NCBI RefSeq assembly: GCF_003664255.1
Contig: NZ_RCCV01000001.1
Span: 4,712,001 to 4,776,000 of the forward strand
Origin: Micromonospora sp. M71_S20
GTDB taxonomy: Bacteria > Actinomycetota > Actinomycetes > Mycobacteriales > Micromonosporaceae
Length of the DNA stretch: 64,000 bases
Direction of reading: 5' to 3'
Notes under the pieces: generated by a model
Database searches by the model: none
What the model was told of the DNA's origin: nothing
The model's input: only the letters and a program-made list of their open reading frames with translations
Program-made: the position numbers and the translations under genes
Part shown: one piece after another, positions 1 to 64,000 of the stretch
Position numbering within the stretch: position 1 is the stretch's first letter
How the letters are laid out: each line of letters opens with the position of its first letter

Positions 1-516
1 CGTCCAGCCGGTCAGCCCGGCGCCCAGCTCGGCGGCCCCGGCGCCCGGGGCGGTGAGCACCGCGACGGCGGGCAGCGCCCGGCAGGCGTTCAGCGCGGGC
101 CGGGGGTCGCGGCCGTGCGCGGTGACCACGGCCGCGCCGTCCCACGGCAGGCCCGCGCGGGCGAACGCGGCGGCCACGCTGGACACGGCCGGCAGCACCC
201 GCAGCGGCAGCCCGGCCGCCCGCAACGCCCGGACCACCCCGAACAGTCCGGGATCGCCGCTGGCCAGGACGACGGCGGGACTCCCGGCGGCGACGGCGTC
301 GGCCAGCCGCCCCAGCGCGGGCGCCAGCGGCCCGAGGGCGACGGTGTCGGCGTCGGCCGGCAGGCGGACGGCGGCCAGGTGCCGGGCCGCGCCGACCACC
401 AGCCGGGCCCCGGCGAGCGCGGGCGCGGCGGCGGGGTGCGCGGGTCCGCCCGCGACGTCGATGCCGACCACGGTCACCGCCGGCCCGACGCCCGCGACCG
501 GCTGTCCGGCGGTCAC
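1..516 (-). CDS. cobL: Precorrin-6Y C5,15-methyltransferase (CobL/CbiE part), 3' end beyond window
   Basis: Last visible gene of the cobalamin operon; only the first 172 codons lie in the window. The start is GTG at 516, overlapping the cbiD stop by 4 bp (GTGA), the usual junction in this operon. The visible part reads as a tetrapyrrole methylase: an early beta strand VTVVGIDVAGG, then VVGAARHL, then VLASGDPGLFG, the conserved SAM-binding loop of CbiE/CobL. The family methylates C5 and C15 of precorrin-6B; whether the decarboxylating CbiT half is fused downstream cannot be seen. The protein is probably cytosolic and co-transcribed from cobN. Confidence 0.85.
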   Translation of the reverse strand, partial: MTAGQPVAGVGPAVTVVGIDVAGGPAHPAAAPALAGARLVVGAARHLAAVRLPADADTVALGPLAPALGRLADAVAAGSPAVVLASGDPGLFGVVRALRAAGLPLRVLPAVSSVAAAFARAGLPWDGAAVVTAHGRDPRPALNACRALPAVAVLTAPGAGAAELGAGLTGWT

Positions 517-1658
517 GCCGCCCACCGGCCCGAGGACGCGACCACCCGGTCGCCGGCGAAGTCGACCATGGCGACGTCGACGGTGACGGCACCGCCGGCG
601 AACCGGACCAGCACCTGCCGCACCCGCTGGCAGAGCAGGTCGCCGGCGGCGCCGAGCAGCCCGGCGGCCTCCCACAGCTCGTACGCGTGCCGCCCGGTGT
701 TCGCGGCGGTGACCGCCGCCACCAGCGCGGGGTCGCCGCCCGCCTCGGCGGTGACCGCCCCGAGCAGCGAGAGGTCCACCTTGGACCGGGTGTAGTGGGT
801 CATCAGGATGCCGGCCGCGAGCTTGGCCAGCTTGCCGGCCATCCCGACGAAGACCACGCCGGTCATCCCGTCGCCCACGGCGGCGGTGACGGCCGCGCCG
901 GTGAAGTCGCCGACCTCCACGAAGCACACCTCGGGCAGCTCCGGCAGCAGCGCGCGGGCGGCCCGCTCGGTGCGCCCGCCGGTGCACAGCACCACGGTCC
1001 GCTCCCCCTGGGCGGCCATCACGTGCACCGCCTGCACCACGCTGGCCCGCCACGACGCGGTGGAGAACGGGCGGACGACGCCGGTGGTGCCGAGGATGGA
1101 GATGCCGCCGAGGATGCCGAGCCGGCGGTTGGTGGTCTTGCGGGCCATGATCTCGCCGCGCGGCACGCTGACCACCACCCGGACGCCCACCTCGGTCAGG
1201 TCGACGACCTCGGCGACGGCCTGGCCGATCATGCGGCGCGGGGTCTCGTTGATGGCCGGCCCGCCGACGGGCAGGCCGAGGCCCGGTCTGGTGACGGTGC
1301 CGACGCCCGGCCCGCCGTCGAGGCGCAGCCCGGGTGTGTCCCGCCAGCTCACGGTGGCGGTCAGTTCGGCGCCGTGCGTGACGTCCGGGTCGTCGCCGGC
1401 GTCCTTGACCACCACCGCCTCCGCCCGCGCGCGGCCGTCGACCTCGCAGCGGGCCACCGGGAAGCTGACCCGCCGCCCGGCGGGCAGCCCGATCTCCACC
1501 TGCCGCTGCGGCACGCCGGTGACCAGGGCGGTCAGCGCCGCCTTGGTCGCCGCCGTCGCGCAGGCGCCGGTGGTCCATCCGGTGCGCAGCGCGGTCGGCC
1601 GGACCTTCGCGGTACGCGGCAGGTCCGGCTCGCGCAGCGGCGGCTCGGCGTACGTCAT
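513..1658 (-). CDS. cbiD: Cobalt-precorrin-5B (C1)-methyltransferase CbiD
   Basis: 381 aa. Begins MTYAEPP and shows the CbiD hallmark RTGWTTGACATAATKAA near residue 23, later PRGEIMARKTTNRRLGILGG and GMAGKLAKLAAGILMTHY, all typical of the family. CbiD methylates C1 of the corrin ring. In textbook pathways it belongs to the early-cobalt (anaerobic) route, whereas the operon head here is the late-cobalt chelatase CobN, so it probably acts on the metal-free intermediate in place of CobF. ATG at 1658 overlaps the cobM stop (ATGA). Confidence 0.93.
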   Translation of the reverse strand: MTYAEPPLREPDLPRTAKVRPTALRTGWTTGACATAATKAALTALVTGVPQRQVEIGLPAGRRVSFPVARCEVDGRARAEAVVVKDAGDDPDVTHGAELTATVSWRDTPGLRLDGGPGVGTVTRPGLGLPVGGPAINETPRRMIGQAVAEVVDLTEVGVRVVVSVPRGEIMARKTTNRRLGILGGISILGTTGVVRPFSTASWRASVVQAVHVMAAQGERTVVLCTGGRTERAARALLPELPEVCFVEVGDFTGAAVTAAVGDGMTGVVFVGMAGKLAKLAAGILMTHYTRSKVDLSLLGAVTAEAGGDPALVAAVTAANTGRHAYELWEAAGLLGAAGDLLCQRVRQVLVRFAGGAVTVDVAMVDFAGDRVVASSGRWAA

Positions 1659-2536
1659 CAGGCGCGCCCGTCCCCCGGTGTCCCGCCGCCGGCGCGGGCG
1701 CGGCGCAGGTCGGCGCGGGCGGCCGGCTCGGCCCGGCGGAAGGTGTGGAAGTGCCCGGGGTGGTAGAGGTGCGAGCGGGTGCCGGCGGCGGCGAGCGCCG
1801 GGCCGACCAGGAAGAGGGTGTGCTTCCAGAGCTTGTGCTCCTTGACGGTGGCCTCCAGGTCGCCGAGCGCGCACCGCACCACCAGCTCGTCGGGCCAGGT
1901 CGCCTGGTACGCCACCACGACCGGGGTGTCGGCCGGGTACCCGCCGGCCAGCAGCTCGGCCTGCGCCTGGCCGGAGCGGGCGGCGGAGAGGAACAGGGCC
2001 ATGGTGGTGCCGTGCCGGGCGAAGTCGCGGACCCGCTCGCCCGGCGGCATCGGGGTCTTCCCGCCCTCCAGCCGGGTGAGGATCACGGACTGGGCGACCT
2101 CGGGGATGGTGAGTTCCCGGCCGACGATCGCCGCGACGGCGGTGAACGACGAGACGCCGGGGACGATCTCCACGGCCAGCCCGAGCGCCCGGCACAGGTC
2201 GAGCTGCTCCTGCACCGCGCCCCACAGCGCCGGGTCGCCGGAGTGGATCCGCGCCACGGTCAGCCCGTCGGCGGCGGCGCGCTGGTAGAGCGGCAGCACG
2301 CCCTCGATCGGCAGCCGCGACGAGTCGACGATCTCCGCGTCGGCGCGGGCGTGGGCGAGCACGTCGGCGTGCACCAGGCTGGCCGCCCAGACCACCACGT
2401 CGGCCGCGCCGATCACCCGGGCGGCGCGCAGGGTCAGCAGGTCCGCCGCGCCGGGGCCGGCCCCGACGAACCACACCTTGCCCGTGCTGGTCGGCCCGCC
2501 GTCCTCGGCGTGGCCCGCGATCGGCCCGGTGCTCAT
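1658..2536 (-). CDS. cobM: Precorrin-4 C11-methyltransferase CobM/CbiF
   Basis: 292 aa tetrapyrrole methylase. After a 20-residue variable head it has VWFVGAGPGAADLLTLR (SAM-binding loop), the IHSGDPALWGA motif, VPGVSSFTAVAA and LTRLEGGKTPMP, all characteristic of CobM/CbiF. It methylates precorrin-4 at C11, before ring contraction products are processed by CbiD and CobL, which are the next two genes. ATG at 2536 overlaps the cobI stop (ATGA); a GGGGAGGAAAG Shine-Dalgarno lies inside the end of cobI. Confidence 0.95.
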   Translation of the reverse strand: MSTGPIAGHAEDGGPTSTGKVWFVGAGPGAADLLTLRAARVIGAADVVVWAASLVHADVLAHARADAEIVDSSRLPIEGVLPLYQRAAADGLTVARIHSGDPALWGAVQEQLDLCRALGLAVEIVPGVSSFTAVAAIVGRELTIPEVAQSVILTRLEGGKTPMPPGERVRDFARHGTTMALFLSAARSGQAQAELLAGGYPADTPVVVAYQATWPDELVVRCALGDLEATVKEHKLWKHTLFLVGPALAAAGTRSHLYHPGHFHTFRRAEPAARADLRRARAGGGTPGDGRA

Positions 2537-3297
2537 AGCTTTCCTCCCCTACGGTCCCGGCGGGCCGGGACCAGCAGCGTCGACAGGTACGGCAGTTCGT
2601 CGGCCGCGTCGGCGACCGGGCCGATCCGCTCGCCGGGCAGCCCGAGGCCCCGGCCCAGCACGGCGTCGCCGAGGCGGCCCTGCCGGCGCAGCTCGGCGAC
2701 CAGCTCGGCGTGCCGCCGCCAGCCCTTGTAGGCCACGACGGTGCCCGGGCCGGCGAGCGCGTCGGCGAAGAGCGCCAGCCCGGCGGTGGCCGGCAGCAGG
2801 GTGAGCGGCTCCCGGCCCTCGCAGAGCGGCACGCCGCTGCGCGCCGCGAGGTCCTGCATCGCGGTGATGCCGGGGACCGTGCGCACCTCGACCGCCGGGC
2901 GCAGGGCGCGGACGCCCTGCGCGAGGTAGCCGAAGGTGGAGTAGACGTTTGGGTCGCCGATGGTGGCGAAGACGATCGCGCGGGCGCCGCCGTCGACCGC
3001 GTCGAGCACCGCCCGCGCGGCGTCGTCCCAGGCGCGTTCCCGGCGGGCGGTCACCCCGCCCCGGTCGTCGAGAGCGAACGGCAGCCGGCGCAGCCGGCCC
3101 GGCGCGACGTGCGCGGCCACGGTGGCCTCGGCCCGGCCCGGGGGCGCGTCGCCGGCCGCGGCGAGCCGGTCCAGCACGGGTACGAACACCACGTCGGCCT
3201 CGGCGAGCAACCGGGCCGCCCGCAGGGTGAGCAGCTCGGGGTCGCCGGGACCGACCCCGACCCCGGTCAACGTCGCCGCACCGTCGCGCCCGGTCAC
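2533..3297 (-). CDS. cobI: Precorrin-2 C20-methyltransferase CobI
   Basis: 254 aa. GTG start at 3297 overlaps the cobB stop by 4 bp. It carries LTGVGVGPGDPELLTLRAAR at the N terminus and IGDPNVYSTFGYLAQGV near residue 120, followed by VPGITAMQDLAA; the YSTF block is diagnostic for the precorrin-2 C20-methyltransferase. Length fits stand-alone CobI rather than the CobIJ fusion seen in some actinobacteria, so cobJ must be elsewhere. Acts on precorrin-2 to give precorrin-3A, with SAM as methyl donor. Confidence 0.92.
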   Translation of the reverse strand: MTGRDGAATLTGVGVGPGDPELLTLRAARLLAEADVVFVPVLDRLAAAGDAPPGRAEATVAAHVAPGRLRRLPFALDDRGGVTARRERAWDDAARAVLDAVDGGARAIVFATIGDPNVYSTFGYLAQGVRALRPAVEVRTVPGITAMQDLAARSGVPLCEGREPLTLLPATAGLALFADALAGPGTVVAYKGWRRHAELVAELRRQGRLGDAVLGRGLGLPGERIGPVADAADELPYLSTLLVPARRDRRGGKL

Positions 3298-4790
3298 CGG
3301 GCCGCCGCCTCGACCAGGCGGCGGGCGGCGTGCGGGTGGCCGGCCCAGTGCGTGTGCAGGTAGGAGGCGTGCACGCGGCCCGCGACGAAGCCGTGCTCGG
3401 CGCCGTCCCAGCGCCACGCCGGCCGGTCGCCGTGCCCGGGGTCGGTGACGGTGCGGTGGAACTCGTGGCCGCGTACCGGGTCGCCGGGGCGGTGCAGCGG
3501 GGAGCCGGTGACGGCGACGGCGTCGCGATAGCCGAGGGTGAGCCGGTCGGTCATCCGGGCGGCCAGGTCCAGCCGGCCGCACATGGGCACCCCGTCGAGG
3601 TGCCGGCCGAGGTAGAGCAGGCCGGCGCACTCGGCGACCACCGGGCCGTCGAAGTCCGCCAGCTCGGCGCGGAGCGTGGCGTTGTCGGCGAGCTGCGGCG
3701 CGTACGCCTCGGGGAAGCCGCCGCCGACGACCACCGCACGGGTGCCGGCGGGCAGGGCGGGGTCGCGCAGCGGGTCGAAGGGGGCCACCGTGGCGCCGGC
3801 GGCGGCGAGCAGCTCGGCGGTCTCGGCGTACGAGAAGGTGAAGGCCGGCCCGCCCGCGACCGCGACCACCGGACGTCCGGCGCCGGCGGGGCCGCCGACA
3901 GCGGCGGCCGGGTCCCAGGCCGGGGCGTGCAGCGGACCCGCGGTGCGGGCCAGGTCGAGCACGGCGTCCAGGTCCACGGTGGCCGCGACGAGGTCGGCGA
4001 GGGCGGCCACGATCGCCAGGGACTCCGGTGCCCGCTCGGCGACCGGCACCAGCCCGAGGTGGCGCGCCGGGGCGGCGACCTCGACGGCGCGGGCCACCGC
4101 CCCGAGCACCGGCACGCCCACCTCGGCGAGCGCGTCGCGCAGCAGCGACTCGTGCCGGGGCGAGCCGACCCGGTTGAGGATCACCCCGCCGATCCGCACG
4201 CCGGGGTCGAACGCGGCCATGCCCAGGGCGAGCGCGGCGGCGGAGCGGCCCTGGGCGGTGGTGTCCAGCACCAGCAGGACCGGGGCGTCGACCAGCCGGG
4301 CGACGTGCGCGGTGGAGGCGTACCCGCGGCGGCCGACCGCGCCGTCGTGCAGCCCCATCACGCCCTCGACGACGGCGATGTCGGCGGGCGTCGGGGTGCC
4401 GGCGCCGTGCCGCAGCAGCGGCGCGATCCGCTCCTCGCCGACCAGCCACGGGTCGAGGTTGCGGCCGGGGCGGCCGGCGGCCAGCGCGTGGTAGCCGGGG
4501 TCGATGTAGTCGGGGCCGACCTTGTGCGGGCTGACCACCAGACCGCGGCGGCGCAGCGCGGCGAGCAGCCCGGTGGCGACGGTGGTCTTGCCGTGCCCGC
4601 TGGCGGGCGCGGCGACCACCACGCGGGGCAGCGCCCACGCGCCGCCGTGGTCGCCGGTCGCGTCGCTGTCCCGGGCGCCGCCGGTAGGGTCGGCGTCGGT
4701 GGACGGTGCGCCGCCGACCGGGTGTCCGGCCGGCGCGGTGGGGCCGTCGGGACCGCGCGGGTCGGTGCGGCGGCCGGGGCCGGTCACCAT
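3294..4790 (-). CDS. cobB: Cobyrinic/hydrogenobyrinic acid a,c-diamide synthase CobB
   Basis: 498 aa. An N-terminal Pro/Gly-rich head of about 50 residues is followed by the dethiobiotin-synthetase-like ATPase (VVVAAPASGHGKTTVATGLL, HKVGPDYIDPGYH, VVEGVMGLHDG) and a C-terminal type-1 glutamine amidotransferase with GGGFPEAYAPQLADN and nucleophile Cys in VVAECAGLLYLG (about residue 387). It amidates the a and c side chains using glutamine and ATP. ATG at 4790 overlaps cobO by 7 bp; GTG at 4787 would give the 4-bp GTGA overlap usual in this operon and cannot be excluded. Confidence 0.94.
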   Translation of the reverse strand: MVTGPGRRTDPRGPDGPTAPAGHPVGGAPSTDADPTGGARDSDATGDHGGAWALPRVVVAAPASGHGKTTVATGLLAALRRRGLVVSPHKVGPDYIDPGYHALAAGRPGRNLDPWLVGEERIAPLLRHGAGTPTPADIAVVEGVMGLHDGAVGRRGYASTAHVARLVDAPVLLVLDTTAQGRSAAALALGMAAFDPGVRIGGVILNRVGSPRHESLLRDALAEVGVPVLGAVARAVEVAAPARHLGLVPVAERAPESLAIVAALADLVAATVDLDAVLDLARTAGPLHAPAWDPAAAVGGPAGAGRPVVAVAGGPAFTFSYAETAELLAAAGATVAPFDPLRDPALPAGTRAVVVGGGFPEAYAPQLADNATLRAELADFDGPVVAECAGLLYLGRHLDGVPMCGRLDLAARMTDRLTLGYRDAVAVTGSPLHRPGDPVRGHEFHRTVTDPGHGDRPAWRWDGAEHGFVAGRVHASYLHTHWAGHPHAARRLVEAAAR

Positions 4791-5395
4791 TCGATGCCCT
4801 TCTGGCCCTTCTGGCCGGCGTCCATCGGGTGCTTGACCTTGGTCAGCTCGGCGACCAGGTCGGCGGCCTCCACCAGACGCGGGTCGGCGTCCCGGCCGGT
4901 GATCACGACGTGCTGGAAGCCGGGGCGGTTCGCCAGGGTGTCGACCACCTCGGCCACGTCCACCCAGCCCCACTTCATCGGGTAGGTGAACTCGTCGAGC
5001 ACGTAGAGGCCGTACCGCTGCGCGGCCAGGTCGCGCTGGATCTGCCGCCAGCCCTCCAGGGCGTCGGCGGCGTGGTCGGCCTCGCCGCCGCGCTGGATCC
5101 AGGACCAGCCCTCGCCCATCTTGTGCCACGCGACCGGGGCGCCCTGCCCGGTGCGCTCGTGCACCTCGCCGAGGGCGCGGAAGGCGTTCTCCTCCCCCAC
5201 CCGCCACTTGGCGCTCTTGACGAACTGGAACACCCCGACCGGCAGCCCGGCCGTCCAGGCGCGTAGGGCCAGCCCGAACGCGGCGGTCGACTTCCCCTTC
5301 ATCTGCCCGGTGTGGACGATCAGCAGCGGCCGGTGGCGCCGCTGCCGGGTGGTCAGCCCGTCGACGGGCACGTGGGACGGCTTCCCCTGCGGCAT
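4784..5395 (-). CDS. cobO: Cob(I)yrinic acid a,c-diamide adenosyltransferase CobO
   Basis: 203 aa, normal for CobO/BtuR. P-loop VHTGQMKGKSTAAFG near residues 27-41, then GVFQFVKSAKW, GEGWSWIQRG and the conserved VLDEFTYPMKWGW and VVITGRDA blocks. Transfers the 5'-deoxyadenosyl group from ATP to Co(I) corrinoid. ATG at 5395 overlaps the stop of the chelatase subunit gene (ATGA). Confidence 0.95.
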   Translation of the reverse strand: MPQGKPSHVPVDGLTTRQRRHRPLLIVHTGQMKGKSTAAFGLALRAWTAGLPVGVFQFVKSAKWRVGEENAFRALGEVHERTGQGAPVAWHKMGEGWSWIQRGGEADHAADALEGWRQIQRDLAAQRYGLYVLDEFTYPMKWGWVDVAEVVDTLANRPGFQHVVITGRDADPRLVEAADLVAELTKVKHPMDAGQKGQKGIEW

Positions 5396-7758
5396 CAGGC
5401 GACACTCCTCTTCTGCCCGACGGCGGCGACGGCGGCGACGCTGGTGGCGGTGGCGGTGACTGCGGGGGCGATCTTGGAAGGGGCGGGCCCCCGTGGGGGC
5501 CGTTCCTTGCCAAGATCCACGGCGGACCTGTCGTGCGGGCCGGGACGGGATTCCGGCGCGGGCGCCGGGGAGCGGCCGGTGGCGAGGGTGGTCAGGGGGG
5601 CGGTGGCCACCTCGTCGAGGCGGTGGTGGGCGGCGTCCAATTGGGCGGCGAGGCGGCGGGCCAGGCCCAGGCGGACCGGGCCGCTCTCGCAGTCGACGAC
5701 GACGCAGGGCGCGCCGGTCGCGGCGAGCACGCCCGCCGCGCGGGCCGCCCGGTCCAGCGGGCGCTCGCCGGCGGTGGCCCGACCGTCGGTGACGACCAGC
5801 ACCAGGGGACGGCGGCGGGGATCGCGCAACCGCTCCAGCCGCAGCAGGTCGGCGGCGGCGAGCAGCCCCTCGGCCAGCGGGGTGCGCCCGCCGGTGGGCA
5901 GCTCCGCCAGCCGGACGGAGGCGGCGAGCACCGACGAGGTGGCCGGCAGCAGCAGCTGCGCGGCGGCGCCCCGGAAGGCGACCACCGCGACCTTGTCCCG
6001 GCGCTGGTAAGCGTCGGTGAGCAGGGCGAGCACGGCCCCCTTGACGGCGGCCATCCGCGCCCGGGCGCCCATCGAGCCGCTGGCGTCGACGACGAAGAGC
6101 ACGAGATTGCCCTCGCGCCCCTCGCGGACGGCCTCCCGGACGTCGTCGGGGCGCAGCCGCAGCGGCCCGCCGACACGGCCGCGGGCGGCCTGGTGCGGGG
6201 CGGCGGCCCGGACGGTCGCCGGCAGGTGCAGCACGCCGGCCCGGCCGGTCGGCACCCGCGCCCCGGTGGTCCGCCCGCGCCCGGTGCGGGCCCGGGAGCG
6301 GCGGCCGGGCACCCCGTCGCCGACCCCGGGCGCGGTGAGCAGCCGGGCCTTCAGGCCCTGCCGGGGTACGGCCACGGCCTGCCCGCCGCCGGAGCGGCCG
6401 TCCGCCGGCCGGGCCCGGCAGGGGGCACCTTCGCCGCCCGGGTCCCCGGCGTCGGGCGGGCCGGTCGAGGCGTCGGCCGAGGGCCCGGTGGCGTCGTCGC
6501 CACCGCCGGCCCGGTCCGGCCACGTGCCCTCGCCGCCGTCCCGGCCGGTGTCGCCGTCGCGCCCGAGGTCCGGCGCGTCCGCGCCGGCCGGCGTGGTCCC
6601 GTCGGCGATGCCGGGGTCCGGGGCGCCACCGGCCCCGTCCGGGCCACCGTCCGGGCCACCGGGGCCTCGGCCGCCGGGCCCGCCGCCGCCGTCCGGGCCG
6701 GAGTCCGGGCCGTCGCCGGGGCCGCCGTGCTCGTCGTCGGGGTCGTCGTCGCCGGCGCGATCGAGAGCCTCGTCCAGGCGCTTCTCGTCGAGCCCAGGAG
6801 CGTCGAACGGGTCCCGGCGACGCCGGTGCGGCAGGGCCAGCCGGGCGGCGACCCGCACGTCCTCCACCGTGACCACGTCCCGGCCGTGCCAGGCGGCGTG
6901 CGCCAGCGCCGTACGGGCGGTGACGATGTCGGCGCGCATGCCGTCCACGTCGAACGCGGCGCACACCTCGGCGATCCGGCGCAGCGCGGCGTCGGGCAGC
7001 AGCACGCGCTCCAGCCGCTGCCGGGCTGCGACGATCCGGCGGGCGACCTGCGCGTCGGCGTCGGCCCAGCGGGCGGCGAACCCCGCCGGGTCGGCGTCGG
7101 CGGCGAGCCGGCGGCGGACCACCTCGACGCGTACGGCCGGGTCGCGGCTGGCGCCGACCTCCACGGTCAGCCCGAACCGGTCCAGCAACTGGGGGCGCAG
7201 CTCCCCCTCCTCCGGGTTCATCGTGCCGACCAGCAGGAACCGGGACGCGTGGCTGACCGAGACGCCCTCGCGCTCGACGTGGCAGCGGCCCATGGCGGCG
7301 GCGTCGAGGAGCAGGTCGACCAGGTGGTCGTGGAGGAGGTTGACCTCGTCGACGTAGAGCACCCCGCGGTGGGCGGCGGCGAGCAGGCCGGGCTCGAAGG
7401 CGCGCACCCCCTCGCCGAGTGCCTTCTCCAGGTCGAGCGAGCCGACCACCCGGTCCTCGGCCGCCCCGACCGGCAGCTCCACCAGCCGGGCGGGACGCCG
7501 CTCGGCCGCCCGCGTGGCCGGGTGCGGCCCGTCCGGGCAGGACTGGTCGGGGGCGGCGGGGTCGCACGCGAAACGGCAGCCGGCCACCCGGTCGACGGGC
7601 GGCAGCAGCGCCGCCAGGGCCCGTACGGCGGTCGACTTGGCGGTGCCCTTCTCGCCGCGTACGAGCACCCCGCCGATCGCCGGGGAGACGGCGTTGAGCA
7701 GCAGGGCCAGCCGCATGTCGTCCATGCCGAGCACGGCGCTGAAGGGGAAGGTGGTCAT
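5395..7758 (-). CDS. Fused ChlI/ChlD-type magnesium/cobalt chelatase subunit (AAA+ plus vWA)
   Basis: 787 aa, product of fusing a ChlI-type AAA+ ATPase to a ChlD-type vWA domain. Walker A GEKGTAKS at about residues 35-42, Walker B region [20 protein letters not shown], then [21 protein letters not shown] Gly/Asp/Pro-rich low-complexity linker spans roughly residues 330-500 and contains GPDGG-type repeats. The vWA domain has a MIDAS motif FVVDASGSM near residue 557. It lies immediately downstream of cobN (ATGA overlap), so it is inferred to be the ATPase partner of the CobN chelatase, replacing CobS/CobT. Confidence 0.92.
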
Positions 7759-10700
7759 GAGCGCTCCTCCAGGTCGCCCTCGCTGGCCAGGTACGTCTCG
7801 CGGAGGCGGTCCAGGGTGGCCGGCTCGGGCTCGGCCCACAGGCCCCGGTCGGCCGCCTCCAGCAGCCGCTCGGTGATGCCGCGCAGCGCCCACGGGTTCG
7901 ACTGCTCCAGGAACTCCCTCGTGGTGTCGTCGAAGACGTACGCGGCGCTCAGGTGCTCGTACATCCAGTCGTCGACGACGCCGGCGGTGGCGTCGTAGCC
8001 GAACAGGTAGTCGACGGTGGCGGCCAGCTCGAAGGCGCCCTTGTAGCCGTGCCGGCGCATCGCGGCGATCCACTTCGGATTGACCACCCGGGCCCGGAAC
8101 ACCCGCCGGGTCTCCTCGCCGAGGGTGCGGGTGCGCACGTCGTGCGGCATCGCCGAGTCCCCCACGTACGCGGCCGGGGCGGCGCCGGTGAGGTGGCGGA
8201 CCATCGCCACCATGCCGCCGTGGTACTGGAAGTAGTCGTCGGAGTCGACGATGTCGTGCTCGCGGGTGTCCTGGTTCTTGACCGCCACGGCGATCCGGGC
8301 GAAGGAGCGTTCCATGTCGGCGCGCGCCTCCCGCCCGTCCAGCCCCCGGCCGTAGGCGTAGCCGCCCCAGACGGCGTACACCTCGGCGAGGTCGGCGTCG
8401 CTGCGCCAGTTGCGGGCGTCGATCAGTGGCAGCAGCCCGGCCCCGTACGCCCCGGGCTTGGAGCCGAAGACGCGGGCGGTGGCCCGCCGCTCGTCGCCGT
8501 GTTCGGCGAGGTCGGCGGCGACGTGCGCGCGCAGGAAGTTCTGCTCGGCGGGCTCGTCCAGGGCGGCCACCAGCCGCACCGCGTCGTCGATGAGCGCGAC
8601 CACGTGCGGGAAGGCGTCGCGGAAGAAGCCGGAGATGCGCACGGTGACGTCGACCCGAGGACGGCCCAGCTCCGCCGTCGGCACCACCTCGACGCCGGTG
8701 ACCCGGCGGGACCGGTCGTCCCACGTCGGGCGGCAGCCGAGCAGGGCGAGGATCTCGGCGATGTCGTCGCCCTGGGTACGCATGGCGCTGGTGCCCCAGA
8801 CCGTGAGCCCGACCGAGCGGGGGTACTCCCCGGTGTCGGCGAGGTGCCGGGCGAGCAGCGAGTCGGCCAGGGCCACGCCGACGTCCCAGGCGTTGCGGCT
8901 CGGGATGGCCTTCGGGTCGACGGAGTAGAAGTTCCGGCCGGTGGGGAGCACGTTGACCAGGCCCCGGGTGGGCGAGCCGGACGGGCCGGGCGGCACGAAC
9001 CGCCCGTCGAGCGCGCCCACCACCCGGTCGATCTCGTCGGTCGTACGGTCCAGGCGCGGCACCAGCTCGGTGGCGGCGAAGCGGAGCACCGCGGCGGCGT
9101 CCGGTACGGCCCGCCCGGCCACCTCCTCGACCACCGCGTCGACGGCGTCGACGTCCCAGCCGAGGGTCTCCATGCCGACGACCAGCCGGCGGGCCAGGGC
9201 CTCGATCAGGTCGACCGCGTCGGCGGCGGTCACGCCCGGTCCCTCCACGGTCTCGGTCAGCGCCTCGGGCACGGTGAGCCGCTCCCCGGGGGCGGCGAGC
9301 AGGGCCTGCTCGTCCAGCCCGTACGCGCCGGCCAGCGCCTGCCGCAGGCCGGGCAGCGCGCGGGCGCCGCCCCAGACCTGCGGGGCACGCAGCACGGCGA
9401 GCACGAGGTTGACCCGGGCCTCGCCGGTGGGCGCGGCGGCGAGGATGTGCAGGCCGTCGCGGATCTGCACGTCCTTGACCTCGCACAGGTAGCCGTCGAG
9501 GTGCAGCACGAAGTCGTCGAAGTCGTCGGCGTCGGGCATCCGCTCGGCGTGCAGGTCGTGGTGCAGCTCGGCGGCGCGTACCAGCTCCCAGATCTGGGCC
9601 CGCAGGGTCGGCACCTTGGCCGGGTCGAGGGCCTGCACGGTGGCGTACTCGTCGAGCAGCTGCTCCAGCTTCGCCAGGTCCCCGTACGTCTCGGCGCGGG
9701 CCATCGGCGGCACCAGGTGGTCGACGACGACGGCGTGCGCGCGCCGCTTGGCCTGCGTGCCCTCGCCGGGGTCGTTGACGATGAACGGGTAGACCAGCGG
9801 CAGGTCGCCGAGGACGGCGTCCGGGGCGCAGTCGGCGGCCAGCCCGAGGCCCTTGCCGGGCAGCCACTCCAGGGTGCCGTGCTTGCCCAGGTGCACCACG
9901 GCGTCCGCGCCGAACCCGCCGTCGGCGACGGGCGCGGCCAGCCAGCGGTACGCGGCCAGGTAGTGGTGGCTGGGCGGCAGGTCCGGGTCGTGGTAGATGG
10001 CGATCGGGTTCTCCCCGAAACCGCGCGGCGGCTGGATCAGCAGCACCACGTTGCCGAAGCGCAGCCCGGCGAGCACGATGTCGCCGCCGTCGGTGTAGAG
10101 CCCGCCGGGCGGCTCGCCCCAGTGGGCGAGCATCCGTTCCCGCAGCTCCGCCGGCACCTGCGCGAACCACCGCCGGTACGTCTCCCCCGGCACCCGCGCC
10201 TCGGCGGCGCCGAGCTGTTGCGGGGTGAGCCACTCGACGTCGTGGCCGCCGGCGGCGATGAGGGCGTGGATGAGCGCGTCGCCGTCGTCGGGCACCGGGG
10301 CGTCGCCGAGGTGGTAGCCGGCGTCGGCCAGGGCGGCGAGCAGCCGCACCGCCGAGGCGGGGGTGTCCAGGCCGACGGCGTTGCCGACCCGGGAGTGCTT
10401 CGTCGGATACGAGCTGAGCACGACCGCGAGCCGCTTGTCGGCCTGGGGCACGTGCCGCAGCCGGGCGTGCCGCACGGCGATGCCGGCCACCCGGGCGGCC
10501 CGCTCCGGGTCGGCCGCGTAGGTGGAGAGCCCGTCGGCGTCGATCTTCTTGAACGAGAACGGCACGGTGACGATCCGGCCGTCGAACTCGGGGATCGCCA
10601 CCTGCATCGCGGCGTCCAGCGGGGACAGCCCGGCGTCGCTGGCGGCCCACTGCTCGCGGGTGCTGGTCAGGCAGAGCGCCTGGATCACCGGCACGTCCAG

Positions 10701-11423
10701 GGCGGCGAGCGCGCCCACGTCCCAGGCGTCCTCGTCCCCTCCGCCGGAGGCGTCGGCGGCGACCGTGCCGCCGGCGGCGAGCACGGTGACCAGCAGGGCG
10801 TCGCAGCGGGCGAAGAGCCCGAGCGGCCCCGCGCCGGCGGTGAGTCCGCGCAGCGAGCCGCAGTAGATGGGCAGCGGGTCGCCGCCGGCCGCGTCGACCG
10901 CGTCGGCGAGGACGTCGACGAACCCGGTGTTCCCGGCGAGGGCGTGCGCCCGGTAGAAGACGATCCCGACCGTCGGCCGGTCCGGCCGCGTGGGCCGCTC
11001 GCCGTGGATGCCGTACGTCGGGGTGGGCGCGGGCGGAGCGAAGCCCTCGCCGGTGAGCAGCACCGTGTCGGAGAGGAACCGGGCGAGCTGGGCGAGGTTC
11101 TCCGGCCCGCCCTCGACCAGGTAGGCCAGCGCCTGGGTGGCCACCCCGGAGGCCACGGTGGAGGCCGCCATCAGCTCCGCGTCCGGCACGTTCTCGCCGC
11201 CGAGCACGACCGTCGGCACGCCGGAGGCCAGCACCGCCGCGAGCCCGTCCGGCCACGCCTGCCGGCCGCCGAGCAGGCGTACGACGGCGAGGTCGACGCC
11301 GTCGAGCAGCGCCGGCACGGCGTCGGCGGCGACCCGGGCGGGGTTGGCGAGCCGGTAGTCGGCGTCGCTGGCGCGGGCGGCGAGCAGGTCGGTGTCGGCG
11401 GTGGACAGCAGCAGGATGCGCAC
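7755..11423 (-). CDS. cobN: Cobaltochelatase large subunit CobN
   Basis: 1222 aa, the usual length for CobN. Recognisable blocks include [89 protein letters not shown] and [18 protein letters not shown], all shared by CobN/BchH proteins. It inserts Co2+ into hydrogenobyrinate a,c-diamide with the AAA+/vWA partner encoded next to it. ATG at 11423. It heads the coupled part of the operon; the B12 riboswitch about 430 bp upstream probably controls it. Confidence 0.96.
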
Positions 11424-11561
11424 GGACAGCTCCGGAGAGTGACGCCCGGGTCGACGCGGGGACGACCGGGCGATGCGGGGATGGGCGCGGTTCAGCGGGT
11501 ACGACGGGCCGGCGGCCGGCTCACCGGCGGGCCGGCGGGGTCGGGCGGCGCGGTGCGGGCG

Positions 11562-11807
11562 TCAGCGGTAGGTGGCGAGGGCGCGCCCGGGCACGGCGGC
11601 GAGCCGGCCGGTCACGGTGCGGGCACCACCGAATGCCGGGCGACCGACGGCGGGCGCGGTGCGGGCCGGCGGGTGCGCGGCGGCCCGGCGGCTGACCGGC
11701 GGGGCAGCGTTGCAGCCGCCCGCGGGAGAGCCGCCGCCAGCGGGGCCGCTGGCACGACCGGGCACGATGCGACGATGATCGTCGATGGGGGAGACGCGGT
11801 GCGTCAT
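11562..11807 (-). CDS. Small unknown ORF between riboswitch and cobN
   Basis: 81 codons beginning MTHRVSPIDDHRR and ending ALATYR. Its ATG (11807) is preceded by CGAGGAGGACCCG, the strongest Shine-Dalgarno in this operon head, just after the 3' end of the riboswitch; it ends 138 bp before cobN. No transmembrane segment is visible, so it does not look like CbtB or a small CbiN-like transporter. Composition is Ala/Pro/Arg-rich, which in DNA this GC-rich can arise by chance. It may be a leader ORF that couples riboswitch output to cobN, a lineage-specific protein, or noise; the ribosome site is the main argument for translation. Confidence 0.45.
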   Translation of the reverse strand: MTHRVSPIDDHRRIVPGRASGPAGGGSPAGGCNAAPPVSRRAAAHPPARTAPAVGRPAFGGARTVTGRLAAVPGRALATYR

Positions 11808-11849
11808 CGGGTCCTCCTCGGGTGTCCACGCCCTGGAATCGCTCCGACG

Positions 11850-12065
11850 GCCGAAGTATCCTGGCTCCCGGATCGACGCTCTCCCCCGGCCTTCCAACCG
11901 CGCACGCACGGCCGTGACTCACGAGGGGGGATCGCTCCCCGGTGACAGTGGCGGGACCGCGCCGGAATCGCACCGGCTTCCTTCACTGCCGTCAGGCCGC
12001 GAATGCTGCCACACCCCGGGCCGCCGGTCAACGCCGCCCCACCCCGGCTCACGGCACCTCGTGTC
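11850..12065 (-). promoter_or_regulatory. Cobalamin (B12) riboswitch
   Basis: Read on the minus strand, the core GGAAGCCGGTGCGATTCCGG is followed by CGCGGTCCCGCCACTGT, the B12 box, at about 11944-11981; the 3' closing block GGGAGCCAGGATAC is at about 11856-11869, and a GAGGTGCCGTG 5' block at about 12050-12060. Order and spacing match the adenosylcobalamin riboswitch class that precedes cob genes. A possible -10 TAATGAT lies at 12081-12087. Cobalamin binding is expected to shut off the small ORF and cobN operon; exact ends are approximate. Confidence 0.93.
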
Positions 12066-12316
12066 GATCGACGGGGAGCGATCATTACGCCCTTTCAGGC
12101 ACGCCTTTCGCATTGTCGTCGACCGATGTAAGGTCTGAGCCGCCGAATACCGTGACGGTGGCCCCGGAACGCGCACGGGCCGAGCGTCCCGGCACCCGCG
12201 CGCACCCCGGCGCCCGCGTGCCGTTCCGCTTCCCCAGCAGGCAGGCTGCGGCGCGCGGGAAGCGTCCTCGTCTGCCCGACGTGGTGACGGGGACCTCGAC
12301 CACGGTCGACGTCGGC

Positions 12317-12973
12317 TCACCGGCCGGCGAGCCCCGATTCGTAGCCCGCGATCACCAGCTGCGCCCGGTCGCGGGCGGCCAGCTTCGTCAGCAACCGGCC
12401 GATGTGCGTCTTCACGGTGCCCCGGCTGAGGTGCAGGTGCCGCTCGATCTCGGCGTTGGACATCCCACGGGTGATCAACGTCAACACCTCCCGTTCCCGC
12501 CGGGTCACCCCGTCGAGCCGTCCGGACACCCGCCGGGCGGCCGGCAGTCGGGTGAACTCGGCGATGAGCCGCCGGGTGACGCTCGGGGCCAGCAGCGCCT
12601 CGCCGGCGGCGACCACCCGGATCGCGTCGAGCAGCCGCACGGGTGGCGTGTCCTTGAGCAGGAAACCGCTCGCCCCGGCACGCAACGCCCGGTACACGTA
12701 CTCGTCGAGGTCGAACGTGGTGAGGATGAGCACCCGCGGCGCGTCCCGGAGCGCGGTGACCTGCTCGGTGGCGGCGATACCGTCCAGTTCGGGCATCCGG
12801 ATGTCCATCAGGACCACGTCGGGCGCGTACGCCCGTGCGAGTTCCACGGCGGCGCGCCCGGTGCCGGCCTCCGCCACCACGGTCATCCCGGGGGTGGCGT
12901 CGACCAGCAGGCGGAGGGCCCCGCGCAGCAGCGCCTCGTCGTCGGCCAGGAGCACGCGTACCGGCTCACTCAT
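12317..12973 (-). CDS. NarL/LuxR-family response regulator
   Basis: 218 aa. N-terminal receiver domain with VRVLLADDEALLRGALR, phospho-acceptor Asp in VVLMDIRMPELDG (about residue 54), T/K positions in VLILTTFD and GFLLKDT; C-terminal LuxR-type HTH beginning LDGVTRREREVLTLITRG and ending in TVKTHIGRLLTKL. ATG at 12973 overlaps the kinase gene stop by 8 bp, so kinase and regulator form one two-component operon. The target is unknown. The regulator itself is intact although its kinase partner is frameshifted. Confidence 0.93.
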   Translation of the reverse strand: MSEPVRVLLADDEALLRGALRLLVDATPGMTVVAEAGTGRAAVELARAYAPDVVLMDIRMPELDGIAATEQVTALRDAPRVLILTTFDLDEYVYRALRAGASGFLLKDTPPVRLLDAIRVVAAGEALLAPSVTRRLIAEFTRLPAARRVSGRLDGVTRREREVLTLITRGMSNAEIERHLHLSRGTVKTHIGRLLTKLAARDRAQLVIAGYESGLAGR

Positions 12974-14107
12974 CGTCGGACACCCCCACGGTGAACGGCA
13001 ACCGGGCACGGACGGCGAACCCGCCGCCGGGCGCGGGGCCGGCCTCCAGGCTGCCGCCGTGCATCGCCGCCCGTTCGCGCATCCCCCGCAGGCCGTGGCC
13101 GGGCGGCCCCACGGCACGCCCCGCCGTCCGGTCGCGACGACGGCGACGGTCAGCACCCCGGGCCCGATCGCGACGGCGATCCGGCAGCGGGTCGGGCCCG
13201 CGTGGCGCAGCACGTTGGTGAGCGCCTCCTGCACGATCCGGTACGCCGAGGCCTGCACGGCCGCCGGCACCCGCGACAGGTCGGGCGCCACCTCCAGGTC
13301 GACGGCGACGCCGGCGAGGCGGACGTCCGCCATCAGCCGGTCGAGTTCGGCGAAGCTCGGCGCGGTGTCGACCGGATCGCGCAGCGCGCCGAGCACGACC
13401 CGGACGTCGTCGAGGGCCGCCCGGCTGACCCGCTCGATCGCGGCCAGGGCGTCCCGGCCCTGGCCGGGATGGCTGTCGGCGAGGTGGTTGGCGACCGCCG
13501 CCCGCATCGCGATCACGCTCAGGCTGTGCCCGACCACGTCGTGGATGTCCCGGGCGATGCGCAACCGCTCCTCGGCCACCGCCCGGTCGGCACGCAGCTC
13601 GGCGAGCTGGGCGGCGTGCTGCCGGCGGGCGCGTACCGCCCGGCCGAGCGCCCACGAGCCGGCGATCACGGTCGCGGCGTAGAGCAGGACCGGCACCGGC
13701 GTGGCCGCGAACGACTCCTCCCCCGGCCGGATCGGGACCACCGGCAGCCCGGGTACCGCCGTGGCCGACACGCCCCCTGCCGTGACGCCCGCGAGCGCCC
13801 CGACGAGCGCCGCCCCGGCCCGCCGGGTGGGGGCGCACAGGGCGGGCGGGTAGAGCGCGAGCGCCACCGCGAACACCACGGCGTCGCCGGCGACCCCGAC
13901 CGCGACCGCCACGGCCCCGGCCACCACCACGACGGTGAGCACCGGCAATGGCCAGCGCCGGCGGAGGGCGAGGGGGAGCCCGAACAGCACGGCCAGTCCT
14001 CCGGCGAGCACCGGGGCGGCGGGCGTCCGGAACACCGCGAGGGGTACGAGGGCCACTGCCGCCAGCGCGTCGAACGCCACCAGCCGCCGCGGCCCGAGCC
14101 GCTCCAT
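12966..14107 (-). pseudogene. NarL-type sensor histidine kinase with 1-bp frameshift
   Basis: About 380 codons if repaired. The N-terminal frame (from ATG 14107; GTG 14116 also possible) encodes four to five membrane helices, then a HisKA_3 dimerisation domain with RIARDIHDVVGHSLSV and an N box RIVQEALTNVLRHAG. Near 13131-13143 that frame runs into nonsense residues (VVATGRRGVPWG), and the real C-terminal part, GPPGHGLRGMRERAAMHGG to the stop at 12966, is in another frame. Adding one base at GTCGTCG-CGAC would restore a G1-box aspartate and the full catalytic domain. Either a true frameshift mutation or a sequencing error; without repair the ATP-binding domain is lost. Confidence 0.85.
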
Positions 14108-14224
14108 GGTGACCACCCGGCCACCGTATCCGCCCGACGACCGCCGGGCGTCGGACCAGGGTCCGATGCCGGTCCGGACCGCGCTCCGATGTGCGCGGGC
14201 GGTCGGCCGGCCCAGAATCCCGGC

Positions 14225-15678
14225 ATGACCGTCCGATTCCTCGCCGCGGTCGCCGCCGTGGCGCTCGCCGCGTCGCCGGCTCCGGCGCCCGCCGCCGGAT
14301 CTCCGGCCCGTGTCGACGCCCCTGCCGTCGACGCCCTCGTCCGGGAGTACCGCGAGGCGACCGGGCTGCCCGGTGTCGCGGTGGCCGTCACCCGGGGAAC
14401 CGACGTGCTGCACGCCGCCGGCTACGGCCACACCCCTGCCGGCGCCCCGGTCACCGCGTACACCCCCATGGCCGTGGCGTCGGTGAGCAAGTCGTTCACC
14501 GCCCTGGCGGTGATGCAGCTGGTGGAGGCCGGCCGGGTGGAACTCGACGGCCCGGTCCGGCGGCACCTGCCCGAGTTCACGATGGCCGATCCCCGCGCGG
14601 CCACGATCACCGTACGGCAGCTGCTGGACTGGAGCAGACCTCCGGTATGTCGGACAGGACGTTTCCCGCGTTCAGCCGGCGGCAGCCGGGCTCGTTGCGG
14701 GAGGCCGTGGCGGGGATGCGCACCGCGCGGCTGGCCGCCGCCCCCGGCACGCGGTGGGAGTACCACAACCCGAACTTCCAGGTGGCCGCGCGCCTGGTGG
14801 AGGTCGTCAGCGGCCGCACGTTCGACGACTACCTACGGACTTACGTCTTCGGTCCGCTCGGCATGGCCGACAGCCGCACCATCGACGTGGCCGCCGAGCT
14901 GCCGGCGAGCGCGCGCGGTCACCTGATGATCCTCGGCGCGGCCGTCGCCCTGCCGGAGCCGCCGGCCTTCGGCAACGGTTCCGGCGGGGTGCTCAGCTCC
15001 GCGCGCGACATGGCGGCGTGGCTGGTCGCGCAGGGCAACCGGGGTCGCGGCCCGGACGGCACGTCGATCGTCTCCCCTCCGGGCCTCGCCACGCTGCACC
15101 GCCCGTCGGCCGTCTCGGGCTCCTACGCCCTCGGCTGGTCCGTCGGAAGGACCGCCTCGGGGGCGCCGACGATCGGACACGGCGGCGACCTGTTCACCTC
15201 GACGGCGTACCAGGCGCTGCTGCCCGCATCCGGCCACGGTGTGGCGGTCATGGCGAACACCGGCCTGTCCCACGGCCACGCCTCAGCCCTCGCCGAGCGG
15301 CTCATCGCGCTGATCGAGGGAACGCCGCCACCCCCGGCGGGTACGCCGCTCGTGGTCGTCGACGCGGTGCTGCTGGTGCTCGCCGTCGCCACGGCGGCGC
15401 TCGCGGGTCGGGCCGTGCTCCGCTCGCGCCGCTGGGCGGCCGGCCGGGTGGTACGCCCGTGGACGCTGGTGAGGCTGCTCCCGCTGCTCGCGCCCCTGCT
15501 GCTGCTCGCCTCGATCCACCGGGTGGTCGGCGCGCTCTACCGGGGCCGCGACGTCGCCTGGGTCCAGGTGGCGTACCTCTATCCGACGTTCATGGTGCTG
15601 CTCGCCACCGCGACGCTGGGGTCCGCCGCCGTGCTCGTGGCGCGGCTCTTCCGACTCGGGCGACGCGAGCGCGCCTGA
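14225..15678 (+). pseudogene. Membrane-anchored serine beta-lactamase-like hydrolase, broken by a 5-bp duplication
   Basis: The 5' frame (ATG 14225) encodes an exported protein: an Ala-rich signal peptide, then MAVASVSKSFTALAVMQL with the SxxK nucleophile motif, then VRQLLD. At 14624-14633 the pentamer CTGGA occurs twice in tandem; removing one copy restores Gln-Leu-Leu-Glu-Gln-Thr-Ser-Gly-Met and rejoins the downstream frame. That frame carries the YHNPNF tyrosine motif, the IGHGGDLF (HxG) motif and three C-terminal membrane helices, ending at 15678. Family members are class C beta-lactamase/DD-peptidase-like (beta-lactamase superfamily). A possible leaderless -10 (CAGAAT) lies 6 nt before the ATG. 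As it stands, only an approximately 230-aa garbled product would be made. Confidence 0.88.
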
Positions 15679-15693
15679 CGACGGGCGTACCGG

Positions 15694-16029
15694 TCAGCGG
15701 GCGTGGCGCTCCGGGTGGGCCCGGTTCCACGCCCGCATCCGCTCCGGGTAGCCGGTGCGGGCGGCCTCGTACAGCGGCACCGCGTGCTTGCGGGCGATGG
15801 ACCCGGCGGCACGCGGCGAGCCGGTGCGCCGGCGGATCCACTCGCCGTCGTGGGCGATGGCGACCACGGTGGTGTCCGTCGCGGTGGTCTCCGGTTCCAG
15901 GTAGAACTCCACGCCCTGGCGGCTGGTCACGAACGCCTCCAGCGCGGCCAGGTCCTCCCGGGTCGCCTCCCGGTCGAGCTTCGTCGGGGTCGGGTCGGCG
16001 GCCCGCGACCGCCGGTTGAACCAGCCCAT
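15694..16029 (-). CDS. Conserved small protein of unknown function
   Basis: 111 aa beginning MGWFNRRSRAADPTPTKLD; ATG at 16029 follows GGAGAGGAGCGGGAC, a good Shine-Dalgarno. No membrane segment. A central stretch VEFYLEPETTATDTTVVAIAH and a charged C terminus RMRAWNRAHPERHAR are visible. I recognise the style of a conserved actinobacterial hypothetical protein but no functional domain. It is convergent with the broken hydrolase and separate from the MFS gene upstream. Confidence 0.75.
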   Translation of the reverse strand: MGWFNRRSRAADPTPTKLDREATREDLAALEAFVTSRQGVEFYLEPETTATDTTVVAIAHDGEWIRRRTGSPRAAGSIARKHAVPLYEAARTGYPERMRAWNRAHPERHAR

Positions 16030-16119
16030 GTCCCGCTCCTCTCCTCCGGGTCCTCCCAGTGCAGCACCCAAACCTGCGAGGCGGCTGCGAGCGGGGTGTG
16101 AGTGCCCTGCCAGGCGACC

Positions 16120-17340
16120 TCAGCGGGCCGGCGGGCGGGTGGCCGGCACCAGGGCGAGGGTGGGCAGCAGCAGCAGCGGCACCACGAGCAGGGCGTGCAG
16201 CGTGCCGACCCGGTCGCCGAGCAGGCCGAGCAGCGGCGGGCCGGCGAGGAAGGCGGTGTAGCCGATCACGGCGACCACGCTGACCCGGGCCGGCGCCCGC
16301 TGCTCCTCGTCGGCCGCCGCGCTCATCCCGACCGGGAAGCCCAGCGACGCGCCGATCCCCCAGAGCGCGACGCCGGCGATCGCCACCGGTCCGGACCCGG
16401 CGAGCACCGCCACGCCCGCGCCGAACGTGGCGAGCAGGATCGTGGCCGACAGGACGGGCACCCGACCCCACCGGTCGAGCGCGACCGTGCCCACCGTGCG
16501 CCCCAGGGTCATGCCGACGACGAAGACGCCGAAGACGGCGGCCCCGGCCGCCTCGCTGAGGTCGTACCCGTCGATGAAGGCGACGGCGAGCCAGTCGTTG
16601 GCGCTGCCCTCGGCGAACGCCGCCACCAGCACCAGCAGCCCGATGAGCAGGGTTCGCGGCTCCCGCCAGGCGGCGAGCAGGTCGCGGCGGCGCTCGGCCG
16701 GGGCGGCCGACGCCGAGGAGGTGCCGGCCTCGGCCGCCGGCAGGAACGACCGGACGGCCAGCAGCGTGCCGAGCAGCACCACCGCGGCCAGGACGGCGAG
16801 GTGCGCGGCGACCGGTACGCCGAGGCGGGCGGACCCGGCACCGAGCCCGGCGCCGGCCACGGAACCGAGGCTCCACGCAGCGTGGAAGCGGGGCATGATG
16901 GTACGCCCGAGCCTCCGCTCGACCACCGCGCCCTCGACGTTCATCGCCACGTCGCAGATGCCGGAGCCGTAGCCGAGCGCGCACAGCCCCACCGCGACCC
17001 CGGGCAGGGAACCGGTCGGGGCGGCGACCCCGGCCACGGTCAGCCCCGCCGCGACGAGCGCGCTGCCGAGGGCCACCGTGCGGGCCGTACCGAGCCGCTG
17101 CGCCACCAGGCCGGCGGTGGGCATCGCCAGCAACGAGCCGACGGACATGGCGAGCAGGAGCAGCCCGAGCCGGCCCGCGCTGAGCCCGAGCGCGTCGCGG
17201 ACGGCGGGCACCCGGGAGAACCAGGTGGCCACGGCCAGGCCGTTGAGCGCGAAGACCACGGCCACGCCGGTGCGGGCGGCCAACACCACCCGGGGTACGG
17301 CCGGGGGCGGCGCGGTGGGCGGGGCGGCGGTGCGGCTCAC
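16120..17340 (-). CDS. MFS transporter (YbjJ-like)
   Basis: 406 aa with about 12 hydrophobic helices, two six-helix halves split by a short Ala/Glu-rich loop near residue 205 (AEAGTSSASAAPAERRR). The motif WFSRVPAVRDALGLS at the first periplasmic loop and GYGSGICDVAMNVEGAVVER resemble the YbjJ/Fsr-like group of the major facilitator superfamily. GTG start at 17340 preceded by AGAGGACCGCC. It is divergent from a LacI-family gene with a perfect palindrome between them, so it is probably the regulated target; the substrate (drug or sugar) is unknown. Confidence 0.87.
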   Translation of the reverse strand: MSRTAAPPTAPPPAVPRVVLAARTGVAVVFALNGLAVATWFSRVPAVRDALGLSAGRLGLLLLAMSVGSLLAMPTAGLVAQRLGTARTVALGSALVAAGLTVAGVAAPTGSLPGVAVGLCALGYGSGICDVAMNVEGAVVERRLGRTIMPRFHAAWSLGSVAGAGLGAGSARLGVPVAAHLAVLAAVVLLGTLLAVRSFLPAAEAGTSSASAAPAERRRDLLAAWREPRTLLIGLLVLVAAFAEGSANDWLAVAFIDGYDLSEAAGAAVFGVFVVGMTLGRTVGTVALDRWGRVPVLSATILLATFGAGVAVLAGSGPVAIAGVALWGIGASLGFPVGMSAAADEEQRAPARVSVVAVIGYTAFLAGPPLLGLLGDRVGTLHALLVVPLLLLPTLALVPATRPPAR

Positions 17341-17385
17341 GGTGGCGGTCCTCTCGCCTCGGGTGGTCTGCCGTCCGATCCCACA

Positions 17386-17403
17386 CCTGAGAGCGCTCTC
17401 AGG
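17386..17403. promoter_or_regulatory. Palindromic LacI-type operator
   Basis: The 18-bp sequence CCTGAGAGCGCTCTCAGG is a perfect palindrome with a central CG, as in GalR/LacI operators. It lies 46 bp before the MFS start and 96 bp before the LacI-family start, so the regulator probably represses both divergent genes from here. Confidence 0.8.
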
Positions 17404-17498
17404 ACAACCCGGTCCCGCCCCTTACCGTCGGCGCGCCGGGGAGGGATGATTCGGTCGACCGTCCACGCCGCGACGGCCGAATCACGGGGAGGACCGGG

Positions 17499-18485
17499 AT
17501 GACGACGACGCACCGACCACCGACCCTCCAGGACGTCGCCCGGGTGGCGGGGGTCTCCCGGGCCACCGCCTCGCGGGTGATCGCCGGCACCGGCTACGCC
17601 TCCCCCGCCGCCCGTGAACGGGTGAGTCGAGCCGCCGACCGGCTCGGCTACGCGCCGAACCCGGCGGCCCGCGCGCTGGTCCGGGGCACCGGGTTCCGGC
17701 TGGTGGTGGCGGTGACCGGCACCGCCGCCACGGTCCTCGACGACCCGTACGTCCACCGGGTGCTCGGCGCGTGCGCCCGGGTCTGCGCCCCGCACGGGCT
17801 CGGGGTGACACTGCACTGGCTGCCCACCCGGGCGCCGGGCGAGGTGCGCCGGCTGGCCGGGGACCGCGGCGTCGGCGGGGTCGTCCTGATCAACACCACC
17901 GAGGGGGTGCTGGACGCGGTCCCGGCGAGGCTGCGCGGCCGGGTGGCCTCGATCGGCATCGGCTCCGCCCTCGTACCGGCCTTCGACGTGGACAACGGCG
18001 GCGGCACCGAGGCCGTCGTCCGGCACCTGTACGCCACCGGGCGCCGCCGCATCGCCATGGTGACCGGGCCCCGCTGGCTGTCCTGCGCCGGCCGGTCGGT
18101 CGGCGCGTACCGGCGGATCGTGCGCGACGCCGCCCTGCCGGAGCGGCTGGTGCCGGGGGACTTCAGCGCGGACCGCGGCCGGGCGGCGGCCCGGGAGGTG
18201 CTGGAACGCTGGCCGGACACGGACGCGATCGTCGGCAGCAGCGACGCGACCGCGCTCGGGGTGATCGACCGGCTGCGCGGCGACGGCGTCCAGGTGCCCG
18301 GGGACGTCGCCGTCACCGGCTTCGACGACATCCCGCTCGCCGCGATGACCACCCCCGCGCTGACCACGGCGACGCATCCGGTGACGCAGATCGCCACGGC
18401 GGCGGCGACGGCCGTGCTGGACGGGCGGCCGGTGCCGCCGGCGACGATGTTCCCGTCCCGGCTGGTCCGCCGGGTGAGCGGATGA
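17499..18485 (+). CDS. LacI-family transcriptional regulator
   Basis: 328 aa. N-terminal HTH TLQDVARVAGVSRATASRVI with the hinge helix region NPAARALVRG, then a periplasmic-binding-protein-like sensor domain ending in VTGFDDIPLAAMTTPALTT, all canonical for LacI/GalR proteins. ATG at 17499 follows GGGGAGGACCGGG. It probably binds the palindrome at 17386-17403 and controls the divergent MFS gene; the effector cannot be read from sequence. Confidence 0.94.
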   Translation: MTTTHRPPTLQDVARVAGVSRATASRVIAGTGYASPAARERVSRAADRLGYAPNPAARALVRGTGFRLVVAVTGTAATVLDDPYVHRVLGACARVCAPHGLGVTLHWLPTRAPGEVRRLAGDRGVGGVVLINTTEGVLDAVPARLRGRVASIGIGSALVPAFDVDNGGGTEAVVRHLYATGRRRIAMVTGPRWLSCAGRSVGAYRRIVRDAALPERLVPGDFSADRGRAAAREVLERWPDTDAIVGSSDATALGVIDRLRGDGVQVPGDVAVTGFDDIPLAAMTTPALTTATHPVTQIATAAATAVLDGRPVPPATMFPSRLVRRVSG

Positions 18486-18643
18486 GCCGGCCTCCCGCCG
18501 GAGCCGCGCCGGCGGGACTCGCCTCGTGGACGGGTGCGCCGACCGCCGACCGCGTCCGTGCCGGGTCGCGCCGGTGGGATTGAGCGTCGGGTTGGCGGGT
18601 AACCGCCGGCGCATGCCCGCCCAGGACGAGGAGCGGTGATCCC

Positions 18644-19345
18644 GTGGCCGAGCCCGCGCCGCCGCACCGGCAGCCGGAGGAGAACTTCCGGCACGGCCGG
18701 CTCGCCGCGCGTCCGGCGCCGCCGACCACCCTGGCCGCCGCCGGGCTGGCGTCGCTGACCGACCCACGGGGCGCCGCGCTGGCGATGGTGTACGCCCCGG
18801 AGCCGGTCGACGGCCCCCCGTACCGGCTGGTGCTGCTCCTGCACGGGGCCGGCGGCTCGGCCCGGCAGGGGCTGGACCTGCTGCTGCCGGTCGCCGACGC
18901 GCACCGCCTGCTGCTGGTCGCCCCGCAGGCGGTGGCGAGCAGCTGGGACCTGATCGGCGGCGAGGGCTTCGGTACGGACGTACGGCGCATCGACGGCCTG
19001 CTGGCCACGGTCTTCGCCGGCTACCCCGTGGCGCGGGTGGCGTTCGGCGGGTTCTCCGACGGCGCCTCGTACGCCCTCTCCCTGGGCCTGACCAACGGCG
19101 ACCTGGTCGACGCGGTGGTGGCCTTCTCCCCCGGTTTCGCCGCGCCGCTGGTCACCCACGGCCGGCCCCGGGTCTACGTCTCGCACGGCGCGCGGGACCC
19201 GGTCCTGCCGGTGGACGTGTGCAGCCGCCGCCTGGTCCCCCGCCTGCGCTCCCTCGGCTACGACGTCACCTACGACGAGTTCCCGGGCCCCCACGAGATC
19301 CCCCCGCCCATCCGCACCCGCGCCACCACCTGGCTGACCACCTGA
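18644..19345 (+). CDS. Alpha/beta hydrolase, phospholipase/carboxylesterase family
   Basis: 233 aa, no signal peptide. Oxyanion loop LLLHGAGGSA near residue 65, nucleophile elbow GGFSDGASYA (GxSxG) around residue 145, acid VSHGARDPVLPV and catalytic His in FPGPHEIPP near the C terminus give a complete triad in the expected order. Family members are small cytosolic esterases or thioesterases. GTG at 18644 preceded by GACGAGGAGCGG. No operon partner; substrate unknown. Confidence 0.88.
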   Translation: MAEPAPPHRQPEENFRHGRLAARPAPPTTLAAAGLASLTDPRGAALAMVYAPEPVDGPPYRLVLLLHGAGGSARQGLDLLLPVADAHRLLLVAPQAVASSWDLIGGEGFGTDVRRIDGLLATVFAGYPVARVAFGGFSDGASYALSLGLTNGDLVDAVVAFSPGFAAPLVTHGRPRVYVSHGARDPVLPVDVCSRRLVPRLRSLGYDVTYDEFPGPHEIPPPIRTRATTWLTT

Positions 19346-19366
19346 CCCCGCCCCGCCCGCGCCGCT

Positions 19367-19446
19367 CCCGTCGATCATGCAGTGCTGGTGGCCGGTATGG
19401 GGGGTAAGTGGCTTTCGTGGGGAATCACGACTGCATGATTGACGGG
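19367..19446. repeat. Imperfect palindromic intergenic repeat, copy A
   Basis: Arms CCCGTCGATCATGCAGT (19367-19383) and its inverse at 19430-19446 match at 16 of 17 positions around a 46-bp spacer. It sits between the esterase and the AraC-type gene and shares the GATCAT and CCGG style of the repeats at 24851 and 26055. It could also act as a bidirectional hairpin terminator for the esterase. Confidence 0.8.
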
Positions 19447-19476
19447 GCGACGGCGGGACGTGGTTAGGATCCGGGC

Positions 19477-20406
19477 GTGGATCCGCTGAGCGGGCTGCTG
19501 GATGGGCCTCGGGCCCGGGGCGCCTTCCTGCTCCGGTCGATGCTCGATCCGCCGTTCGCGCTGCGGATCGAGGACCGCGCCCCGCTGACCGTGGTGGCCC
19601 TGGTCCGCGGCACGGCGTGGGTGGTCCCCGACGACGGCGCGCCGGCCGCGCTCGGGCCGGGCGACGTGGCGGTGCTGCGGGGACCGGACGGCTATCTCGT
19701 GGCCGACGACCCGGCCACCGCGCCGCAGGTCGTCGTCCACCCCGGGCAGCGGTGCACCACGCTGCGGGGCGAGCCTCTGGCCGAGGTGATGACGCTGGGC
19801 GTACGCACCTGGGGCACGGGCGCGGACGGCCCCACGGTGCTGCTGACGGGCACCTACCAGCTGCCCGGCGAGCTGGGCCGGCGACTGCTGACCGCCCTGC
19901 CGCCCCTGCTGGTGGTCGGCGGCGAGGACCGGAGCGACCCGCTGGTGTCCCTGCTCGCCGACGAGGTCACCCGGGACGCGCCCGGCCAGGAGGTGGTCCT
20001 CGACCGGCTGCTCGACCTGGTGCTGATCGCCGCGCTGCGGACGTGGTTCGCCCGCCCCGGCGCCGCGCCCGCCTGGTACGTCGCCGCCGCCGACCCGGTC
20101 GTCGGCCCGGCGCTGCGGCTGCTGCGCAACGATCCGGCCCGGCCCTGGACCGTCGCCGCCCTCGCCGCCGAGGTGGGCGTCTCCCGGGCAGCGCTGGCCC
20201 GCCGCTTCACGGAGCTGGTCGGCGAGCCGCCGATGACGTTCCTGACCGGGTGGCGGCTGGCGCTCGCCGCCGACCTGCTCCGCGAGCCCGACGCCACCCT
20301 GGGCGCAGTCGCCCGCGAGGTGGGCTACGGCAGCCCTTTCGCGCTGAGCAGCGCGTTCCGTCGGGTCCACGGCGTCAGCCCCCGCGACCACCGGCTCGCC
20401 CGCTGA
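19477..20406 (+). CDS. AraC-family regulator with N-terminal cupin domain
   Basis: 309 aa. N-terminal cupin-type sensor (LRIEDRAPLTVVALVRGTAW, LGPGDVAVLRGPDGYLV) and C-terminal AraC double HTH: WTVAALAAEVGVSRAALARR and DATLGAVAREVGYGSPFALS with FRRVHGVSPRDHR at the end. This cupin_6/AraC arrangement often controls neighbouring dehydrogenases or exporters, but no such neighbour is adjacent. GTG at 19477 lies 6 nt after TAGGAT, pointing to a leaderless transcript. Confidence 0.92.
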   Translation: MDPLSGLLDGPRARGAFLLRSMLDPPFALRIEDRAPLTVVALVRGTAWVVPDDGAPAALGPGDVAVLRGPDGYLVADDPATAPQVVVHPGQRCTTLRGEPLAEVMTLGVRTWGTGADGPTVLLTGTYQLPGELGRRLLTALPPLLVVGGEDRSDPLVSLLADEVTRDAPGQEVVLDRLLDLVLIAALRTWFARPGAAPAWYVAAADPVVGPALRLLRNDPARPWTVAALAAEVGVSRAALARRFTELVGEPPMTFLTGWRLALAADLLREPDATLGAVAREVGYGSPFALSSAFRRVHGVSPRDHRLAR

Positions 20407-20559
20407 CCGCGCGCCCCCGGTCGGGGTGCGGGCCGGGTCACGTCGATGGACGGTTCGGGCGTGGCCGGTTGGGGAAAGTGACCCCGGCGGGACGATGAGG
20501 GGCAGTGCACGGCGGCTGCTTGCGACCCGGAGACCAGCGCGGGGACAGGGGGCCGGGAC

Positions 20560-23500
20560 GTGGATTCGAAGCAACGCGTCGGACCGGCGGGCGCCGGGGC
20601 GGCCGTCGACGATCTCTTCGCCGGTGACGACGAGACCAGCGCCGCGCACCGGGCAACCGACTGGGCCGCCACCGCCCTGGGTCCGGTGGAGAACTGGCCG
20701 CCGGAGCTGTGCGCGGCGGTACGCACCGTGCTGCCGTCGAAGATCCCGATGCTGTTGTGGTGGGGCACCGAGCTGGTGCAGATCTTCAACCACGCGTACA
20801 CCCCGGTGCTCGGCGACAAGTACCCGGCCGCGGTCGGCCAGCCGGGCGCACGGTGCTGGGCGGAGGTCTGGACCGAGTTGGGCCCGCTCACCGACCAGGT
20901 GCTCGCCGGCCGGGGCGCCACCTACGCGGAGAACCAACTGCTCCTGCTCAACCGGCACGGCTACCTGGAGGAGACGTACTGGACCTTCTCCTACAGCCCG
21001 GTGCGCGCCGGGCACGGCCAGGTCCCCGGTGTCTTCGTGGCCACCACCGACGTCACCGCCCGGGTGCTGGGTGACCGGCGGCTGGAGACGCTGCGCGAGC
21101 TGGGCTCGATCTCCATCGCGGCGGCGGACACCACCCGCGACGCCGCCCGGGCGGCCGCCCGGGTCCTCACCGGCAGCCCGGCCGACCTGCCCGCCGTGAT
21201 GATCTACCTGCGTCCGGAGGGCGCGACGCCGGGCGACGACAGCGACCCGACCGGCCCCGGACCGGACGGCAGCCGAGGCTCCGAGGCGGACGAGCTGGTG
21301 CTGGCCGCCTCGGTCGGCGTGGCCGACGACACCGCCGCGGCGGCCGGGTGGCTGGCACAGATCGCCGAGGTGGCGCGCACCGGACGCCCCGCGCGGGTCC
21401 GGGGAGTGGCCCTGCCGGGCGACCCCCGCGCCGGGGCCGGGGCGGTCGTCGGGGTGCCGGTGGACGAGGTGGTGGTGCTGCCCCTGCTGGCGACCGGGCA
21501 GGCTCGCCCGGCCGGCGTGCTGGTCGCCGGCATCAGCCCCTTCCGGGAACTGGACGAGGCGTACCGCGGGTTCCTCGACCTGGTGGCCAACCGGGTCTCG
21601 ACGGCGCTGAGCGACGTGCTGGCGTACGAGGCGCAGCGACGCCGGGCCGCGGCGCTGGCCGAACTGGACGCGGCGAAGACGGAGTTCTTCACCGACGTCA
21701 GCCACGAGCTGCGCACCCCGCTGACGCTGATCGCCGGCCCGGTGCGGGAGAGCCTCGCCGACCGGCGCGAACCACTCCCGCCGGGCCAACGCGAGCGCCT
21801 GGAGCTGGTGCACCGCAACACCGGCCGGCTGCGCAAGCTGGTCAACGACATGCTCGACTTCGCCCGCCTGGAGGGCGGCCGGCTGGACGCGGAACGGGTG
21901 GAGACCGACCTTCCGGCGCTCACCGCCGGCGTCGCCGAGTCGTTCGCGTACGCGATGCGCCAGGCCGGGCTGGCCTACCGGGTCGACGTCGAGGCGCTGC
22001 CGCGCACCGCGTACGTGGACCGCGACATGTGGGAGAAGGTGGTCGTCAACCTGCTCTCCAACGCCCTGAAGTACACCCTGGCCGGGTCGGTGCGGCTACG
22101 GCTGCGTGGCGACGGCGAGCGCGTCACGCTGACCGTCGACGACACCGGCGTCGGCGTCCCCGCCGACCAGCAGCCGCTGCTGTTCCACCGCTTCCACCGC
22201 GTACGCGGCGCCGGCGGCCGGTCGCACGAGGGCACCGGCATCGGGTTGGCGCTGGTGCAGGAGATGGTCCACCTGCACGGCGGCGAGGTCCGCGTGCGCT
22301 CGGTCGAGGGCGAGGGCTCGACGTTCACCGTCCGCCTGCCGTACGGCCGGCCCACCGCCACGACCAGCCGCCGCGAGCGGATCCACGAGCCGGCCCACGA
22401 GGCGTACGTCGCCGAGGCCCTGCACTGGCTGCCGGAGGCCGCGCCCGCCCACCCCGAGCGGACCGACGACGACGCCCGGGACGCCGCGACGGTGCTGGTG
22501 GTGGACGACAACGCCGACCTGCGCGCGTTCCTCGCGAGCCTGCTCGCGCCCCACCACCGGGTGGTCGTCGCGGCCGACGGTCGGGAGGCGCTCGACCGGA
22601 TCGCCGAGCGGGTGCCGGACCTGGTGCTGACCGACGTGATGATGCCCCGCCTGGACGGCTTCGGGCTGGTCCGGGCGCTGCGCGCCGACCGGCGTACGGC
22701 CGGGCTGCCGATCATCGTGCTCTCCGCGCGCGCCGGTGAGGAGGCGGCGGTGGAGGGGCTGCGGACCGGGGCCGACGACTACCTGGCCAAGCCGTTCTCC
22801 TCGGAGGAACTGCTGGCGCGGGTGGGCGCGCACCTGGAGCTGGCGCGGTTGCGCAACGAGGAGGCGACCTGGCGGGCGGCGCTGATCGAGTCGTTGCAGG
22901 ACGCGTTCGCCGTGGTCGACGCCGACGGCGCGCTGGTCGAGGCGAACGAGGCGTTCTGCCGCCTGGTCGGCGCCTCCCGGCTGGCGGCGCCGGTCGCGCC
23001 GCCGCACCCGTGGTGGCCGGAGGCCGACGCCGCGCCCGCCGACCGGCGGCTGCTGATCGACGTGCTGTGCACCGCGCGGGGCTCCGGCCGAGGTCGGGTC
23101 ACCCTGCCGCTGCGGCACGCCGACGGGCGGCGGATCTGGGCCGAGGCGGTCTACAACTCGCTGCGCGAGCCGCGTACCGGCCGCCGCCTCTACGTCGCCA
23201 CGCTGCGCGACGTGACCGCCGAGGTCCGCGCCGCCGCCCGGCAGTCCGCCCTGACCGCGCTCTCCGGCCGCCTCGCCCGCGCCACCGACGTGGCCGAGGT
23301 GCTCGACGCCGGCCTGTCCGAGCTGTGCACCCTGCTGGACGGCACCCGCGGCCTGGCGGTTTGCGCCGACGCCGCCGGCACACCGCTCGTGGTGACCCAG
23401 GGCCTGACGCTGACCCGGCAGGTGCAGCGGGCGCTCGACGGGCTGGCCGCGGAGGGCGAGCCGCAGCTCGTCGTCGACGACGCCGGCCGGGTGACCGCGC

Positions 23501-24738
23501 TCGGGGCGCGCATCGAGCCGGGCGGGGCGCCCGGCGGGGTGTGGCTGGAGCTGGAGCCGCCCCGGTCGGTGCCGACCGTGGACCGGCCGCTCGTGCGACA
23601 GCTCTGCGCGGCGCTGGCCCAGGCGCTGGTCCGCGCGCGGGCCTTCGAGACCCAGCGCACGGTGGCCCTGGCCATGCAGCGGGCGATGCTCGGTCCGGTC
23701 GACCTGCCGGCCGGGTTCGCGACCCGCTACCAGCCGGCGGTGGCGCCGCTGGAGGTGGGCGGCGACTGGTACGACGTGGTCCAGCTCCCCGGCGACCTCG
23801 TGGGCGTGGTGGTGGGCGACGTGGTGGGGCGGGGCCTGCCCGCCGCCACCGTGATGGGCCAGCTGCGCAGCGCCTCGCGCGCCCTGCTCCTGCAGGCCAA
23901 GAGCCCCGCCGAGGTGCTCTGCGCGCTGGACGACTTCGCCCGGATGGTGCCCGGCGGCGCCTGCACCACCGTCTTCTGCGCCATCATCGACCGCTCGCTG
24001 GGCGTGCTCCGCTACTCCTCGGCGGGCCACCCGCCGGGCATCCTGGTGCACCCGGACGGCTCCGCCGACCTGCTGACCCGCGCCGGCTCGGTGCCGCTGG
24101 CCAGCGTCGCGGTGCCCGGCCGGCCCGAGGCCGGAGCGCAGCTGCAACCCGGTTCGACGCTGCTGCTCTACACGGACGGGCTGATCGAGCGACGACGGGA
24201 ACTGATCGACGCCGGCATCTCCCGGGCGGTCGCCGCGCTCACCCAGGGCCGCGAGCTGCCCGAGGGCGCGCTGGCCGACCGGATGGTCCGGGACCTGCTG
24301 CCCGACACCCGCAACGACGACGTGGCGGTGCTGGTCTACCGGCACCGGGAGCCGGCGGTCTTCGCCGCGGCGCTGACCGCCGACCCGGGGCAGCTCGCGC
24401 CGACGCGGCAGGCGCTGCGGGAGTGGCTGACCGGCCTCGGCATCGGCGAGACCGACGTCGACGCGGTGCTGATCGCGGCCGGCGAGGCGTGCGCCAACGC
24501 GATCGAGCACGGTTACCGGTTCGCCCCGGACGCGTCGGTCACCGTCCGGGGGCGGCTGCGCGCCGACCGGCTGGAGATGGTGGTCAGCGACACCGGCGGA
24601 TGGCGGGAGGCGACCCCCGACGACAGCGAGCGCGGCCGTGGCCGGCTGATCATGGCCCGGTTGATGGACGAGGCCGCCGTCGCCGGCAGCGCCGAGGGCA
24701 CGACCGTACGCCTGGTCAAGCGCGTCTCCGGCACCTGA
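20560..24738 (+). CDS. Hybrid sensor: PAS-GAF-histidine kinase-REC-PAS-GAF-PP2C phosphatase-HATPase
   Basis: 1392 aa, no membrane segment. Domains in order (approximate residues): PAS 30-175; GAF 180-355; HisKA with DVSHELRTPLTLI (His about 381); HATPase_c with NLLSNALKYTL (about 493) and GTGIGLALVQ (about 557); receiver domain 644-765 with VLTDVMMPRLDGF; PAS 770-887; GAF 892-1034; SpoIIE-type PP2C phosphatase 1035-1262 with EVGGDWYDVV and VVVGDVVGRGL; RsbW-like HATPase 1270-1392 with AAGEACANAIEHGYRF. It thus joins a two-component phosphorelay to a partner-switch (sigma/anti-sigma) output in one chain. No sigma or anti-anti-sigma gene is adjacent. GTG at 20560. Confidence 0.93.
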   Translation: MDSKQRVGPAGAGAAVDDLFAGDDETSAAHRATDWAATALGPVENWPPELCAAVRTVLPSKIPMLLWWGTELVQIFNHAYTPVLGDKYPAAVGQPGARCWAEVWTELGPLTDQVLAGRGATYAENQLLLLNRHGYLEETYWTFSYSPVRAGHGQVPGVFVATTDVTARVLGDRRLETLRELGSISIAAADTTRDAARAAARVLTGSPADLPAVMIYLRPEGATPGDDSDPTGPGPDGSRGSEADELVLAASVGVADDTAAAAGWLAQIAEVARTGRPARVRGVALPGDPRAGAGAVVGVPVDEVVVLPLLATGQARPAGVLVAGISPFRELDEAYRGFLDLVANRVSTALSDVLAYEAQRRRAAALAELDAAKTEFFTDVSHELRTPLTLIAGPVRESLADRREPLPPGQRERLELVHRNTGRLRKLVNDMLDFARLEGGRLDAERVETDLPALTAGVAESFAYAMRQAGLAYRVDVEALPRTAYVDRDMWEKVVVNLLSNALKYTLAGSVRLRLRGDGERVTLTVDDTGVGVPADQQPLLFHRFHRVRGAGGRSHEGTGIGLALVQEMVHLHGGEVRVRSVEGEGSTFTVRLPYGRPTATTSRRERIHEPAHEAYVAEALHWLPEAAPAHPERTDDDARDAATVLVVDDNADLRAFLASLLAPHHRVVVAADGREALDRIAERVPDLVLTDVMMPRLDGFGLVRALRADRRTAGLPIIVLSARAGEEAAVEGLRTGADDYLAKPFSSEELLARVGAHLELARLRNEEATWRAALIESLQDAFAVVDADGALVEANEAFCRLVGASRLAAPVAPPHPWWPEADAAPADRRLLIDVLCTARGSGRGRVTLPLRHADGRRIWAEAVYNSLREPRTGRRLYVATLRDVTAEVRAAARQSALTALSGRLARATDVAEVLDAGLSELCTLLDGTRGLAVCADAAGTPLVVTQGLTLTRQVQRALDGLAAEGEPQLVVDDAGRVTALGARIEPGGAPGGVWLELEPPRSVPTVDRPLVRQLCAALAQALVRARAFETQRTVALAMQRAMLGPVDLPAGFATRYQPAVAPLEVGGDWYDVVQLPGDLVGVVVGDVVGRGLPAATVMGQLRSASRALLLQAKSPAEVLCALDDFARMVPGGACTTVFCAIIDRSLGVLRYSSAGHPPGILVHPDGSADLLTRAGSVPLASVAVPGRPEAGAQLQPGSTLLLYTDGLIERRRELIDAGISRAVAALTQGRELPEGALADRMVRDLLPDTRNDDVAVLVYRHREPAVFAAALTADPGQLAPTRQALREWLTGLGIGETDVDAVLIAAGEACANAIEHGYRFAPDASVTVRGRLRADRLEMVVSDTGGWREATPDDSERGRGRLIMARLMDEAAVAGSAEGTTVRLVKRVSGT

Positions 24739-24850
24739 CCGGCTGCCGTCGCGGCGACCGCCGCCCGGGGATACCGGCGTCGGGTGGCCGACGGCCCGGG
24801 TTGTGGTGGTACTCCTGCGGCGACGACACTCCCGCGCGTCCGGCAGGCTC

Positions 24851-24914
24851 ATGATCATTTGCTGAGAACCGGTAGAAGTGGTGGGTGGCTTCCGGGTGAC
24901 TGGCAAACGATCAT
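24851..24914. repeat. Imperfect palindromic intergenic repeat, copy B
   Basis: Left arm begins ATGATCATTTGCTGAGAACC, right arm ends GACTGGCAAACGATCAT; the reverse of the right arm aligns with the left arm (GATCRTTTGC, then a CCGG-AAG block). It lies in the 290-bp gap before the AbiEi-like gene, in which nothing else is evident. Confidence 0.7.
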
Positions 24915-25028
24915 CGCTGCTTTAGCAGGGTTTTGGGCGTCGTGGGCGTTGTCCACAGCAGGGCCGCTGTCCACAGCGCGCGGGGGAACATGTGGCGAGC
25001 GGTGGCCGCGTCCGGCACGGTCGGCGGC

Positions 25029-26015
25029 GTGAACTCCGTGCTGCGGGCCCTGGTCGACCGCAACGGCGGGCTCGTCACCCGACACGCTGCCGTGCAGGTA
25101 CTCCCGCGCTGGGTGCTGGAGGACGCGTCGCGTTCCGGACGCCTGTTCCGGCTTCTGCCCGGGGTCTACGTGGACGCCGCCCTGGTCGACGGCGTGGAGA
25201 GCGCGCCGCCGCTGGCCCGGGTCGCTCCCGCCCTGGCTCGGCGGGCGGCTGTGGCCTACACGGGCGGGCGTGGTGCGCTGAGTCACCTCACCGCTCTGGA
25301 CGTGTGGAAGTTGCGCCGTCAGCTGCCTGGCGAGCCCCTACACCTGGACGTGCCGATCGGTGCGGGGCTGCGCAGCGGACCGCACCTGGTCGTACACCAT
25401 CGTCGGTCCTTCGCCCCGGAGCCACCCCATGTGCTGGTACGCGACGGCGAGCCGGTTACCCGGTTGGACCGGACGCTCGTCGACGCCTGGCCGCTGCTGC
25501 CCCCGGCGGACCGGCCGGCGACCCTGATCAGGGCGGTCAACGACCGCCTGACCACCCCGCAGCGGATCGCCGCCGCGTTGGCGACCGCGCCGAAGCTCGC
25601 GGATCGTGCCGCACTACGTGGGCTGCTGGACCGGCTCGCCGCCGGCTGCCGCAGTCCGTTGGAGATCTGGGGGCACGACCACGTTTTCGTCGGGCCGGGA
25701 ATGCCGGCGTTCCGACGACAGGTGCGGGCGCAGCTGGGCGGACGGGTGATCTACCTCGACCTGTTCGCCGAGGCCGAACTCGTCGACATCGAACTGGACG
25801 GCGCGACGACCCATGCCGACAGGCGGGAACGCGAGATCGACCTGCGACGCGACGCACTGTTGGCGGCTCGGGGCGTTCTCGTCGTCCGCTTCAGCCACCG
25901 CCGACTGCTTCACGAGCCCGACGAGGTGCGTCGCGACACGCTCGCCATCCTCGCGACCCGCCGCGGGACCTCACGCCCGACCCCGGACTGGAGCGACGAA
26001 CCTCAGGTCGAATGA
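25029..26015 (+). CDS. AbiEi antitoxin-domain/DUF559-like nuclease-fold protein
   Basis: 328 aa from GTG 25029 (ATG at 24990, after CGGGGG, is an alternative). N terminus VNSVLRALVDRNGGLVTRHAAV with SGRLFRLLPGVYVDA matches the AbiEi antitoxin/transcriptional-regulator-like domain (winged helix, 'GVY' turn). The C-terminal part, DLFAEAELVDIELDGATTHAD then RDALLAARGVLVVRFSHRR, matches the Vsr/DUF559 endonuclease-like fold with the E-x-D-G core. Such proteins are common orphans in actinobacteria. No AbiEii nucleotidyltransferase toxin is next to it. Codon use is slightly less extreme in GC than neighbours, and palindromic repeats lie on both sides, suggesting an acquired cassette. Confidence 0.8.
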   Translation: MNSVLRALVDRNGGLVTRHAAVQVLPRWVLEDASRSGRLFRLLPGVYVDAALVDGVESAPPLARVAPALARRAAVAYTGGRGALSHLTALDVWKLRRQLPGEPLHLDVPIGAGLRSGPHLVVHHRRSFAPEPPHVLVRDGEPVTRLDRTLVDAWPLLPPADRPATLIRAVNDRLTTPQRIAAALATAPKLADRAALRGLLDRLAAGCRSPLEIWGHDHVFVGPGMPAFRRQVRAQLGGRVIYLDLFAEAELVDIELDGATTHADRREREIDLRRDALLAARGVLVVRFSHRRLLHEPDEVRRDTLAILATRRGTSRPTPDWSDEPQVE

Positions 26016-26054
26016 GCGGCACCGGGCGGCCGCTTTCGGCACCGCTCCGCCGAC

Positions 26055-26121
26055 CATGATCGTTTGGCAGGAAACCGGTGGAATCCATCCCCACACCCCG
26101 GTCGACCATCAACCGATCATG
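26055..26121. repeat. Imperfect palindromic intergenic repeat, copy C
   Basis: Left arm CATGATCGTTTGGCAGGAAA with ACCGG, right arm ending CAACCGATCATG; the arms pair imperfectly (about two thirds identity). Closely related to copy B (GATCGTTTG and AACCGGT blocks). It lies between the AbiEi-like gene and the HNH gene. Confidence 0.7.
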
Positions 26122-26215
26122 AGAGTGATCGAGCAGATGGCCTACCCCACCAAAGTGGAGGCGTCGGCTGTTCGGAGGGTGGCGCGGAGATCAACGTGGC
26201 GGCACGCTTGTCGGC

Positions 26216-27148
26216 GTGAAGGCCTTCGTGGGGGTCACGGATGAGAAGTGGTACCGCTTCCTGGCGGCCCGTCCCGAGCTGAACGAGGTCAACTTCTGGC
26301 GACCTTCGGGCGGTGGGTTTCGGGCCCTCACGGCTGGCGAACCCTTCTTCTTCAAGGCCCACCACCCCCTCAACCGCGTCATCGGTGGCGGCTTCTTCAG
26401 CGGCTTCACTCAGCTGCGGATCTCCGAGGCATGGGAGTTGTTCGGAGAGGCCAACGGCGCGAGCAGCATCGACGAGATGCGCCGCAGCGTCGGCCGCTAC
26501 CGAAGGCAGCCGATCGCGCCCGACGAGGATCCCGTCATCGGCTGCATCTTCGTGCGTGACGCCAGCTTCTTCCCCGACGAGTCCACCGTTGGCCCGCCGC
26601 CCGAGTTCAAGTCGAACGTGGTGCAGGGCAAGACGTACGACCTCGCGGATCCCGCCTGGGGCGACTACTTCGAACTGCTGATCCACCGCCTGATCGGCAC
26701 GACTGTCGAACTCGACCTGAGCGAATCCTGGCATCGGCCCGGCCCGGTCTACGGAGATCCACGGTTGGTGCCCCAACGGCTGGGCCAGCAGTCGTTCAAG
26801 GCCGTTGTGCTCGGGGCGTACGGCCGACGCTGCGCAATCACCGGCAACAGGGTGCAACCGGTATTGCAGGCCGCGCACATCCGACCGCTGCCGAAGGGCG
26901 GCGAGCACCGCCTGGACAATGGCCTGCTCCTGAAGTCGGACGTGCACATTCTCTTCGACAAGGGCTATTTGGGAGTGGATCCCAAGTACCGGCTCATGGT
27001 CAGCCCTCGACTTCGCAGCGAGTTCGGCAACGGCGACCAGTTCTATGCCAAGGCGGGCGAGCAGATAGCTGTTCCAGATCGCCGTGCCGACCGACCGAAC
27101 ACGGAGTTCCTGGAATGGCACCTCGACAGCGTCTACAAGGCGGCCTGA
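26216..27148 (+). CDS. HNH endonuclease with N-terminal putative reader domain
   Basis: 310 aa. The C-terminal third is an HNH nuclease: RRCAITGNRV, then QAAHIRPL, then DNGLLLKSDVHILFDKGYL, supplying the metal-binding His/Asn/His set. The N-terminal half (GVTDEKWYRFL, GEPFFFKAHHPLNRVIGGG, LRISEAWELFGEANGA) is a conserved module seen in putative modification-dependent restriction enzymes and is reminiscent of PUA/EVE-like base readers; that link is an inference. GTG at 26216 without a clear Shine-Dalgarno. Lower GC than neighbours in parts and next to the AbiEi-like gene, so probably an accessory defence gene of type IV restriction style. Confidence 0.82.
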   Translation: MKAFVGVTDEKWYRFLAARPELNEVNFWRPSGGGFRALTAGEPFFFKAHHPLNRVIGGGFFSGFTQLRISEAWELFGEANGASSIDEMRRSVGRYRRQPIAPDEDPVIGCIFVRDASFFPDESTVGPPPEFKSNVVQGKTYDLADPAWGDYFELLIHRLIGTTVELDLSESWHRPGPVYGDPRLVPQRLGQQSFKAVVLGAYGRRCAITGNRVQPVLQAAHIRPLPKGGEHRLDNGLLLKSDVHILFDKGYLGVDPKYRLMVSPRLRSEFGNGDQFYAKAGEQIAVPDRRADRPNTEFLEWHLDSVYKAA

Positions 27149-27196
27149 CCCCCAGCCGAGATTGAGCGTCAACTTTGGCCGGGACGATCGAGCGGG

Positions 27197-27925
27197 TCAG
27201 TTCGGGTGGGGTGGTTCGTCGAGGATGGCGCTGAAGCGCTCCTCGGCCAGGTCGAGCTGGCCGAGGATGTGCTCCTTGACCGGCGCCGACAGGGGCGTGT
27301 CCGACCGGGTGACAAGGTCGCGATAGACCGGCACGAGCGGGCGGTACTTGCGGGCGGACGAGGTCACCTTCGGGCCGACGGTGTGGATTACGCCCACCCC
27401 GTTGTCCGTGAAGTCGGAGATCTTGATGACTCGCGCCCACGGTTCCCGGTCCAGGCTGGCCGCCACGTGCTCCCGGTACTGGACGTGCTTGTCCCGCCCC
27501 GGGTCGTACGCCGGATTGGTGACCGCGCCGACCAGGCGGGCCACCCTGGGGCCGAACCGCTCCGCGAGCACCGCCAGGGCGGCGGCGGTGACGTCCCCGC
27601 CGTCGTGCGCCCCGGCCAGTTCGTCGGGGTGGTCCTCCACCGCGTCGTGCAGCAGGCCGGCGACGATCACGTCGACGTCGCGGACCTGGTAGTGGTGCAT
27701 CATCCGGATCGCCACCCGCAGCAGGTGGTTCAGGTAGGGCTCGCGTACCCGCCGGTCGTCGCGGTGCAGCTCGGCGGCCAGGTCGAGGGCCTCTGTGAGC
27801 CGTTCCCGGGCGGCCTCGTCGAACGCGCGCAGCTCCAGCCGGAACCGGGCCAGCAGGCCGGGCTCGCCGTGGATCTCGGTGATCGCGTGCATCGGCATGG
27901 TGGCCAGGTAGGCGGGAAACTCCAT
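27197..27925 (-). CDS. HD-domain protein of RelA/SpoT-hydrolase type
   Basis: 242 aa; ATG at 27925 (MEFPAYLATMPMHAI). HD-domain signatures: EPYLNHLLRVAIRMMHHYQ (first His), then VIVAGLLHDAVEDHPDEL (HD), and later DKHVQYREHV and VIKISDFTDNGVG, matching the order in (p)ppGpp hydrolase domains. The synthetase, TGS and ACT domains of long RSH proteins are absent, so it is a small stand-alone hydrolase-like protein. Substrate not proven. Divergent from the gene at 27997 with a large hairpin between them. Confidence 0.85.
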   Translation of the reverse strand: MEFPAYLATMPMHAITEIHGEPGLLARFRLELRAFDEAARERLTEALDLAAELHRDDRRVREPYLNHLLRVAIRMMHHYQVRDVDVIVAGLLHDAVEDHPDELAGAHDGGDVTAAALAVLAERFGPRVARLVGAVTNPAYDPGRDKHVQYREHVAASLDREPWARVIKISDFTDNGVGVIHTVGPKVTSSARKYRPLVPVYRDLVTRSDTPLSAPVKEHILGQLDLAEERFSAILDEPPHPN

Positions 27926-27955
27926 CCGCCACTTATAGCCGATCTTCACCGTGCC

Positions 27956-27994
27956 GGGGGCCCCTGGCGTCGGCCACCCGACGCCAGTGCCCCC
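27956..27994. promoter_or_regulatory. Long GC-rich hairpin between divergent genes
   Basis: Arms GGGGGCCCCTGGCGTCG and CGACGCCAGTGCCCCC pair with one mismatch and one unpaired base around a short CCACC-containing loop. It lies 30 bp upstream of the HD gene start and ends 2 bp before GTG 27997. It may be a protein-binding inverted repeat or a remnant terminator; there is no U tract. Confidence 0.6.
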
Positions 27995-27996
27995 AA

Positions 27997-28323
27997 GTGA
28001 CCGCTGACCTGTTCGTCGTCGACGGCCGGGCCTCGGTGCAGTTCGCCGGGGACCGCGCCCTGACCTTCCGCGTCGTCTCGGTCTGCGACCAACCGGCGTA
28101 CGCCGGCTGGATCTGGCTGACCGGCTACGTCCTCGGCCGTCGCGGCGAAGCGACCGCCAAGCGCGAGATCTACGTCCAGCTCGCCGGCCTCCGTCCGGCG
28201 GCGGCCGCCCCCGCCCCGAGACGGGCCCGTGGCACCGGCTCCTATGCTGCACGGCGTGACCAAGGTGACGGCGGAGCAGCTCGCGACCGCTCGGGGCTGT
28301 GTGCTCGGGCTGATGCTCGGTGA
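27997..28323 (+). CDS. Hypothetical protein, possibly truncated
   Basis: 108 codons from GTG 27997. The first 70 residues (VTADLFVVDGRASVQFAGD, ALTFRVVSVCD, GWIWLTGYVLGRRGEATAKR, VQLAGLRP) look like a genuine compact beta-rich domain with normal third-codon GC. After GLRP the frame becomes Ala/Arg-rich and runs 68 bp into the ADP-ribosylglycohydrolase-like gene in another frame, so the natural stop may have been lost or the tail is unstructured. No Shine-Dalgarno, and a large hairpin abuts the start. Function unknown. Confidence 0.5.
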   Translation: MTADLFVVDGRASVQFAGDRALTFRVVSVCDQPAYAGWIWLTGYVLGRRGEATAKREIYVQLAGLRPAAAAPAPRRARGTGSYAARRDQGDGGAARDRSGLCARADAR

Positions 28324-29269
28324 CGCGATCGGCGCGACGGGCGGCACGGTGCCGGCGTCCGGGCCGTTGCCCGCGACCGCCGCCGGGCAGCTCGCCTGCT
28401 TCACCGTCGACGGCCTGATCCGCGCCCACGTCCGGCAGCGGCACCGGGGCATCTGTCACCCGCCGAGCATGGTGTGGGAGTCGTACCGGAGTTGGGCAAC
28501 GATCCAGGGCGTCCCCGGCTTCACGGCCGGCGGCGAGGGCCACCGGCCGGGAGGCTGGCTGGCGAAGGTGCCGGTGCTGGCGGAGCGGCGCGGATCGGCG
28601 CCGGCGACCGTGGCGGCACTCCAGCGGCGCAAGATCGGCACGATCGACGAGCCCAACGGCACGAGCACCGGGGCGCACGCGCTCACCCGCACCCTGCCGG
28701 TCAGCCTCTACCCGTGCGACCCGGCGGAGATGGCCGCCCTTACGCACGCCGGTGACGCTGTGGCCGCCGCCGGGCTGGGTGGTGCGGTGGTCCGTCTCCT
28801 CGCCGCAGGACGTCCGCTCATCGAGGCCCTGGAGAGCGTGGCGGCGGACCCGGCAGGCTTCGCCGAGGCGTCGCAGCGGTCCCTGGTTCCGGCCCTGGCC
28901 GCCGCCCAGTCGGGTGCGCCGTCGACGGGCGAGCTGACCCGGCTCGCTCCCGATGCCAGGGCGGTTTCCGCGCTGGCGGGTGGCATCTACGCCGTCGCCT
29001 GCCTCCCGGGGCGGGAAACGGTACGCGAGGCGCTCCTCTTCGCCGCCTCGGCCGGCGACGGCGGCCACGCCGTGACGGTGGCCGGCGCCCTACTGGGCAC
29101 GGCACACGGGCCGGACGCGCTCCCGGTGGACTGGCTGTCCCGGCTGGAGTTGGCGTGGACGGCCGACACGCTGGCCCGCGACCTCGTCACCGAGCTGCAC
29201 GACAGCCCTTCGGGAGGCGAGTACTTCCCCCCGACCGATCCTCACTGGAGGACCCGCTACCCCGGCTGA
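28256..29269 (+). CDS. ADP-ribosylglycohydrolase-family protein, likely inactive
   Basis: 337 aa from GTG 28256, which lies 7 nt after TATGCT (28243-28248), a leaderless -10; GTG 28229 and ATG 28244 are in frame but unlikely. The fold is recognised by ARGCVLGLMLGDAIGATGG at the N terminus and HAVTVAGALLGTAHGPDALP with WLSRLE near the C terminus. In active family members the block is TDDTQMTLFT-EGLIRA; here it reads TAAGQLACFTVDGLIRA, so both metal-binding aspartates are replaced, and the C-terminal DSDS-type block reads DGGHAV. It probably keeps the fold but not Mg-dependent de-ADP-ribosylation; it could bind ADP-ribosyl ligands or have a new activity. Confidence 0.85.
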   Translation: MTKVTAEQLATARGCVLGLMLGDAIGATGGTVPASGPLPATAAGQLACFTVDGLIRAHVRQRHRGICHPPSMVWESYRSWATIQGVPGFTAGGEGHRPGGWLAKVPVLAERRGSAPATVAALQRRKIGTIDEPNGTSTGAHALTRTLPVSLYPCDPAEMAALTHAGDAVAAAGLGGAVVRLLAAGRPLIEALESVAADPAGFAEASQRSLVPALAAAQSGAPSTGELTRLAPDARAVSALAGGIYAVACLPGRETVREALLFAASAGDGGHAVTVAGALLGTAHGPDALPVDWLSRLELAWTADTLARDLVTELHDSPSGGEYFPPTDPHWRTRYPG

Positions 29270-29496
29270 CGCCAACAGCGAAGCGCCGCCACCGCTCGCT
29301 GCGCCACGGCGCCTGCACCCACGCCAGCGCCTCCCGCTCGTGCGTGAACCGCGACGGCTGAGCCTCCTCCACCGCCCCGCCGTCGGCCATGGGAACTCGA
29401 CGGGTCCGGGGTTTGACCCTCGAGTCGGTCGAGCCCCGAGCATGGGCCGCGAAGACCCGGCGGCCGGCCGGCGGGTCCCCGACCGCGAGGAGCACA

Positions 29497-29985
29497 GTGG
29501 ACACGAACGACGGCGACGACGTCATGGCGCACATCGGCCGCGCCCTGGAACTGGGTGGAGCTGGCGACCGGGCCGCCGCACGCGAGGCCCTCATCCAGCT
29601 CTGGGACCGGGTCGGCGGCACCGGGGACGCCCTGCACCGCTGCACCATCGCGCACCACCTGGCCGACCTCCAGGAATCGGTCGCGGACGAGGTGGCGTGG
29701 GACCGCCGCGCGCTGGCCGCCGTCGCCGAGCTCAGCGACGAGCGCGTCCAGCGGCACGACGCTTCGCTGCGGGTACGCGCCCTCCTGCCGTCCCTGCACC
29801 TCAACCTCGCTGACGGGTACCGCCGCGCCGGCGACCCCGCCCGCGCCCGGGAGCACCTGGCGGTCGCGGCGCCCCTCGCCGCCGAGTTGCCGGACGACGG
29901 GTACGGCACGATGATCCGCGAGGCGATCGCGCGGGTGGGCGCCCTCCTCGACGCCGGGTCCCGGGAACCCCTCGCCGCACCGTGA
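29497..29985 (+). CDS. TPR-like conserved hypothetical protein
   Basis: 162 aa, all alpha-helical in appearance. GTG at 29497 after GCGAGGAGCACA. Helix pairs such as HIGRALELGGAGDRAAAREAL, TIAHHLADLQESVADEVAWD, LHLNLADGYRRAGDPARARE and REAIARVGALLDAG have tetratricopeptide spacing. No signal peptide or membrane segment. It stands alone; a scaffolding or regulatory role is typical of such repeats but no partner is indicated. The 227 bp before it hold no recognisable gene. Confidence 0.75.
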   Translation: MDTNDGDDVMAHIGRALELGGAGDRAAAREALIQLWDRVGGTGDALHRCTIAHHLADLQESVADEVAWDRRALAAVAELSDERVQRHDASLRVRALLPSLHLNLADGYRRAGDPARAREHLAVAAPLAAELPDDGYGTMIREAIARVGALLDAGSREPLAAP

Positions 29986-30094
29986 CACCGCGTCGCCCCG
30001 GCCTGGGTCGGCGGCGCGTCACCGGCGCGAGCGACGGCCGCTCAGGTCCGGCAACGGTGTCCGGAACCCGAGCGGGACGCGTCGGCAGGGTCCG

Positions 30095-31716
30095 TCAGCT
30101 CGGGACGTCGCGGCGGCGGAAGCCGGCCGTCCCGACCACCAGGAGCGCGGCTCCCACCCCCGTCAGCACGACGAGCGGCAGCGCCGCCGGGTCGACCGCC
30201 GGGGCCGACGGCACGTGGGTGTACGGCGACAGGTTCAGCGCCGCCTGCGGCAGGTCGAGCACCGCGCCCAGCTGCCCGAGCAGCAGGAACGCGATCATCG
30301 CCGCCCAGGACAGCGCCACCGACCAGCGGGGCAGCAGACCGAACAGCGCCGTCACCACCCCGGCGACCACCAGCAGGGCCGGCAGCCGTACCAGCGCCGC
30401 CCCGCCCAGCTCGACGGCCCGGCCGAGGGGGTCGCCGGCGACGAGGCCGTAGCCGAGGCCGGTGGTGAGCCCGCCCAGCAGCACCAGGGCGAGCGCGCCG
30501 AGCGTCGCCGCGACCACCTGCGTGGTCAGCCAGCGGGTGCGGCCGACCGCCGTGGCCAGCACCGCCTCCAGCGGCCCGTCGGTCTCGTCGCCGCGCGTGC
30601 GCAGCAGCGCCTGCACGACGTACGCCCCGATGGTCAGCGCGAACAGCCCCAGCATCGCCGCCAGGTACGCGTCGATCAGCCGCGCGCCGCCGCCCATGGC
30701 GCTGATCGCCTCGGCGGCGGCCGGGTTCTCCTCGATCATGGCGTTGAACTCGTCGCCGGCGATGCCCATCGAGAACCCGAGCACCGCCACCCCGACCGCC
30801 CAGCCGAGCAGCGTGCCGCGCTGCAACCGCCAGGCCAGTCCGGCGGGGCTGAGCAGCCCGGGTGCGGCCGTGGCCGGTCCGCGCCGGGGCGCGACGAGCC
30901 CGGCGCCGATGTCCCGCCGCTCGGCGAGGGCGTAGGCCACCACCACCCCGGCGACCAGCAGCGCGACGGGCAGCGCCAGCACCCACCAGCGTTCGCCGCC
31001 GAAGGCGCGCACCTGGTTGCCCCAGCCGAGCGGCGAGAGCCAGGACGGCCAGGCGCTGTCCACCCGCAGCCCGCCGTCGGTCTGCTCGCCCAGCACGTCT
31101 CCGGCCGCGCGGAGCAGGAAGGCGATGCCGACGGCGGCGGCGGCGAGCGCGTTGGCGCACCGGGAGGTGACCGACAGTTGGGCGGTGACGGCGGCGACGC
31201 CGGTGAACGCCACCCCGACGCCACCGACCGCGGCGGCCGCGGCGACGGACCCGGCGAGCGGCAGTCCGGCGCCGGCCAGGGCGGCGGCGAGCAGGGCGGT
31301 GGCGGCCACGTTCGCCGCGACGACCACCAGCAGGGCGGCGGTGAGCAGCGCGTACCGGCCGACGACGGAGGCGCCGAGCAGCTCCGCCCGGCCGGTCTCC
31401 TCGTTCTGCCGGGTGTGCCGGACCACCGCGAAGGTGCTCAGCAGCGCGGCGAGCAGGGCGAGCGTCACGTACGTCTCGGCGACCACCACCGCGCCGAGGT
31501 CGGTGCCGGCGATCGGCCCGTTGAACGCGCGGGCGACGAGGCTGGACGCCGACGTGCTGGCGTAACCGACCCGGGACGCCTCGTCCGGGTAGAACTCCTT
31601 GACGCTGCCGGCGAGGGCGTAGCCGAGCAGGGGCGTGCCGAGCACCCAGATCGCCAGCCGGACCCGGTCGCGGCGCAGCACGAGGCGGGCGAGCCGCCCG
31701 GTGCCGGTGAACGCGC

Positions 31717-31720
<4 letters not shown>
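30095..31720 (-). CDS. ABC transporter permease (polyketide/antibiotic exporter type)
   Basis: 541 aa with about 12 hydrophobic helices in two halves, a large exporter permease typically annotated as multidrug or polyketide-antibiotic ABC permease. GTG at 31720 overlaps the ATPase gene stop by 4 bp. First half begins [19 protein letters not shown]; the second half begins [21 protein letters not shown]. No solute-binding protein is present, which fits an exporter. The TetR gene upstream with an operator suggests induction by the exported compound. Confidence 0.88.
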
Positions 31721-32685
<965 letters not shown>

Positions 32686-32724
32686 TACCCCTCCTGCCGC
32701 TGGCGGTGCCGACGACCCCACTGT

Positions 32725-32741
32725 ACTGACCGGTGGTCAGT
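32725..32741. promoter_or_regulatory. TetR-type operator
   Basis: ACTGACCGGTGGTCAGT has perfect 7-bp inverted arms around GGT. It lies between the divergent ABC operon (start 32685) and the TetR gene (start 32793), near where both promoters should be, so TetR probably represses both genes here. Confidence 0.85.
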
Positions 32742-32779
32742 CGAATCAACAGTGTCGCCTGCCACCGGTCAGGCGCGGC

Positions 32780-32785
32780 TAGGCT
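32780..32785 (+). promoter_or_regulatory. Leaderless -10 box of the TetR gene
   Basis: TAGGCT ends 7 nt before ATG 32793, the TANNNT-N7-start arrangement of leaderless actinobacterial transcripts. No Shine-Dalgarno is present. Confidence 0.65.
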
Positions 32786-32792
32786 TGCCGCC

Positions 32793-33539
32793 ATGACCGT
32801 CGAGGCGCCCGACGACACGCGTACCCGGATCCTGCGCGCCGCGCTCGACCTGTTCGCCGAGCACGGCTACCAGCGCACCTCGCTGCGCCAGATCGCCGAA
32901 CGGCTGCGGCTGACCAAGGCCGCCATCCTCTACCACTTCCCCGCCAAGGAGCACCTGCTCGCGGCCCTGGTCGAGCCGCTGGTCGCCGACCTGGAGGCGC
33001 TGCTCGACGCGGCCGAGGCAGGGCCGGCCGAGCGGGCCCGCTGGACGGTGCTGGAGGGCTGGGTGGACACCATCCTGGGCCACCGCCGCCCGCTCGGCAT
33101 GCTCTTCCACGACATCGCGCTCGTCGGGCGGGGCGACACCTACCACCGCCTGATGCGGATCGCGATGCGGGCCAACGACCTGATCGCCGGGGTGGACGCG
33201 GGGCGCCGGGAGCGGGTCCGGGCGGTGCAGGCTGTCGCCGCGTGCAGCGACCCGGTCGTCTTCTTCACCGACATTCCGGTCGAGGTGCTGCGGGCCGACA
33301 TGCTCGACGGCGCACGCCGGCTGCTCGGCGACCCGGGCGAGCCCCGCCCGGACGGCGACGCGGGCGCGGCGGCGGTTCGGCGGCGGCCCGGGCGACCACG
33401 GGCGATGAGCCCGGAGCAGGTCGAGAAGGCCCGGCGGATGCACGCCGGGGGCGGACACTCGGCGGACGAGATCGCCGCCGCGCTCGGGGTCTCGCGGGCC
33501 ACCCTCTACCGCCACCTCGACCCGGCCGGCGCGGAATAA
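32793..33539 (+). CDS. TetR-family regulator with extra C-terminal HTH
   Basis: 248 aa. N-terminal TetR HTH: TRILRAALDLFAEHGYQRTS then LRQIAERLRLTKAAILYHF. The middle is an all-helical ligand domain. At the C terminus, after RRRPGRPRAMSPEQVEKARR, there is a second helix-turn-helix, HSADEIAAALGVSRATLYRH, of the resolvase/Hin type. Two DNA-binding domains in one chain are unusual for TetR. It probably binds the 32725-32741 operator and controls the divergent ABC exporter. Confidence 0.92.
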   Translation: MTVEAPDDTRTRILRAALDLFAEHGYQRTSLRQIAERLRLTKAAILYHFPAKEHLLAALVEPLVADLEALLDAAEAGPAERARWTVLEGWVDTILGHRRPLGMLFHDIALVGRGDTYHRLMRIAMRANDLIAGVDAGRRERVRAVQAVAACSDPVVFFTDIPVEVLRADMLDGARRLLGDPGEPRPDGDAGAAAVRRRPGRPRAMSPEQVEKARRMHAGGGHSADEIAAALGVSRATLYRHLDPAGAE

Positions 33540-33583
33540 TGAGACGGATATTGCGACGTTTTTGAGACGGCGGCGGTGCCCCG

Positions 33584-35392
33584 TCAGGCGGCGAGGGTGG
33601 CGTAGCGGCCGGCGCGCTCCAGCAGGCCGTCGTGGCTGCCGGACTCGACGATCCGGCCGTGGTCGAGTACGGCGATCCGGTCCGCGTCGCGCACCGTGGA
33701 GAGCCGGTGCGCGATGGTGATGGTGGTACGACCCCGGGCCACCTCGTCGAACGCCCGCTGCACGGCGCGCTCGGTCTCGGTGTCCAGTGCGCTCGTGGCC
33801 TCGTCGAGGATCAGGATGCGCGGGTCGCGCAGCAGCGTACGGGCGATCGCGAGGCGCTGCTTCTCGCCGCCGGAGAAGCGGTGTCCCCGCGAGCCGACGA
33901 CGGTGTCGTACCCGTCGGGCAGCCCGGCGATCAGGTCGTGGATCTGGGCGGCCCGGGCGGCGGCCTCGATCTCGGCGTCGGTGGCGTCCGGACGGGCGTA
34001 GCGCAGGTTCTCCCGCACGGTGGTGTGCAGCAGGTACGTCTCCTGGCTGACCACGCCGACGATCGCGGCGAGGTCGGCCAGGCGCAGGTCGCGCAGGTCG
34101 ACGCCGTCGACGGTGATCCGGCCGCTCGTCGGGTCGTGCAGCCGGCTGACCAGCGCGGCCAGGGTGCTCTTGCCGGAGCCGGTCTCGCCGACCAGGGCCA
34201 GGCCGGTGCCGGCCGGCACGTCGAGGGTGATCCCGGCGACGGCGGCGGTGTCGCTGCCCGGATAGCGGAAGGTGACGTCGGCCAGGCGCAGCTCGCCCCG
34301 GATCCGGCGCGGGTCGACGTCGACCGGCTCGGCGGGGTCGTCCACCTCGACCGGGAGGTCCAGGTACTCGAAGATCCGGGCGAACAGCGCCAGCGAGGCG
34401 GTCACCGAGACGCCCACGTTGAGCAGGCCCATCAGGGGGCGGAACAGCCCGCCCTGCAACGCGGTGAAGGCGACCAGGGTGCCGATGCTGAGCGTGCCGG
34501 CGGCGCCGGGCAGGCCGGCGCTGAGGTAGATGACCGCCGGGATGGCGGCGAAGACGACGCTCATGGTGGCCATCCGCCAGCGGCCGGCGAGTTCGGAACG
34601 CAGTTCCAGGTCGACCAGGCGGTCCGACGAGGCGGCGAAGCGCGCGGCCAGGGCGGGGCCGGTGCCGAGGGTCTTGGCCAGGTGCACGCCGCTGACCGAC
34701 AACCCCTCCTCGACGGTGACGTTCAGGTCGGCGAGTTCGCGCTGGCGCTCGGCGGTGATCTCGCGGCGCAGCTGGGCGACCCGGCGGGTCAGCCAGACGG
34801 CCGGCGGCAGCACGACGAGGGAGACCAGGGAGAGCCGCCAGGAGAGCGCGACCATCGCCGCCGCCGTGGCGACCACGGTGGTCAGGTTGGCCGCGATCGA
34901 GGTGGCGGTCGAGGTGACGACGCTCTGCATGCCGCCGATGTCGTTGGTGATGCGGGACTGCACCTCGCCGGTGCGGGTGCGGGTGAAGAACGACAGTGAC
35001 TGCCGTTGCAGGTGGGTGAAGACGTCGGTGCGCAGCCGGTGCATGACCTGCTGGCCGACCCGGGTGGAGATCCAGGTCTGCGCCACGCCGAGCACCGAGG
35101 TCATGGCGGCGACGGCGACCATGCCGGCGACCAGCGCGACGAGCAGGGCCAGGTCGCGCTCCGGCAGGGCCCGGTCGATCACGGCGCGCAGCAGGAAGGG
35201 CGAGGCCATGGCGAGCACCGAGGAGACCACGATGATCGCGGTGACGGTGGCGAGCGCGGCCCGGTGCCTGGCGAACAGGGCGCCGATGCGCCGCAGGGAC
35301 ACCTGGCGGGCCTGTGCCTTCTCTGCGGCGCTGACCTTGCGGGGGCCGCGGTCGCGGCCGGAGGGGACGGGTTCCAATGGATACTTCCTCAC
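33584..35392 (-). CDS. ABC multidrug exporter, fused membrane and ATPase domains (MsbA/LmrA type)
   Basis: 602 aa half-transporter. N-terminal six-helix exporter domain (residues about 35-330), ATPase domain about 360-600 with ALVGETGSGKSTLAALVSR, Q-loop VSQETYLLHTTVREN, signature FSGGEKQRLAIARTLL, Walker B ILILDEATSALD and H-loop TIAHRLSTV. GTG at 35392. It probably works as a homodimer exporting lipids or drugs. Divergent from a MarR gene with an operator-like palindrome 12 bp upstream of its start codon. Confidence 0.94.
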   Translation of the reverse strand: MRKYPLEPVPSGRDRGPRKVSAAEKAQARQVSLRRIGALFARHRAALATVTAIIVVSSVLAMASPFLLRAVIDRALPERDLALLVALVAGMVAVAAMTSVLGVAQTWISTRVGQQVMHRLRTDVFTHLQRQSLSFFTRTRTGEVQSRITNDIGGMQSVVTSTATSIAANLTTVVATAAAMVALSWRLSLVSLVVLPPAVWLTRRVAQLRREITAERQRELADLNVTVEEGLSVSGVHLAKTLGTGPALAARFAASSDRLVDLELRSELAGRWRMATMSVVFAAIPAVIYLSAGLPGAAGTLSIGTLVAFTALQGGLFRPLMGLLNVGVSVTASLALFARIFEYLDLPVEVDDPAEPVDVDPRRIRGELRLADVTFRYPGSDTAAVAGITLDVPAGTGLALVGETGSGKSTLAALVSRLHDPTSGRITVDGVDLRDLRLADLAAIVGVVSQETYLLHTTVRENLRYARPDATDAEIEAAARAAQIHDLIAGLPDGYDTVVGSRGHRFSGGEKQRLAIARTLLRDPRILILDEATSALDTETERAVQRAFDEVARGRTTITIAHRLSTVRDADRIAVLDHGRIVESGSHDGLLERAGRYATLAA

Positions 35393-35403
35393 GTCGGATA
35401 TGC

Positions 35404-35416
35404 TGAGGTTACCTCA
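35404..35416. promoter_or_regulatory. MarR-type operator
   Basis: TGAGGTTACCTCA has perfect 6-bp arms. It lies in the 64-bp gap between the divergent exporter (35392) and MarR (35457) starts. A further TGAGGAAG half-site occurs at 35420-35427 and, inverted, at 35383-35390. Confidence 0.8.
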
Positions 35417-35443
35417 ACATGAGGAAGCAACAGCTTCCGCTGC

Positions 35444-35449
35444 TACGGT
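35444..35449 (+). promoter_or_regulatory. Leaderless -10 box of the MarR gene
   Basis: TACGGT ends 7 nt before GTG 35457, matching the other leaderless promoters in the window; no Shine-Dalgarno is present. Confidence 0.6.
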
Positions 35450-35456
35450 ATTCCCC

Positions 35457-35882
35457 GTGACGGCAGACACCGACAGCACCGAGGACGGCCTGGCCGAGGC
35501 GTTCCGGGCGGTGACCCGGCGGCTGCGCCACCGCACCGGCGAGGCGCTCGCGCCCTGGGACGTGACCCCCGGCCAGTCCCGGGCCCTCGGCGTGCTGCTC
35601 CGGCACGGCGCGTTGCGGCTCAGCGCGCTCGCCGAGCACCTGCGCATCGCCCCGCGCTCCGCCACCGAGGTCGTGGACGACCTCGAGGCGCGCGGGCTCG
35701 TGCGGCGCCGGCCCGATCCGGCGGACCGACGCGCCACCCTGGTCACGCCGACCGAGGAGGGCACGCGCGCCGGCGCCGCCATCCACGCCGCCCGCCGGGC
35801 CGCCGCCGAGGAGCTGTTCGGCCGCCTCGCACCCGCCGACCGGGACCAGCTCGCCCGCATCCTGCGTACGCTGCGCGACTGA
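35457..35882 (+). CDS. MarR-family transcriptional regulator
   Basis: 141 aa. Winged-helix core: LRLSALAEHLRIAPRSATEVVD followed by LEARGLVRRRPDPADRRATLV, the wing with the DxR motif of MarR proteins; C-terminal dimerisation helix after LFGRLAPADRDQLARIL. Start GTG 35457 chosen from the leaderless -10. It probably autoregulates and represses the divergent ABC exporter through the 35404-35416 palindrome. It could equally be read from an upstream ATG, which would add residues overlapping the operator and is unlikely. Confidence 0.9.
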   Translation: MTADTDSTEDGLAEAFRAVTRRLRHRTGEALAPWDVTPGQSRALGVLLRHGALRLSALAEHLRIAPRSATEVVDDLEARGLVRRRPDPADRRATLVTPTEEGTRAGAAIHAARRAAAEELFGRLAPADRDQLARILRTLRD

Positions 35883-36047
35883 CCGGCCGCCCACCGCCCG
35901 GCGCCCGCCGACGCCCCGCGACCCGGGCACCGCCCGGGTTTGCCGCTCCCGGCGGCGGGTAGCCCAGCCACCCGTCCTGCCGACGGGACCGGGCCCCCGC
36001 GAGCGGGCGGCCCGGCACACCTGCGACGCCCGACAGGAGTGATCACG

Positions 36048-36083
36048 GTGGGTCGGATGCCCGGCAAGCCCGGTGACCGCTGA
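36048..36083 (+). CDS. Putative 11-codon leader peptide
   Basis: GTG GGT CGG ATG CCC GGC AAG (residues VGRMPGKPGDR) stops with TGA only 2 nt before the ATG of the amidotransferase gene. AGGAG lies 8 nt upstream of its GTG, whereas the amidotransferase itself has no good Shine-Dalgarno. It may deliver ribosomes by termination-reinitiation. Too short to be supported by composition. Confidence 0.35.
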   Translation: MGRMPGKPGDR

Positions 36084-36085
36084 CC

Positions 36086-37870
36086 ATGTGCGGCATCAGC
36101 GGCGAGGCGAGGTTCGACGGATCGACGCCGGACGCCGACGCGGTGACCCGGATGACCGAGGCGATGCGGTCCCGGGGCCCCGACGGCGAGGGCCTCTTCG
36201 ACGACGGCTGGGTGACCCTCGGGCACCGCCGGCTCACCGTCATCGACCTCACCGAGGCCGGCTCCCAGCCCATGGTCCGCGACGACCTGGGGCTGGCGCT
36301 GGTCTTCAACGGCTGCGTCTACAACTACCCCCAGCTGCGCCAGGAACTGCGGGACGCCGGGCACACGTTCCACTCCACCAGCGACACCGAGGTAATCCTG
36401 GTGGCGTACGCGCAGTGGGGCGAGCACTTCGTCGACCACCTGGTCGGCATGTTCGCCGTCGTGCTGGTGGACCGCCGGCGGCGCCGGCTGGTGCTGGCCC
36501 GCGACCGGCTCGGGATCAAGCCGCTCTACCTCGCCGAGTCACCCGGCCGGCTGCGGTTCGCCTCCACGCTGCCGGCGCTGCTGGCCGCCGGCGACGTGGA
36601 CACCACGATCGACCCGGTGGCGCTGCACCACTACCTTTCCTGGCACTCCATCGTGCCGGCGCCCCGCACCGTCCTGCGCGGCATCCGCAAGCTCCCCCCG
36701 GCGACCGTGCGCGTCGTCGAGGCCGACGGGCGCAGCCGCCAGCACGTGTACTGGCGGCCCGACTACGCCCGGGACCCCGCCCACGCCGGCATGGACGCCG
36801 GGGACTGGCGGGCCGCCGTCGGGGAGGCGTTGCGTGAAGCCGTACGCCGGCGGCTCGTCGCCGACGTGCCCGTCGGCGTGCTGCTCTCCGGCGGCCTGGA
36901 CTCCAGCATGATCGTGGCGCTGCTCGCCGAGGCCGGGCAGCAGCACCTGCGGACCTTCAGCATCGGCTTCGACAGCCGGGACGGCGAGGCCGGCGACGAG
37001 TTCCACTACTCCGACCTGGTCGCCCGCGCCTTCGGCACCGACCACCACCGCATCCGGCTCGCCGACGACGACCTGGTCCCGGCGGTACGCCGCACCGTCC
37101 ACGCCATGACCGAGCCGATGGGCAGCCACGACGTGGTCGCCTTCCACCTGCTCTCGGAGCAGGTCGCCCGGCAGGTCAAGGTGGCCCAGTCCGGCCAGGG
37201 CGCCGACGAGGTCTTCGCCGGCTACGGCTACCACCAGCCCCTCGCGCGGGCGCCCCGCGACGGCGCGGCCGCGGCCTTCGCCGACGCGTTCTTCGACCGG
37301 GACCACGCCGAGCTGAGCCGGGTGGTCGACCCCGCGTACGCCTGCGACCGCGACGCCAGCCGCGAGCTGCTCGCGGCGGAGCTGGCCGCGCCGGGCGCGG
37401 AGACGGCGCTGGACGCGGTGCTGCGCCTGGACACGCACCTGATGCTCCCCGACGACCCGGTCAAGCGGGTGGACAGCATGAGCATGGCGTGGGGGCTGGA
37501 GGTGCGCACCCCGTTCCTGGACCAGGACCTGGTCACCCTGGCGGCGGCCTGCCCACCCGAGCACAAGGTGGCCGACGGCGGCAAGGGCGTGCTCAAGGAG
37601 GTGGCCCGCCAGGTGCTGCCCGCCGAGGTGGTCGACCGGCCGAAGGGCTACTTCCCGGTGCCGGCGCTGCGCAACGTCGACGGGCCGCTACGGCAACTCG
37701 TCACCGAGGCCCTCGCCGCGCCCGCCGCCCGCGAGCGCGGACTGTTCCGCCGCGAGTACGTCGACGAGCTGCTCGCCGAGCCGGACCGGGCGCAGGCCGC
37801 CGCCGGCAGCAACAAGCTGTGGCAGCTCGGCCTGCTGGAACTCTGGCTCCAGTCCCACGACATCCGCTGA
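36086..37870 (+). CDS. Asparagine-synthase-family amidotransferase, N-acetylglutaminylglutamine type
   Basis: 594 aa. Cys2 (MCGISGEARFDG) is the class II glutaminase nucleophile; RSRGPDGEG and FNGCVYNYPQLR complete that domain. The synthetase domain has the PP-loop VLLSGGLDSSMIVALL, then VAQSGQGADEVFAGYGYH and DSMSMAWGLEVRTPFLD. The overall wording (YLSWHSIVPAPRT, TEPMGSHDVVAFHLL) resembles the amidotransferase of the osmolyte N-acetylglutaminylglutamine amide rather than house-keeping AsnB. The usual partners, an acetyltransferase/ATP-grasp synthetase and an M42 peptidase, are not in view. A short leader ORF may couple its translation. Confidence 0.85.
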   Translation: MCGISGEARFDGSTPDADAVTRMTEAMRSRGPDGEGLFDDGWVTLGHRRLTVIDLTEAGSQPMVRDDLGLALVFNGCVYNYPQLRQELRDAGHTFHSTSDTEVILVAYAQWGEHFVDHLVGMFAVVLVDRRRRRLVLARDRLGIKPLYLAESPGRLRFASTLPALLAAGDVDTTIDPVALHHYLSWHSIVPAPRTVLRGIRKLPPATVRVVEADGRSRQHVYWRPDYARDPAHAGMDAGDWRAAVGEALREAVRRRLVADVPVGVLLSGGLDSSMIVALLAEAGQQHLRTFSIGFDSRDGEAGDEFHYSDLVARAFGTDHHRIRLADDDLVPAVRRTVHAMTEPMGSHDVVAFHLLSEQVARQVKVAQSGQGADEVFAGYGYHQPLARAPRDGAAAAFADAFFDRDHAELSRVVDPAYACDRDASRELLAAELAAPGAETALDAVLRLDTHLMLPDDPVKRVDSMSMAWGLEVRTPFLDQDLVTLAAACPPEHKVADGGKGVLKEVARQVLPAEVVDRPKGYFPVPALRNVDGPLRQLVTEALAAPAARERGLFRREYVDELLAEPDRAQAAAGSNKLWQLGLLELWLQSHDIR

Positions 37871-37886
37871 CCGGGCGCGGCGGGGC

Positions 37887-37912
37887 GCAGCCAGGGCATC
37901 CTGCCTGGCTGC
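37887..37912. terminator. Bidirectional hairpin between convergent genes
   Basis: GCAGCCAGG and CCTGGCTGC form a perfect 9-bp stem with an 8-nt loop, 16 bp after the amidotransferase stop and 31 bp after the stop of the convergent ligase gene. No U tract, as usual in high-GC actinobacteria. Confidence 0.7.
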
Positions 37913-37943
37913 GGATCAGGCGGCGCGAGTGAGACGGCGCGGG

Positions 37944-39077
37944 TCAGGCGGCGCTGGTCTCGGCGGCCAGGTGGTCCAGGACGGCGCGCACGTCGTCGCC
38001 GGTGCGGGCCATGACGCGGCGCTGCCGGGTGGCGCCGTTGCCGTCGCGGCGCAGGCGGACCAGCTGGTCGCGTACGTAGTCCAGGTCGCCGTGCCGGGCC
38101 AGGGCCGGCGTGACCGTGTCGACGAGCTCGCCGACCAGGTCCCAGGCGGGACGGGCGACGCCGGCCCGCAGGTCGATGAGGTCACCCTCAAGCCCGTCGT
38201 GGGCGGCCCGCCAGTGCGCGGCGGAGACCAGGCAGTCCCGGATCCGTCGGGCGGGAAGCCCGGCGCGGACGTCGTCGGCCAGCGTCGCGACGAGCGCGCG
38301 GACCAGCCCGGCGACCAGCACGGTGTCGTCCACGGCCGGGCAGACGTCGCCCACCCGCACCTCCACCGTGGGGTACGCGGCCGACGGGCGCGCGTACCAG
38401 TAAACCATCGCGGCGTCGAGCATGATCCCGGCGTTGATCAGCTCCGCCACCGTCGCGTCGTAGTCGGCGACCGACTCGAAGTGCGGGGTCGGCCCGATGC
38501 TGGGCCAGCGTTCCAACTGCATGGAGCGCCAACTGGCGTGCCCGGTGTCGCGTCCGTCGTGCAGCGGCGAGTTGGCGGTGATCGCCTGCACCACCGGCAG
38601 CCACGGCCGCAGGTGGTTGCAGACCTGGATGGCCAGCTCGCGGTCGGGCATCCCGACGTGCACGTGACAGCCGCAGACGGCCGGGTCGTGCGCCACCGGC
38701 CCGAACCGCCGGGACATGGCGTGGTAGCGCGGTTTGTCCGGCACCGTCCGGTGCGGCTCGTGCACGGGCGTGGCGCCGACCGCGACGAGCCGGGCCCCGG
38801 CGGCCTCGGCCGCGTCGCCGGCGGAGCGGCGCAGCGACACCAGGTGCGCACGCAGCTCGGCCAGGTTGGCGGTGACCGGAGTGACCATCTCCACCATGCT
38901 GTGCCGGAACTCCTGCCGGCTCTGGTCCCGCGCGCTGCCGGACAGGGCGGTGAGCACCCGGTCGGCGACCGGAAGGCTCTCCCCGGTCCGCGGGTCGAGC
39001 AGGAGGTACTCCTCCTCGACCCCGAGCGTCAGCGTGCTCTGGTCGGAAGCGGTGGCAGGTGCCGGACGGTACGTCAT
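37944..39077 (-). CDS. Carboxylate-amine ligase, GCS2 family (YbdK/EgtA-like)
   Basis: 377 aa. Family blocks: TLGVEEEYLLLDPRTG at the N terminus, EFRHSMVEMVTPV, VCGCHVHVGMPDRELAI, LHDGRDTGHASWRS and SAAYPTVEVRVGDVCP. These are the conserved regions of the glutamate-cysteine ligase-like carboxylate-amine ligases, which activate a carboxylate with ATP and join it to an amine. The true substrate is not clear; gamma-glutamylcysteine formation is weak in YbdK. It converges with the amidotransferase gene across a terminator hairpin. ATG at 39077. Confidence 0.9.
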   Translation of the reverse strand: MTYRPAPATASDQSTLTLGVEEEYLLLDPRTGESLPVADRVLTALSGSARDQSRQEFRHSMVEMVTPVTANLAELRAHLVSLRRSAGDAAEAAGARLVAVGATPVHEPHRTVPDKPRYHAMSRRFGPVAHDPAVCGCHVHVGMPDRELAIQVCNHLRPWLPVVQAITANSPLHDGRDTGHASWRSMQLERWPSIGPTPHFESVADYDATVAELINAGIMLDAAMVYWYARPSAAYPTVEVRVGDVCPAVDDTVLVAGLVRALVATLADDVRAGLPARRIRDCLVSAAHWRAAHDGLEGDLIDLRAGVARPAWDLVGELVDTVTPALARHGDLDYVRDQLVRLRRDGNGATRQRRVMARTGDDVRAVLDHLAAETSAA

Positions 39078-39178
39078 GGGCGCTCGCGTCCGTTCGTCGG
39101 GCGGCGCGCCGGGCGCCGCGCTGCCGGACGACCCGGGTTCCCGGCCCGCCGCGCGGGCAAACGCGCAGGACGGGGGCG

Positions 39179-40390
39179 TCATCCGCCCGTCAGCACCGAG
39201 GCCGCCCGGGTGTCCAGGAAGGCGCGTTCGGCCGCGTTGTCCGTCCGCTCGGCAGCCGTCCGGTACGCCTGCGCCGCCTCCCCCGCCCGGCCGAGCCGCC
39301 GCAGCAGGTCCGCCCGGACGGCGTGGAACACGTGGTACCCGGCCAGGTCGAGCCGCTCGACGGCGGCCAGCCCCGCTGCCGGCCCGGCCACCTCGGCGAG
39401 CGCGACGGCCCGGTTCAGCGCCACCACCGGCCCCGGGGCGTACGCGGTGAGCTGGTCGTACAGCTGGAGGATCTGCGCCCAGTCGGTGCCGGCGGCGTCG
39501 GGCGCGTCGCTGTGCACGGCGGCGATCGCGGCCTGGATCTGGTACGGCCCCGGCCGGTCGCGGCGCAGGCAGCGGCGGACCAGGGCCTGCCCCTCGCCGA
39601 CGAGCCCGGCGTCCCACCGGCGGCGGTCCTGCTCGGGCAGCGGCACCAGCGCGCCGTCGGCCGTGGTGCGGGCGGGGCGGCGCGCCTCGGTGAGCAGCAT
39701 CAGCGCCAGCAGTCCCAGCGCCTCCGGCTCGTCCGGCATCAGCCGCACCAGCAGCCGGCCCAGCCGGATCGCCTCGGCGCACAGGTCGTCGCGGGCCAGC
39801 CGGTCGCCGGAGCTGGCCGTGTGCCCCTCGGTGAAGATCAGGTAGAGCACGGCCAACACGGCGGGGAGCCGGTCGGGCAGGTCGGCGTCGCCGGGCACCC
39901 GGTACGGGATGCCGGCGTCACGGATCTTGGCCTTGGCCCGGACGATGCGCTGGGCCATGGTCGCCTCCGGCACGAGGAACGCCCGGGCGATCTCGGCGGT
40001 GCCCAGCCCGCCCATCAGCCGCAGGGTCAGCGCGACCCGGGCGCCGGGGCCGAGCGCCGGATGGCAGCAGGTGAAGATCAGGCGGAGCCGGTCGTCGCGC
40101 ACGGGTCCCTCCTCGGCCGGTACGTCGCGGACGTGCAGCAGGGCGGCCTGGGCGTGCCGGTCGGCGCGGAAGGCCTCCCGCCGCAGCCGGTCGACGGCCC
40201 GGTTCCGGGCGGTGGTGATGATCCAGCCGGCCGGGCTGGGCGGCGGCCCGGTCTCGGGCCACCGCGCCACCGCCACCGTGAACGCCTCCTGCACCGCCTC
40301 CTCGGCGAGGTCGATGTCGCCGAGGAGGCGGACCAGGACGGCGACCGCGCGGCCGTACTCCGCGCGGAACACCGCCTCCACGTCCGACAC
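39179..40390 (-). CDS. ECF sigma factor, ECF42-like group
   Basis: 403 aa, much longer than a plain ECF sigma. Region 2 begins [21 protein letters not shown] with [17 protein letters not shown]; region 4 is [32 protein letters not shown] 200-residue C-terminal helical domain follows ([66 protein letters not shown]), the TPR-like extension of the ECF42 group. GTG at 40390, 2 bp after the DGPF gene stop, so the two form one operon, the standard ECF42 context. Confidence 0.92.
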
Positions 40391-40392
40391 GC

Positions 40393-40743
40393 TCAGTCCT
40401 CGCCCTGGAAGGGGCGCACCTCGATCGGCAGGGTGGTGGCCAGCGCGTACCGGCGGCCCCACGCCAGCGCGGCGTCGAGGTCGGGCGCCCGGAGGATGGT
40501 GAAGCCGCCGAGGTGCTCCTTGCCCTCGACGAACGGCCCGTCGGTGACCAGCACCTCCCCGTCGGACGGCCGCAGCACGGTCGCCGTGTCCGGCGCGTGC
40601 AGCCCTTGGCCGAAGACCCAGCACCCGGACGCCTCCAGCTCCTCCCGGATCGCGCCCACCTCGCGCATCACCCCGGCCAGGAACTCCGGGTCCGGCGTCC
40701 CCTCGCCGCCGGGCTGGTAGATGCTGACCAGGTACTGCTTCAT
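40393..40743 (-). CDS. DGPF/YCII-domain protein
   Basis: 116 aa, begins [13 protein letters not shown] and carries the eponymous [16 protein letters not shown] motif of DGPF (YCII-related) proteins; C terminus [12 protein letters not shown]. The family is a small alpha/beta dimer of unclear chemistry and nearly always accompanies ECF42 sigma factors, as here. ATG at 40743 after GAGGAGAAGTC. Confidence 0.93.
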
Positions 40744-40882
40744 GACTTCTCCTCGCGTCGACGGCCGGCGCCACCGCCGACCTCTCATCCTCCATACGAA
40801 CGAGGCGAGCCCGGATCGACAACCCGTGGGCGATTCGGCGACCGGCCGTCGACGGTGGGGCCACATCATCGTTTGTGGATGT

Positions 40883-40898
40883 GCTGACGATCGTCAGC
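40883..40898. promoter_or_regulatory. Perfect 16-bp palindrome
   Basis: GCTGACGATCGTCAGC lies in the 191-bp gap between the DGPF/sigma operon and a divergent small ORF, 37 bp before the latter. It is shaped like an operator for a dimeric regulator, but no regulator is adjacent. Confidence 0.6.
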
Positions 40899-40934
40899 GT
40901 GGTGATTGCACGCAGTGCGGCGAGAATCGGTCCC

Positions 40935-41189
40935 ATGACAGACGACAGCGCGCCGGCCGAAGACCGGCCGTCCGACCCGACGTACTCCGTCGACTACGAG
41001 CGGGCCGTCGCCCGGAAGATGCGGGCTCTCGGGCTCTCCACGGGCTCCGACTACTGGGTGTACGTACACGACGATCCGGAGCTCGTCGCGCTTCGTCGGT
41101 CGCGTTCCGCCCCCGCCGCGCAGCCTGATCAGCCACGGTCGCCGGAACCACCGGGCGCGGGACAGCCCCCGGTCGGAGACGACGCGTAG
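40935..41189 (+). CDS. Small hypothetical protein
   Basis: 84 aa: acidic head [20 protein letters not shown], a helical middle [21 protein letters not shown] and a Pro/Gln-rich tail. ATG 40935 is preceded by GAGAAT at 7-nt spacing, compatible with a leaderless start, and there is no Shine-Dalgarno. No family recognised. It is convergent with the DUF5682-type gene and downstream of the perfect palindrome. Confidence 0.6.
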
Positions 41190-41330
41190 CCACGCCCGAT
41201 CCCCCCGTCCGGCGGCCTCCGCTGCCGGCGGCGGTCAGGGTCGCCGGACCAGTTCGCCGACGGTGGTCCGCGCCGGCGGGCCGACGAGGCACCGCCCGCC
41301 GTGCGGGCCGGACGTACCGCCGGCCCGCCG

Positions 41331-44168
41331 TCAGCTCGGCTGGCCCGCCAGCAACGCGGCCACCGCATCGGCGGTCTCCGGATGCGCGGACAGCAGGGTG
41401 GTCAGTTCCAGCGGGGTGGCGCTCGCGGTGGCGGCCTCCTCGCGCCACCCGCCGTCGCAGCCCAGCAGCGCGGCGACGGCGTCCACGGCCTCCGGATGGC
41501 CGGACAGCAGGCCGGCCACCGGCCCGGACGCGACCGCGGGGAGCGCCGGCGCCGGCGGTGACGCCGGCCTCGACCACGGCGGCACCCAGGCGTCCAGCGC
41601 GGGCAGCGAGCCGGGGAACGTACGCCCCGCCTCCCGCACCAGCAGCGGCACCAGCTCCGCACCGTGCTCCCGCAGGGTGGTGATCAGCGTGGGCAGCCAG
41701 GGCAGCAGGACCGGGTCGGGCAGCCGGGCGAACGCGGACGACATCACCTCCACGACGAACGGGGCGAGCCCCGGCACCGGCTCCAGTGCCTGCACGAAGC
41801 CGCTGAGGTACTGCGGGAAGGCGGGCACCACCAGCGGGTTGGCGAGCAGCGCGCCGCACCGCTCGCGCAACTCGGCCAGGGGCAGCAGGCCCAACTGGTG
41901 CCGGGCGGCCCAGAGCAGCGCCACCTTGGCCGGCGCCTCCGGGTGGGACTGTGCGACGGCGAGTTCGAGCTGGGACCGGTCGCAGCCCAGCGAGAGCGCC
42001 AGGCTCTCCATGCCGAACAGGAAGCCCAGCATGGCGCCGACCTGCCGCACCCCGCTCTCCTCGTCGAGGAACGCGGTGGGCAGCAGGGTGCAGTAGTGCG
42101 CGTACCCGGTGGTCACGAACGCCTCGCACCAGGCCGGCAGCGGCCCGGTGGCGCGGTGGTGGGCCAGCAGCCGCCGGATCCGGCGCAGCACCTCGGGGGC
42201 GTCGTCGACGGTGCGTTCGGCGGCGAGCAGCTCCACCGCCCGGGCGCCGAGCTCGTCGACCAGGCGCGGGCTGTCGAGCAGCCGGATGGCGTCCTCGACG
42301 GCCTCCAGCGCGACCGAGGCCGTCGCGTCCGGGCCCCGCACGGCGCGGCGCAGGCGCTGCTCCAGCACCTGCTCGACGGTCACCCCCTCGTAGCCCAGCT
42401 CGATCAGCGCCCGCTGGCTGCGGCCGAGGGCCAGGTCCCAGCTCTCCTGGATCGAGCGGTGCCCCAACCGGCGCTCGCCCATGATGGGCCGGACCGCGTC
42501 GCGGGGCAGCAGGTGCCGCAGCCGCCACAGCAGGTCCGAGCAGGGCACCAGCTCAGGGCTGGCCCGCAGGTCCACCAGGGCCCGCTGGATCGTGCGTTTC
42601 TCCAGGTCCAGCCCGAGCGGGGCGAGCCGGTCGTGGACGTCGCGGGCGAGCGGCGGAAGAGCCTCGTAGCCCACCTGGCCGACCCGGTCGCCGCCGAAGA
42701 GGATCTCGCAGAGCCGGCGGACGTCGCGTCGGCCCGGGACGACGTCCTTCTCGATGCAGGTGACCGCCGCGTCGGCGAAGTCGTACGGCGTGGGGCGGGC
42801 GCGGTTGCGCAGGCCGGCGAGGAGGATCGAGGTCTCGAAGACGGCGATCGCGTCGGCGGTGCTGGCCAGGTAGCCGTTGCGCCGGGCCAGCCGGACGATG
42901 TCGACGCACCAGCCGCGCAGCTCCGCCTCGTCCAGGCCCTGCGCCGCCGGCGGCTGCGCCAGGTATCCGGAGAGCCGGTCGGCGACCGGGGCGGCCGGCC
43001 CGGGGGTCGGGGCGGCGCGACGGCGGCCACCGCCGCGGGTCCGGCCGCCACGCTGCCCCTCCAGCCGGAACGGGCTCAGCCCGGTGCGGGCGACCGCCTT
43101 GGTCCAGGTGGCGGCGGCGATCGAGACCGAGCCGGGCGCGAGGCCGAACTGCGCCTCGATGGCGGAGTGGCTGGACGGGATCAGCCCGTAGTGCCACCGG
43201 GTGCCGGTGCGCGGGGTGATCTCGAACGGGGCGTCGGCCCGCAGCCCGAACTGCTCCACCCGGCTGGCGGCGTGGAACGCGCCGCAGACGTAGAGGCAGT
43301 CGGCGGGATCGGCCCCGGAGGCGGCGAGGTGCTGCCGCATCCGGGTCCACATGTAGCGCTCCCGGTCCTCGTCACGGTCCTGCCGGTCCGACCCGGCCGG
43401 GCGCAGCCGCCGGAACAGGCTGCCGATCAGCACCATCACCTGCCGGTAGGTGTCGTGGTCGGCGTCGGCCAGGGGCTGCTCGACGTACTGGTCCCACCAC
43501 TCCGACCAGTGCCGGACCTTGCCGTGGTGCAGGAGGTAGGCCTCCAGCTCCGCGAAGCGGGGCCGCAGGTCGCCGATCTCGACGCCGACCGCGTCGCCGT
43601 GCAGGGCGGCCTCCTCCCCCGCCGGTGCGGCGGCCTCGACGTCCCCGCCGGCCGGGGCCTCGTGGGCGTCGTCGGCCAGACGGCGCGGCGACCACTGGAA
43701 GACGTGGTCGGTGGAGCGGTCCACCAGCACCAGCTCGACGCCCGGCGTCTCCAGCGCGTACGCGACGGCCTGGTATTCGGCGCTGGCCTCGGTGATCGGC
43801 GCGACCACGCTCAGCGGCCCCCAGTCGGCCGGGAAGCCGTCCAGCTCCGAGGCGAACGCCTGCACGGCCACCGGCAGGCGGCAGTTGCGCAGCTCGCCCA
43901 GCAGCGGCTGGAGGTCCTCGCAGAGCTCCAGGTAGATCACCTTCGGCTGCTTCGCACGCAGCCTGCGGACCATGGCCAGCGCGGACGCCGGGGAGTGGTG
44001 GCAGACCGGGAAGATCTCCAGTTCCTCGCCGAGGGCGCGGTCGACGTCGTCGACCATGCCGGCGAGGATCTCGGAGACGGCGCCCGAGCTGCCGGCGAAG
44101 GCGCCGGCGGCGGCCGTGAGCTGCTCACGCAGCGCACCGAACGGCCCGGCCGTGGTGGGGGCGGTCAC
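41331..44168 (-). CDS. DUF5682-like (YehM-like) large protein of MoxR/vWA/SWIM cassette
   Basis: 945 aa. The N-terminal third resembles the TraB/ChaN/EreA-type fold: IFPVCHHSPASALAMVRRL (HHSP at residues 57-60), VIYLELCEDLQPLLGEL, and later YVCGAFHAASRVEQFGL. A basic Gly/Arg linker lies near residue 380, and the rest is a long helical array that ends with HPETADAVAALL repeats (HPEAVDAVAALL occurs twice in related form). Family resembles E. coli YehM. GTG at 44168 overlaps the ATPase gene stop by 4 bp. Probably cytosolic; no signal peptide. Activity unknown; the paired histidines suggest a hydrolase-like site. Confidence 0.85.
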   Translation of the reverse strand: MTAPTTAGPFGALREQLTAAAGAFAGSSGAVSEILAGMVDDVDRALGEELEIFPVCHHSPASALAMVRRLRAKQPKVIYLELCEDLQPLLGELRNCRLPVAVQAFASELDGFPADWGPLSVVAPITEASAEYQAVAYALETPGVELVLVDRSTDHVFQWSPRRLADDAHEAPAGGDVEAAAPAGEEAALHGDAVGVEIGDLRPRFAELEAYLLHHGKVRHWSEWWDQYVEQPLADADHDTYRQVMVLIGSLFRRLRPAGSDRQDRDEDRERYMWTRMRQHLAASGADPADCLYVCGAFHAASRVEQFGLRADAPFEITPRTGTRWHYGLIPSSHSAIEAQFGLAPGSVSIAAATWTKAVARTGLSPFRLEGQRGGRTRGGGRRRAAPTPGPAAPVADRLSGYLAQPPAAQGLDEAELRGWCVDIVRLARRNGYLASTADAIAVFETSILLAGLRNRARPTPYDFADAAVTCIEKDVVPGRRDVRRLCEILFGGDRVGQVGYEALPPLARDVHDRLAPLGLDLEKRTIQRALVDLRASPELVPCSDLLWRLRHLLPRDAVRPIMGERRLGHRSIQESWDLALGRSQRALIELGYEGVTVEQVLEQRLRRAVRGPDATASVALEAVEDAIRLLDSPRLVDELGARAVELLAAERTVDDAPEVLRRIRRLLAHHRATGPLPAWCEAFVTTGYAHYCTLLPTAFLDEESGVRQVGAMLGFLFGMESLALSLGCDRSQLELAVAQSHPEAPAKVALLWAARHQLGLLPLAELRERCGALLANPLVVPAFPQYLSGFVQALEPVPGLAPFVVEVMSSAFARLPDPVLLPWLPTLITTLREHGAELVPLLVREAGRTFPGSLPALDAWVPPWSRPASPPAPALPAVASGPVAGLLSGHPEAVDAVAALLGCDGGWREEAATASATPLELTTLLSAHPETADAVAALLAGQPS

Positions 44169-45274
44169 GACAGGGCGGCGATCGCCTGGCGGCCACCGTC
44201 GAGGAAGCCCTCCCAGCCGTCGTCCTGCTTGGCGCGCGGCTCGACCACCCCGTGCAGGTACTTGTTGAGGATCGCCAGGTCCTCCGGGCTGCGCCGGGCC
44301 AGCGAGCCCACCAGCGACCCGGCCAGCGTCGCGGCGCGCAGGGTGCGGTCGCCGAAGAACTGGCTGTGCAGGATGGCATCCTCCAGGACACCGATCTGCT
44401 CGGCGGTGGACAGCGCCGACTCCAGCTTCTCGTCGTCGCTGGTCGCCGAGGTGGCGGCGGCGCGCAGGTCGGCGAAGCTCTGCAACAGGATGTCCAGCAG
44501 GGTGGGCGGCACGTCCAGCGTGATCTGGTGGCGGCGCAGCAGCTCCTCGGTGCGGAAGCGGACGATCTCGGCCTCGCTGCGCTTGTTCGTCACCACGGGG
44601 ATCCGGACGAAGTTGAACCGCCGCTTGAGCGCGGAGGAGAGGTCGTTCACGCCCCGGTCCCGGCTGTTCGCGGTGGCGATGATCGAGAAGCCCGGCTTGG
44701 CGAAGACGATGTTGTCGTGGTCCAGCTCCGGGATGGAGACGTACTTCTCCGACAGGATCGAGATCAGCGCGTCCTGCACGTCGCTGGTGGAGCGGGTCAG
44801 CTCCTCGAACCGGCCGACCGTGCCCTGCTCCATCGCCGTCATGATCGGCGACGGGATCATGGACTCGCGGGACTGGCCCCGGGCGATGACCATGGAGACG
44901 TTCCACGAATACTTGATGTGGTCCTCGGTGGTGCCGGCGGTGCCCTGGACCACCAGGGTCGAGTTGCGGCAGACGGCGGCGGCCAGCAGCTCGGCCAGCC
45001 AGCTCTTGCCGGTGCCCGGGTCGCCGATCAGCAGCAGGCCCCGGTCCGACGCCAGGGTCACGATGCTGCGTTCGACGAACGTACGGTCGCCGAACCACTT
45101 CTGCGGGATCTCCCGGTCGAGCCCGTCGGCCCGTTCCGAGCCGAGGATGAACAGTCGGACCATCCGCGGGCTCAGCCGCCACGAGAACGGCTTCGGGTCG
45201 GTGTCGACCGACTCCAGGAAGTCGAGTTCCTCGGCGTACTTGACCTCGGCGGGGGCGCGGAGCATCTCGGACAT
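44165..45274 (-). CDS. MoxR-type AAA+ ATPase (YehL-like)
   Basis: 369 aa, close to the 362 aa of E. coli YehL. Walker A LLIGDPGTGKSWLAELLA (84-91), Walker B region GTVGRFEELTRSTSDVQDAL, sensor 1 SIIATANSRDRGVNDLS, Arg finger region SSALKRRFNFVRIPVV. The fold is MoxR/RavA class: AAA+ ATPases that work with vWA proteins as chaperones or activators. ATG at 45274 after TAGGAGAACAC. Flanked upstream by the vWA gene (13-bp gap) and overlapping the DUF5682-like gene, which fixes its partners. Confidence 0.94.
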   Translation of the reverse strand: MSEMLRAPAEVKYAEELDFLESVDTDPKPFSWRLSPRMVRLFILGSERADGLDREIPQKWFGDRTFVERSIVTLASDRGLLLIGDPGTGKSWLAELLAAAVCRNSTLVVQGTAGTTEDHIKYSWNVSMVIARGQSRESMIPSPIMTAMEQGTVGRFEELTRSTSDVQDALISILSEKYVSIPELDHDNIVFAKPGFSIIATANSRDRGVNDLSSALKRRFNFVRIPVVTNKRSEAEIVRFRTEELLRRHQITLDVPPTLLDILLQSFADLRAAATSATSDDEKLESALSTAEQIGVLEDAILHSQFFGDRTLRAATLAGSLVGSLARRSPEDLAILNKYLHGVVEPRAKQDDGWEGFLDGGRQAIAALS

Positions 45275-45287
45275 GAGGGGTGTTCTC

Positions 45288-46727
45288 CTAGGTGAGGAAG
45301 CTCTTGAGCTCGAAGACGAGTTTGCGGATGTGGCCGGAGATGACCGGGGTGCCCAGGTCCTTGAAGCGTTGCCGGAACCAGGGGTTGACGCTCTGCTGGC
45401 CCGAGCTGTTGACCGAGCCGACCGGGATGAACCGCACCCCGGAGCGGTGCACCGCCTCGATGCCGTCGAACAACGGCTGGGAGCGGTCGAACTCGTAGAA
45501 GTCCGAGATCCACACCATGACCGTGTTCCTCGGCTCGACGATCTTGGGACGGGCCAGCGCCATCGCGACCGGGCCGTCGTTGCCGCCGCCCAGCTTGGTG
45601 CGCAGCAGCACCTCGAACGGGTCGTGCACCCACGGCGTGAGGTCCAGCGCCCGCGTGTCGTACGCGATCAGGTGCACGTCCACCTTGGGCAGGCCGGCGA
45701 AGATCGACGCGAGGATGGTGCAGTTGACCATCGAGTCGACCATCGAGCCCGACTGGTCCACCACCACGATCAGCCGGGCCGGCGTGACGCGGCGGGCGGT
45801 CTGCCGGTAGTAGAGCCGGTCGACGTAGAGGCGCTCGTCCTCCGGGCTCCAGTTCGTCAGGTTCTGCCAGATGGTGCGGTCGAGGTCGAGGTTGCGGTAC
45901 ACCCGCTTCGGCGGCACGGACCGGTCGACGACGCCGACGCTGGTCTGCGCGACCTGGGTACGCAACACCTCGGCGACCTCGTCGACGAACCGCCGGATGA
46001 GCGCCTTGGCGTTGGCCAGGGCCACCCCGGAGAGGTTGGACTTGTCGCGCAGCAGCTGCTCGATCAGCGACATGCTGGGCGTCAGCCGGCTGGCCAGCAC
46101 CGGGTCGGCCAGCACCTCCCGCAGGTGCATCCGGCGGACCAGGTCACCCTCGATGCCGGCCAGCACCTTGCCCAGGCCGTCGCCGCCCTGCCGGCGCAGC
46201 CCGCCGGGTTCCATCCCGAGGGCCTGCTCGAACCAGCCGGCGTCGGACTGCCACCGCGCCAGTTGGCCGGCGTCGACCGCCCCGTGGCCGGTGGCGAACA
46301 CGTTGAGCAGCAGCTTCGACACGAGCGCGGCGCGGCGTACCTCGGCGGCACCCGGCGCGGACGACGCCCCGTCGTCACCGGGCCCGGCGACAGGTTCGCC
46401 ATCGGGCTCGGTTGCGGGCTCGCCACCGGGCTCGGTTGCGGACTCGGCGGGAGCGTCGGACGCCGCGGCGTCGGGGGCGTCGGGCGTCGGGCGGAGCAGG
46501 CCGCGCAGCTCGTCGGCGACGGCCGGGAAGCGCTGGACGACGGTGTCCACCGACACCGCCGGGTCCAGCAGGGCGGCCGGCAGGCCGAGGTCGTCGACGA
46601 CCGCCATGCTGGCCGACTCCAGGGTGGGCTGCTCCTCGGGGTCGAAGAGCCGGGCCAGCAGCCGCCAGTAGAGCACCTGGCGCCGGTTGGCGTCGGCGAG
46701 GTCCGCGGGGGTCGGGGAGTCGGTCAT
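45288..46727 (-). CDS. vWA-domain protein (YehP-like) of the cassette
   Basis: 479 aa. N-terminal half is helical with an Ala/Glu/Pro low-complexity insert around residues 85-120 (repeated EPDGEP/EPGGEP units). The C-terminal vWA domain starts LIVVVDQSGSMVDSMVN (MIDAS DxSxS near residue 323), with GGGNDGPVAM supplying the conserved Thr/Gly region and VMVWISDFYEF the distal Asp. MoxR ATPases typically remodel or load such vWA partners. ATG at 46727 overlaps the upstream gene stop (ATGA). Confidence 0.93.
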   Translation of the reverse strand: MTDSPTPADLADANRRQVLYWRLLARLFDPEEQPTLESASMAVVDDLGLPAALLDPAVSVDTVVQRFPAVADELRGLLRPTPDAPDAAASDAPAESATEPGGEPATEPDGEPVAGPGDDGASSAPGAAEVRRAALVSKLLLNVFATGHGAVDAGQLARWQSDAGWFEQALGMEPGGLRRQGGDGLGKVLAGIEGDLVRRMHLREVLADPVLASRLTPSMSLIEQLLRDKSNLSGVALANAKALIRRFVDEVAEVLRTQVAQTSVGVVDRSVPPKRVYRNLDLDRTIWQNLTNWSPEDERLYVDRLYYRQTARRVTPARLIVVVDQSGSMVDSMVNCTILASIFAGLPKVDVHLIAYDTRALDLTPWVHDPFEVLLRTKLGGGNDGPVAMALARPKIVEPRNTVMVWISDFYEFDRSQPLFDGIEAVHRSGVRFIPVGSVNSSGQQSVNPWFRQRFKDLGTPVISGHIRKLVFELKSFLT

Positions 46728-48130
46728 CGGCGCAGCAACCGTCCCGCGCGCTCGCGCAGCACCGCCACGGCGTCGCCCGCCTTGGCCTCGGCCTTGGCGA
46801 TCCTCGGGTCGGTGACCCCGCCCGCCCAGTCGCCGGTGTGCGCCTCGACCGGCCGGCGTTTGACGGTGGCCCGCACCGCCAGGGGTTGCAGCAGCCAGCG
46901 ACCGTCGTCCCACCGCACCAGGCCGAGACACGCGGAGGACGCGGCCACCAGTTCGGGGGTGAGTGGGCCGCAGGAGGGCAGCCGGTCGACCGCGACGGCG
47001 ATCGACTCACCGTCCAGTTCGAAGGTCGTCGTGCCGTCGTCGTCGCGCACGGCGTAGCCCTCCACCAGCACGGGCTCGGCGATCCCGACGGGGTGCCGCT
47101 CCAGCGGCGGCGCCGCCGCCGCGACCGCGGTCGGCAGCAGGACCCGGGCGGTGGCGAACGGGTCGGCCGGCTCGCCGGGGCGTACCCGGTCGTCCTGCCA
47201 GAGCAGGTCCGCGCCGTGCAGCGGCAGACCCGTGACCGTCACGGCACGCCGTTCGGCCAGCGCGGCCAGCAGTACCGGGTGGGCGTCCAGCAGGCGCCAC
47301 AGCGCCGGCCCGACGATCGTCTCCACCTTGACCGCGCCGACCGCGCAGCGGACCAGCCGGGGCGGCCCGCCGTCGGCCGGTTCGAGGATCGCGTGCAGCT
47401 GCGCCTGCACGGCGGTGTCGTGCTCGTGCACGTCGACGCCGAGCACGAGCAACCGCCCGGAGACCTCCTCGACGGCGGTCGGGACGGAGGCGGCCGCCGC
47501 GTCCTGGGCGAGCAGCGCGCCCCGGGCCCAGAGGTCGGCCCAGCGCCGCAGCGGCGGCTGCGCCATCGTGGCGACCGGCACGCACGCCCGCAGCTCGGCG
47601 GCGAGCCCGTCGAGCAGCACCGCCAGCCGGCGCAGGCCGGGCTCGGCCAGGGCGGCCTCGACCGGCGCCCCCGCCGCGGCCACGAGCTCGTGGTCGAGGC
47701 CGCCCCACCCCGTCACCGCCACCTCGTGCAGCCAGGCGCGGGCGGCGGCGCGGGCCGGGGACCCGGCGCCCGGGGGCTCGGCCGCGCCGGGCGTCCAGGG
47801 GGCGCGGGCCCGGCCCAGCGCGGTGTCGAGCTGCCCGAGCAGCGCTTCGTGGGCGGCGCCGAGCAGCGCGCACCGGGCGCCGGCGAGGGCGAGGAGGTGT
47901 TCCTCGGCCACCGAACCGGCGGTCACCTTGGCCACCGCCTCGGCGAGCCGGTCGCCGAGTGGGGTGCTGGTCAGCGCGCCGGCCAGGGCGGCCAGCGCGG
48001 CGGCGTCGTCCTCACCCACCCGGGCGAGGCCGCGGAGCAGGGCGTCGTCGAGGTCGGCGACCAGGTCGAGGGCGTCGGTCAGGCCGGTCGGGGTGCCGTC
48101 GCGCAGGACGGCGAGCTGTGTGCCGAGCAT
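46724..48130 (-). CDS. Unknown protein of the MoxR/vWA/SWIM cassette
   Basis: 468 aa, begins MLGTQLAVLRDGTPTGLTDA. It is Ala/Leu-rich and mostly helical in the first 300 residues (AEAVAKVTAGSVAEEHLLAL, RRLAVLLDGLAAELRACVP) with a more beta-like C-terminal third (TTTFELDGESIAVAVDRL, WDDGRWLLQPLAVRATVK). I recognise no named domain; a DUF5691-type assignment is possible but I cannot support it. ATG at 48130 shares one base with the SWIM gene stop (TGATG), and its stop overlaps the vWA start, so it is firmly part of the operon. Confidence 0.8.
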   Translation of the reverse strand: MLGTQLAVLRDGTPTGLTDALDLVADLDDALLRGLARVGEDDAAALAALAGALTSTPLGDRLAEAVAKVTAGSVAEEHLLALAGARCALLGAAHEALLGQLDTALGRARAPWTPGAAEPPGAGSPARAAARAWLHEVAVTGWGGLDHELVAAAGAPVEAALAEPGLRRLAVLLDGLAAELRACVPVATMAQPPLRRWADLWARGALLAQDAAAASVPTAVEEVSGRLLVLGVDVHEHDTAVQAQLHAILEPADGGPPRLVRCAVGAVKVETIVGPALWRLLDAHPVLLAALAERRAVTVTGLPLHGADLLWQDDRVRPGEPADPFATARVLLPTAVAAAAPPLERHPVGIAEPVLVEGYAVRDDDGTTTFELDGESIAVAVDRLPSCGPLTPELVAASSACLGLVRWDDGRWLLQPLAVRATVKRRPVEAHTGDWAGGVTDPRIAKAEAKAGDAVAVLRERAGRLLRR

Positions 48131-48636
48131 CAGCGGGCCGCCCCGGTGGCCGGGAACCAGTGCAGCTCGGGCAGGGGGACCGTGCTGCCGGGCAGTTCCA
48201 GGTAGGACAGGTGGCGCAGGAAGCGGCTGAACACGACGGCGGCGGGGGTCGGCTCGTGCCGCCCGTCCAGCGCGGCGAGCAGCTCCCGGGCGGTTTCCGT
48301 CCCCGCGCCGACGTCCACCCGCAGGTAGCGGGCGACCCGGTCGGCGCCGTACTGCAGCAGTGCCTCGTCGGCCAGGGCGTGCAGGTGCTTGCACGGCGCG
48401 CCGCGCAGCCCGCCGCAGGGACGGTTGTTGTTGGTGCTGCAGTGGTAGGCGTGGGTGCCCGAGGCGATCGACGAGACGTAGACCCGGTCGACGTCCGACC
48501 CGCTGGAGACCACGCCCTGCAACCGCCCGTCGGCCAACTCCACGAAGGGCACCTTGGCCAGCTTGCGGGGCCGCGCCGGCGGCACCACCCGCACCGTGCT
48601 GCGCCGTCGCCACGCGGTCCGTTCCGCGTCAGCCAC
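48130..48636 (-). CDS. SWIM zinc-finger-family protein (YehQ-like)
   Basis: 168 aa from GTG 48636, which follows GGGAGGTCGGACA, an excellent Shine-Dalgarno. Middle region: YHCSTNNNRPCGGLRGAP then CKHLHALADEALL; the CKH end is the CxH half of a SWIM finger, but the first half is C-x7-C rather than C-x-C. Upstream VPFVELADGRLQGVVSSGSD supplies the usual beta strands. SWIM domains bind DNA or protein. It is the first gene of the five-gene cassette; the 218-bp gap to the divergent ArsR gene must contain the cassette promoter. Confidence 0.87.
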   Translation of the reverse strand: MADAERTAWRRRSTVRVVPPARPRKLAKVPFVELADGRLQGVVSSGSDVDRVYVSSIASGTHAYHCSTNNNRPCGGLRGAPCKHLHALADEALLQYGADRVARYLRVDVGAGTETARELLAALDGRHEPTPAAVVFSRFLRHLSYLELPGSTVPLPELHWFPATGAAR

Positions 48637-48821
48637 TGTCCGACCTCCCGTCCGCCGCTCCCGGCGCCGCCCATGACCATCCGGACGCCGGAGGGGGCGC
48701 CGGCGTCGCTGTGACGACAAGGATCATGGACCACGGGTACGACACGACCCCGGTCGGGTTTGCGGACGGCGGCCGCCCGGGGACCGCCCGTCCCCCGTTC
48801 GGACACGCCGAATCACGGCTC

Positions 48822-48833
48822 GCTTAAATAAGC
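48822..48833. promoter_or_regulatory. ArsR-type inverted repeat
   Basis: GCTTAAATAAGC: 5-bp arms GCTTA/TAAGC around AA, an AT-rich island in very GC-rich DNA, 21 bp before the ArsR-family start. It is a likely autoregulatory operator and lies in the divergent gap shared with the SWIM cassette. Confidence 0.65.
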
Positions 48834-48854
48834 CTGGCGTGATAGAAACTGTCC

Positions 48855-49235
48855 GTGCACGCCTTCGACGTACTCGGTGACCCGGTGCGACGCCGCATCC
48901 TCGAACTGCTCACCGACGGCGAGATCACCGCCGGCGGGCTGTGCGACGTGATCCGGCGGGAGTTCGGGATCTCCCAGCCGGCCGTCTCCCAGCACCTCAA
49001 GGTGCTGCGGGACAACGGCTTCGCCACCGTGCGGGCGGAGGGGACCCGACGTCTCTACGCCGTCGATCCCCGGCCGCTGCGGGAGGTCGACCGCTGGCTC
49101 GACCACTTCCGCCGGTTCTGGACGCCACCCCTGCACGCCCTCGCCACCGAGCTGGCCCGAGGCAAGCGCGAACGGCGGCTGCGCGAGCAGCCGCCCACGA
49201 CAGACGACACGACCGACCACGGGAGAGACCGATGA
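48855..49235 (+). CDS. ArsR-family transcriptional regulator
   Basis: 126 aa. Winged helix: VLGDPVRRRILELLTDGEI, FGISQPAVSQHLKVLRDNGF and VRAEGTRRLYAVDP, the standard ArsR/SmtB core; no metal-binding Cys pair is visible, so it is the type paired with SRPBCC/AHSA1 proteins. GTG at 48855. The stop overlaps the next gene by 4 bp (ATGA), making a two-gene operon. Confidence 0.92.
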   Translation: MHAFDVLGDPVRRRILELLTDGEITAGGLCDVIRREFGISQPAVSQHLKVLRDNGFATVRAEGTRRLYAVDPRPLREVDRWLDHFRRFWTPPLHALATELARGKRERRLREQPPTTDDTTDHGRDR

Positions 49236-49873
49236 TCGACGCGACCGAACAGATCAACGCCGTACGCCGCCAGCTCGGCCGGCGGGTGCTGGAGGCCGGC
49301 GAGGCCCGGGTGATGACCATCAGCCAGACGTACGACGCGCCGCTGGAAGACGTCTGGGACGCCTGCACCAACGCCGAACGGATCCCCCGCTGGTTCATGC
49401 CGGTCTCCGGTGACCTGCGGCTGGATGGCCGCTACCAACTGGAGGGCAACGCCGGCGGCACGATCGAGCGCTGCGACCCGCCGAAGGGCTTCGCCGCCAC
49501 CTGGGAGTTCGGCGGCGAGGTGAGCTGGATCGAGGTGCGGCTGACGCCGGTCGAGGACGGCCGGACCCGGTTCGAGCTGGAGCACGTCGCGCACGTCGAC
49601 CAGGAGCGCTGGGACCAGTTCGGCCCGGGCGCCCTCGGGGTCGGCTGGGACCTGGCGCTGCTCGGTCTGGCGTCGCACCTGGCCGCCGACGGCAGCGGGG
49701 TCACGCCGGAGGAGAGCGAGGCCTGGTCGGTCTCCGAGCAGGGCCGGCAGTTCGTGACGGCGAGCAGCGAGCGGTGGGGCGAGGCGAGCGTCGCCGACGG
49801 CACCGACGCCGAGGCCGCGCGGGGGGCCGTGGAGCGCACCACCGCCTTCTACACCGGCGCGCCGGCAGCCTGA
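49232..49873 (+). CDS. SRPBCC (AHSA1/START-like) protein
   Basis: 213 aa. AHSA1-type features: ISQTYDAPLEDVWDACTNAER, IPRWFMPVSGDLRLDGRYQL, PKGFAATWEFGGEVSWIEVRL and ELEHVAHV. The helix-grip fold binds hydrophobic ligands; fused or coupled to ArsR regulators it is thought to sense or bind a small molecule. The C-terminal 60 residues are an additional helical tail. ATG 49232 overlaps arsR by 4 bp. Confidence 0.92.
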   Translation: MIDATEQINAVRRQLGRRVLEAGEARVMTISQTYDAPLEDVWDACTNAERIPRWFMPVSGDLRLDGRYQLEGNAGGTIERCDPPKGFAATWEFGGEVSWIEVRLTPVEDGRTRFELEHVAHVDQERWDQFGPGALGVGWDLALLGLASHLAADGSGVTPEESEAWSVSEQGRQFVTASSERWGEASVADGTDAEAARGAVERTTAFYTGAPAA

Positions 49874-49880
49874 CAGCCCG

Positions 49881-49979
49881 CGCACCCGACCGGTCGACGC
49901 GACGGCGGCCCCACGCACCCGGCCGGTAGGCGCGGCGGCGGCCCCGCGCACCGGGGCGGTCGGCGCGGCGGCGGTCCCG
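49881..49979. repeat. 33-bp tandem repeat, three copies
   Basis: Three adjacent 33-bp units, each starting CGCACC and containing CGGT-GGCGCGGCGGCGG. Units 2 and 3 differ at a few positions. The period is a multiple of three and the array falls in the gap between the SRPBCC and NADAR genes. It looks like a minisatellite; no gene is assigned to it. Confidence 0.75.
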
Positions 49980-50048
49980 CCCGCACGCCGGGCGGGCGGG
50001 CGGAAAAGCGCGCGCGTTCCGTCGTACCCCTCGGGCAGACTCGCCGCC

Positions 50049-50609
50049 ATGTCGCCACGATCCGTCGCCGAGCTCGTCGCCGCCGTCCAGGCCGGCGAGA
50101 AGATCCGCTACCTGCACTTCTGGGGGCACCGACCGCAGCGTGACGGCAGCGTCGGGCCCGGCTGTCTGAGCCAGTGGTGGCCGGCCTCGTTCACCGACGG
50201 CGAGCGGACGTACGCCACCGCCGAGCACTGGATGATGTGGCACAAGGCGATCCTGTTCGGCGACGCGGCGGCCGCCGACAGGATCCTGGCCGCCGGGCAT
50301 CCCCAACGCGCCAAGTCGATCGGCCGCCAGGTGCGGGGCTTCGACCAGGCGACCTGGGAGGCCCAGCGACACGACATCGTGGTTGCGGGCAGCGTCGCCA
50401 AGTTCGGCCAGCACGACGACCTGCGGGCGTTCCTGCTCGGCACCGGTGAACGGGTGCTCGTGGAGGCCAGCCCGCTCGACCGCGTCTGGGGCATCGGCCT
50501 GGCCGCCGACGACCCGCGCGCGGACGATCCGGCGCGCTGGCAGGGCGCGAACCTGCTCGGTTTCGCCCTCATGGCGGCCCGCGACGCCCTGCGCGCGGGT
50601 GCCCGGTGA
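50049..50609 (+). CDS. NADAR domain protein (YbiA-like)
   Basis: 186 aa. NADAR/DUF1768 blocks: YLHFWGHRP, LSQWWPASFTDGERTYATAE with EHWMMWHKAILF, GVAKFGQ-type AGSVAKFGQHDDLRAFLL, LVEASPLDRVWGIGLAADD and ANLLGFALMAARDALR. Family members cleave N-glycosidic bonds in riboflavin intermediates or remove ADP-ribose from nucleic acid. ATG 50049 is 7 nt after CAGACT, a possible leaderless -10. Neighbours include Nudix and KptA genes with NAD/ADP-ribose chemistry. Confidence 0.92.
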   Translation: MSPRSVAELVAAVQAGEKIRYLHFWGHRPQRDGSVGPGCLSQWWPASFTDGERTYATAEHWMMWHKAILFGDAAAADRILAAGHPQRAKSIGRQVRGFDQATWEAQRHDIVVAGSVAKFGQHDDLRAFLLGTGERVLVEASPLDRVWGIGLAADDPRADDPARWQGANLLGFALMAARDALRAGAR

Positions 50610-50713
50610 GGACGGCGGTCTGATCAGGGTCGTGGGCGTGTCGGTGATCGATACGCGGTGAGGTCTCCGGTAGATGGTTCAGCGACCAAGCAGAACCTGA
50701 AACCGGAAACCTC

Positions 50714-50800
50714 GTGGCCACCATGCCGGTGACGAGGCGGCATGACCTGACCGACGCTCAGTGGGCGGTGCCCGCGCCGCTGCTGCCACCGCATCGCCGA
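50714..50800 (+). mobile_element. IS5-type transposase N-terminal remnant
   Basis: The frame from 50714 reads VTRRHDLTDAQWAVPAPLLP, matching the conserved N terminus of IS5-family transposases, and then decays into Arg-rich residues. No catalytic DDE region follows and no flanking terminal repeats are evident. The rest of the 380-bp gap 50610-50989 holds no recognisable gene. Confidence 0.7.
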
Positions 50801-50989
50801 GACCGTCGCCAGCGTCAACGGCCGGCGACACCTGCTCACAAAAGGCATCGCGGGTTGTCCTCGTCGCTGGCTGGTCGACGACGTTTGACGGCGCCTTGTG
50901 CCCCACCTGTGTCCCGAGCGGTCTACCGCGCCCCAGTCGTCCCCGAGCTGGCGTCGGCGCACACGGCTCAGACAAGGGTAGGGCGCGGG

Positions 50990-51664
50990 CTATCCGAGCG
51001 CCTGCCGGGCGGCCTCGCCCATGGGGTCGTCGCGGGTGGGCATCCCCTGGACAGTTGGCAGCACCTCCTCCTGGAAGACGCCGTGCAGCCGGCGCAGTTC
51101 CCGCGCCGGATGCTCCGCGTCGTCGACCCGCACGTCCCAGAGTGGGTACGGCTGATCGCCGATCACCGTCACGGTCGCCGACCGGGCGCCGTGCCGGTCA
51201 CCGCCGGCCTCCTCGCCGGTCTCGATGGCCAGCACCAGCCGCTCCGCCAGGTCGATCTCACGGCTGTCCTCGAACACCCGGACGATCTCCGCGAGGGTCT
51301 CGGGGCCCACCAGGCGGTTGCCCTGCACCGCGAAACCCGGCCCGGTGTGGTGTCCCGCCCAGTCCCTCGTACGGGAGCCGGTGAAGGCGTGCGAGCGACC
51401 CTGCCGGTCGACCATGCCGACCTGCCGCACCTCCCGACCCGGGTCCCGGGCCAGCAGCTCGGTCAGGACATCCTGCGGCGAGCGGCCCTCGCCCAGCAGC
51501 GGCAGGCCGTCGTAGGCCAGGAACGGATTGGGGGTGGCCTGGGTCGCCACCACACCACCGGGGTGGACGTGTGCGACAAACTTGCCGACCGCGGGCCTGG
51601 CCGTCAGGGCTCCCACCCCAAGCTGGCCGGTGCGCGGACACCGTGCGGCGATCGAGAAGGTCAC
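50990..51664 (-). CDS. DUF1028 (Ntn-hydrolase-like) protein
   Basis: 224 aa from GTG 51664 (VTFSIAARCPRTGQLGVG). DUF1028 features: the TFSI start, KFVAHVHPGGVVATQATPNP, RQVGMVDRQGRSHAFTGS and WAGHHTGPGFAVQGNRLVG; Thr2 next to the start is the usual candidate nucleophile. Family function is not established (Ntn-hydrolase fold, linked to amidohydrolase activity). An upstream in-frame stretch exists but lacks family similarity. Stop TAG at 50990. Lies between the IS remnant and the Nudix gene. Confidence 0.85.
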   Translation of the reverse strand: MTFSIAARCPRTGQLGVGALTARPAVGKFVAHVHPGGVVATQATPNPFLAYDGLPLLGEGRSPQDVLTELLARDPGREVRQVGMVDRQGRSHAFTGSRTRDWAGHHTGPGFAVQGNRLVGPETLAEIVRVFEDSREIDLAERLVLAIETGEEAGGDRHGARSATVTVIGDQPYPLWDVRVDDAEHPARELRRLHGVFQEEVLPTVQGMPTRDDPMGEAARQALG

Positions 51665-51943
51665 GGTCGGCAGATACCCGGACGAACGCCCGGCATTACC
51701 GGATCCGGCGTCGGTTGCTGTCACCGTTGCCGCCGTCAGGACCTCCACGAACGGCACCCGCCAGCAGACACCGCCCCCTACAACCTCCACAGCCCACCCG
51801 TCTGGCTCGGCATCAGCTGCACACCTCTGGGCCGTGTTCACAGTTCGCGTCAGAGCCACTCGTTGATCGCGACGACGTGACGTGTGGCCTGGTGGCGCGG
51901 GAGGTCGCGGCGTCCCCGGGTGCGCCGGGTAACGTGCTGCGGC

Positions 51944-52456
51944 ATGACCGCCGTGGCGTACTCCCACTGCTCCTTCTGCGGCGCCGCCTATCCGGCGGCG
52001 GCCGGGTGGCCGCGGGTCTGCGCGGCCTGCGGCGGGACGGTGTGGCGCAACCCGCTGCCGGTCGCGGTGGCGGTGCTGCCGGTCCGCACGGCCCGGGGCC
52101 TCGGGGTGGTCGTCGTGCGCCGCGACATCGAGCCCGCCCGCGGCCAGCTCGCGCTGCCGGGGGGCTTCATCGAGTACGGCGAGGAGTGGCAGGAGGGGCT
52201 GGTCCGGGAGCTGTGGGAGGAGACCGGCCTGCGCGCCGACGCCGCCGACGCCCGGCTCCTCGCGGTGCACGGCGCCCCGGCCGGCGGCACGATGATGGTC
52301 TTCGGCGAGCTGCCCGAGCGCCGGGCCGACGCGCTGCCGCCGTCGGCGCCGACCGAGGAGGCCACCGAGTGGCTGGTGCTCACCGAGCCGACGGAGCTGG
52401 CCTTCTCCACCCACACCCGCGTGCTCGCCGACTTCCTCGCCCGGCGCGCGGGCTGA
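51944..52456 (+). CDS. Nudix hydrolase with N-terminal zinc ribbon
   Basis: 170 aa. Zinc ribbon CSFCGAAY...CAACGG at residues 9-32, then the complete Nudix box GGFIEYGEEWQEGLVRELWEE with TGL, fulfilling Gx5Ex7REUxEExGU. The zinc ribbon is typical of the NudC/ADP-ribose-active subgroup, so an NAD-derived or nucleoside diphosphate substrate is plausible. Start ATG 51944 (8 nt after TAACGT) rather than an upstream ATG 51884, because the ribbon then begins the protein. Convergent with kptA. Confidence 0.9.
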   Translation: MTAVAYSHCSFCGAAYPAAAGWPRVCAACGGTVWRNPLPVAVAVLPVRTARGLGVVVVRRDIEPARGQLALPGGFIEYGEEWQEGLVRELWEETGLRADAADARLLAVHGAPAGGTMMVFGELPERRADALPPSAPTEEATEWLVLTEPTELAFSTHTRVLADFLARRAG

Positions 52457-52466
52457 GCCGGACCGC

Positions 52467-53006
52467 TCAGTCGGCCAGGTACCGGGCGGGCACCGCGTCG
52501 GTCAGCCAGACGCCGTTGGCGCTGCGATAGAAGGCGTGCCCGTCGCGGGCCATCGCCGCCGCGTCCACGGTCAGCACCACCAGCTCGCCCGGCCGGCGGG
52601 CACCCACCCGCCGGGCGGTCGCCACGTCCGGCGACAGGTGGACGTGGTGCCGGCCGGCCCGGTGCAGGCCGGTGGCCCGGATCGAGTCGAGCGCGACGCG
52701 GCTGGTGCCGTGGTAGAGCCGCGCCGGCGGCGGGCTGGGCGCCAGTTCCAGGTCGACCGGGATCGAGTGCCCCTGGTTGGCCCGGACCCGTTCGACGCCG
52801 TCGGCACCGCGTTCCACGGCGAAGCGCTGCTTGTCGTTGCCGGCCACCACGGCGTCCAGGTCGGCCCGGTCGATCCCGAGCGCGGCGAGCAGGTCGTCGA
52901 CCGACACCCAGCCGGCCCGGTCGGGCACGAGGCCGAACCGGGCGGGCTCGTGCCGCAACGCCAGGGACATCCGCTTGCTCAGCCGCACCATCGCCCGGTG
53001 ATCCAT
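52467..53006 (-). CDS. kptA: RNA 2'-phosphotransferase (Tpt1/KptA)
   Basis: 179 aa. Conserved blocks in order: LSKRMSLALRHEPARFGL (active-site Arg/His), WVSVDDLLAAL, ANQGHSIPVDLEL, LYHGTSRVALDSI and HHVHLSPD. The enzyme transfers an internal RNA 2'-phosphate to NAD, forming ADP-ribose 1'',2''-cyclic phosphate. Bacteria lack tRNA splicing of the eukaryotic type, so the native role may be RNA repair or ADP-ribosylation of RNA ends. ATG 53006 (ATG 52991 also possible). Converges with the Nudix gene with a 10-bp gap. Confidence 0.94.
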   Translation of the reverse strand: MDHRAMVRLSKRMSLALRHEPARFGLVPDRAGWVSVDDLLAALGIDRADLDAVVAGNDKQRFAVERGADGVERVRANQGHSIPVDLELAPSPPPARLYHGTSRVALDSIRATGLHRAGRHHVHLSPDVATARRVGARRPGELVVLTVDAAAMARDGHAFYRSANGVWLTDAVPARYLAD

Positions 53007-53267
53007 TGGCGGAGTCTCCCCCGCCGGGCACCGCCGGCGCCATCGGATTCGGCCGGATCCGCCGGGCCTCGGCGAAGGGCGGGACACCGACGGCACCGGC
53101 GGTCAGGCGGCGGGGGGTCACGGTAGGGATTCGAGCGCGCTGGAAGTCGACACCGCGACGACCGGTGACGGTTGACCGCCCGCCGGGCGGGTAGACGCCC
53201 GGCGCCGCGTGGGTGACGGGCACCCGGCCGGGCCGCCGCGGGGACGCCGACACGCCTCGGGGGGCCG

Positions 53268-55490
53268 ATGTCCGATCCACCGGTGACGCCGTACGACGTC
53301 GTGGAGCTGCGGGTGCACGGGGTCTCCGGCGCGGACGCGAGCGCGGTGCTGGGCCGCCCCTTCGTGCAGCAGGTGGCCGGGGACCGCAACGGCGGCTTCC
53401 ACCGTCCCCGGCCCGGTTACCCGGACAGCCGCGGGGCGGGCGGGGTGACGATGGAGGCGTACCGCTGGAGCGACCTGCCGTCGGGCACCGCGGTGCGGAC
53501 GTTGTCGCTGGTGTTCCTGCTGCCCTTCATGCTCTGCAACGTCGCGATCTGGATGCGCCCGCGCAGCCGCGGCTCCGGGGCGGGCGTGAAGGCCCTCTGC
53601 CGGATGCTGGCGCTCACGCTGACCGCGCTCTATGTGCTCTCCATCGTCGGGGTGGCGCTGGACCTGGTGGCCTGGCGGTGCATGTCCTCGCCGCGCTGCC
53701 TCGCCGGCCGGGACTGGCTGTCCTGGCTGGGCGGGCGGCCGACGGGGCTGCGCCTGGCGGTGCTCGCGCTGGTCCCGGCCGCCGCGATCGGGCTGGTCTG
53801 GCGCCTCGGCGCGCGCCCCGGCCGCAACTTCGACGCCTTCCGGGGGCCGGCCGTCGTCTCGGGGGCGCACCAGCTCAGCGCGGTGGGCCAGTGGGACGCC
53901 GCACCGCTGGTCGGGCGGCTGCGGTCGATCCACGTGGCGGCGGCCTTCGCCACCCTGGATCTCAGCCTGCTCGTGGCCCGGTCCGCCCGGGACGCCTCCG
54001 TCGTCGTGCTGGCGCTCACCGCCGCGACCGGCGTGGTCCTGCTGGCCTGCCTGGTCCTGGTGTGCGCGCACCCGGTGATCGACGGGACCGCCCCGGCGGG
54101 CGTGGACCAGGCCACCGGGGCCCTTCAGGCGGCGGCCTGCGCGCTGACGGCGCTGGTCCTGGTGGTGGTCGCCGCCGATCCCGCCCCCTGGCCCTCGGGC
54201 GGCGGGCTGCCCGGGTACGGCCTGATGGTCGCCGGCCTGTTCGCCGTCCAGACGGTCCTGCTCGCGGCGCTCGGCCTGGTGGCGCTGCGGGGGCCGGACG
54301 GACAGCGCGGCGGCACCCCGCTGCGCGGGCTCGGCGGGCCGGTCATCGCCGCCGTCGCGACCGGGCTGGCGGTGGCGTTCTCCGCCGAGCTGGTCTACCG
54401 GGTGGCGGACATGCTGGACCGCGACGCCCCCACGGCGCAGCGGCTGGCCACCAGTCCGCCGTTGGCCTACAAGTGGGCGATCTTCGGGTTCATGCTGGCG
54501 GTGCTGGCCACGCTGGCCGTCGCCGCCGTGGCGACGGTGCTCACCCGGCCCGGCCGGTTGCGCGCCGCCGCGTCCACCGTGGCCCGGGACTTCCCCGACG
54601 CCCCGCCGGAGGCCGACGGCCGGCTGCGGCAGGTCGAGAAGGCCGTCGCCCGGGCCCGGTTCACCGAGTGGCTGGAACCGCTGACCGTCGTGTACGCGTG
54701 CCTCGCCGCCCTCGGCCTGGCCGCCAGCTCCCTCGGGATGCTGCGGCTCAATCCCGGTGACGCGGCCGAGCGGTACGCGGGCGTGCCGGCGGCCCTGGTC
54801 GACTTCGGCATCGGCGTCGGCAGCTACCTGATCGCGGCGGTCGTCCTCGCTCTGGTCGTCGGCGGGATCTTCGCCTACCGGACGGCCGAGTTCCGCCGGT
54901 ACGTCGGCGTGCTGTGGGATCTCGGCACGTTCTGGCCCCGGGCGGCGCACCCGTTCGCGCCACCCTGCTACGCCGAGCGGGCCGTGCCGGAGCTGACCCG
55001 GCGGATCTGCTACCTGACCGGGCGCGGCGACACGGTGCTGCTGGCCGGGCACAGCCACGGCTCGGTGCTGCTCGCGGCGACCGTGCTGCAACTGCCGCCG
55101 GGCGTCGGCGAGCGGGTGGCCCTGCTGACGTACGGGTCGCCGCTGCGCCGGCTCTACACCCGGCTCTTCCCCGCCTACGTCGACGCGGACGTGCTGCGCG
55201 AGGTGGGCGAGCGGGTGGGCTGGCGGTGGTTGAACCTGTGGCGCGACACCGACTCGATCGGCAGCTGGATCTTCTCCCCGCACCGTCCCGGCGAGCCCCC
55301 GGCGGTGGCCGGCGCGGCGGGGGCGGTCGACCGGCGGCTGCGCGACCCGTGGGACGTGGTGGCCCCGCCGAGCGACAGCGTCCCGCCACCGATCCTGGGG
55401 CACTGGCCGGGCGAGTCCGACGTGCGCTTCGCCGCGGCGGTGGAGGAGCTGGCCGACCGGTTGCGCCGCCAGGCGCCGCCGCCCGCCTGA
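53268..55490 (+). CDS. Multi-pass membrane protein with split alpha/beta-hydrolase domain
   Basis: 740 aa. A hydrolase-like strand and oxyanion loop [14 protein letters not shown] occur at the N terminus; then about eleven membrane helices from residue 80 to 550 (for example [56 protein letters not shown]); then the nucleophile elbow [16 protein letters not shown] (Ser about 599) and a C-terminal hydrolase segment. Thus a membrane module seems to be inserted into one hydrolase fold. Substrate unknown; lipid or peptidoglycan-lipid hydrolysis would fit a membrane site. ATG 53268 after GGGGGGCCG. It precedes smpB by 46 bp. Confidence 0.8.
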
Positions 55491-55523
55491 TCCGCCCGGC
55501 CTGCCGCGCCGGCGGGCGGCCGA

Positions 55524-55529
55524 TATCCT
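55524..55529 (+). promoter_or_regulatory. Leaderless -10 box of smpB
   Basis: TATCCT ends 7 nt before GTG 55537, in the 46-bp gap after the membrane hydrolase gene, and suggests smpB has its own leaderless transcript. Confidence 0.6.
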
Positions 55530-55536
55530 CGACCGG

Positions 55537-56031
55537 GTGAACGCGGCCCGGCAGACCGAGCGCAGGCTGATCGCCTCCAACAAGAAGGCGCGGCACGACT
55601 ACACGATCCTCAAGACCTACGAGGCGGGCATCGTGCTCGCCGGCACCGAGGTCAAGTCGCTGCGCGAGGGCCGGGCGTCGCTGGTCGACGCGTTCGCCCA
55701 GGAGCGTGACGGCGAGCTGATGCTCTACGGGTTGCACATCGCCGAGTACGGCTTCGGCAGCTGGACCAACCACGCGCCCCGGCGCACCCGCAAGCTGCTG
55801 CTGCGCCGGGTGGAGATCGCCCGGATCCTGGAACGGACCCGCGAGGGCGGCCTGGCCCTGGTGCCCCTGTCGATGTACTTCTCCGGCGGCTGGGCGAAGG
55901 TCGAGCTGGCCCTGGCGAAGGGCAGGAAGTCGTACGACAAGCGGCAGGCGCTCGCCGAGCGCGACGCCGAGCGGGAGATCGCCCGGGAGCTGGGCCGCCA
56001 CCTCAAGGGCCGCTCCACGCGGCGGGGCTGA
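55537..56031 (+). CDS. smpB: SsrA-binding protein SmpB
   Basis: 164 aa, normal length. Conserved SmpB blocks: [59 protein letters not shown] and [14 protein letters not shown]-terminal helix [19 protein letters not shown]. Binds tmRNA for rescue of stalled ribosomes. No tmRNA gene is evident in the window, and ftsEX, which often precede smpB in actinobacteria, are not here. GTG start. Confidence 0.97.
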
Positions 56032-56057
56032 CCGCTCCCGCCGCCGTCCGCCGGCCG

Positions 56058-57188
56058 TCAGCGGGGGCCGGGAGACGGCGGCGCGGACGGGTCGGCGGAC
56101 GGCGGCGCGGACGGCTCGGCGGGGTCCCCGGCCGGCACCCGGCCCAGGCAGCGCGGGTCCGCCCGCCCCACCGGCTGCCGGGGGATCATCCAGTCCAGCG
56201 CCGTCTCCTCCACGTGCCAGCCGTACACGTCCACGCGGGTGACCGGGATCCGCCCCGGGTCGGGGCAGAGGAGCTGCCCACGCACCTGGTCGTTGGGCAG
56301 GAAGCGCACCGCGCCCCGCTCGTCGAGCACGATCGTCATCCGGTCGGTCACCGTGACCGCCTGGCCGCGTACCACCTCCCGGACCGGGCCCGCCTCCGGG
56401 CCGACCTCGACGGCGACCGCGGGCAGCAACGGCACCCGCAGGAAGACCACGCCCGTCACCAGTGGCACCACCGCGGCCACCACGTAGGCGAGGACGCGGG
56501 TCAGCGCCGGGGCGACCGGGCGCGGCACCGGGCCGGTGAGCACCACGGCTCCCAGCGGCGGCACGACCAGCAGCAGGGCCGTGGCCAGCTCGCCGTCGCG
56601 GATCGCGGTCGGCACGGCGGGCGCCAGCCAGGCGTAGCTCGCGGTCGCCGCCACGACCGGCAGCACCAGGGTGGCGACCAGGAGCAGGCGGGGCCGGTCC
56701 GGATGACGCAGCCGGGTCCGCAGCGCCAGCAGCCAGAGGGCCAGCATCATCAGCAGCGGTAGGAACCGCAGCTGCCAGGTGAGCGCCGCCAGCCCGGTCG
56801 CCGCCACCAGCACCCAACCGGGGGTACGCACGGTGCCGTAGGCGAGCAGCGAGCGTTCCGGGTCGAACCGGTCAGGCGCGCTCACCTGGAGCAGCCGACC
56901 GAGGACGGCCAGCACCAGCACCACCAGCGGGAACGCCCACACCAGCGCGATCAGCAGGGCGCTGAGCAGCCCGAGCGGGCTGACGTACTGCACCAGCAGC
57001 AGCATCGTCGGCATGTCCTGCCGGCTGAGCCGCCAGAGCCGCAGCACCAGCAGCAGCACCGGGAACGCGGGCAGCAGCGTCAGCAGCCACTGCTGCGCCT
57101 GTTGCGCCTGCTTGGTGCCCGGGCGGCGGTCGGCGCGACCGATCGCGGCCGGCTCGGAGACGGCAGGGCCCATCTCTCCCACGGCCAC
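56058..57188 (-). CDS. Multi-pass membrane protein, unknown function
   Basis: 376 aa. GTG 57188 chosen because GGAGG lies 7 nt upstream; GTG 57182 and ATG 57173 are in frame. Eight or more hydrophobic stretches up to residue 250 (LLTLLPAFPVLLLVLRL, LLSALLIALVWAFPLVVLVLAV, LLPLLMMLALWLLAL, YVVAAVVPLVTGVVFL), then a soluble C-terminal domain with VYGWHVEETALDWMIP and CLGRVPAGD, and a Pro/Ser-rich tail. The gene overlaps the 3' end of the binding-protein gene by 109 bp, so they are co-transcribed. A GlnX-like sensing partner role is conceivable but not supported by a recognised motif. Confidence 0.7.
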   Translation of the reverse strand: MAVGEMGPAVSEPAAIGRADRRPGTKQAQQAQQWLLTLLPAFPVLLLVLRLWRLSRQDMPTMLLLVQYVSPLGLLSALLIALVWAFPLVVLVLAVLGRLLQVSAPDRFDPERSLLAYGTVRTPGWVLVAATGLAALTWQLRFLPLLMMLALWLLALRTRLRHPDRPRLLLVATLVLPVVAATASYAWLAPAVPTAIRDGELATALLLVVPPLGAVVLTGPVPRPVAPALTRVLAYVVAAVVPLVTGVVFLRVPLLPAVAVEVGPEAGPVREVVRGQAVTVTDRMTIVLDERGAVRFLPNDQVRGQLLCPDPGRIPVTRVDVYGWHVEETALDWMIPRQPVGRADPRCLGRVPAGDPAEPSAPPSADPSAPPSPGPR

Positions 57189-58207
57189 TGCCGCACCTCC
57201 ACCGTCTCCTCGGGCTCCGGCTGCCGGCCGACCGCCACCTGCTGCGGGTTGCTGTACTGCTGCTCCGAGGCCAGGTACCGGTCGAACGCCGCCTTCCACC
57301 GGTCGCCGTCGGGGCCCTTCGCCGACTGGTAGAGGGAGAGGTTGACCAGGTCGCGCATCGCCGGATTGGGGCCGGTGTTCACGCCCCACTTCTCCGCCGA
57401 CTCCGCGCCGATGTCCCAGTGCCGCAGCTCCTTTCGCCGCAGCAGCTTCGTCGCCGGCGGCAGCTCGCCCGGCGGACGCGGGCCCACGAAGCCGGCCAGG
57501 ATGGCCGCGTCGGTGGTGACCGCGTCGACCTCGCCGTCGTAGAGCGCCTGGACGCACTGGCTGATCCGGTTGCGGCCGATCGGGTTCGCGCCCGCCTCGC
57601 GCAGGCGCTGCTCGGAGGTGGACGTGCCAAGCGTGCAGACCTTCGCCCGGTCGAGGTCGCGCAGGCTGGCGACCTGTCGGGGATCGGACGCGAGCGTCAG
57701 CACGGACTGCTCGGTCTCCAGGTACGGGAAGGAGAAGACGACGCCCTGGTCCCGGCGCTGCTCGGTGACGCTGTAGGAGGCGATCACCAGGTCGACCGTG
57801 ACGAAGCTGCCGTTGGCGTCGCGCGCCTGCCGGCGGGCCCGGTCCTCGCTCTCGATCGACAGCAGCGTCACCTCCGGGGCGTCGAAGCCCAGGTCCTCGG
57901 CGACCATGTACGCGATGTCGATGTCGAAGCCCTCGAACGCGCCGTTCTCCAGCTTCTGCGCCACGCCCGGCTGGTCGTCCTTCACCCCGATGATCAGCCG
58001 GTCCCGGTTGGTCAGCCCGGCCCGCTCACGCAGCTCGTCCCACGTGGGCGGGCCGGTGGCCACGACCACCCGTACCGTGGCCGCCACGACCACCACCAGC
58101 AGGAGCAGCAGGGCCGCCAGGCGCACCTGCCGGGACCGGGATGCGCGGGCGGGGGCCGCCGACGCCGGCGCCGGTGGGGTGCTGCTGGTCTCGTCGTCCC
58201 GACCCAA
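57080..58207 (-). CDS. Membrane-anchored amino-acid-type substrate-binding protein
   Basis: 375 aa from TTG 58207 (after GGGGAGGGCCGAG; no ATG or GTG is available in frame nearby). A single N-terminal membrane helix LAALLLLLVVVVAATVRVVV serves as anchor; no lipobox Cys. The SBP_bac_3 domain shows GVKDDQPGVAQKLENGAFEG, FDIDIAYMVAEDLGFD, VVFSFPYLETEQSVL and CTLGTSTSEQRLREAGANP, the pattern of glutamate/glutamine-binding proteins. No transport permease or ATPase is adjacent, so a sensing rather than uptake role is possible. The last 30 residues are Arg/Ser/Pro-rich and lie in the 109-bp overlap with the next gene, suggesting a run-on C terminus. Confidence 0.82.
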   Translation of the reverse strand: MGRDDETSSTPPAPASAAPARASRSRQVRLAALLLLLVVVVAATVRVVVATGPPTWDELRERAGLTNRDRLIIGVKDDQPGVAQKLENGAFEGFDIDIAYMVAEDLGFDAPEVTLLSIESEDRARRQARDANGSFVTVDLVIASYSVTEQRRDQGVVFSFPYLETEQSVLTLASDPRQVASLRDLDRAKVCTLGTSTSEQRLREAGANPIGRNRISQCVQALYDGEVDAVTTDAAILAGFVGPRPPGELPPATKLLRRKELRHWDIGAESAEKWGVNTGPNPAMRDLVNLSLYQSAKGPDGDRWKAAFDRYLASEQQYSNPQQVAVGRQPEPEETVEVRQWPWERWALPSPSRPRSVAPTAARAPSRRNRRSSGC

Positions 58208-58393
58208 CTCGGCCCTCCCCGTCGCCGTCCCCCGTGCGAGCCCTTCATTGTGGTCTATCCCGCCACGCCGCGACAGCATGCGACAGGGCGGTCGTGTCGC
58301 CGGCCCCGGCAGCCGCGTACGCCAGGCCCGGTGGCCGCTCGCGGCAGCAGCCACGAGAGCCACCCACTGCCCGGCCTCGCATCTGCCGGTCGG

Positions 58394-58399
58394 TAGGGT
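58394..58399 (+). promoter_or_regulatory. Leaderless -10 box of the molybdate operon
   Basis: TAGGGT ends 6 nt before GTG 58406, the first gene of the mod operon; no Shine-Dalgarno precedes that start. Confidence 0.55.
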
Positions 58400-58405
58400 G
58401 GGCCG

Positions 58406-58831
58406 GTGACGACGTTCCGCATCGGGGAGGCCGCCGAGCTGCTCGGGGTCAGCGCCGACACCGTACGCCGGTGGGTCGACGCCGGGCGGCTCGCCGCCGG
58501 CCGCGACGCGCACGGGCACCGGGCGATCGACGGGGTCGACCTGGCGGCGTTCGCGCGCGGTCAGGCCGCCGACCCGGACGACCGGTCGGACGCCTCCTCG
58601 GCCCGCAACCGGCTGCGCGGCATCGTGGTCAACGTCGTCAAGGACACCGTGATGGCGCAGGTCGACATCCAGGCCGGGCCGTTCCGGATCGTCTCGCTGA
58701 TGAGCCGCGAGGCGGTCGACGAGCTGGACCTGCGGGTCGGCTCGCTGGCCGTCGCGGTGATCAAGTCGACCACGGTGGTGGTGGAACGCGCCTCCCCGCC
58801 GGGGGCCTCCCGGGGGAGGCAGGCCTCGTGA
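58406..58831 (+). CDS. Molybdate-responsive HTH-Mop (TOBE) regulator
   Basis: 141 aa. N-terminal excisionase/MerR-like HTH FRIGEAAELLGVSADTVRRW with DAGRLAAGRDAHGHRAID; C-terminal Mop/TOBE domain ARNRLRGIVVNVVKDTVMAQ through VGSLAVAVIKSTTVVV, which binds molybdate or tungstate. It overlaps modA by 4 bp, so it is probably the metal-sensing regulator of this operon, taking the part of ModE with a different DNA-binding domain. Confidence 0.92.
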   Translation: MTTFRIGEAAELLGVSADTVRRWVDAGRLAAGRDAHGHRAIDGVDLAAFARGQAADPDDRSDASSARNRLRGIVVNVVKDTVMAQVDIQAGPFRIVSLMSREAVDELDLRVGSLAVAVIKSTTVVVERASPPGASRGRQAS

Positions 58832-59625
58832 GGGCGCAACGGCCGCGCCGCGGGGCGGCGGGCGTGACGGCGGCGGTGCTGGCCCTCGCCGCCGTGGCCG
58901 GCTGCGGCGGGAGCGCCTCCGGCGGCGGGTCGGCGGGTGATCCGGGTGCCGGCGGCACGGTGAGCGTGTTCGCCGCGGCCTCGCTGACCGAGTCGTTCAC
59001 CCGGCTGGGCCGGGACTTCGAGGCGGCCCACCCGGGCACCACCGTCGTGCTCAACTTCGCCGGCAGCGCGGCGCTGGCCGCCCAGATCAACCAGGGCGCG
59101 CCCGCCGACGTGTTCGCCTCGGCGGCGACGCGGAACATGGCCACGGTGACCGGGGCGGGCAACGCCGACGGCGACCCGGTGGTCTTCGCTCGCAACCAGC
59201 TCGTCGTCGCCGTGCCGAAGGGCAACCCGCGGGGCGTCGCCGGACCGGCCGACCTGGCCCGGCCGGGGGTGAAGGTCGCGCTCTGCGCCGAGCAGGTGCC
59301 CTGCGGGGCGGCGGCGCGGACGGCGCTCGACGCAGCCTCGGTCGCCCTCACCCCGGTCACCCTGGAGCAGGACGTGCGGGGCGCGCTGTCCAAGGTGCGG
59401 CTCGGCGAGGTCGACGCGGCCCTCGTCTACCGCACGGACGCCCTGGCCGCCGCGGCCGACGTGACGGCCGTCGAGTTCCCCGAGTCCGCCCGCGCCGTCA
59501 ACGACTACCCGATCGTCGCGCTGCGGGACGCGCCGAACCCCGACGGCGCCCGGGCGTTCGTCGCGTACGTCCGCTCGGAGCGGGGGCGCGAGGTGCTCAC
59601 CGAGGCCGGGTTCCAGGCCCCGTGA
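58828..59625 (+). CDS. modA: Molybdate ABC transporter substrate-binding protein ModA
   Basis: 265 aa lipoprotein. Signal with lipobox LAAVAGCGG (Cys about 28). ModA motifs: VSVFAAASLTESFTRLG, LNFAGSAALAAQINQGAPAD, VFASAATRNM and LVVAVPKGNP; the conserved VYRTDAL block near residue 205 fits the oxyanion site. Binds molybdate outside the membrane. GTG 58828 overlaps the regulator gene stop; its stop overlaps modB (GTGA). Confidence 0.95.
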   Translation: MRAQRPRRGAAGVTAAVLALAAVAGCGGSASGGGSAGDPGAGGTVSVFAAASLTESFTRLGRDFEAAHPGTTVVLNFAGSAALAAQINQGAPADVFASAATRNMATVTGAGNADGDPVVFARNQLVVAVPKGNPRGVAGPADLARPGVKVALCAEQVPCGAAARTALDAASVALTPVTLEQDVRGALSKVRLGEVDAALVYRTDALAAAADVTAVEFPESARAVNDYPIVALRDAPNPDGARAFVAYVRSERGREVLTEAGFQAP

Positions 59626-60437
59626 CGCGTACCCACGTCCGGCCGGCCCGGCGGCGGGGCGCCGGGGTGCCCGTCGCGCTGCTGCTGCCGGCCGTGCTGG
59701 GCCTGGTCTTCCTCGTCCTGCCGCTGGTCGGGCTGCTGGCCCGTACGCCGTGGGCCACCCTGCCGCAGCGGCTCGCCGCGCCGGGCGTGCTCACCGCGCT
59801 GCGGCTGTCCCTGCTGACCGCCACCCTGGCCACGCTGCTCTGCCTGCTGCTCGGGGTTCCGCTGGCCTGGCTGCTGGCCCGCGTCGAGTTCCCCGGCCGC
59901 CGCCTGGTACGCGCCCTCGTCACCGTGCCGCTGGTGCTGCCGCCCGTGGTCGGCGGGGTGGCGCTGCTGCTCGTCTTCGGCCGGCGGGGCCTGCTCGGCG
60001 GCTGGCTCGACGCGACCTTCGGGATCACCCTGCCGTTCACCACCGCCGGCGTGGTGCTGGCGGAGGCGTTCGTGGCGATGCCGTTCCTGGTGATCGCCGT
60101 CGAGGGGGCGCTGCGCGGCGCCGACGGCCGGTACGAGGAGGCGGCGGCGACCCTCGGCGCCGGCCGGTGGACGACGTTCACCCATGTCACCCTGCCCCTG
60201 GTGGCTCCCGGCCTGGCGGCCGGGGCGGTGCTGTGCTGGGCCCGGGCGCTCGGCGAGTTCGGCGCCACCATCACCTTCGCCGGCAACTATCCGGGGCGGA
60301 CGCAGACCATGCCGCTGGCCGTCTACCTGGCGCTGGAGACGGACGTGCAGGCCGCCGTGGTGCTCAGCCTCGTGCTGCTCACCGTCTCGGTGGTCATCCT
60401 CGCCGGGCTGCGCGACCGCTGGATCACCAGCCCGTGA
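59622..60437 (+). CDS. modB: Molybdate ABC transporter permease ModB
   Basis: 271 aa, about five to six helices (VALLLPAVLGLVFLVLPLVGLL, LLTATLATLLCLLLGVPLAWLL and others) with the EAA loop EEAAATLGAGRWTTFTHVTLP near residue 165 and GEFGATITFAGNYPGRTQTM, a block typical of ModB/CysT permeases. GTG start at 59622, overlap with modC at the stop. Confidence 0.95.
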   Translation: MTRTHVRPARRRGAGVPVALLLPAVLGLVFLVLPLVGLLARTPWATLPQRLAAPGVLTALRLSLLTATLATLLCLLLGVPLAWLLARVEFPGRRLVRALVTVPLVLPPVVGGVALLLVFGRRGLLGGWLDATFGITLPFTTAGVVLAEAFVAMPFLVIAVEGALRGADGRYEEAAATLGAGRWTTFTHVTLPLVAPGLAAGAVLCWARALGEFGATITFAGNYPGRTQTMPLAVYLALETDVQAAVVLSLVLLTVSVVILAGLRDRWITSP

Positions 60438-61498
60438 GCGCGCCCCTGCTCGACGCGCACCTCGTGGTGGAGCGGGACGGGTTCCGCCTCGACGTCACGC
60501 TGCGGGTCGCCGCCGGCGAGGTGGTCGCGCTGCTGGGCCCCAACGGGGCGGGCAAGACCACCGCGCTGCGCGCGCTCGCCGGCCTGCTCCCGCTGACCGC
60601 CGGGCACCTCACCCTCGACGGCGTCGACCTGGACCGGCCGCAGCGACGCGCCTGGACGCCGACCGAGCGCCGCCCGATCGGCGTGGTCTTCCAGGACTAC
60701 CTGCTCTTCCCGCACCTGAGCGCGCTGGAGAACGTGGCATTCGGGCCCCGGCGGCACGGCGCCGACCGGCGTACCGCCCGGCGGACCGCCCACGGCTGGC
60801 TGGACCGGGTCGGCCTGGCCGAGCACGCCCACCGCCGGCCCCGGCACCTCTCCGGCGGGCAGGCGCAGCGGGTCGCGCTGGCCCGCGCTCTCGCCGTCGA
60901 ACCGGCGCTGCTGCTGCTGGACGAGCCGCTCGCCGCGCTCGACGCGCGCACCCGACTGGACACCCGGGCCGAGCTGCACCGGCACCTCGCCGCGCACCCG
61001 GGGGCCACCCTGCTGGTCACGCACGATCCGCTGGACGCGCTGGTGCTGGCCGACCGGCTCGTGGTCGTCGAGGAGGGCCGGGTGGTGCAGGAGGGGGACG
61101 CCGCGACCGTCACGGCGCGGCCACGCACCGACTACGTGGCCCGGCTCGTCGGGCTGAACCTGCACCGGGGCCACGCCGACGGGCACCTGGTCCGGGTCGC
61201 CGACGGGCTGACCCTCACCGTCGCCGACCGGCTCGACGGGGAGGTCTTCGTCGCCTTCCGGCCCTCGGCGGTGGCCCTGCACCCGTCGCGCCCCGAGGGC
61301 AGCCCGCGCAACACCTGGGCGGCGACGGTGGCCGGCGTGCAGCGGCACGGCAACGACCTGCGGGTGCAACTCGACGGGCCGATCGGGGTTTCCGCGGACG
61401 TCACGCCGGCCGCCGCCGCGCAGCTGCGACTGGCCCCCGGCCAGCCGGTCTGGGCCGCGGTGAAGGCGGCGCAGACCCACGCGTACCCCGCCGGCTGA
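60434..61498 (+). CDS. modC: Molybdate ABC transporter ATP-binding protein ModC
   Basis: 354 aa. Walker A GPNGAGKTTALR near residue 36, signature LSGGQAQRVALARAL, Walker B LLLLDEPLAALD, H-loop LLVTHDPLDAL; C-terminal Mop/TOBE domain from about residue 285 (NTWAATVAGVQRHGNDLRV), the usual ModC accessory domain. GTG 60434 overlaps modB (GTGA). The operon regulator-modA-modB-modC is thus complete. Confidence 0.95.
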   Translation: MSAPLLDAHLVVERDGFRLDVTLRVAAGEVVALLGPNGAGKTTALRALAGLLPLTAGHLTLDGVDLDRPQRRAWTPTERRPIGVVFQDYLLFPHLSALENVAFGPRRHGADRRTARRTAHGWLDRVGLAEHAHRRPRHLSGGQAQRVALARALAVEPALLLLDEPLAALDARTRLDTRAELHRHLAAHPGATLLVTHDPLDALVLADRLVVVEEGRVVQEGDAATVTARPRTDYVARLVGLNLHRGHADGHLVRVADGLTLTVADRLDGEVFVAFRPSAVALHPSRPEGSPRNTWAATVAGVQRHGNDLRVQLDGPIGVSADVTPAAAAQLRLAPGQPVWAAVKAAQTHAYPAG

Positions 61499-61519
61499 CG
61501 CCCCCGGCCCGGAGCCGGG

Positions 61520-61945
61520 TCAGGCGGCGGGATCCGCGGCCAGCAGGTCGGCGTGGGCGGCCCGGAGCCGGGCGAGACCGGGGTCGCTGCCCGGGGTGAC
61601 CCGGCGGTCGAGTTCGGCCCAGACCTCGGCGAGAGCGGCGGTGACCGCGCGCAGCTCGGCGGCGTGCCGGTGGCTGCTGCGCCGGTGCGCCTCGTCGAGG
61701 CGCCGGGCCCAGCCGGCGGTGACGGCGGCGAGGCGATCGGTGTCGGCACGCGCCTGGGCGGCGCTGCGGGCGGCGGCCGCCGGGACGATCGCGGCCACCG
61801 GGCGGGGATCGCCGTCGCGGGTGACGACGGTGACGGTGTCGGTCAACTCGGCCAGCGCGACGAGCTGGGTGAGCCGGGTGCGCGCCTCGCGCAGCGGCAC
61901 CGAACGCGGCTGGTCGGTGTGCGGGGTGAGAGCGGGGACAGCCAT
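61520..61945 (-). CDS. Phd/YefM-like antitoxin-type protein
   Basis: 141 aa from ATG 61945. Residues 15-55 (SVPLREARTRLTQLVALAEL, then VTVVTRDGDPRPVAAIVPAA) match the Phd/YefM DNA-binding fold. The C-terminal 85 residues are helical (SAAQARADTDRLAAVTAGWA, AAELRAVTAALAEVWAELD), longer than usual for such antitoxins. No toxin gene lies next to it. It is divergent from the RNA ligase gene. Confidence 0.75.
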   Translation of the reverse strand: MAVPALTPHTDQPRSVPLREARTRLTQLVALAELTDTVTVVTRDGDPRPVAAIVPAAAARSAAQARADTDRLAAVTAGWARRLDEAHRRSSHRHAAELRAVTAALAEVWAELDRRVTPGSDPGLARLRAAHADLLAADPAA

Positions 61946-62112
61946 GGATGGATGGTCGCCGCCGGGTACGACATTTCCGCACGCCGACGGTCCAGGTTGG
62001 ACGCGCGGGCCGGAAAACTGGCGCGAGCCGGGGCCCTCGCGGCGGATACGCTGCCCGCCCGACGCCGCACCGCGAACCGGCGCGGCGGACCCCGCCACGT
62101 GAAGGAGCTGCC

Positions 62113-62898
62113 GTGTCCCGCCTCGACGTCCGGACGGTCGACCTGCGCACGATCAACTCACTGACCAAGTACCCGTCCATCCCCACCTACCACGCCCTGG
62201 ACCCCCGCGACGGCGGCCTGCTGGCGGAGTGCGTGGCGTTCACCGGGCCGGTCACCCTCACCGAGAAGATCGACGGGACGAACGCCCGGATCGTCGTGCT
62301 GCCCGGCGGCGCGTACCTGATCGGCAGCCGCGAGGAGCTGCTGTACGCGCGGGGCGACCTGATCGGCAACCCCGCGCTCGGCATCGTCGACGCCCTGCGC
62401 GACGTGGCCGAGCGGCTGGCCGTCGCGGCGGCGGACGACCGGATCACGGTGTTCTACCTGGAGGTGTACGGCGGCAAGGTCACCGCCGCCTCCCGGCACT
62501 ACACCGCCGAGCGCCGGGTCGGGCACCGGCTCTTCGACGTGGCCGTGCTGGACGACCCGGCGCCGATGCTCGACTGGCCGACCCCGCGGATCTCGGCCTG
62601 GCGCGACGGCGGCGGCCAGCGCTTCCTCGGCGAGGCCGACCTCGTGGGGCGGGCCGACGCGCTGGGTCTGCCGACCGTGCCCCGGCTGGCCACCGTCCCC
62701 GCCGGGGACCTGCCCCGCGACATCGCCGGGACGCACGCGTTCCTCACCGGTCACCTGCCCCGGACCCTGGTGGCCCTGGACGGACCGGCCGGCAGGTCCG
62801 AGGGGCTGGTGCTCCGCGCGGCGGACCGCTCGGCCATCGCCAAGGCGCGGTTCCAGGACTACGAGCGCACCCTGAAGCGCCGCGACGGCCGGCGCTGA
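62113..62898 (+). CDS. RNA ligase (Rnl2-like nucleotidyltransferase)
   Basis: 261 aa. Motif I EKIDGTNAR (lysine nucleophile K52), motif III FYLEVYGGKV, motif IV SEGLVLRAADRS and motif V AKARFQDYERTLK appear in the right order for ATP-dependent covalent nucleotidyltransferases of the RNA ligase family. Short, without extra C-terminal domain. GTG 62113 preceded by GAAGGAGCTGCC. It may seal nicked RNA; tRNA or rRNA repair is possible. KptA lies 9 kb away on the other strand. Confidence 0.88.
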   Translation: MSRLDVRTVDLRTINSLTKYPSIPTYHALDPRDGGLLAECVAFTGPVTLTEKIDGTNARIVVLPGGAYLIGSREELLYARGDLIGNPALGIVDALRDVAERLAVAAADDRITVFYLEVYGGKVTAASRHYTAERRVGHRLFDVAVLDDPAPMLDWPTPRISAWRDGGGQRFLGEADLVGRADALGLPTVPRLATVPAGDLPRDIAGTHAFLTGHLPRTLVALDGPAGRSEGLVLRAADRSAIAKARFQDYERTLKRRDGRR

Positions 62899-63012
62899 CC
62901 ACGGTTCGGTGGCGCGCCGGTCAGGCGCGCCACCGGACCGGCCGGCAGGCGGGGCGTCGACGGTCGGGCGCGGGCGTCGGGACGCGACGGGAAGTCCGGC
63001 CCGAACGCCTGG

Positions 63013-63042
63013 ACAATTACAGTTAACAATCCTAATAATTGT
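63013..63042. promoter_or_regulatory. AT-rich inverted repeat before the chitinase gene
   Basis: ACAATTA and TAATTGT form 7-bp perfect arms with 16-bp spacing (ACAATTACAGTTAACAAT is the first part). The 30-bp block is about 80 percent AT in surroundings of more than 70 percent GC and ends 41 bp before the ATG, so it is a likely promoter/operator of the chitinase gene. Confidence 0.65.
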
Positions 63043-63083
63043 GCATCCGTCGATCCGACGGCCCTCGTACCCGGGAGGTCCGG

Positions 63084-64000
63084 ATGCGTCGCCCTGCCCG
63101 AAACCTGCTGCTGGCCGCCGTGGCGGCCCTCGCCACCGTCACCGCCACCACGCTGACCCTCGCCGCGCCGGCCCGCGCCGCCGGCCCGACCGCCACCTTC
63201 GTCAAGACCGCCGACTGGGGCACCGGATGGGAGGGGCGCTACACCGTCACCAACGGCGGCCCGAGCACCATCACCGGCTGGCAGGTCGCCTTCACCCTGC
63301 CCACGGGCACCACGCTCGGCTCCTACTGGGACGCCACGGTGAGCAGCGCCGGCCAGCGGCACACCTTCACCAACCGCTCCTGGAACGGCACCGTGGCCCC
63401 CGGCGCCTCGGTGTCGTTCGGCTTCCTGGCCACCGGCTCCGGTTCCCCCACCGACTGCACGCTCAACGGCGCGCCCTGCTCGGGCGGCACGCCCACCACC
63501 CCGCCCACCACGGCACCGCCCACGACCGCCCCGCCCACCACGGCACCGCCGACCACCCCGCCACCCAGCACGCCGCCGCCGACCACCCCGCCGCCCACCA
63601 CTCCCCCGCCCGGCGGGCTGCCCCGGCACGCGCTGATCGGCTACCTGCACGCCAGCTTCGCCAACGGCTCGGGCTACCTGCGGATGGCCGACGTGCCCGC
63701 CGACTGGGACATCGTCAACCTCGCCTTCGGCGAGCCCACCACGGTCACCTCCGGCGACATCCGGTTCCAGCTCTGCCCGGCCAGCGAGTGCCCCGGCGTC
63801 GAGACCGAGGCCGAGTTCATCGCGGCGATCCGCGCCAAGCAGGCGCAGGGCAAGAAGGTGCTGCTCTCCATCGGCGGGCAGAACGGCCAGGTGCAGCTCA
63901 CCACGACCGCCGCCCGGGACACCTTCGTCCGGTCGGTGTCGGCCATCATCGACCGGTACGGCCTGAACGGGCTCGACATCGACTTCGAGGGGCACTCGCT
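63084..64000 (+). CDS. Secreted chitinase (CBM2 plus GH18), 3' end beyond window
   Basis: 305 codons visible. Signal peptide MRRPARNLLLAAVAALATVT ending near APARAA; CBM2 domain residues about 35-130 (ATFVKTADWGTGWEGRYTVT, ITGWQVAFTLP, CTLNGAPCSGG); Pro/Thr linker of TTAPP/TTPPP repeats about 137-178; GH18 domain beginning HALIGYLHASFANGSG with KVLLSIGGQNG and GLNGLDIDFEG, which contains the catalytic DxDxE residues. It is cut off soon after the catalytic motif. ATG 63084 follows GGGAGGTCCGG. Degrades extracellular chitin; the CBM2 targets it to polysaccharide. Confidence 0.95.
   Translation, partial: MRRPARNLLLAAVAALATVTATTLTLAAPARAAGPTATFVKTADWGTGWEGRYTVTNGGPSTITGWQVAFTLPTGTTLGSYWDATVSSAGQRHTFTNRSWNGTVAPGASVSFGFLATGSGSPTDCTLNGAPCSGGTPTTPPTTAPPTTAPPTTAPPTTPPPSTPPPTTPPPTTPPPGGLPRHALIGYLHASFANGSGYLRMADVPADWDIVNLAFGEPTTVTSGDIRFQLCPASECPGVETEAEFIAAIRAKQAQGKKVLLSIGGQNGQVQLTTTAARDTFVRSVSAIIDRYGLNGLDIDFEGHS

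What the first reader, a model, noticed from the sequence alone, without database searches (positions are those of the whole stretch)
41331..48636. Five-gene SWIM / unknown / vWA / MoxR ATPase / DUF5682-like cassette, a yehLMPQ-type system with an extra gene
Seen: five minus-strand genes joined by ATGA, TGATG or GTGA overlaps (only one gap, 13 bp), encoding a SWIM-finger protein, an unrecognised 468-aa protein, a vWA protein with DQSGS, a MoxR AAA+ ATPase of YehL length, and a 945-aa protein with HHSP and GAFHA motifs. Known: in E. coli, yehL, yehM, yehP and yehQ encode the equivalent ATPase, DUF5682-like, vWA and SWIM proteins, and their role is unclear; MoxR-vWA pairs act as chaperone or activation machines, and some MoxR/vWA cassettes are proposed conflict systems. 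Inference: a stress-response or defence machine in which the ATPase and vWA protein load or activate the DUF5682-like enzyme, the SWIM protein providing substrate or nucleic-acid recognition.
Basis: partly seen in the sequence, partly recalled or inferred. Interest (0 to 1): 0.82.

Follow-up and report, generated by a model that had tools for sequence, protein, structure and literature searches.

The report
DNA-damage-linked five-gene chaperone cassette
Many soil actinobacteria carry this tightly packed five-gene cassette, a distant cousin of the unexplained yehLMPQ genes of E. coli, and the likely control switch of several relatives points to a role in coping with DNA damage rather than in fighting phages.

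Summary
The five genes exist as described. They form a divergent lineage (type C here) of the known YehL branch of MoxR ATPase systems. DUF5682 is confirmed (110.8 bits), although a full-length Pfam scan misses it. The order SWIM > unknown > vWA > AAA > DUF5682 holds in 76 of 80 named loci; contig ends cut the other four. The 'extra gene' is fused to the SWIM gene in 6 of 30 loci of one genus, and a sister system (SWIM-DUF5691-AAA-DUF5682-vWA) also has five genes. AlphaFold gives the unknown protein a helical half and two OB folds (pLDDT 90). The DUF5682 N-terminus has Tiki-superfamily-like residues: suggestive, not proven. Main lead: the actinobacterial DNA-damage (P1) promoter consensus, at most 1 mismatch, precedes 18 of 81 type C operons versus 3 of 961 other genes, and 9 of 17 sister-type first genes versus 2 of 158. 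But none of the 16 loci of the window's own genus reaches 2 mismatches. In Deinococcus, radiation-induced ddrTUVWX looks like the sister type. No link to defence or phages was found. Best reading: an ATP-driven DNA-damage or desiccation response machine; its molecular activity is inferred.

The parts
48130..48636 (-). SWIM-like zinc-site protein, 168 aa from GTG (a shorter start at 48594 is possible); first gene of the operon
48385..48441 (-). variant SWIM site C66-x7-C74-x7-C82-x-H84, invariant in the 80 type C SWIM proteins aligned
46724..48130 (-). 468-aa 'unknown' protein: helical N-terminal half plus two predicted OB folds; fused to SWIM in 6 of 30 loci of one genus
46868..47485 (-). predicted tandem OB folds (residues 216-421) of the 468-aa protein
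45288..46727 (-). vWA protein (VWA_CoxE, YehP-like), 479 aa; DQSGS MIDAS motif in 84 of 84 type C vWA proteins
44165..45274 (-). MoxR AAA+ ATPase of the YehL subfamily, 369 aa; Walker A in 84 of 86 and ALKRRF (arginine-finger candidate) in 86 of 86 type C AAA proteins
41331..44168 (-). DUF5682 protein (divergent YehM), 945 aa: Tiki-like N-terminal domain followed by helical repeats
43098..44030 (-). N-terminal domain of DUF5682 with H57 H58 P60 ... E81 ... D150 ... R269 E270 ... G296-x-x-H299, invariant in 19 of 19 DUF5682 proteins of four types
48723..48745 (-). conserved upstream element GTGTCGTAC-N8-CATGAT, at best a degenerate relative of the DNA-damage promoter consensus tTGTCRgtg-N8-TannnT (five mismatches)

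Best explanation
The cassette is a deep lineage of its own (type C) among YehL-type MoxR/vWA systems and most likely a DNA-damage or desiccation response machine. Proposed working: genotoxic stress switches the operon on, in several genera through a PafBC/P1-type promoter (motif shown there; regulation inferred). The SWIM protein and its OB-fold partner, together equivalent to one YehQ-sized protein, bind nucleic acid or a nucleoprotein (inferred from predicted fold and zinc site). The vWA protein captures a peptide, and the MoxR ring spends ATP to remodel the complex (inferred from characterised MoxR-vWA pairs). The client or effector is DUF5682, whose N-terminal Tiki-like His/Glu/Arg/His site would hydrolyse a protein or other substrate, with helical repeats as scaffold (residues shown conserved; fold and activity inferred). 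Rough likelihoods: DNA-damage/desiccation role 0.55; SWIM/OB pair binds nucleic acid 0.6; DUF5682 is a Tiki-type hydrolase gated by MoxR/vWA 0.35.
For: Five-gene order in 76 of 80 loci; commonest flank family in 13 of 85 loci, so the cassette is the unit. AAA tree of 33: types A, B and C each one clade at 100/100. SWIM and unknown fused in 6 of 30 loci. OB folds predicted at pLDDT 90.1, pTM 0.87; Foldseek's best hits are a DNA-bound HIN domain (1.1e-3, prob 1.00) and baculovirus LEF-3 (1.5e-4), an ssDNA binder. Promoter consensus tTGTCRgtg-N8-TannnT (printed in PMC5656591, passage seen): type C upstreams with 0, <=1, <=2 mismatches 4, 18, 34 of 81 against 0, 3, 16 of 961 other genes of the same loci; against only genes with an upstream gap of 100 bases or more 0, 2, 13 of 569. 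First genes of types A, B, E: 5, 9, 13 of 17 against 1, 2, 4 of 158. D. deserti operon Deide_18730 (SWIM) to Deide_18690 (CoxE-like VWA), ddrTUVWX, is radiation-induced under IrrE/DdrO (PMC5552922, passages); the operon of D. taeanensis is annotated SWIM-DUF5691-AAA-DUF5682-VWA. DUF5682: H58, E81, R269, H299 invariant in 19 of 19, R-to-H spacing 30 against 29 in a solved TIKI enzyme (PMC6254334, passages); weak Tiki-superfamily Pfam matches in 4 of 19 (2 ChaN, 2 TraB); hhalign to TraB P 7.5e-4 against 0.32-0.74 for the same TraB set and four other families.
Confidence: 0.5

Rival explanations
1. A biological-conflict (anti-phage) system of the MoxR-vWA ternary kind: the SWIM/OB pair senses invader nucleic acid and the MoxR-vWA pair unleashes DUF5682 as effector.
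For: MoxR-vWA pairs are cores of predicted conflict systems (PMC7159879, section 8 read). The AAA protein weakly resembles ATPases of the MADS defence system (MadB 9e-10 but 38 of 475 bits needed; mad8 8.6e-6). Patchy within a genus, no fixed site. On the plasmid p1 of S. fungicidicus the cassette lies near an N-6 DNA methylase; an E. coli-type copy lies next to restriction genes in Iodobacter. Two types in tandem in two Salinispora loci.
Against: PADLOC has no strong match for the five. Of 150 nearest flank genes no PADLOC model matches more than 3 at 1e-10, and Pfam families are ordinary (no background set was scanned). None in viral contigs or phages. AAA is 80-94% identical to the window's across the 80 loci, with no variable effector module as in ternary systems. 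Damage-promoter enrichment.
Confidence: 0.18
2. A maturation chaperone like MoxR/MoxC or CoxD/CoxE that assembles or inserts metal into one dedicated enzyme, with DUF5682 as scaffold.
For: The vWA is of the CoxE family (PF05762, 4e-29); characterised MoxR-vWA pairs do this (PMC7159879 section 8; PMC3893208 passages).
Against: No conserved metalloenzyme gene near: no flank family is in more than 13 of 85 loci. SWIM and OB-like subunits and the damage promoter do not fit naturally.
Confidence: 0.15
3. The DUF5682 N-domain is not an enzyme but a nucleotide or ligand-binding scaffold; the invariant His/Glu/Arg serve structure, and the machine only remodels nucleoprotein.
For: The Tiki link is weak; ChaN, one of the families hit, is a haem-binding member; PMC6254334 reports a Tiki-fold member without the catalytic set (passages).
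Against: H57, H58, E81, R269, H299 are invariant in 19 of 19 proteins of four types that are otherwise only 20-43% identical to E. coli YehM in this domain.
Confidence: 0.25

Closest known systems
E. coli yehL-yehM-yehP-yehQ, with yehI (DUF4132) upstream
   Same: YehL-type AAA, DUF5682, CoxE-type vWA and a SWIM-containing protein in one gene cluster
   Different: Gene order differs; no DUF4132/WGR gene; SWIM protein split in two and without detectable sequence similarity to YehQ; AAA in a separate clade
SWIM-DUF5691-AAA-DUF5682-VWA operons (type A here), probably including ddrTUVWX of Deinococcus
   Same: Five genes with the same four recognisable parts; SWIM and the second gene fused in L130 and L142
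   Different: Order of the last three genes; the second gene is DUF5691, which the window's 468-aa protein does not match; separate AAA clade
Own-genome type B system: DUF4132 - large protein - AAA - fused DUF5682/vWA - YehQ-like
   Same: AAA, DUF5682, vWA, SWIM-like protein; related upstream site
   Different: DUF5682 and vWA are one protein; two extra genes; AAA only 43% identical
MoxR-vWA ternary conflict systems (VMAP, iSTAND, FtsH classes)
   Same: MoxR plus vWA core with a further partner
   Different: No VMAP, iSTAND or FtsH partner recognised; no variable effector fused to vWA seen
Tiki superfamily (TraB/GumN, ChaN, erythromycin esterase)
   Same: Order His ... Glu ... Arg ... G-x-x-H in DUF5682
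   Different: Not significant by sequence; fold not confirmed; long helical-repeat tail

Membership tests
YehL-type MoxR systems (yehLMPQ-like) | AAA+ ATPase of the YehL subfamily | tested here: met
   39% identity, 2e-84 to YehL; own clade within the YehL tree
YehL-type MoxR systems (yehLMPQ-like) | CoxE-type vWA partner | tested here: met
   PF05762 4e-29; YehP 4e-44
YehL-type MoxR systems (yehLMPQ-like) | DUF5682 (YehM) partner | tested here: met
   PF18934 110.8 bits over the 26-bit cut-off for the sub-stretch; 109.7 bits
YehL-type MoxR systems (yehLMPQ-like) | SWIM-finger protein | tested here: inconclusive
   No Pfam SWIM match; variant Cys/His site invariant in 80 of 80; hhalign to type A SWIM P 0.014
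YehL-type MoxR systems (yehLMPQ-like) | YehQ C-terminal body | tested here: inconclusive
   No significant sequence similarity; YehQ-like size when fused, in 6 of 30 loci
DUF5691 (second gene of type A) | Match to PF18944 | tested here: not met
   No such Pfam match of the 468-aa protein up to E 10; hhalign P 0.29
Tiki superfamily (for DUF5682) | First His after strand 1, Glu after strand 2, basic residue, final G-x-x-H | tested here: met
   Invariant in 19 of 19; the extra Glu of the RRSP set has no counterpart
Tiki superfamily (for DUF5682) | Significant profile similarity to a member family | tested here: inconclusive
   Pfam ChaN 2 and TraB 2 of 19 members, best E 0.0076 and 0.0085, all under cut-off; hhalign P 7.5e-4, probability 25%
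Tiki superfamily (for DUF5682) | Parallel beta-sheet core fold | tested here: inconclusive
   Strands and helices predicted in residues 52-331, but poor model; search filled by helical repeats
MoxR-vWA ternary conflict systems | VMAP, iSTAND or FtsH third component | tested here: inconclusive
   No such Pfam match for the unnamed proteins or DUF5682; a distant one is not excluded
Known anti-phage systems | Match to a described defence protein set | tested here: not met
   PADLOC: only weak generic matches for vWA and AAA (best 8.6e-6, mad8)
PafBC/P1 DNA-damage regulon | tTGTCRgtg-N8-TannnT upstream | tested here: inconclusive
   Met at <=1 mismatch for 18 of 81 type C loci; not met at <=2 in any of 16 loci of the window's genus
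PafBC/P1 DNA-damage regulon | Induction by DNA damage that needs PafBC | not testable with these tools
   needs expression data

The most novel reading that the evidence does not exclude
All YehL-type systems, from E. coli yehLMPQ to Deinococcus ddrTUVWX and the actinobacterial types A, B and C, are versions of one DNA-damage or desiccation machine: a SWIM/OB subunit recognises damaged nucleic acid, and an AAA+/vWA pair then switches on or loads a Tiki-fold protease (DUF5682).
Probability: 0.25. Interest if true: 0.88.

Novelty: new variant of a known kind. Interest (0 to 1): 0.66.

Why it matters
The YehL branch of MoxR ATPases has a name (PMC3893208, passages) but its exact role is unclear. 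This work links several lineages of it to one promoter type and, by inference, to a radiation-induced operon, which turns an open question into a simple induction and survival experiment. If DUF5682 is a Tiki-type hydrolase, it would be a new ATP-gated effector in the bacterial DNA-damage response. DUF5682 and DUF5691 appear in no paper of the open library searched.

Tried and rejected
Rejected readings. (1) 'Not DUF5682': a full-length hmmscan gave no match; the sub-stretch matched at 110.8 bits, so the miss looks like an artefact of search filters. (2) 'Unknown protein = DUF5691' and 'unknown protein = YehQ body by sequence': hhalign P 0.29, and 0.09 to 0.31, not significant; shallow profiles of 5 to 10 sequences limit this. 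(3) Empty-site comparison: the ArsR-SRPBCC flank has a match, some weak, in 80 of 81 genomes of the genus, but of 30 loci read only the own one and L179 carry the cassette beside it, and no clean empty site was seen. (4) LexA box, sigR, HspR and CIRCE patterns (recalled) were not clearly enriched upstream. (5) PDB sequence search with the DUF5682 N-domain: best hits look like chance. (6) Fold search of the full DUF5682 model: only helical-repeat matches; ChaN or TraB absent from that list, which says little as the repeats fill it. (7) TraB family is nearly absent from relatives (1 weak match in 61 genomes). (8) E. coli YbaP in viral contigs: no relative. (9) L019 (G008) and G533 hits of the unknown protein (E about 7e-4) were taken as chance and left out.

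Full report
What is there. The window lies in a 7.8-Mb genome; the best-matching named relatives are Micromonospora, so the genus is probably Micromonospora (inference). The five genes were re-read and match the finding in place, length, strand and overlaps. Against E. coli K-12 (L009), the AAA protein matches YehL (39%, 2e-84) and the vWA protein YehP (32%, 4e-44). DUF5682 matches YehM clearly only in about 100 N-terminal residues by BLAST (3e-5), yet it matches the Pfam family at 110.8 bits once a sub-stretch is given (109.7 bits). The full-length scan is silent, a warning for automatic annotation. YehL is one of seven named MoxR subfamilies with unclear roles (PMC3893208, passages).

Conservation. 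A search with three DUF5682 proteins found 535 relatives in named genomes, of which the tool returned 80; these 80 are all actinomycetes by title (Micromonospora, Salinispora, Nonomuraea, Streptosporangium, Actinomadura, Actinoplanes, Dactylosporangium and others). All five genes in the same order and strand were found in 76 of 80; the other four (L034, L051, L065, L081) start inside the operon at a contig end. Flanks differ: the commonest flank family occurs in 13 of 85 loci, at scattered positions. The cassette is therefore a unit that sits in many places. DUF5682 of any type was found in 21 of 296 genomes across the phylum and 37 of 150 in the order. In the latter sample 15 genomes of the own genus are listed; 6 have a DUF5682 and 4 of these score like type C. 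The unknown gene is in 35 of 150 genomes of the genus of G023, one of them a marginal hit. No relative was found in viral contigs or phage records. Five 'plasmid' records carry type C: two Streptomyces records of 927 and 970 kb are plausible plasmids, the other three are 3.1 to 11.9 Mb.

Four types. Neighbourhoods of DUF5682 genes sort into four (labels mine): A = SWIM, DUF5691, AAA, DUF5682, vWA (also in Deinococcus and Rhizobium); B = DUF4132, a protein of about 1,650 residues, AAA, a DUF5682-vWA fusion, a YehQ-like protein (the own genome has one, L016); E = the E. coli set yehI, L, M, P, Q; C = the window. In a tree of 33 AAA proteins A, B and C are each one clade with 100/100 support, E is not; C sits on a long stem (1.94) with little divergence inside. 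In Salinispora pacifica and S. cortesiana (2 of 80 loci) a type E operon follows the type C cassette on the same strand; in L039 its DUF4132 gene is short (290 aa).

The 'extra gene'. In the genus of G023 the SWIM and unknown genes are one reading frame in 6 of 30 loci read (631-653 residues between hit ends), against E. coli YehQ of 614 aa. Elsewhere they are separate: 75 different frame and 1 same frame with a stop in the 76 loci. An E. coli-type YehQ in Iodobacter is likewise split in two genes, and type A SWIM and DUF5691 are fused in L130 and, by my gene calls, L142. So a SWIM part plus a partner, fused or split, is a shared theme. That the partner is homologous between types is not shown: hhalign P 0.09 to 0.31.

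DUF5682. Across 19 proteins of the four types H57, H58, P60, E81, D150, R269, E270, G296 and H299 (window numbering), among others, are invariant. The order His, Glu, Arg, His recalls the Tiki superfamily, whose solved member RRSP uses His3902, Glu3930, His4030, Glu3900 and a conserved Arg4001 (PMC6254334, passages). Arg-to-His spacing is 30 against 29, His-to-Glu 23 against 28, and Glu3900 has no counterpart. Pfam gives weak matches to ChaN in 2 and TraB in 2 of 19 N-domains (best 0.0076 and 0.0085), and one each to four other families, one of them (CBM46, 0.0044, on E. coli YehM) stronger. hhalign against seven TraB proteins gives P 7.5e-4 (probability 25%) at the R...G-x-x-H segment, while the same TraB set against four other families of these operons gives 0.32 to 0.74. 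The structure model is poor (pTM 0.43), so the fold is not confirmed.

Promoter. While testing upstream regions for stress motifs, one pattern stood out: the actinobacterial LexA/RecA-independent damage promoter, printed as tTGTCRgtg-8 nt-TannnT in PMC5656591 (pattern first used from recall). On the sense strand within 350 bases of the SWIM start, 0, <=1 and <=2 mismatches occur in 4, 18 and 34 of 81 type C loci, against 0, 3 and 16 of 961 other genes of the same loci, or 0, 2 and 13 of 569 genes with at least 100 bases of upstream gap. First genes of types A, B and E: 5, 9 and 13 of 17, against 1, 2 and 4 of 158 (two type A loci count twice because SWIM and AAA are divergent, several loci share a genome, and the control includes genes inside operons). 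Limits: by genus label 6 of 22 reach <=1 and 12 reach <=2; 12 of the 18 best are Nonomuraea; none of 16 loci of the window's genus and none of 3 Salinispora reaches 2; type A L131-L133 have 3-4 mismatches. The window's own element GTGTCGTAC-N8-CATGAT keeps TGTCR but departs elsewhere; its 8-mer TGTCGTAC (either strand) occurs in 46 of 81 upstreams. A loosened pattern, made to include it, has 48 sites in the genome against 6 for its reversed control; of 30 read, 11 precede a gene start, among them an AlkZ-like DNA glycosylase (site GTGTCGTACCGGTGGATTAGGGT), an ATP-dependent DNA ligase and the type B and C operons; the other seven include GreA, a DAK2 protein, a GNAT and an HTH protein.

Link to radiation response. 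In Deinococcus deserti a five-gene operon of unknown function, Deide_18730 (SWIM) to Deide_18690 (CoxE-like VWA), is induced by radiation under IrrE/DdrO and named ddrTUVWX (PMC5552922, passages). The D. taeanensis operon is annotated SWIM, DUF5691, AAA, a short hypothetical protein, DUF5682, VWA, so ddrTUVWX is very probably type A (inference; its sequence was not read). A paper on D. radiodurans reports strong up-regulation on DdrO depletion of a WGR protein and of an operon with a DUF4132 protein (PMC8533742, passages), the kind of partner genes seen in types B and E.

Defence. PADLOC gives only weak generic matches; NCBIfam shows sub-threshold likeness of the AAA to GvpN and MadB ATPases. 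Of 150 nearest flank genes (of 151 eligible) no PADLOC model matches more than 3 at 1e-10, and the commonest Pfam families are cupins, regulators and metabolic enzymes (the lists are capped at 25 and no background set was scanned). Restriction or methylase genes do lie near the copies on two plasmids.

Verdict. A real, strictly kept lineage of a known but unexplained kind of ATPase system.

Noticed in passing
window 50049-52991: NADAR (50049-50609), DUF1028 (50990-51553), NUDIX (51944-52456) and KptA/Tpt1 RNA 2'-phosphotransferase (52467-52991) lie close together, three of them linked to NAD or ADP-ribose chemistry (families; the link is recalled). NADAR is also next to ArsR-SRPBCC in L180 and L199, where no cassette gene was found.
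   Followed up: partly
window 39179-40743: Sigma-70-like factor with DUF6596 and a YCII-domain gene side by side, downstream of the cassette.
   Followed up: no
window 53283-55490: 735-aa protein without any Pfam match at E 0.001.
   Followed up: no
L016 2585-15396 (G000:C1:3661001-3681000): The same genome has a second YehL-type system (type B) with DUF5682 and vWA fused in one 1196-aa protein and a 1685-aa protein without Pfam match.
   Followed up: partly
L029 14093-22796 and L039 12831-20344: In two Salinispora species an E. coli-type yehI-L-M-P-Q operon directly follows the type C cassette.
   Followed up: partly
L211 10537-12593: Iodobacter plasmid: YehQ split into two overlapping genes, beside a type I restriction system.
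   Followed up: partly
window 41331-44168: hmmscan misses DUF5682 on the full-length protein but finds it at 110.8 bits on a sub-stretch; automatic annotation of divergent members may be wrong.
   Followed up: yes
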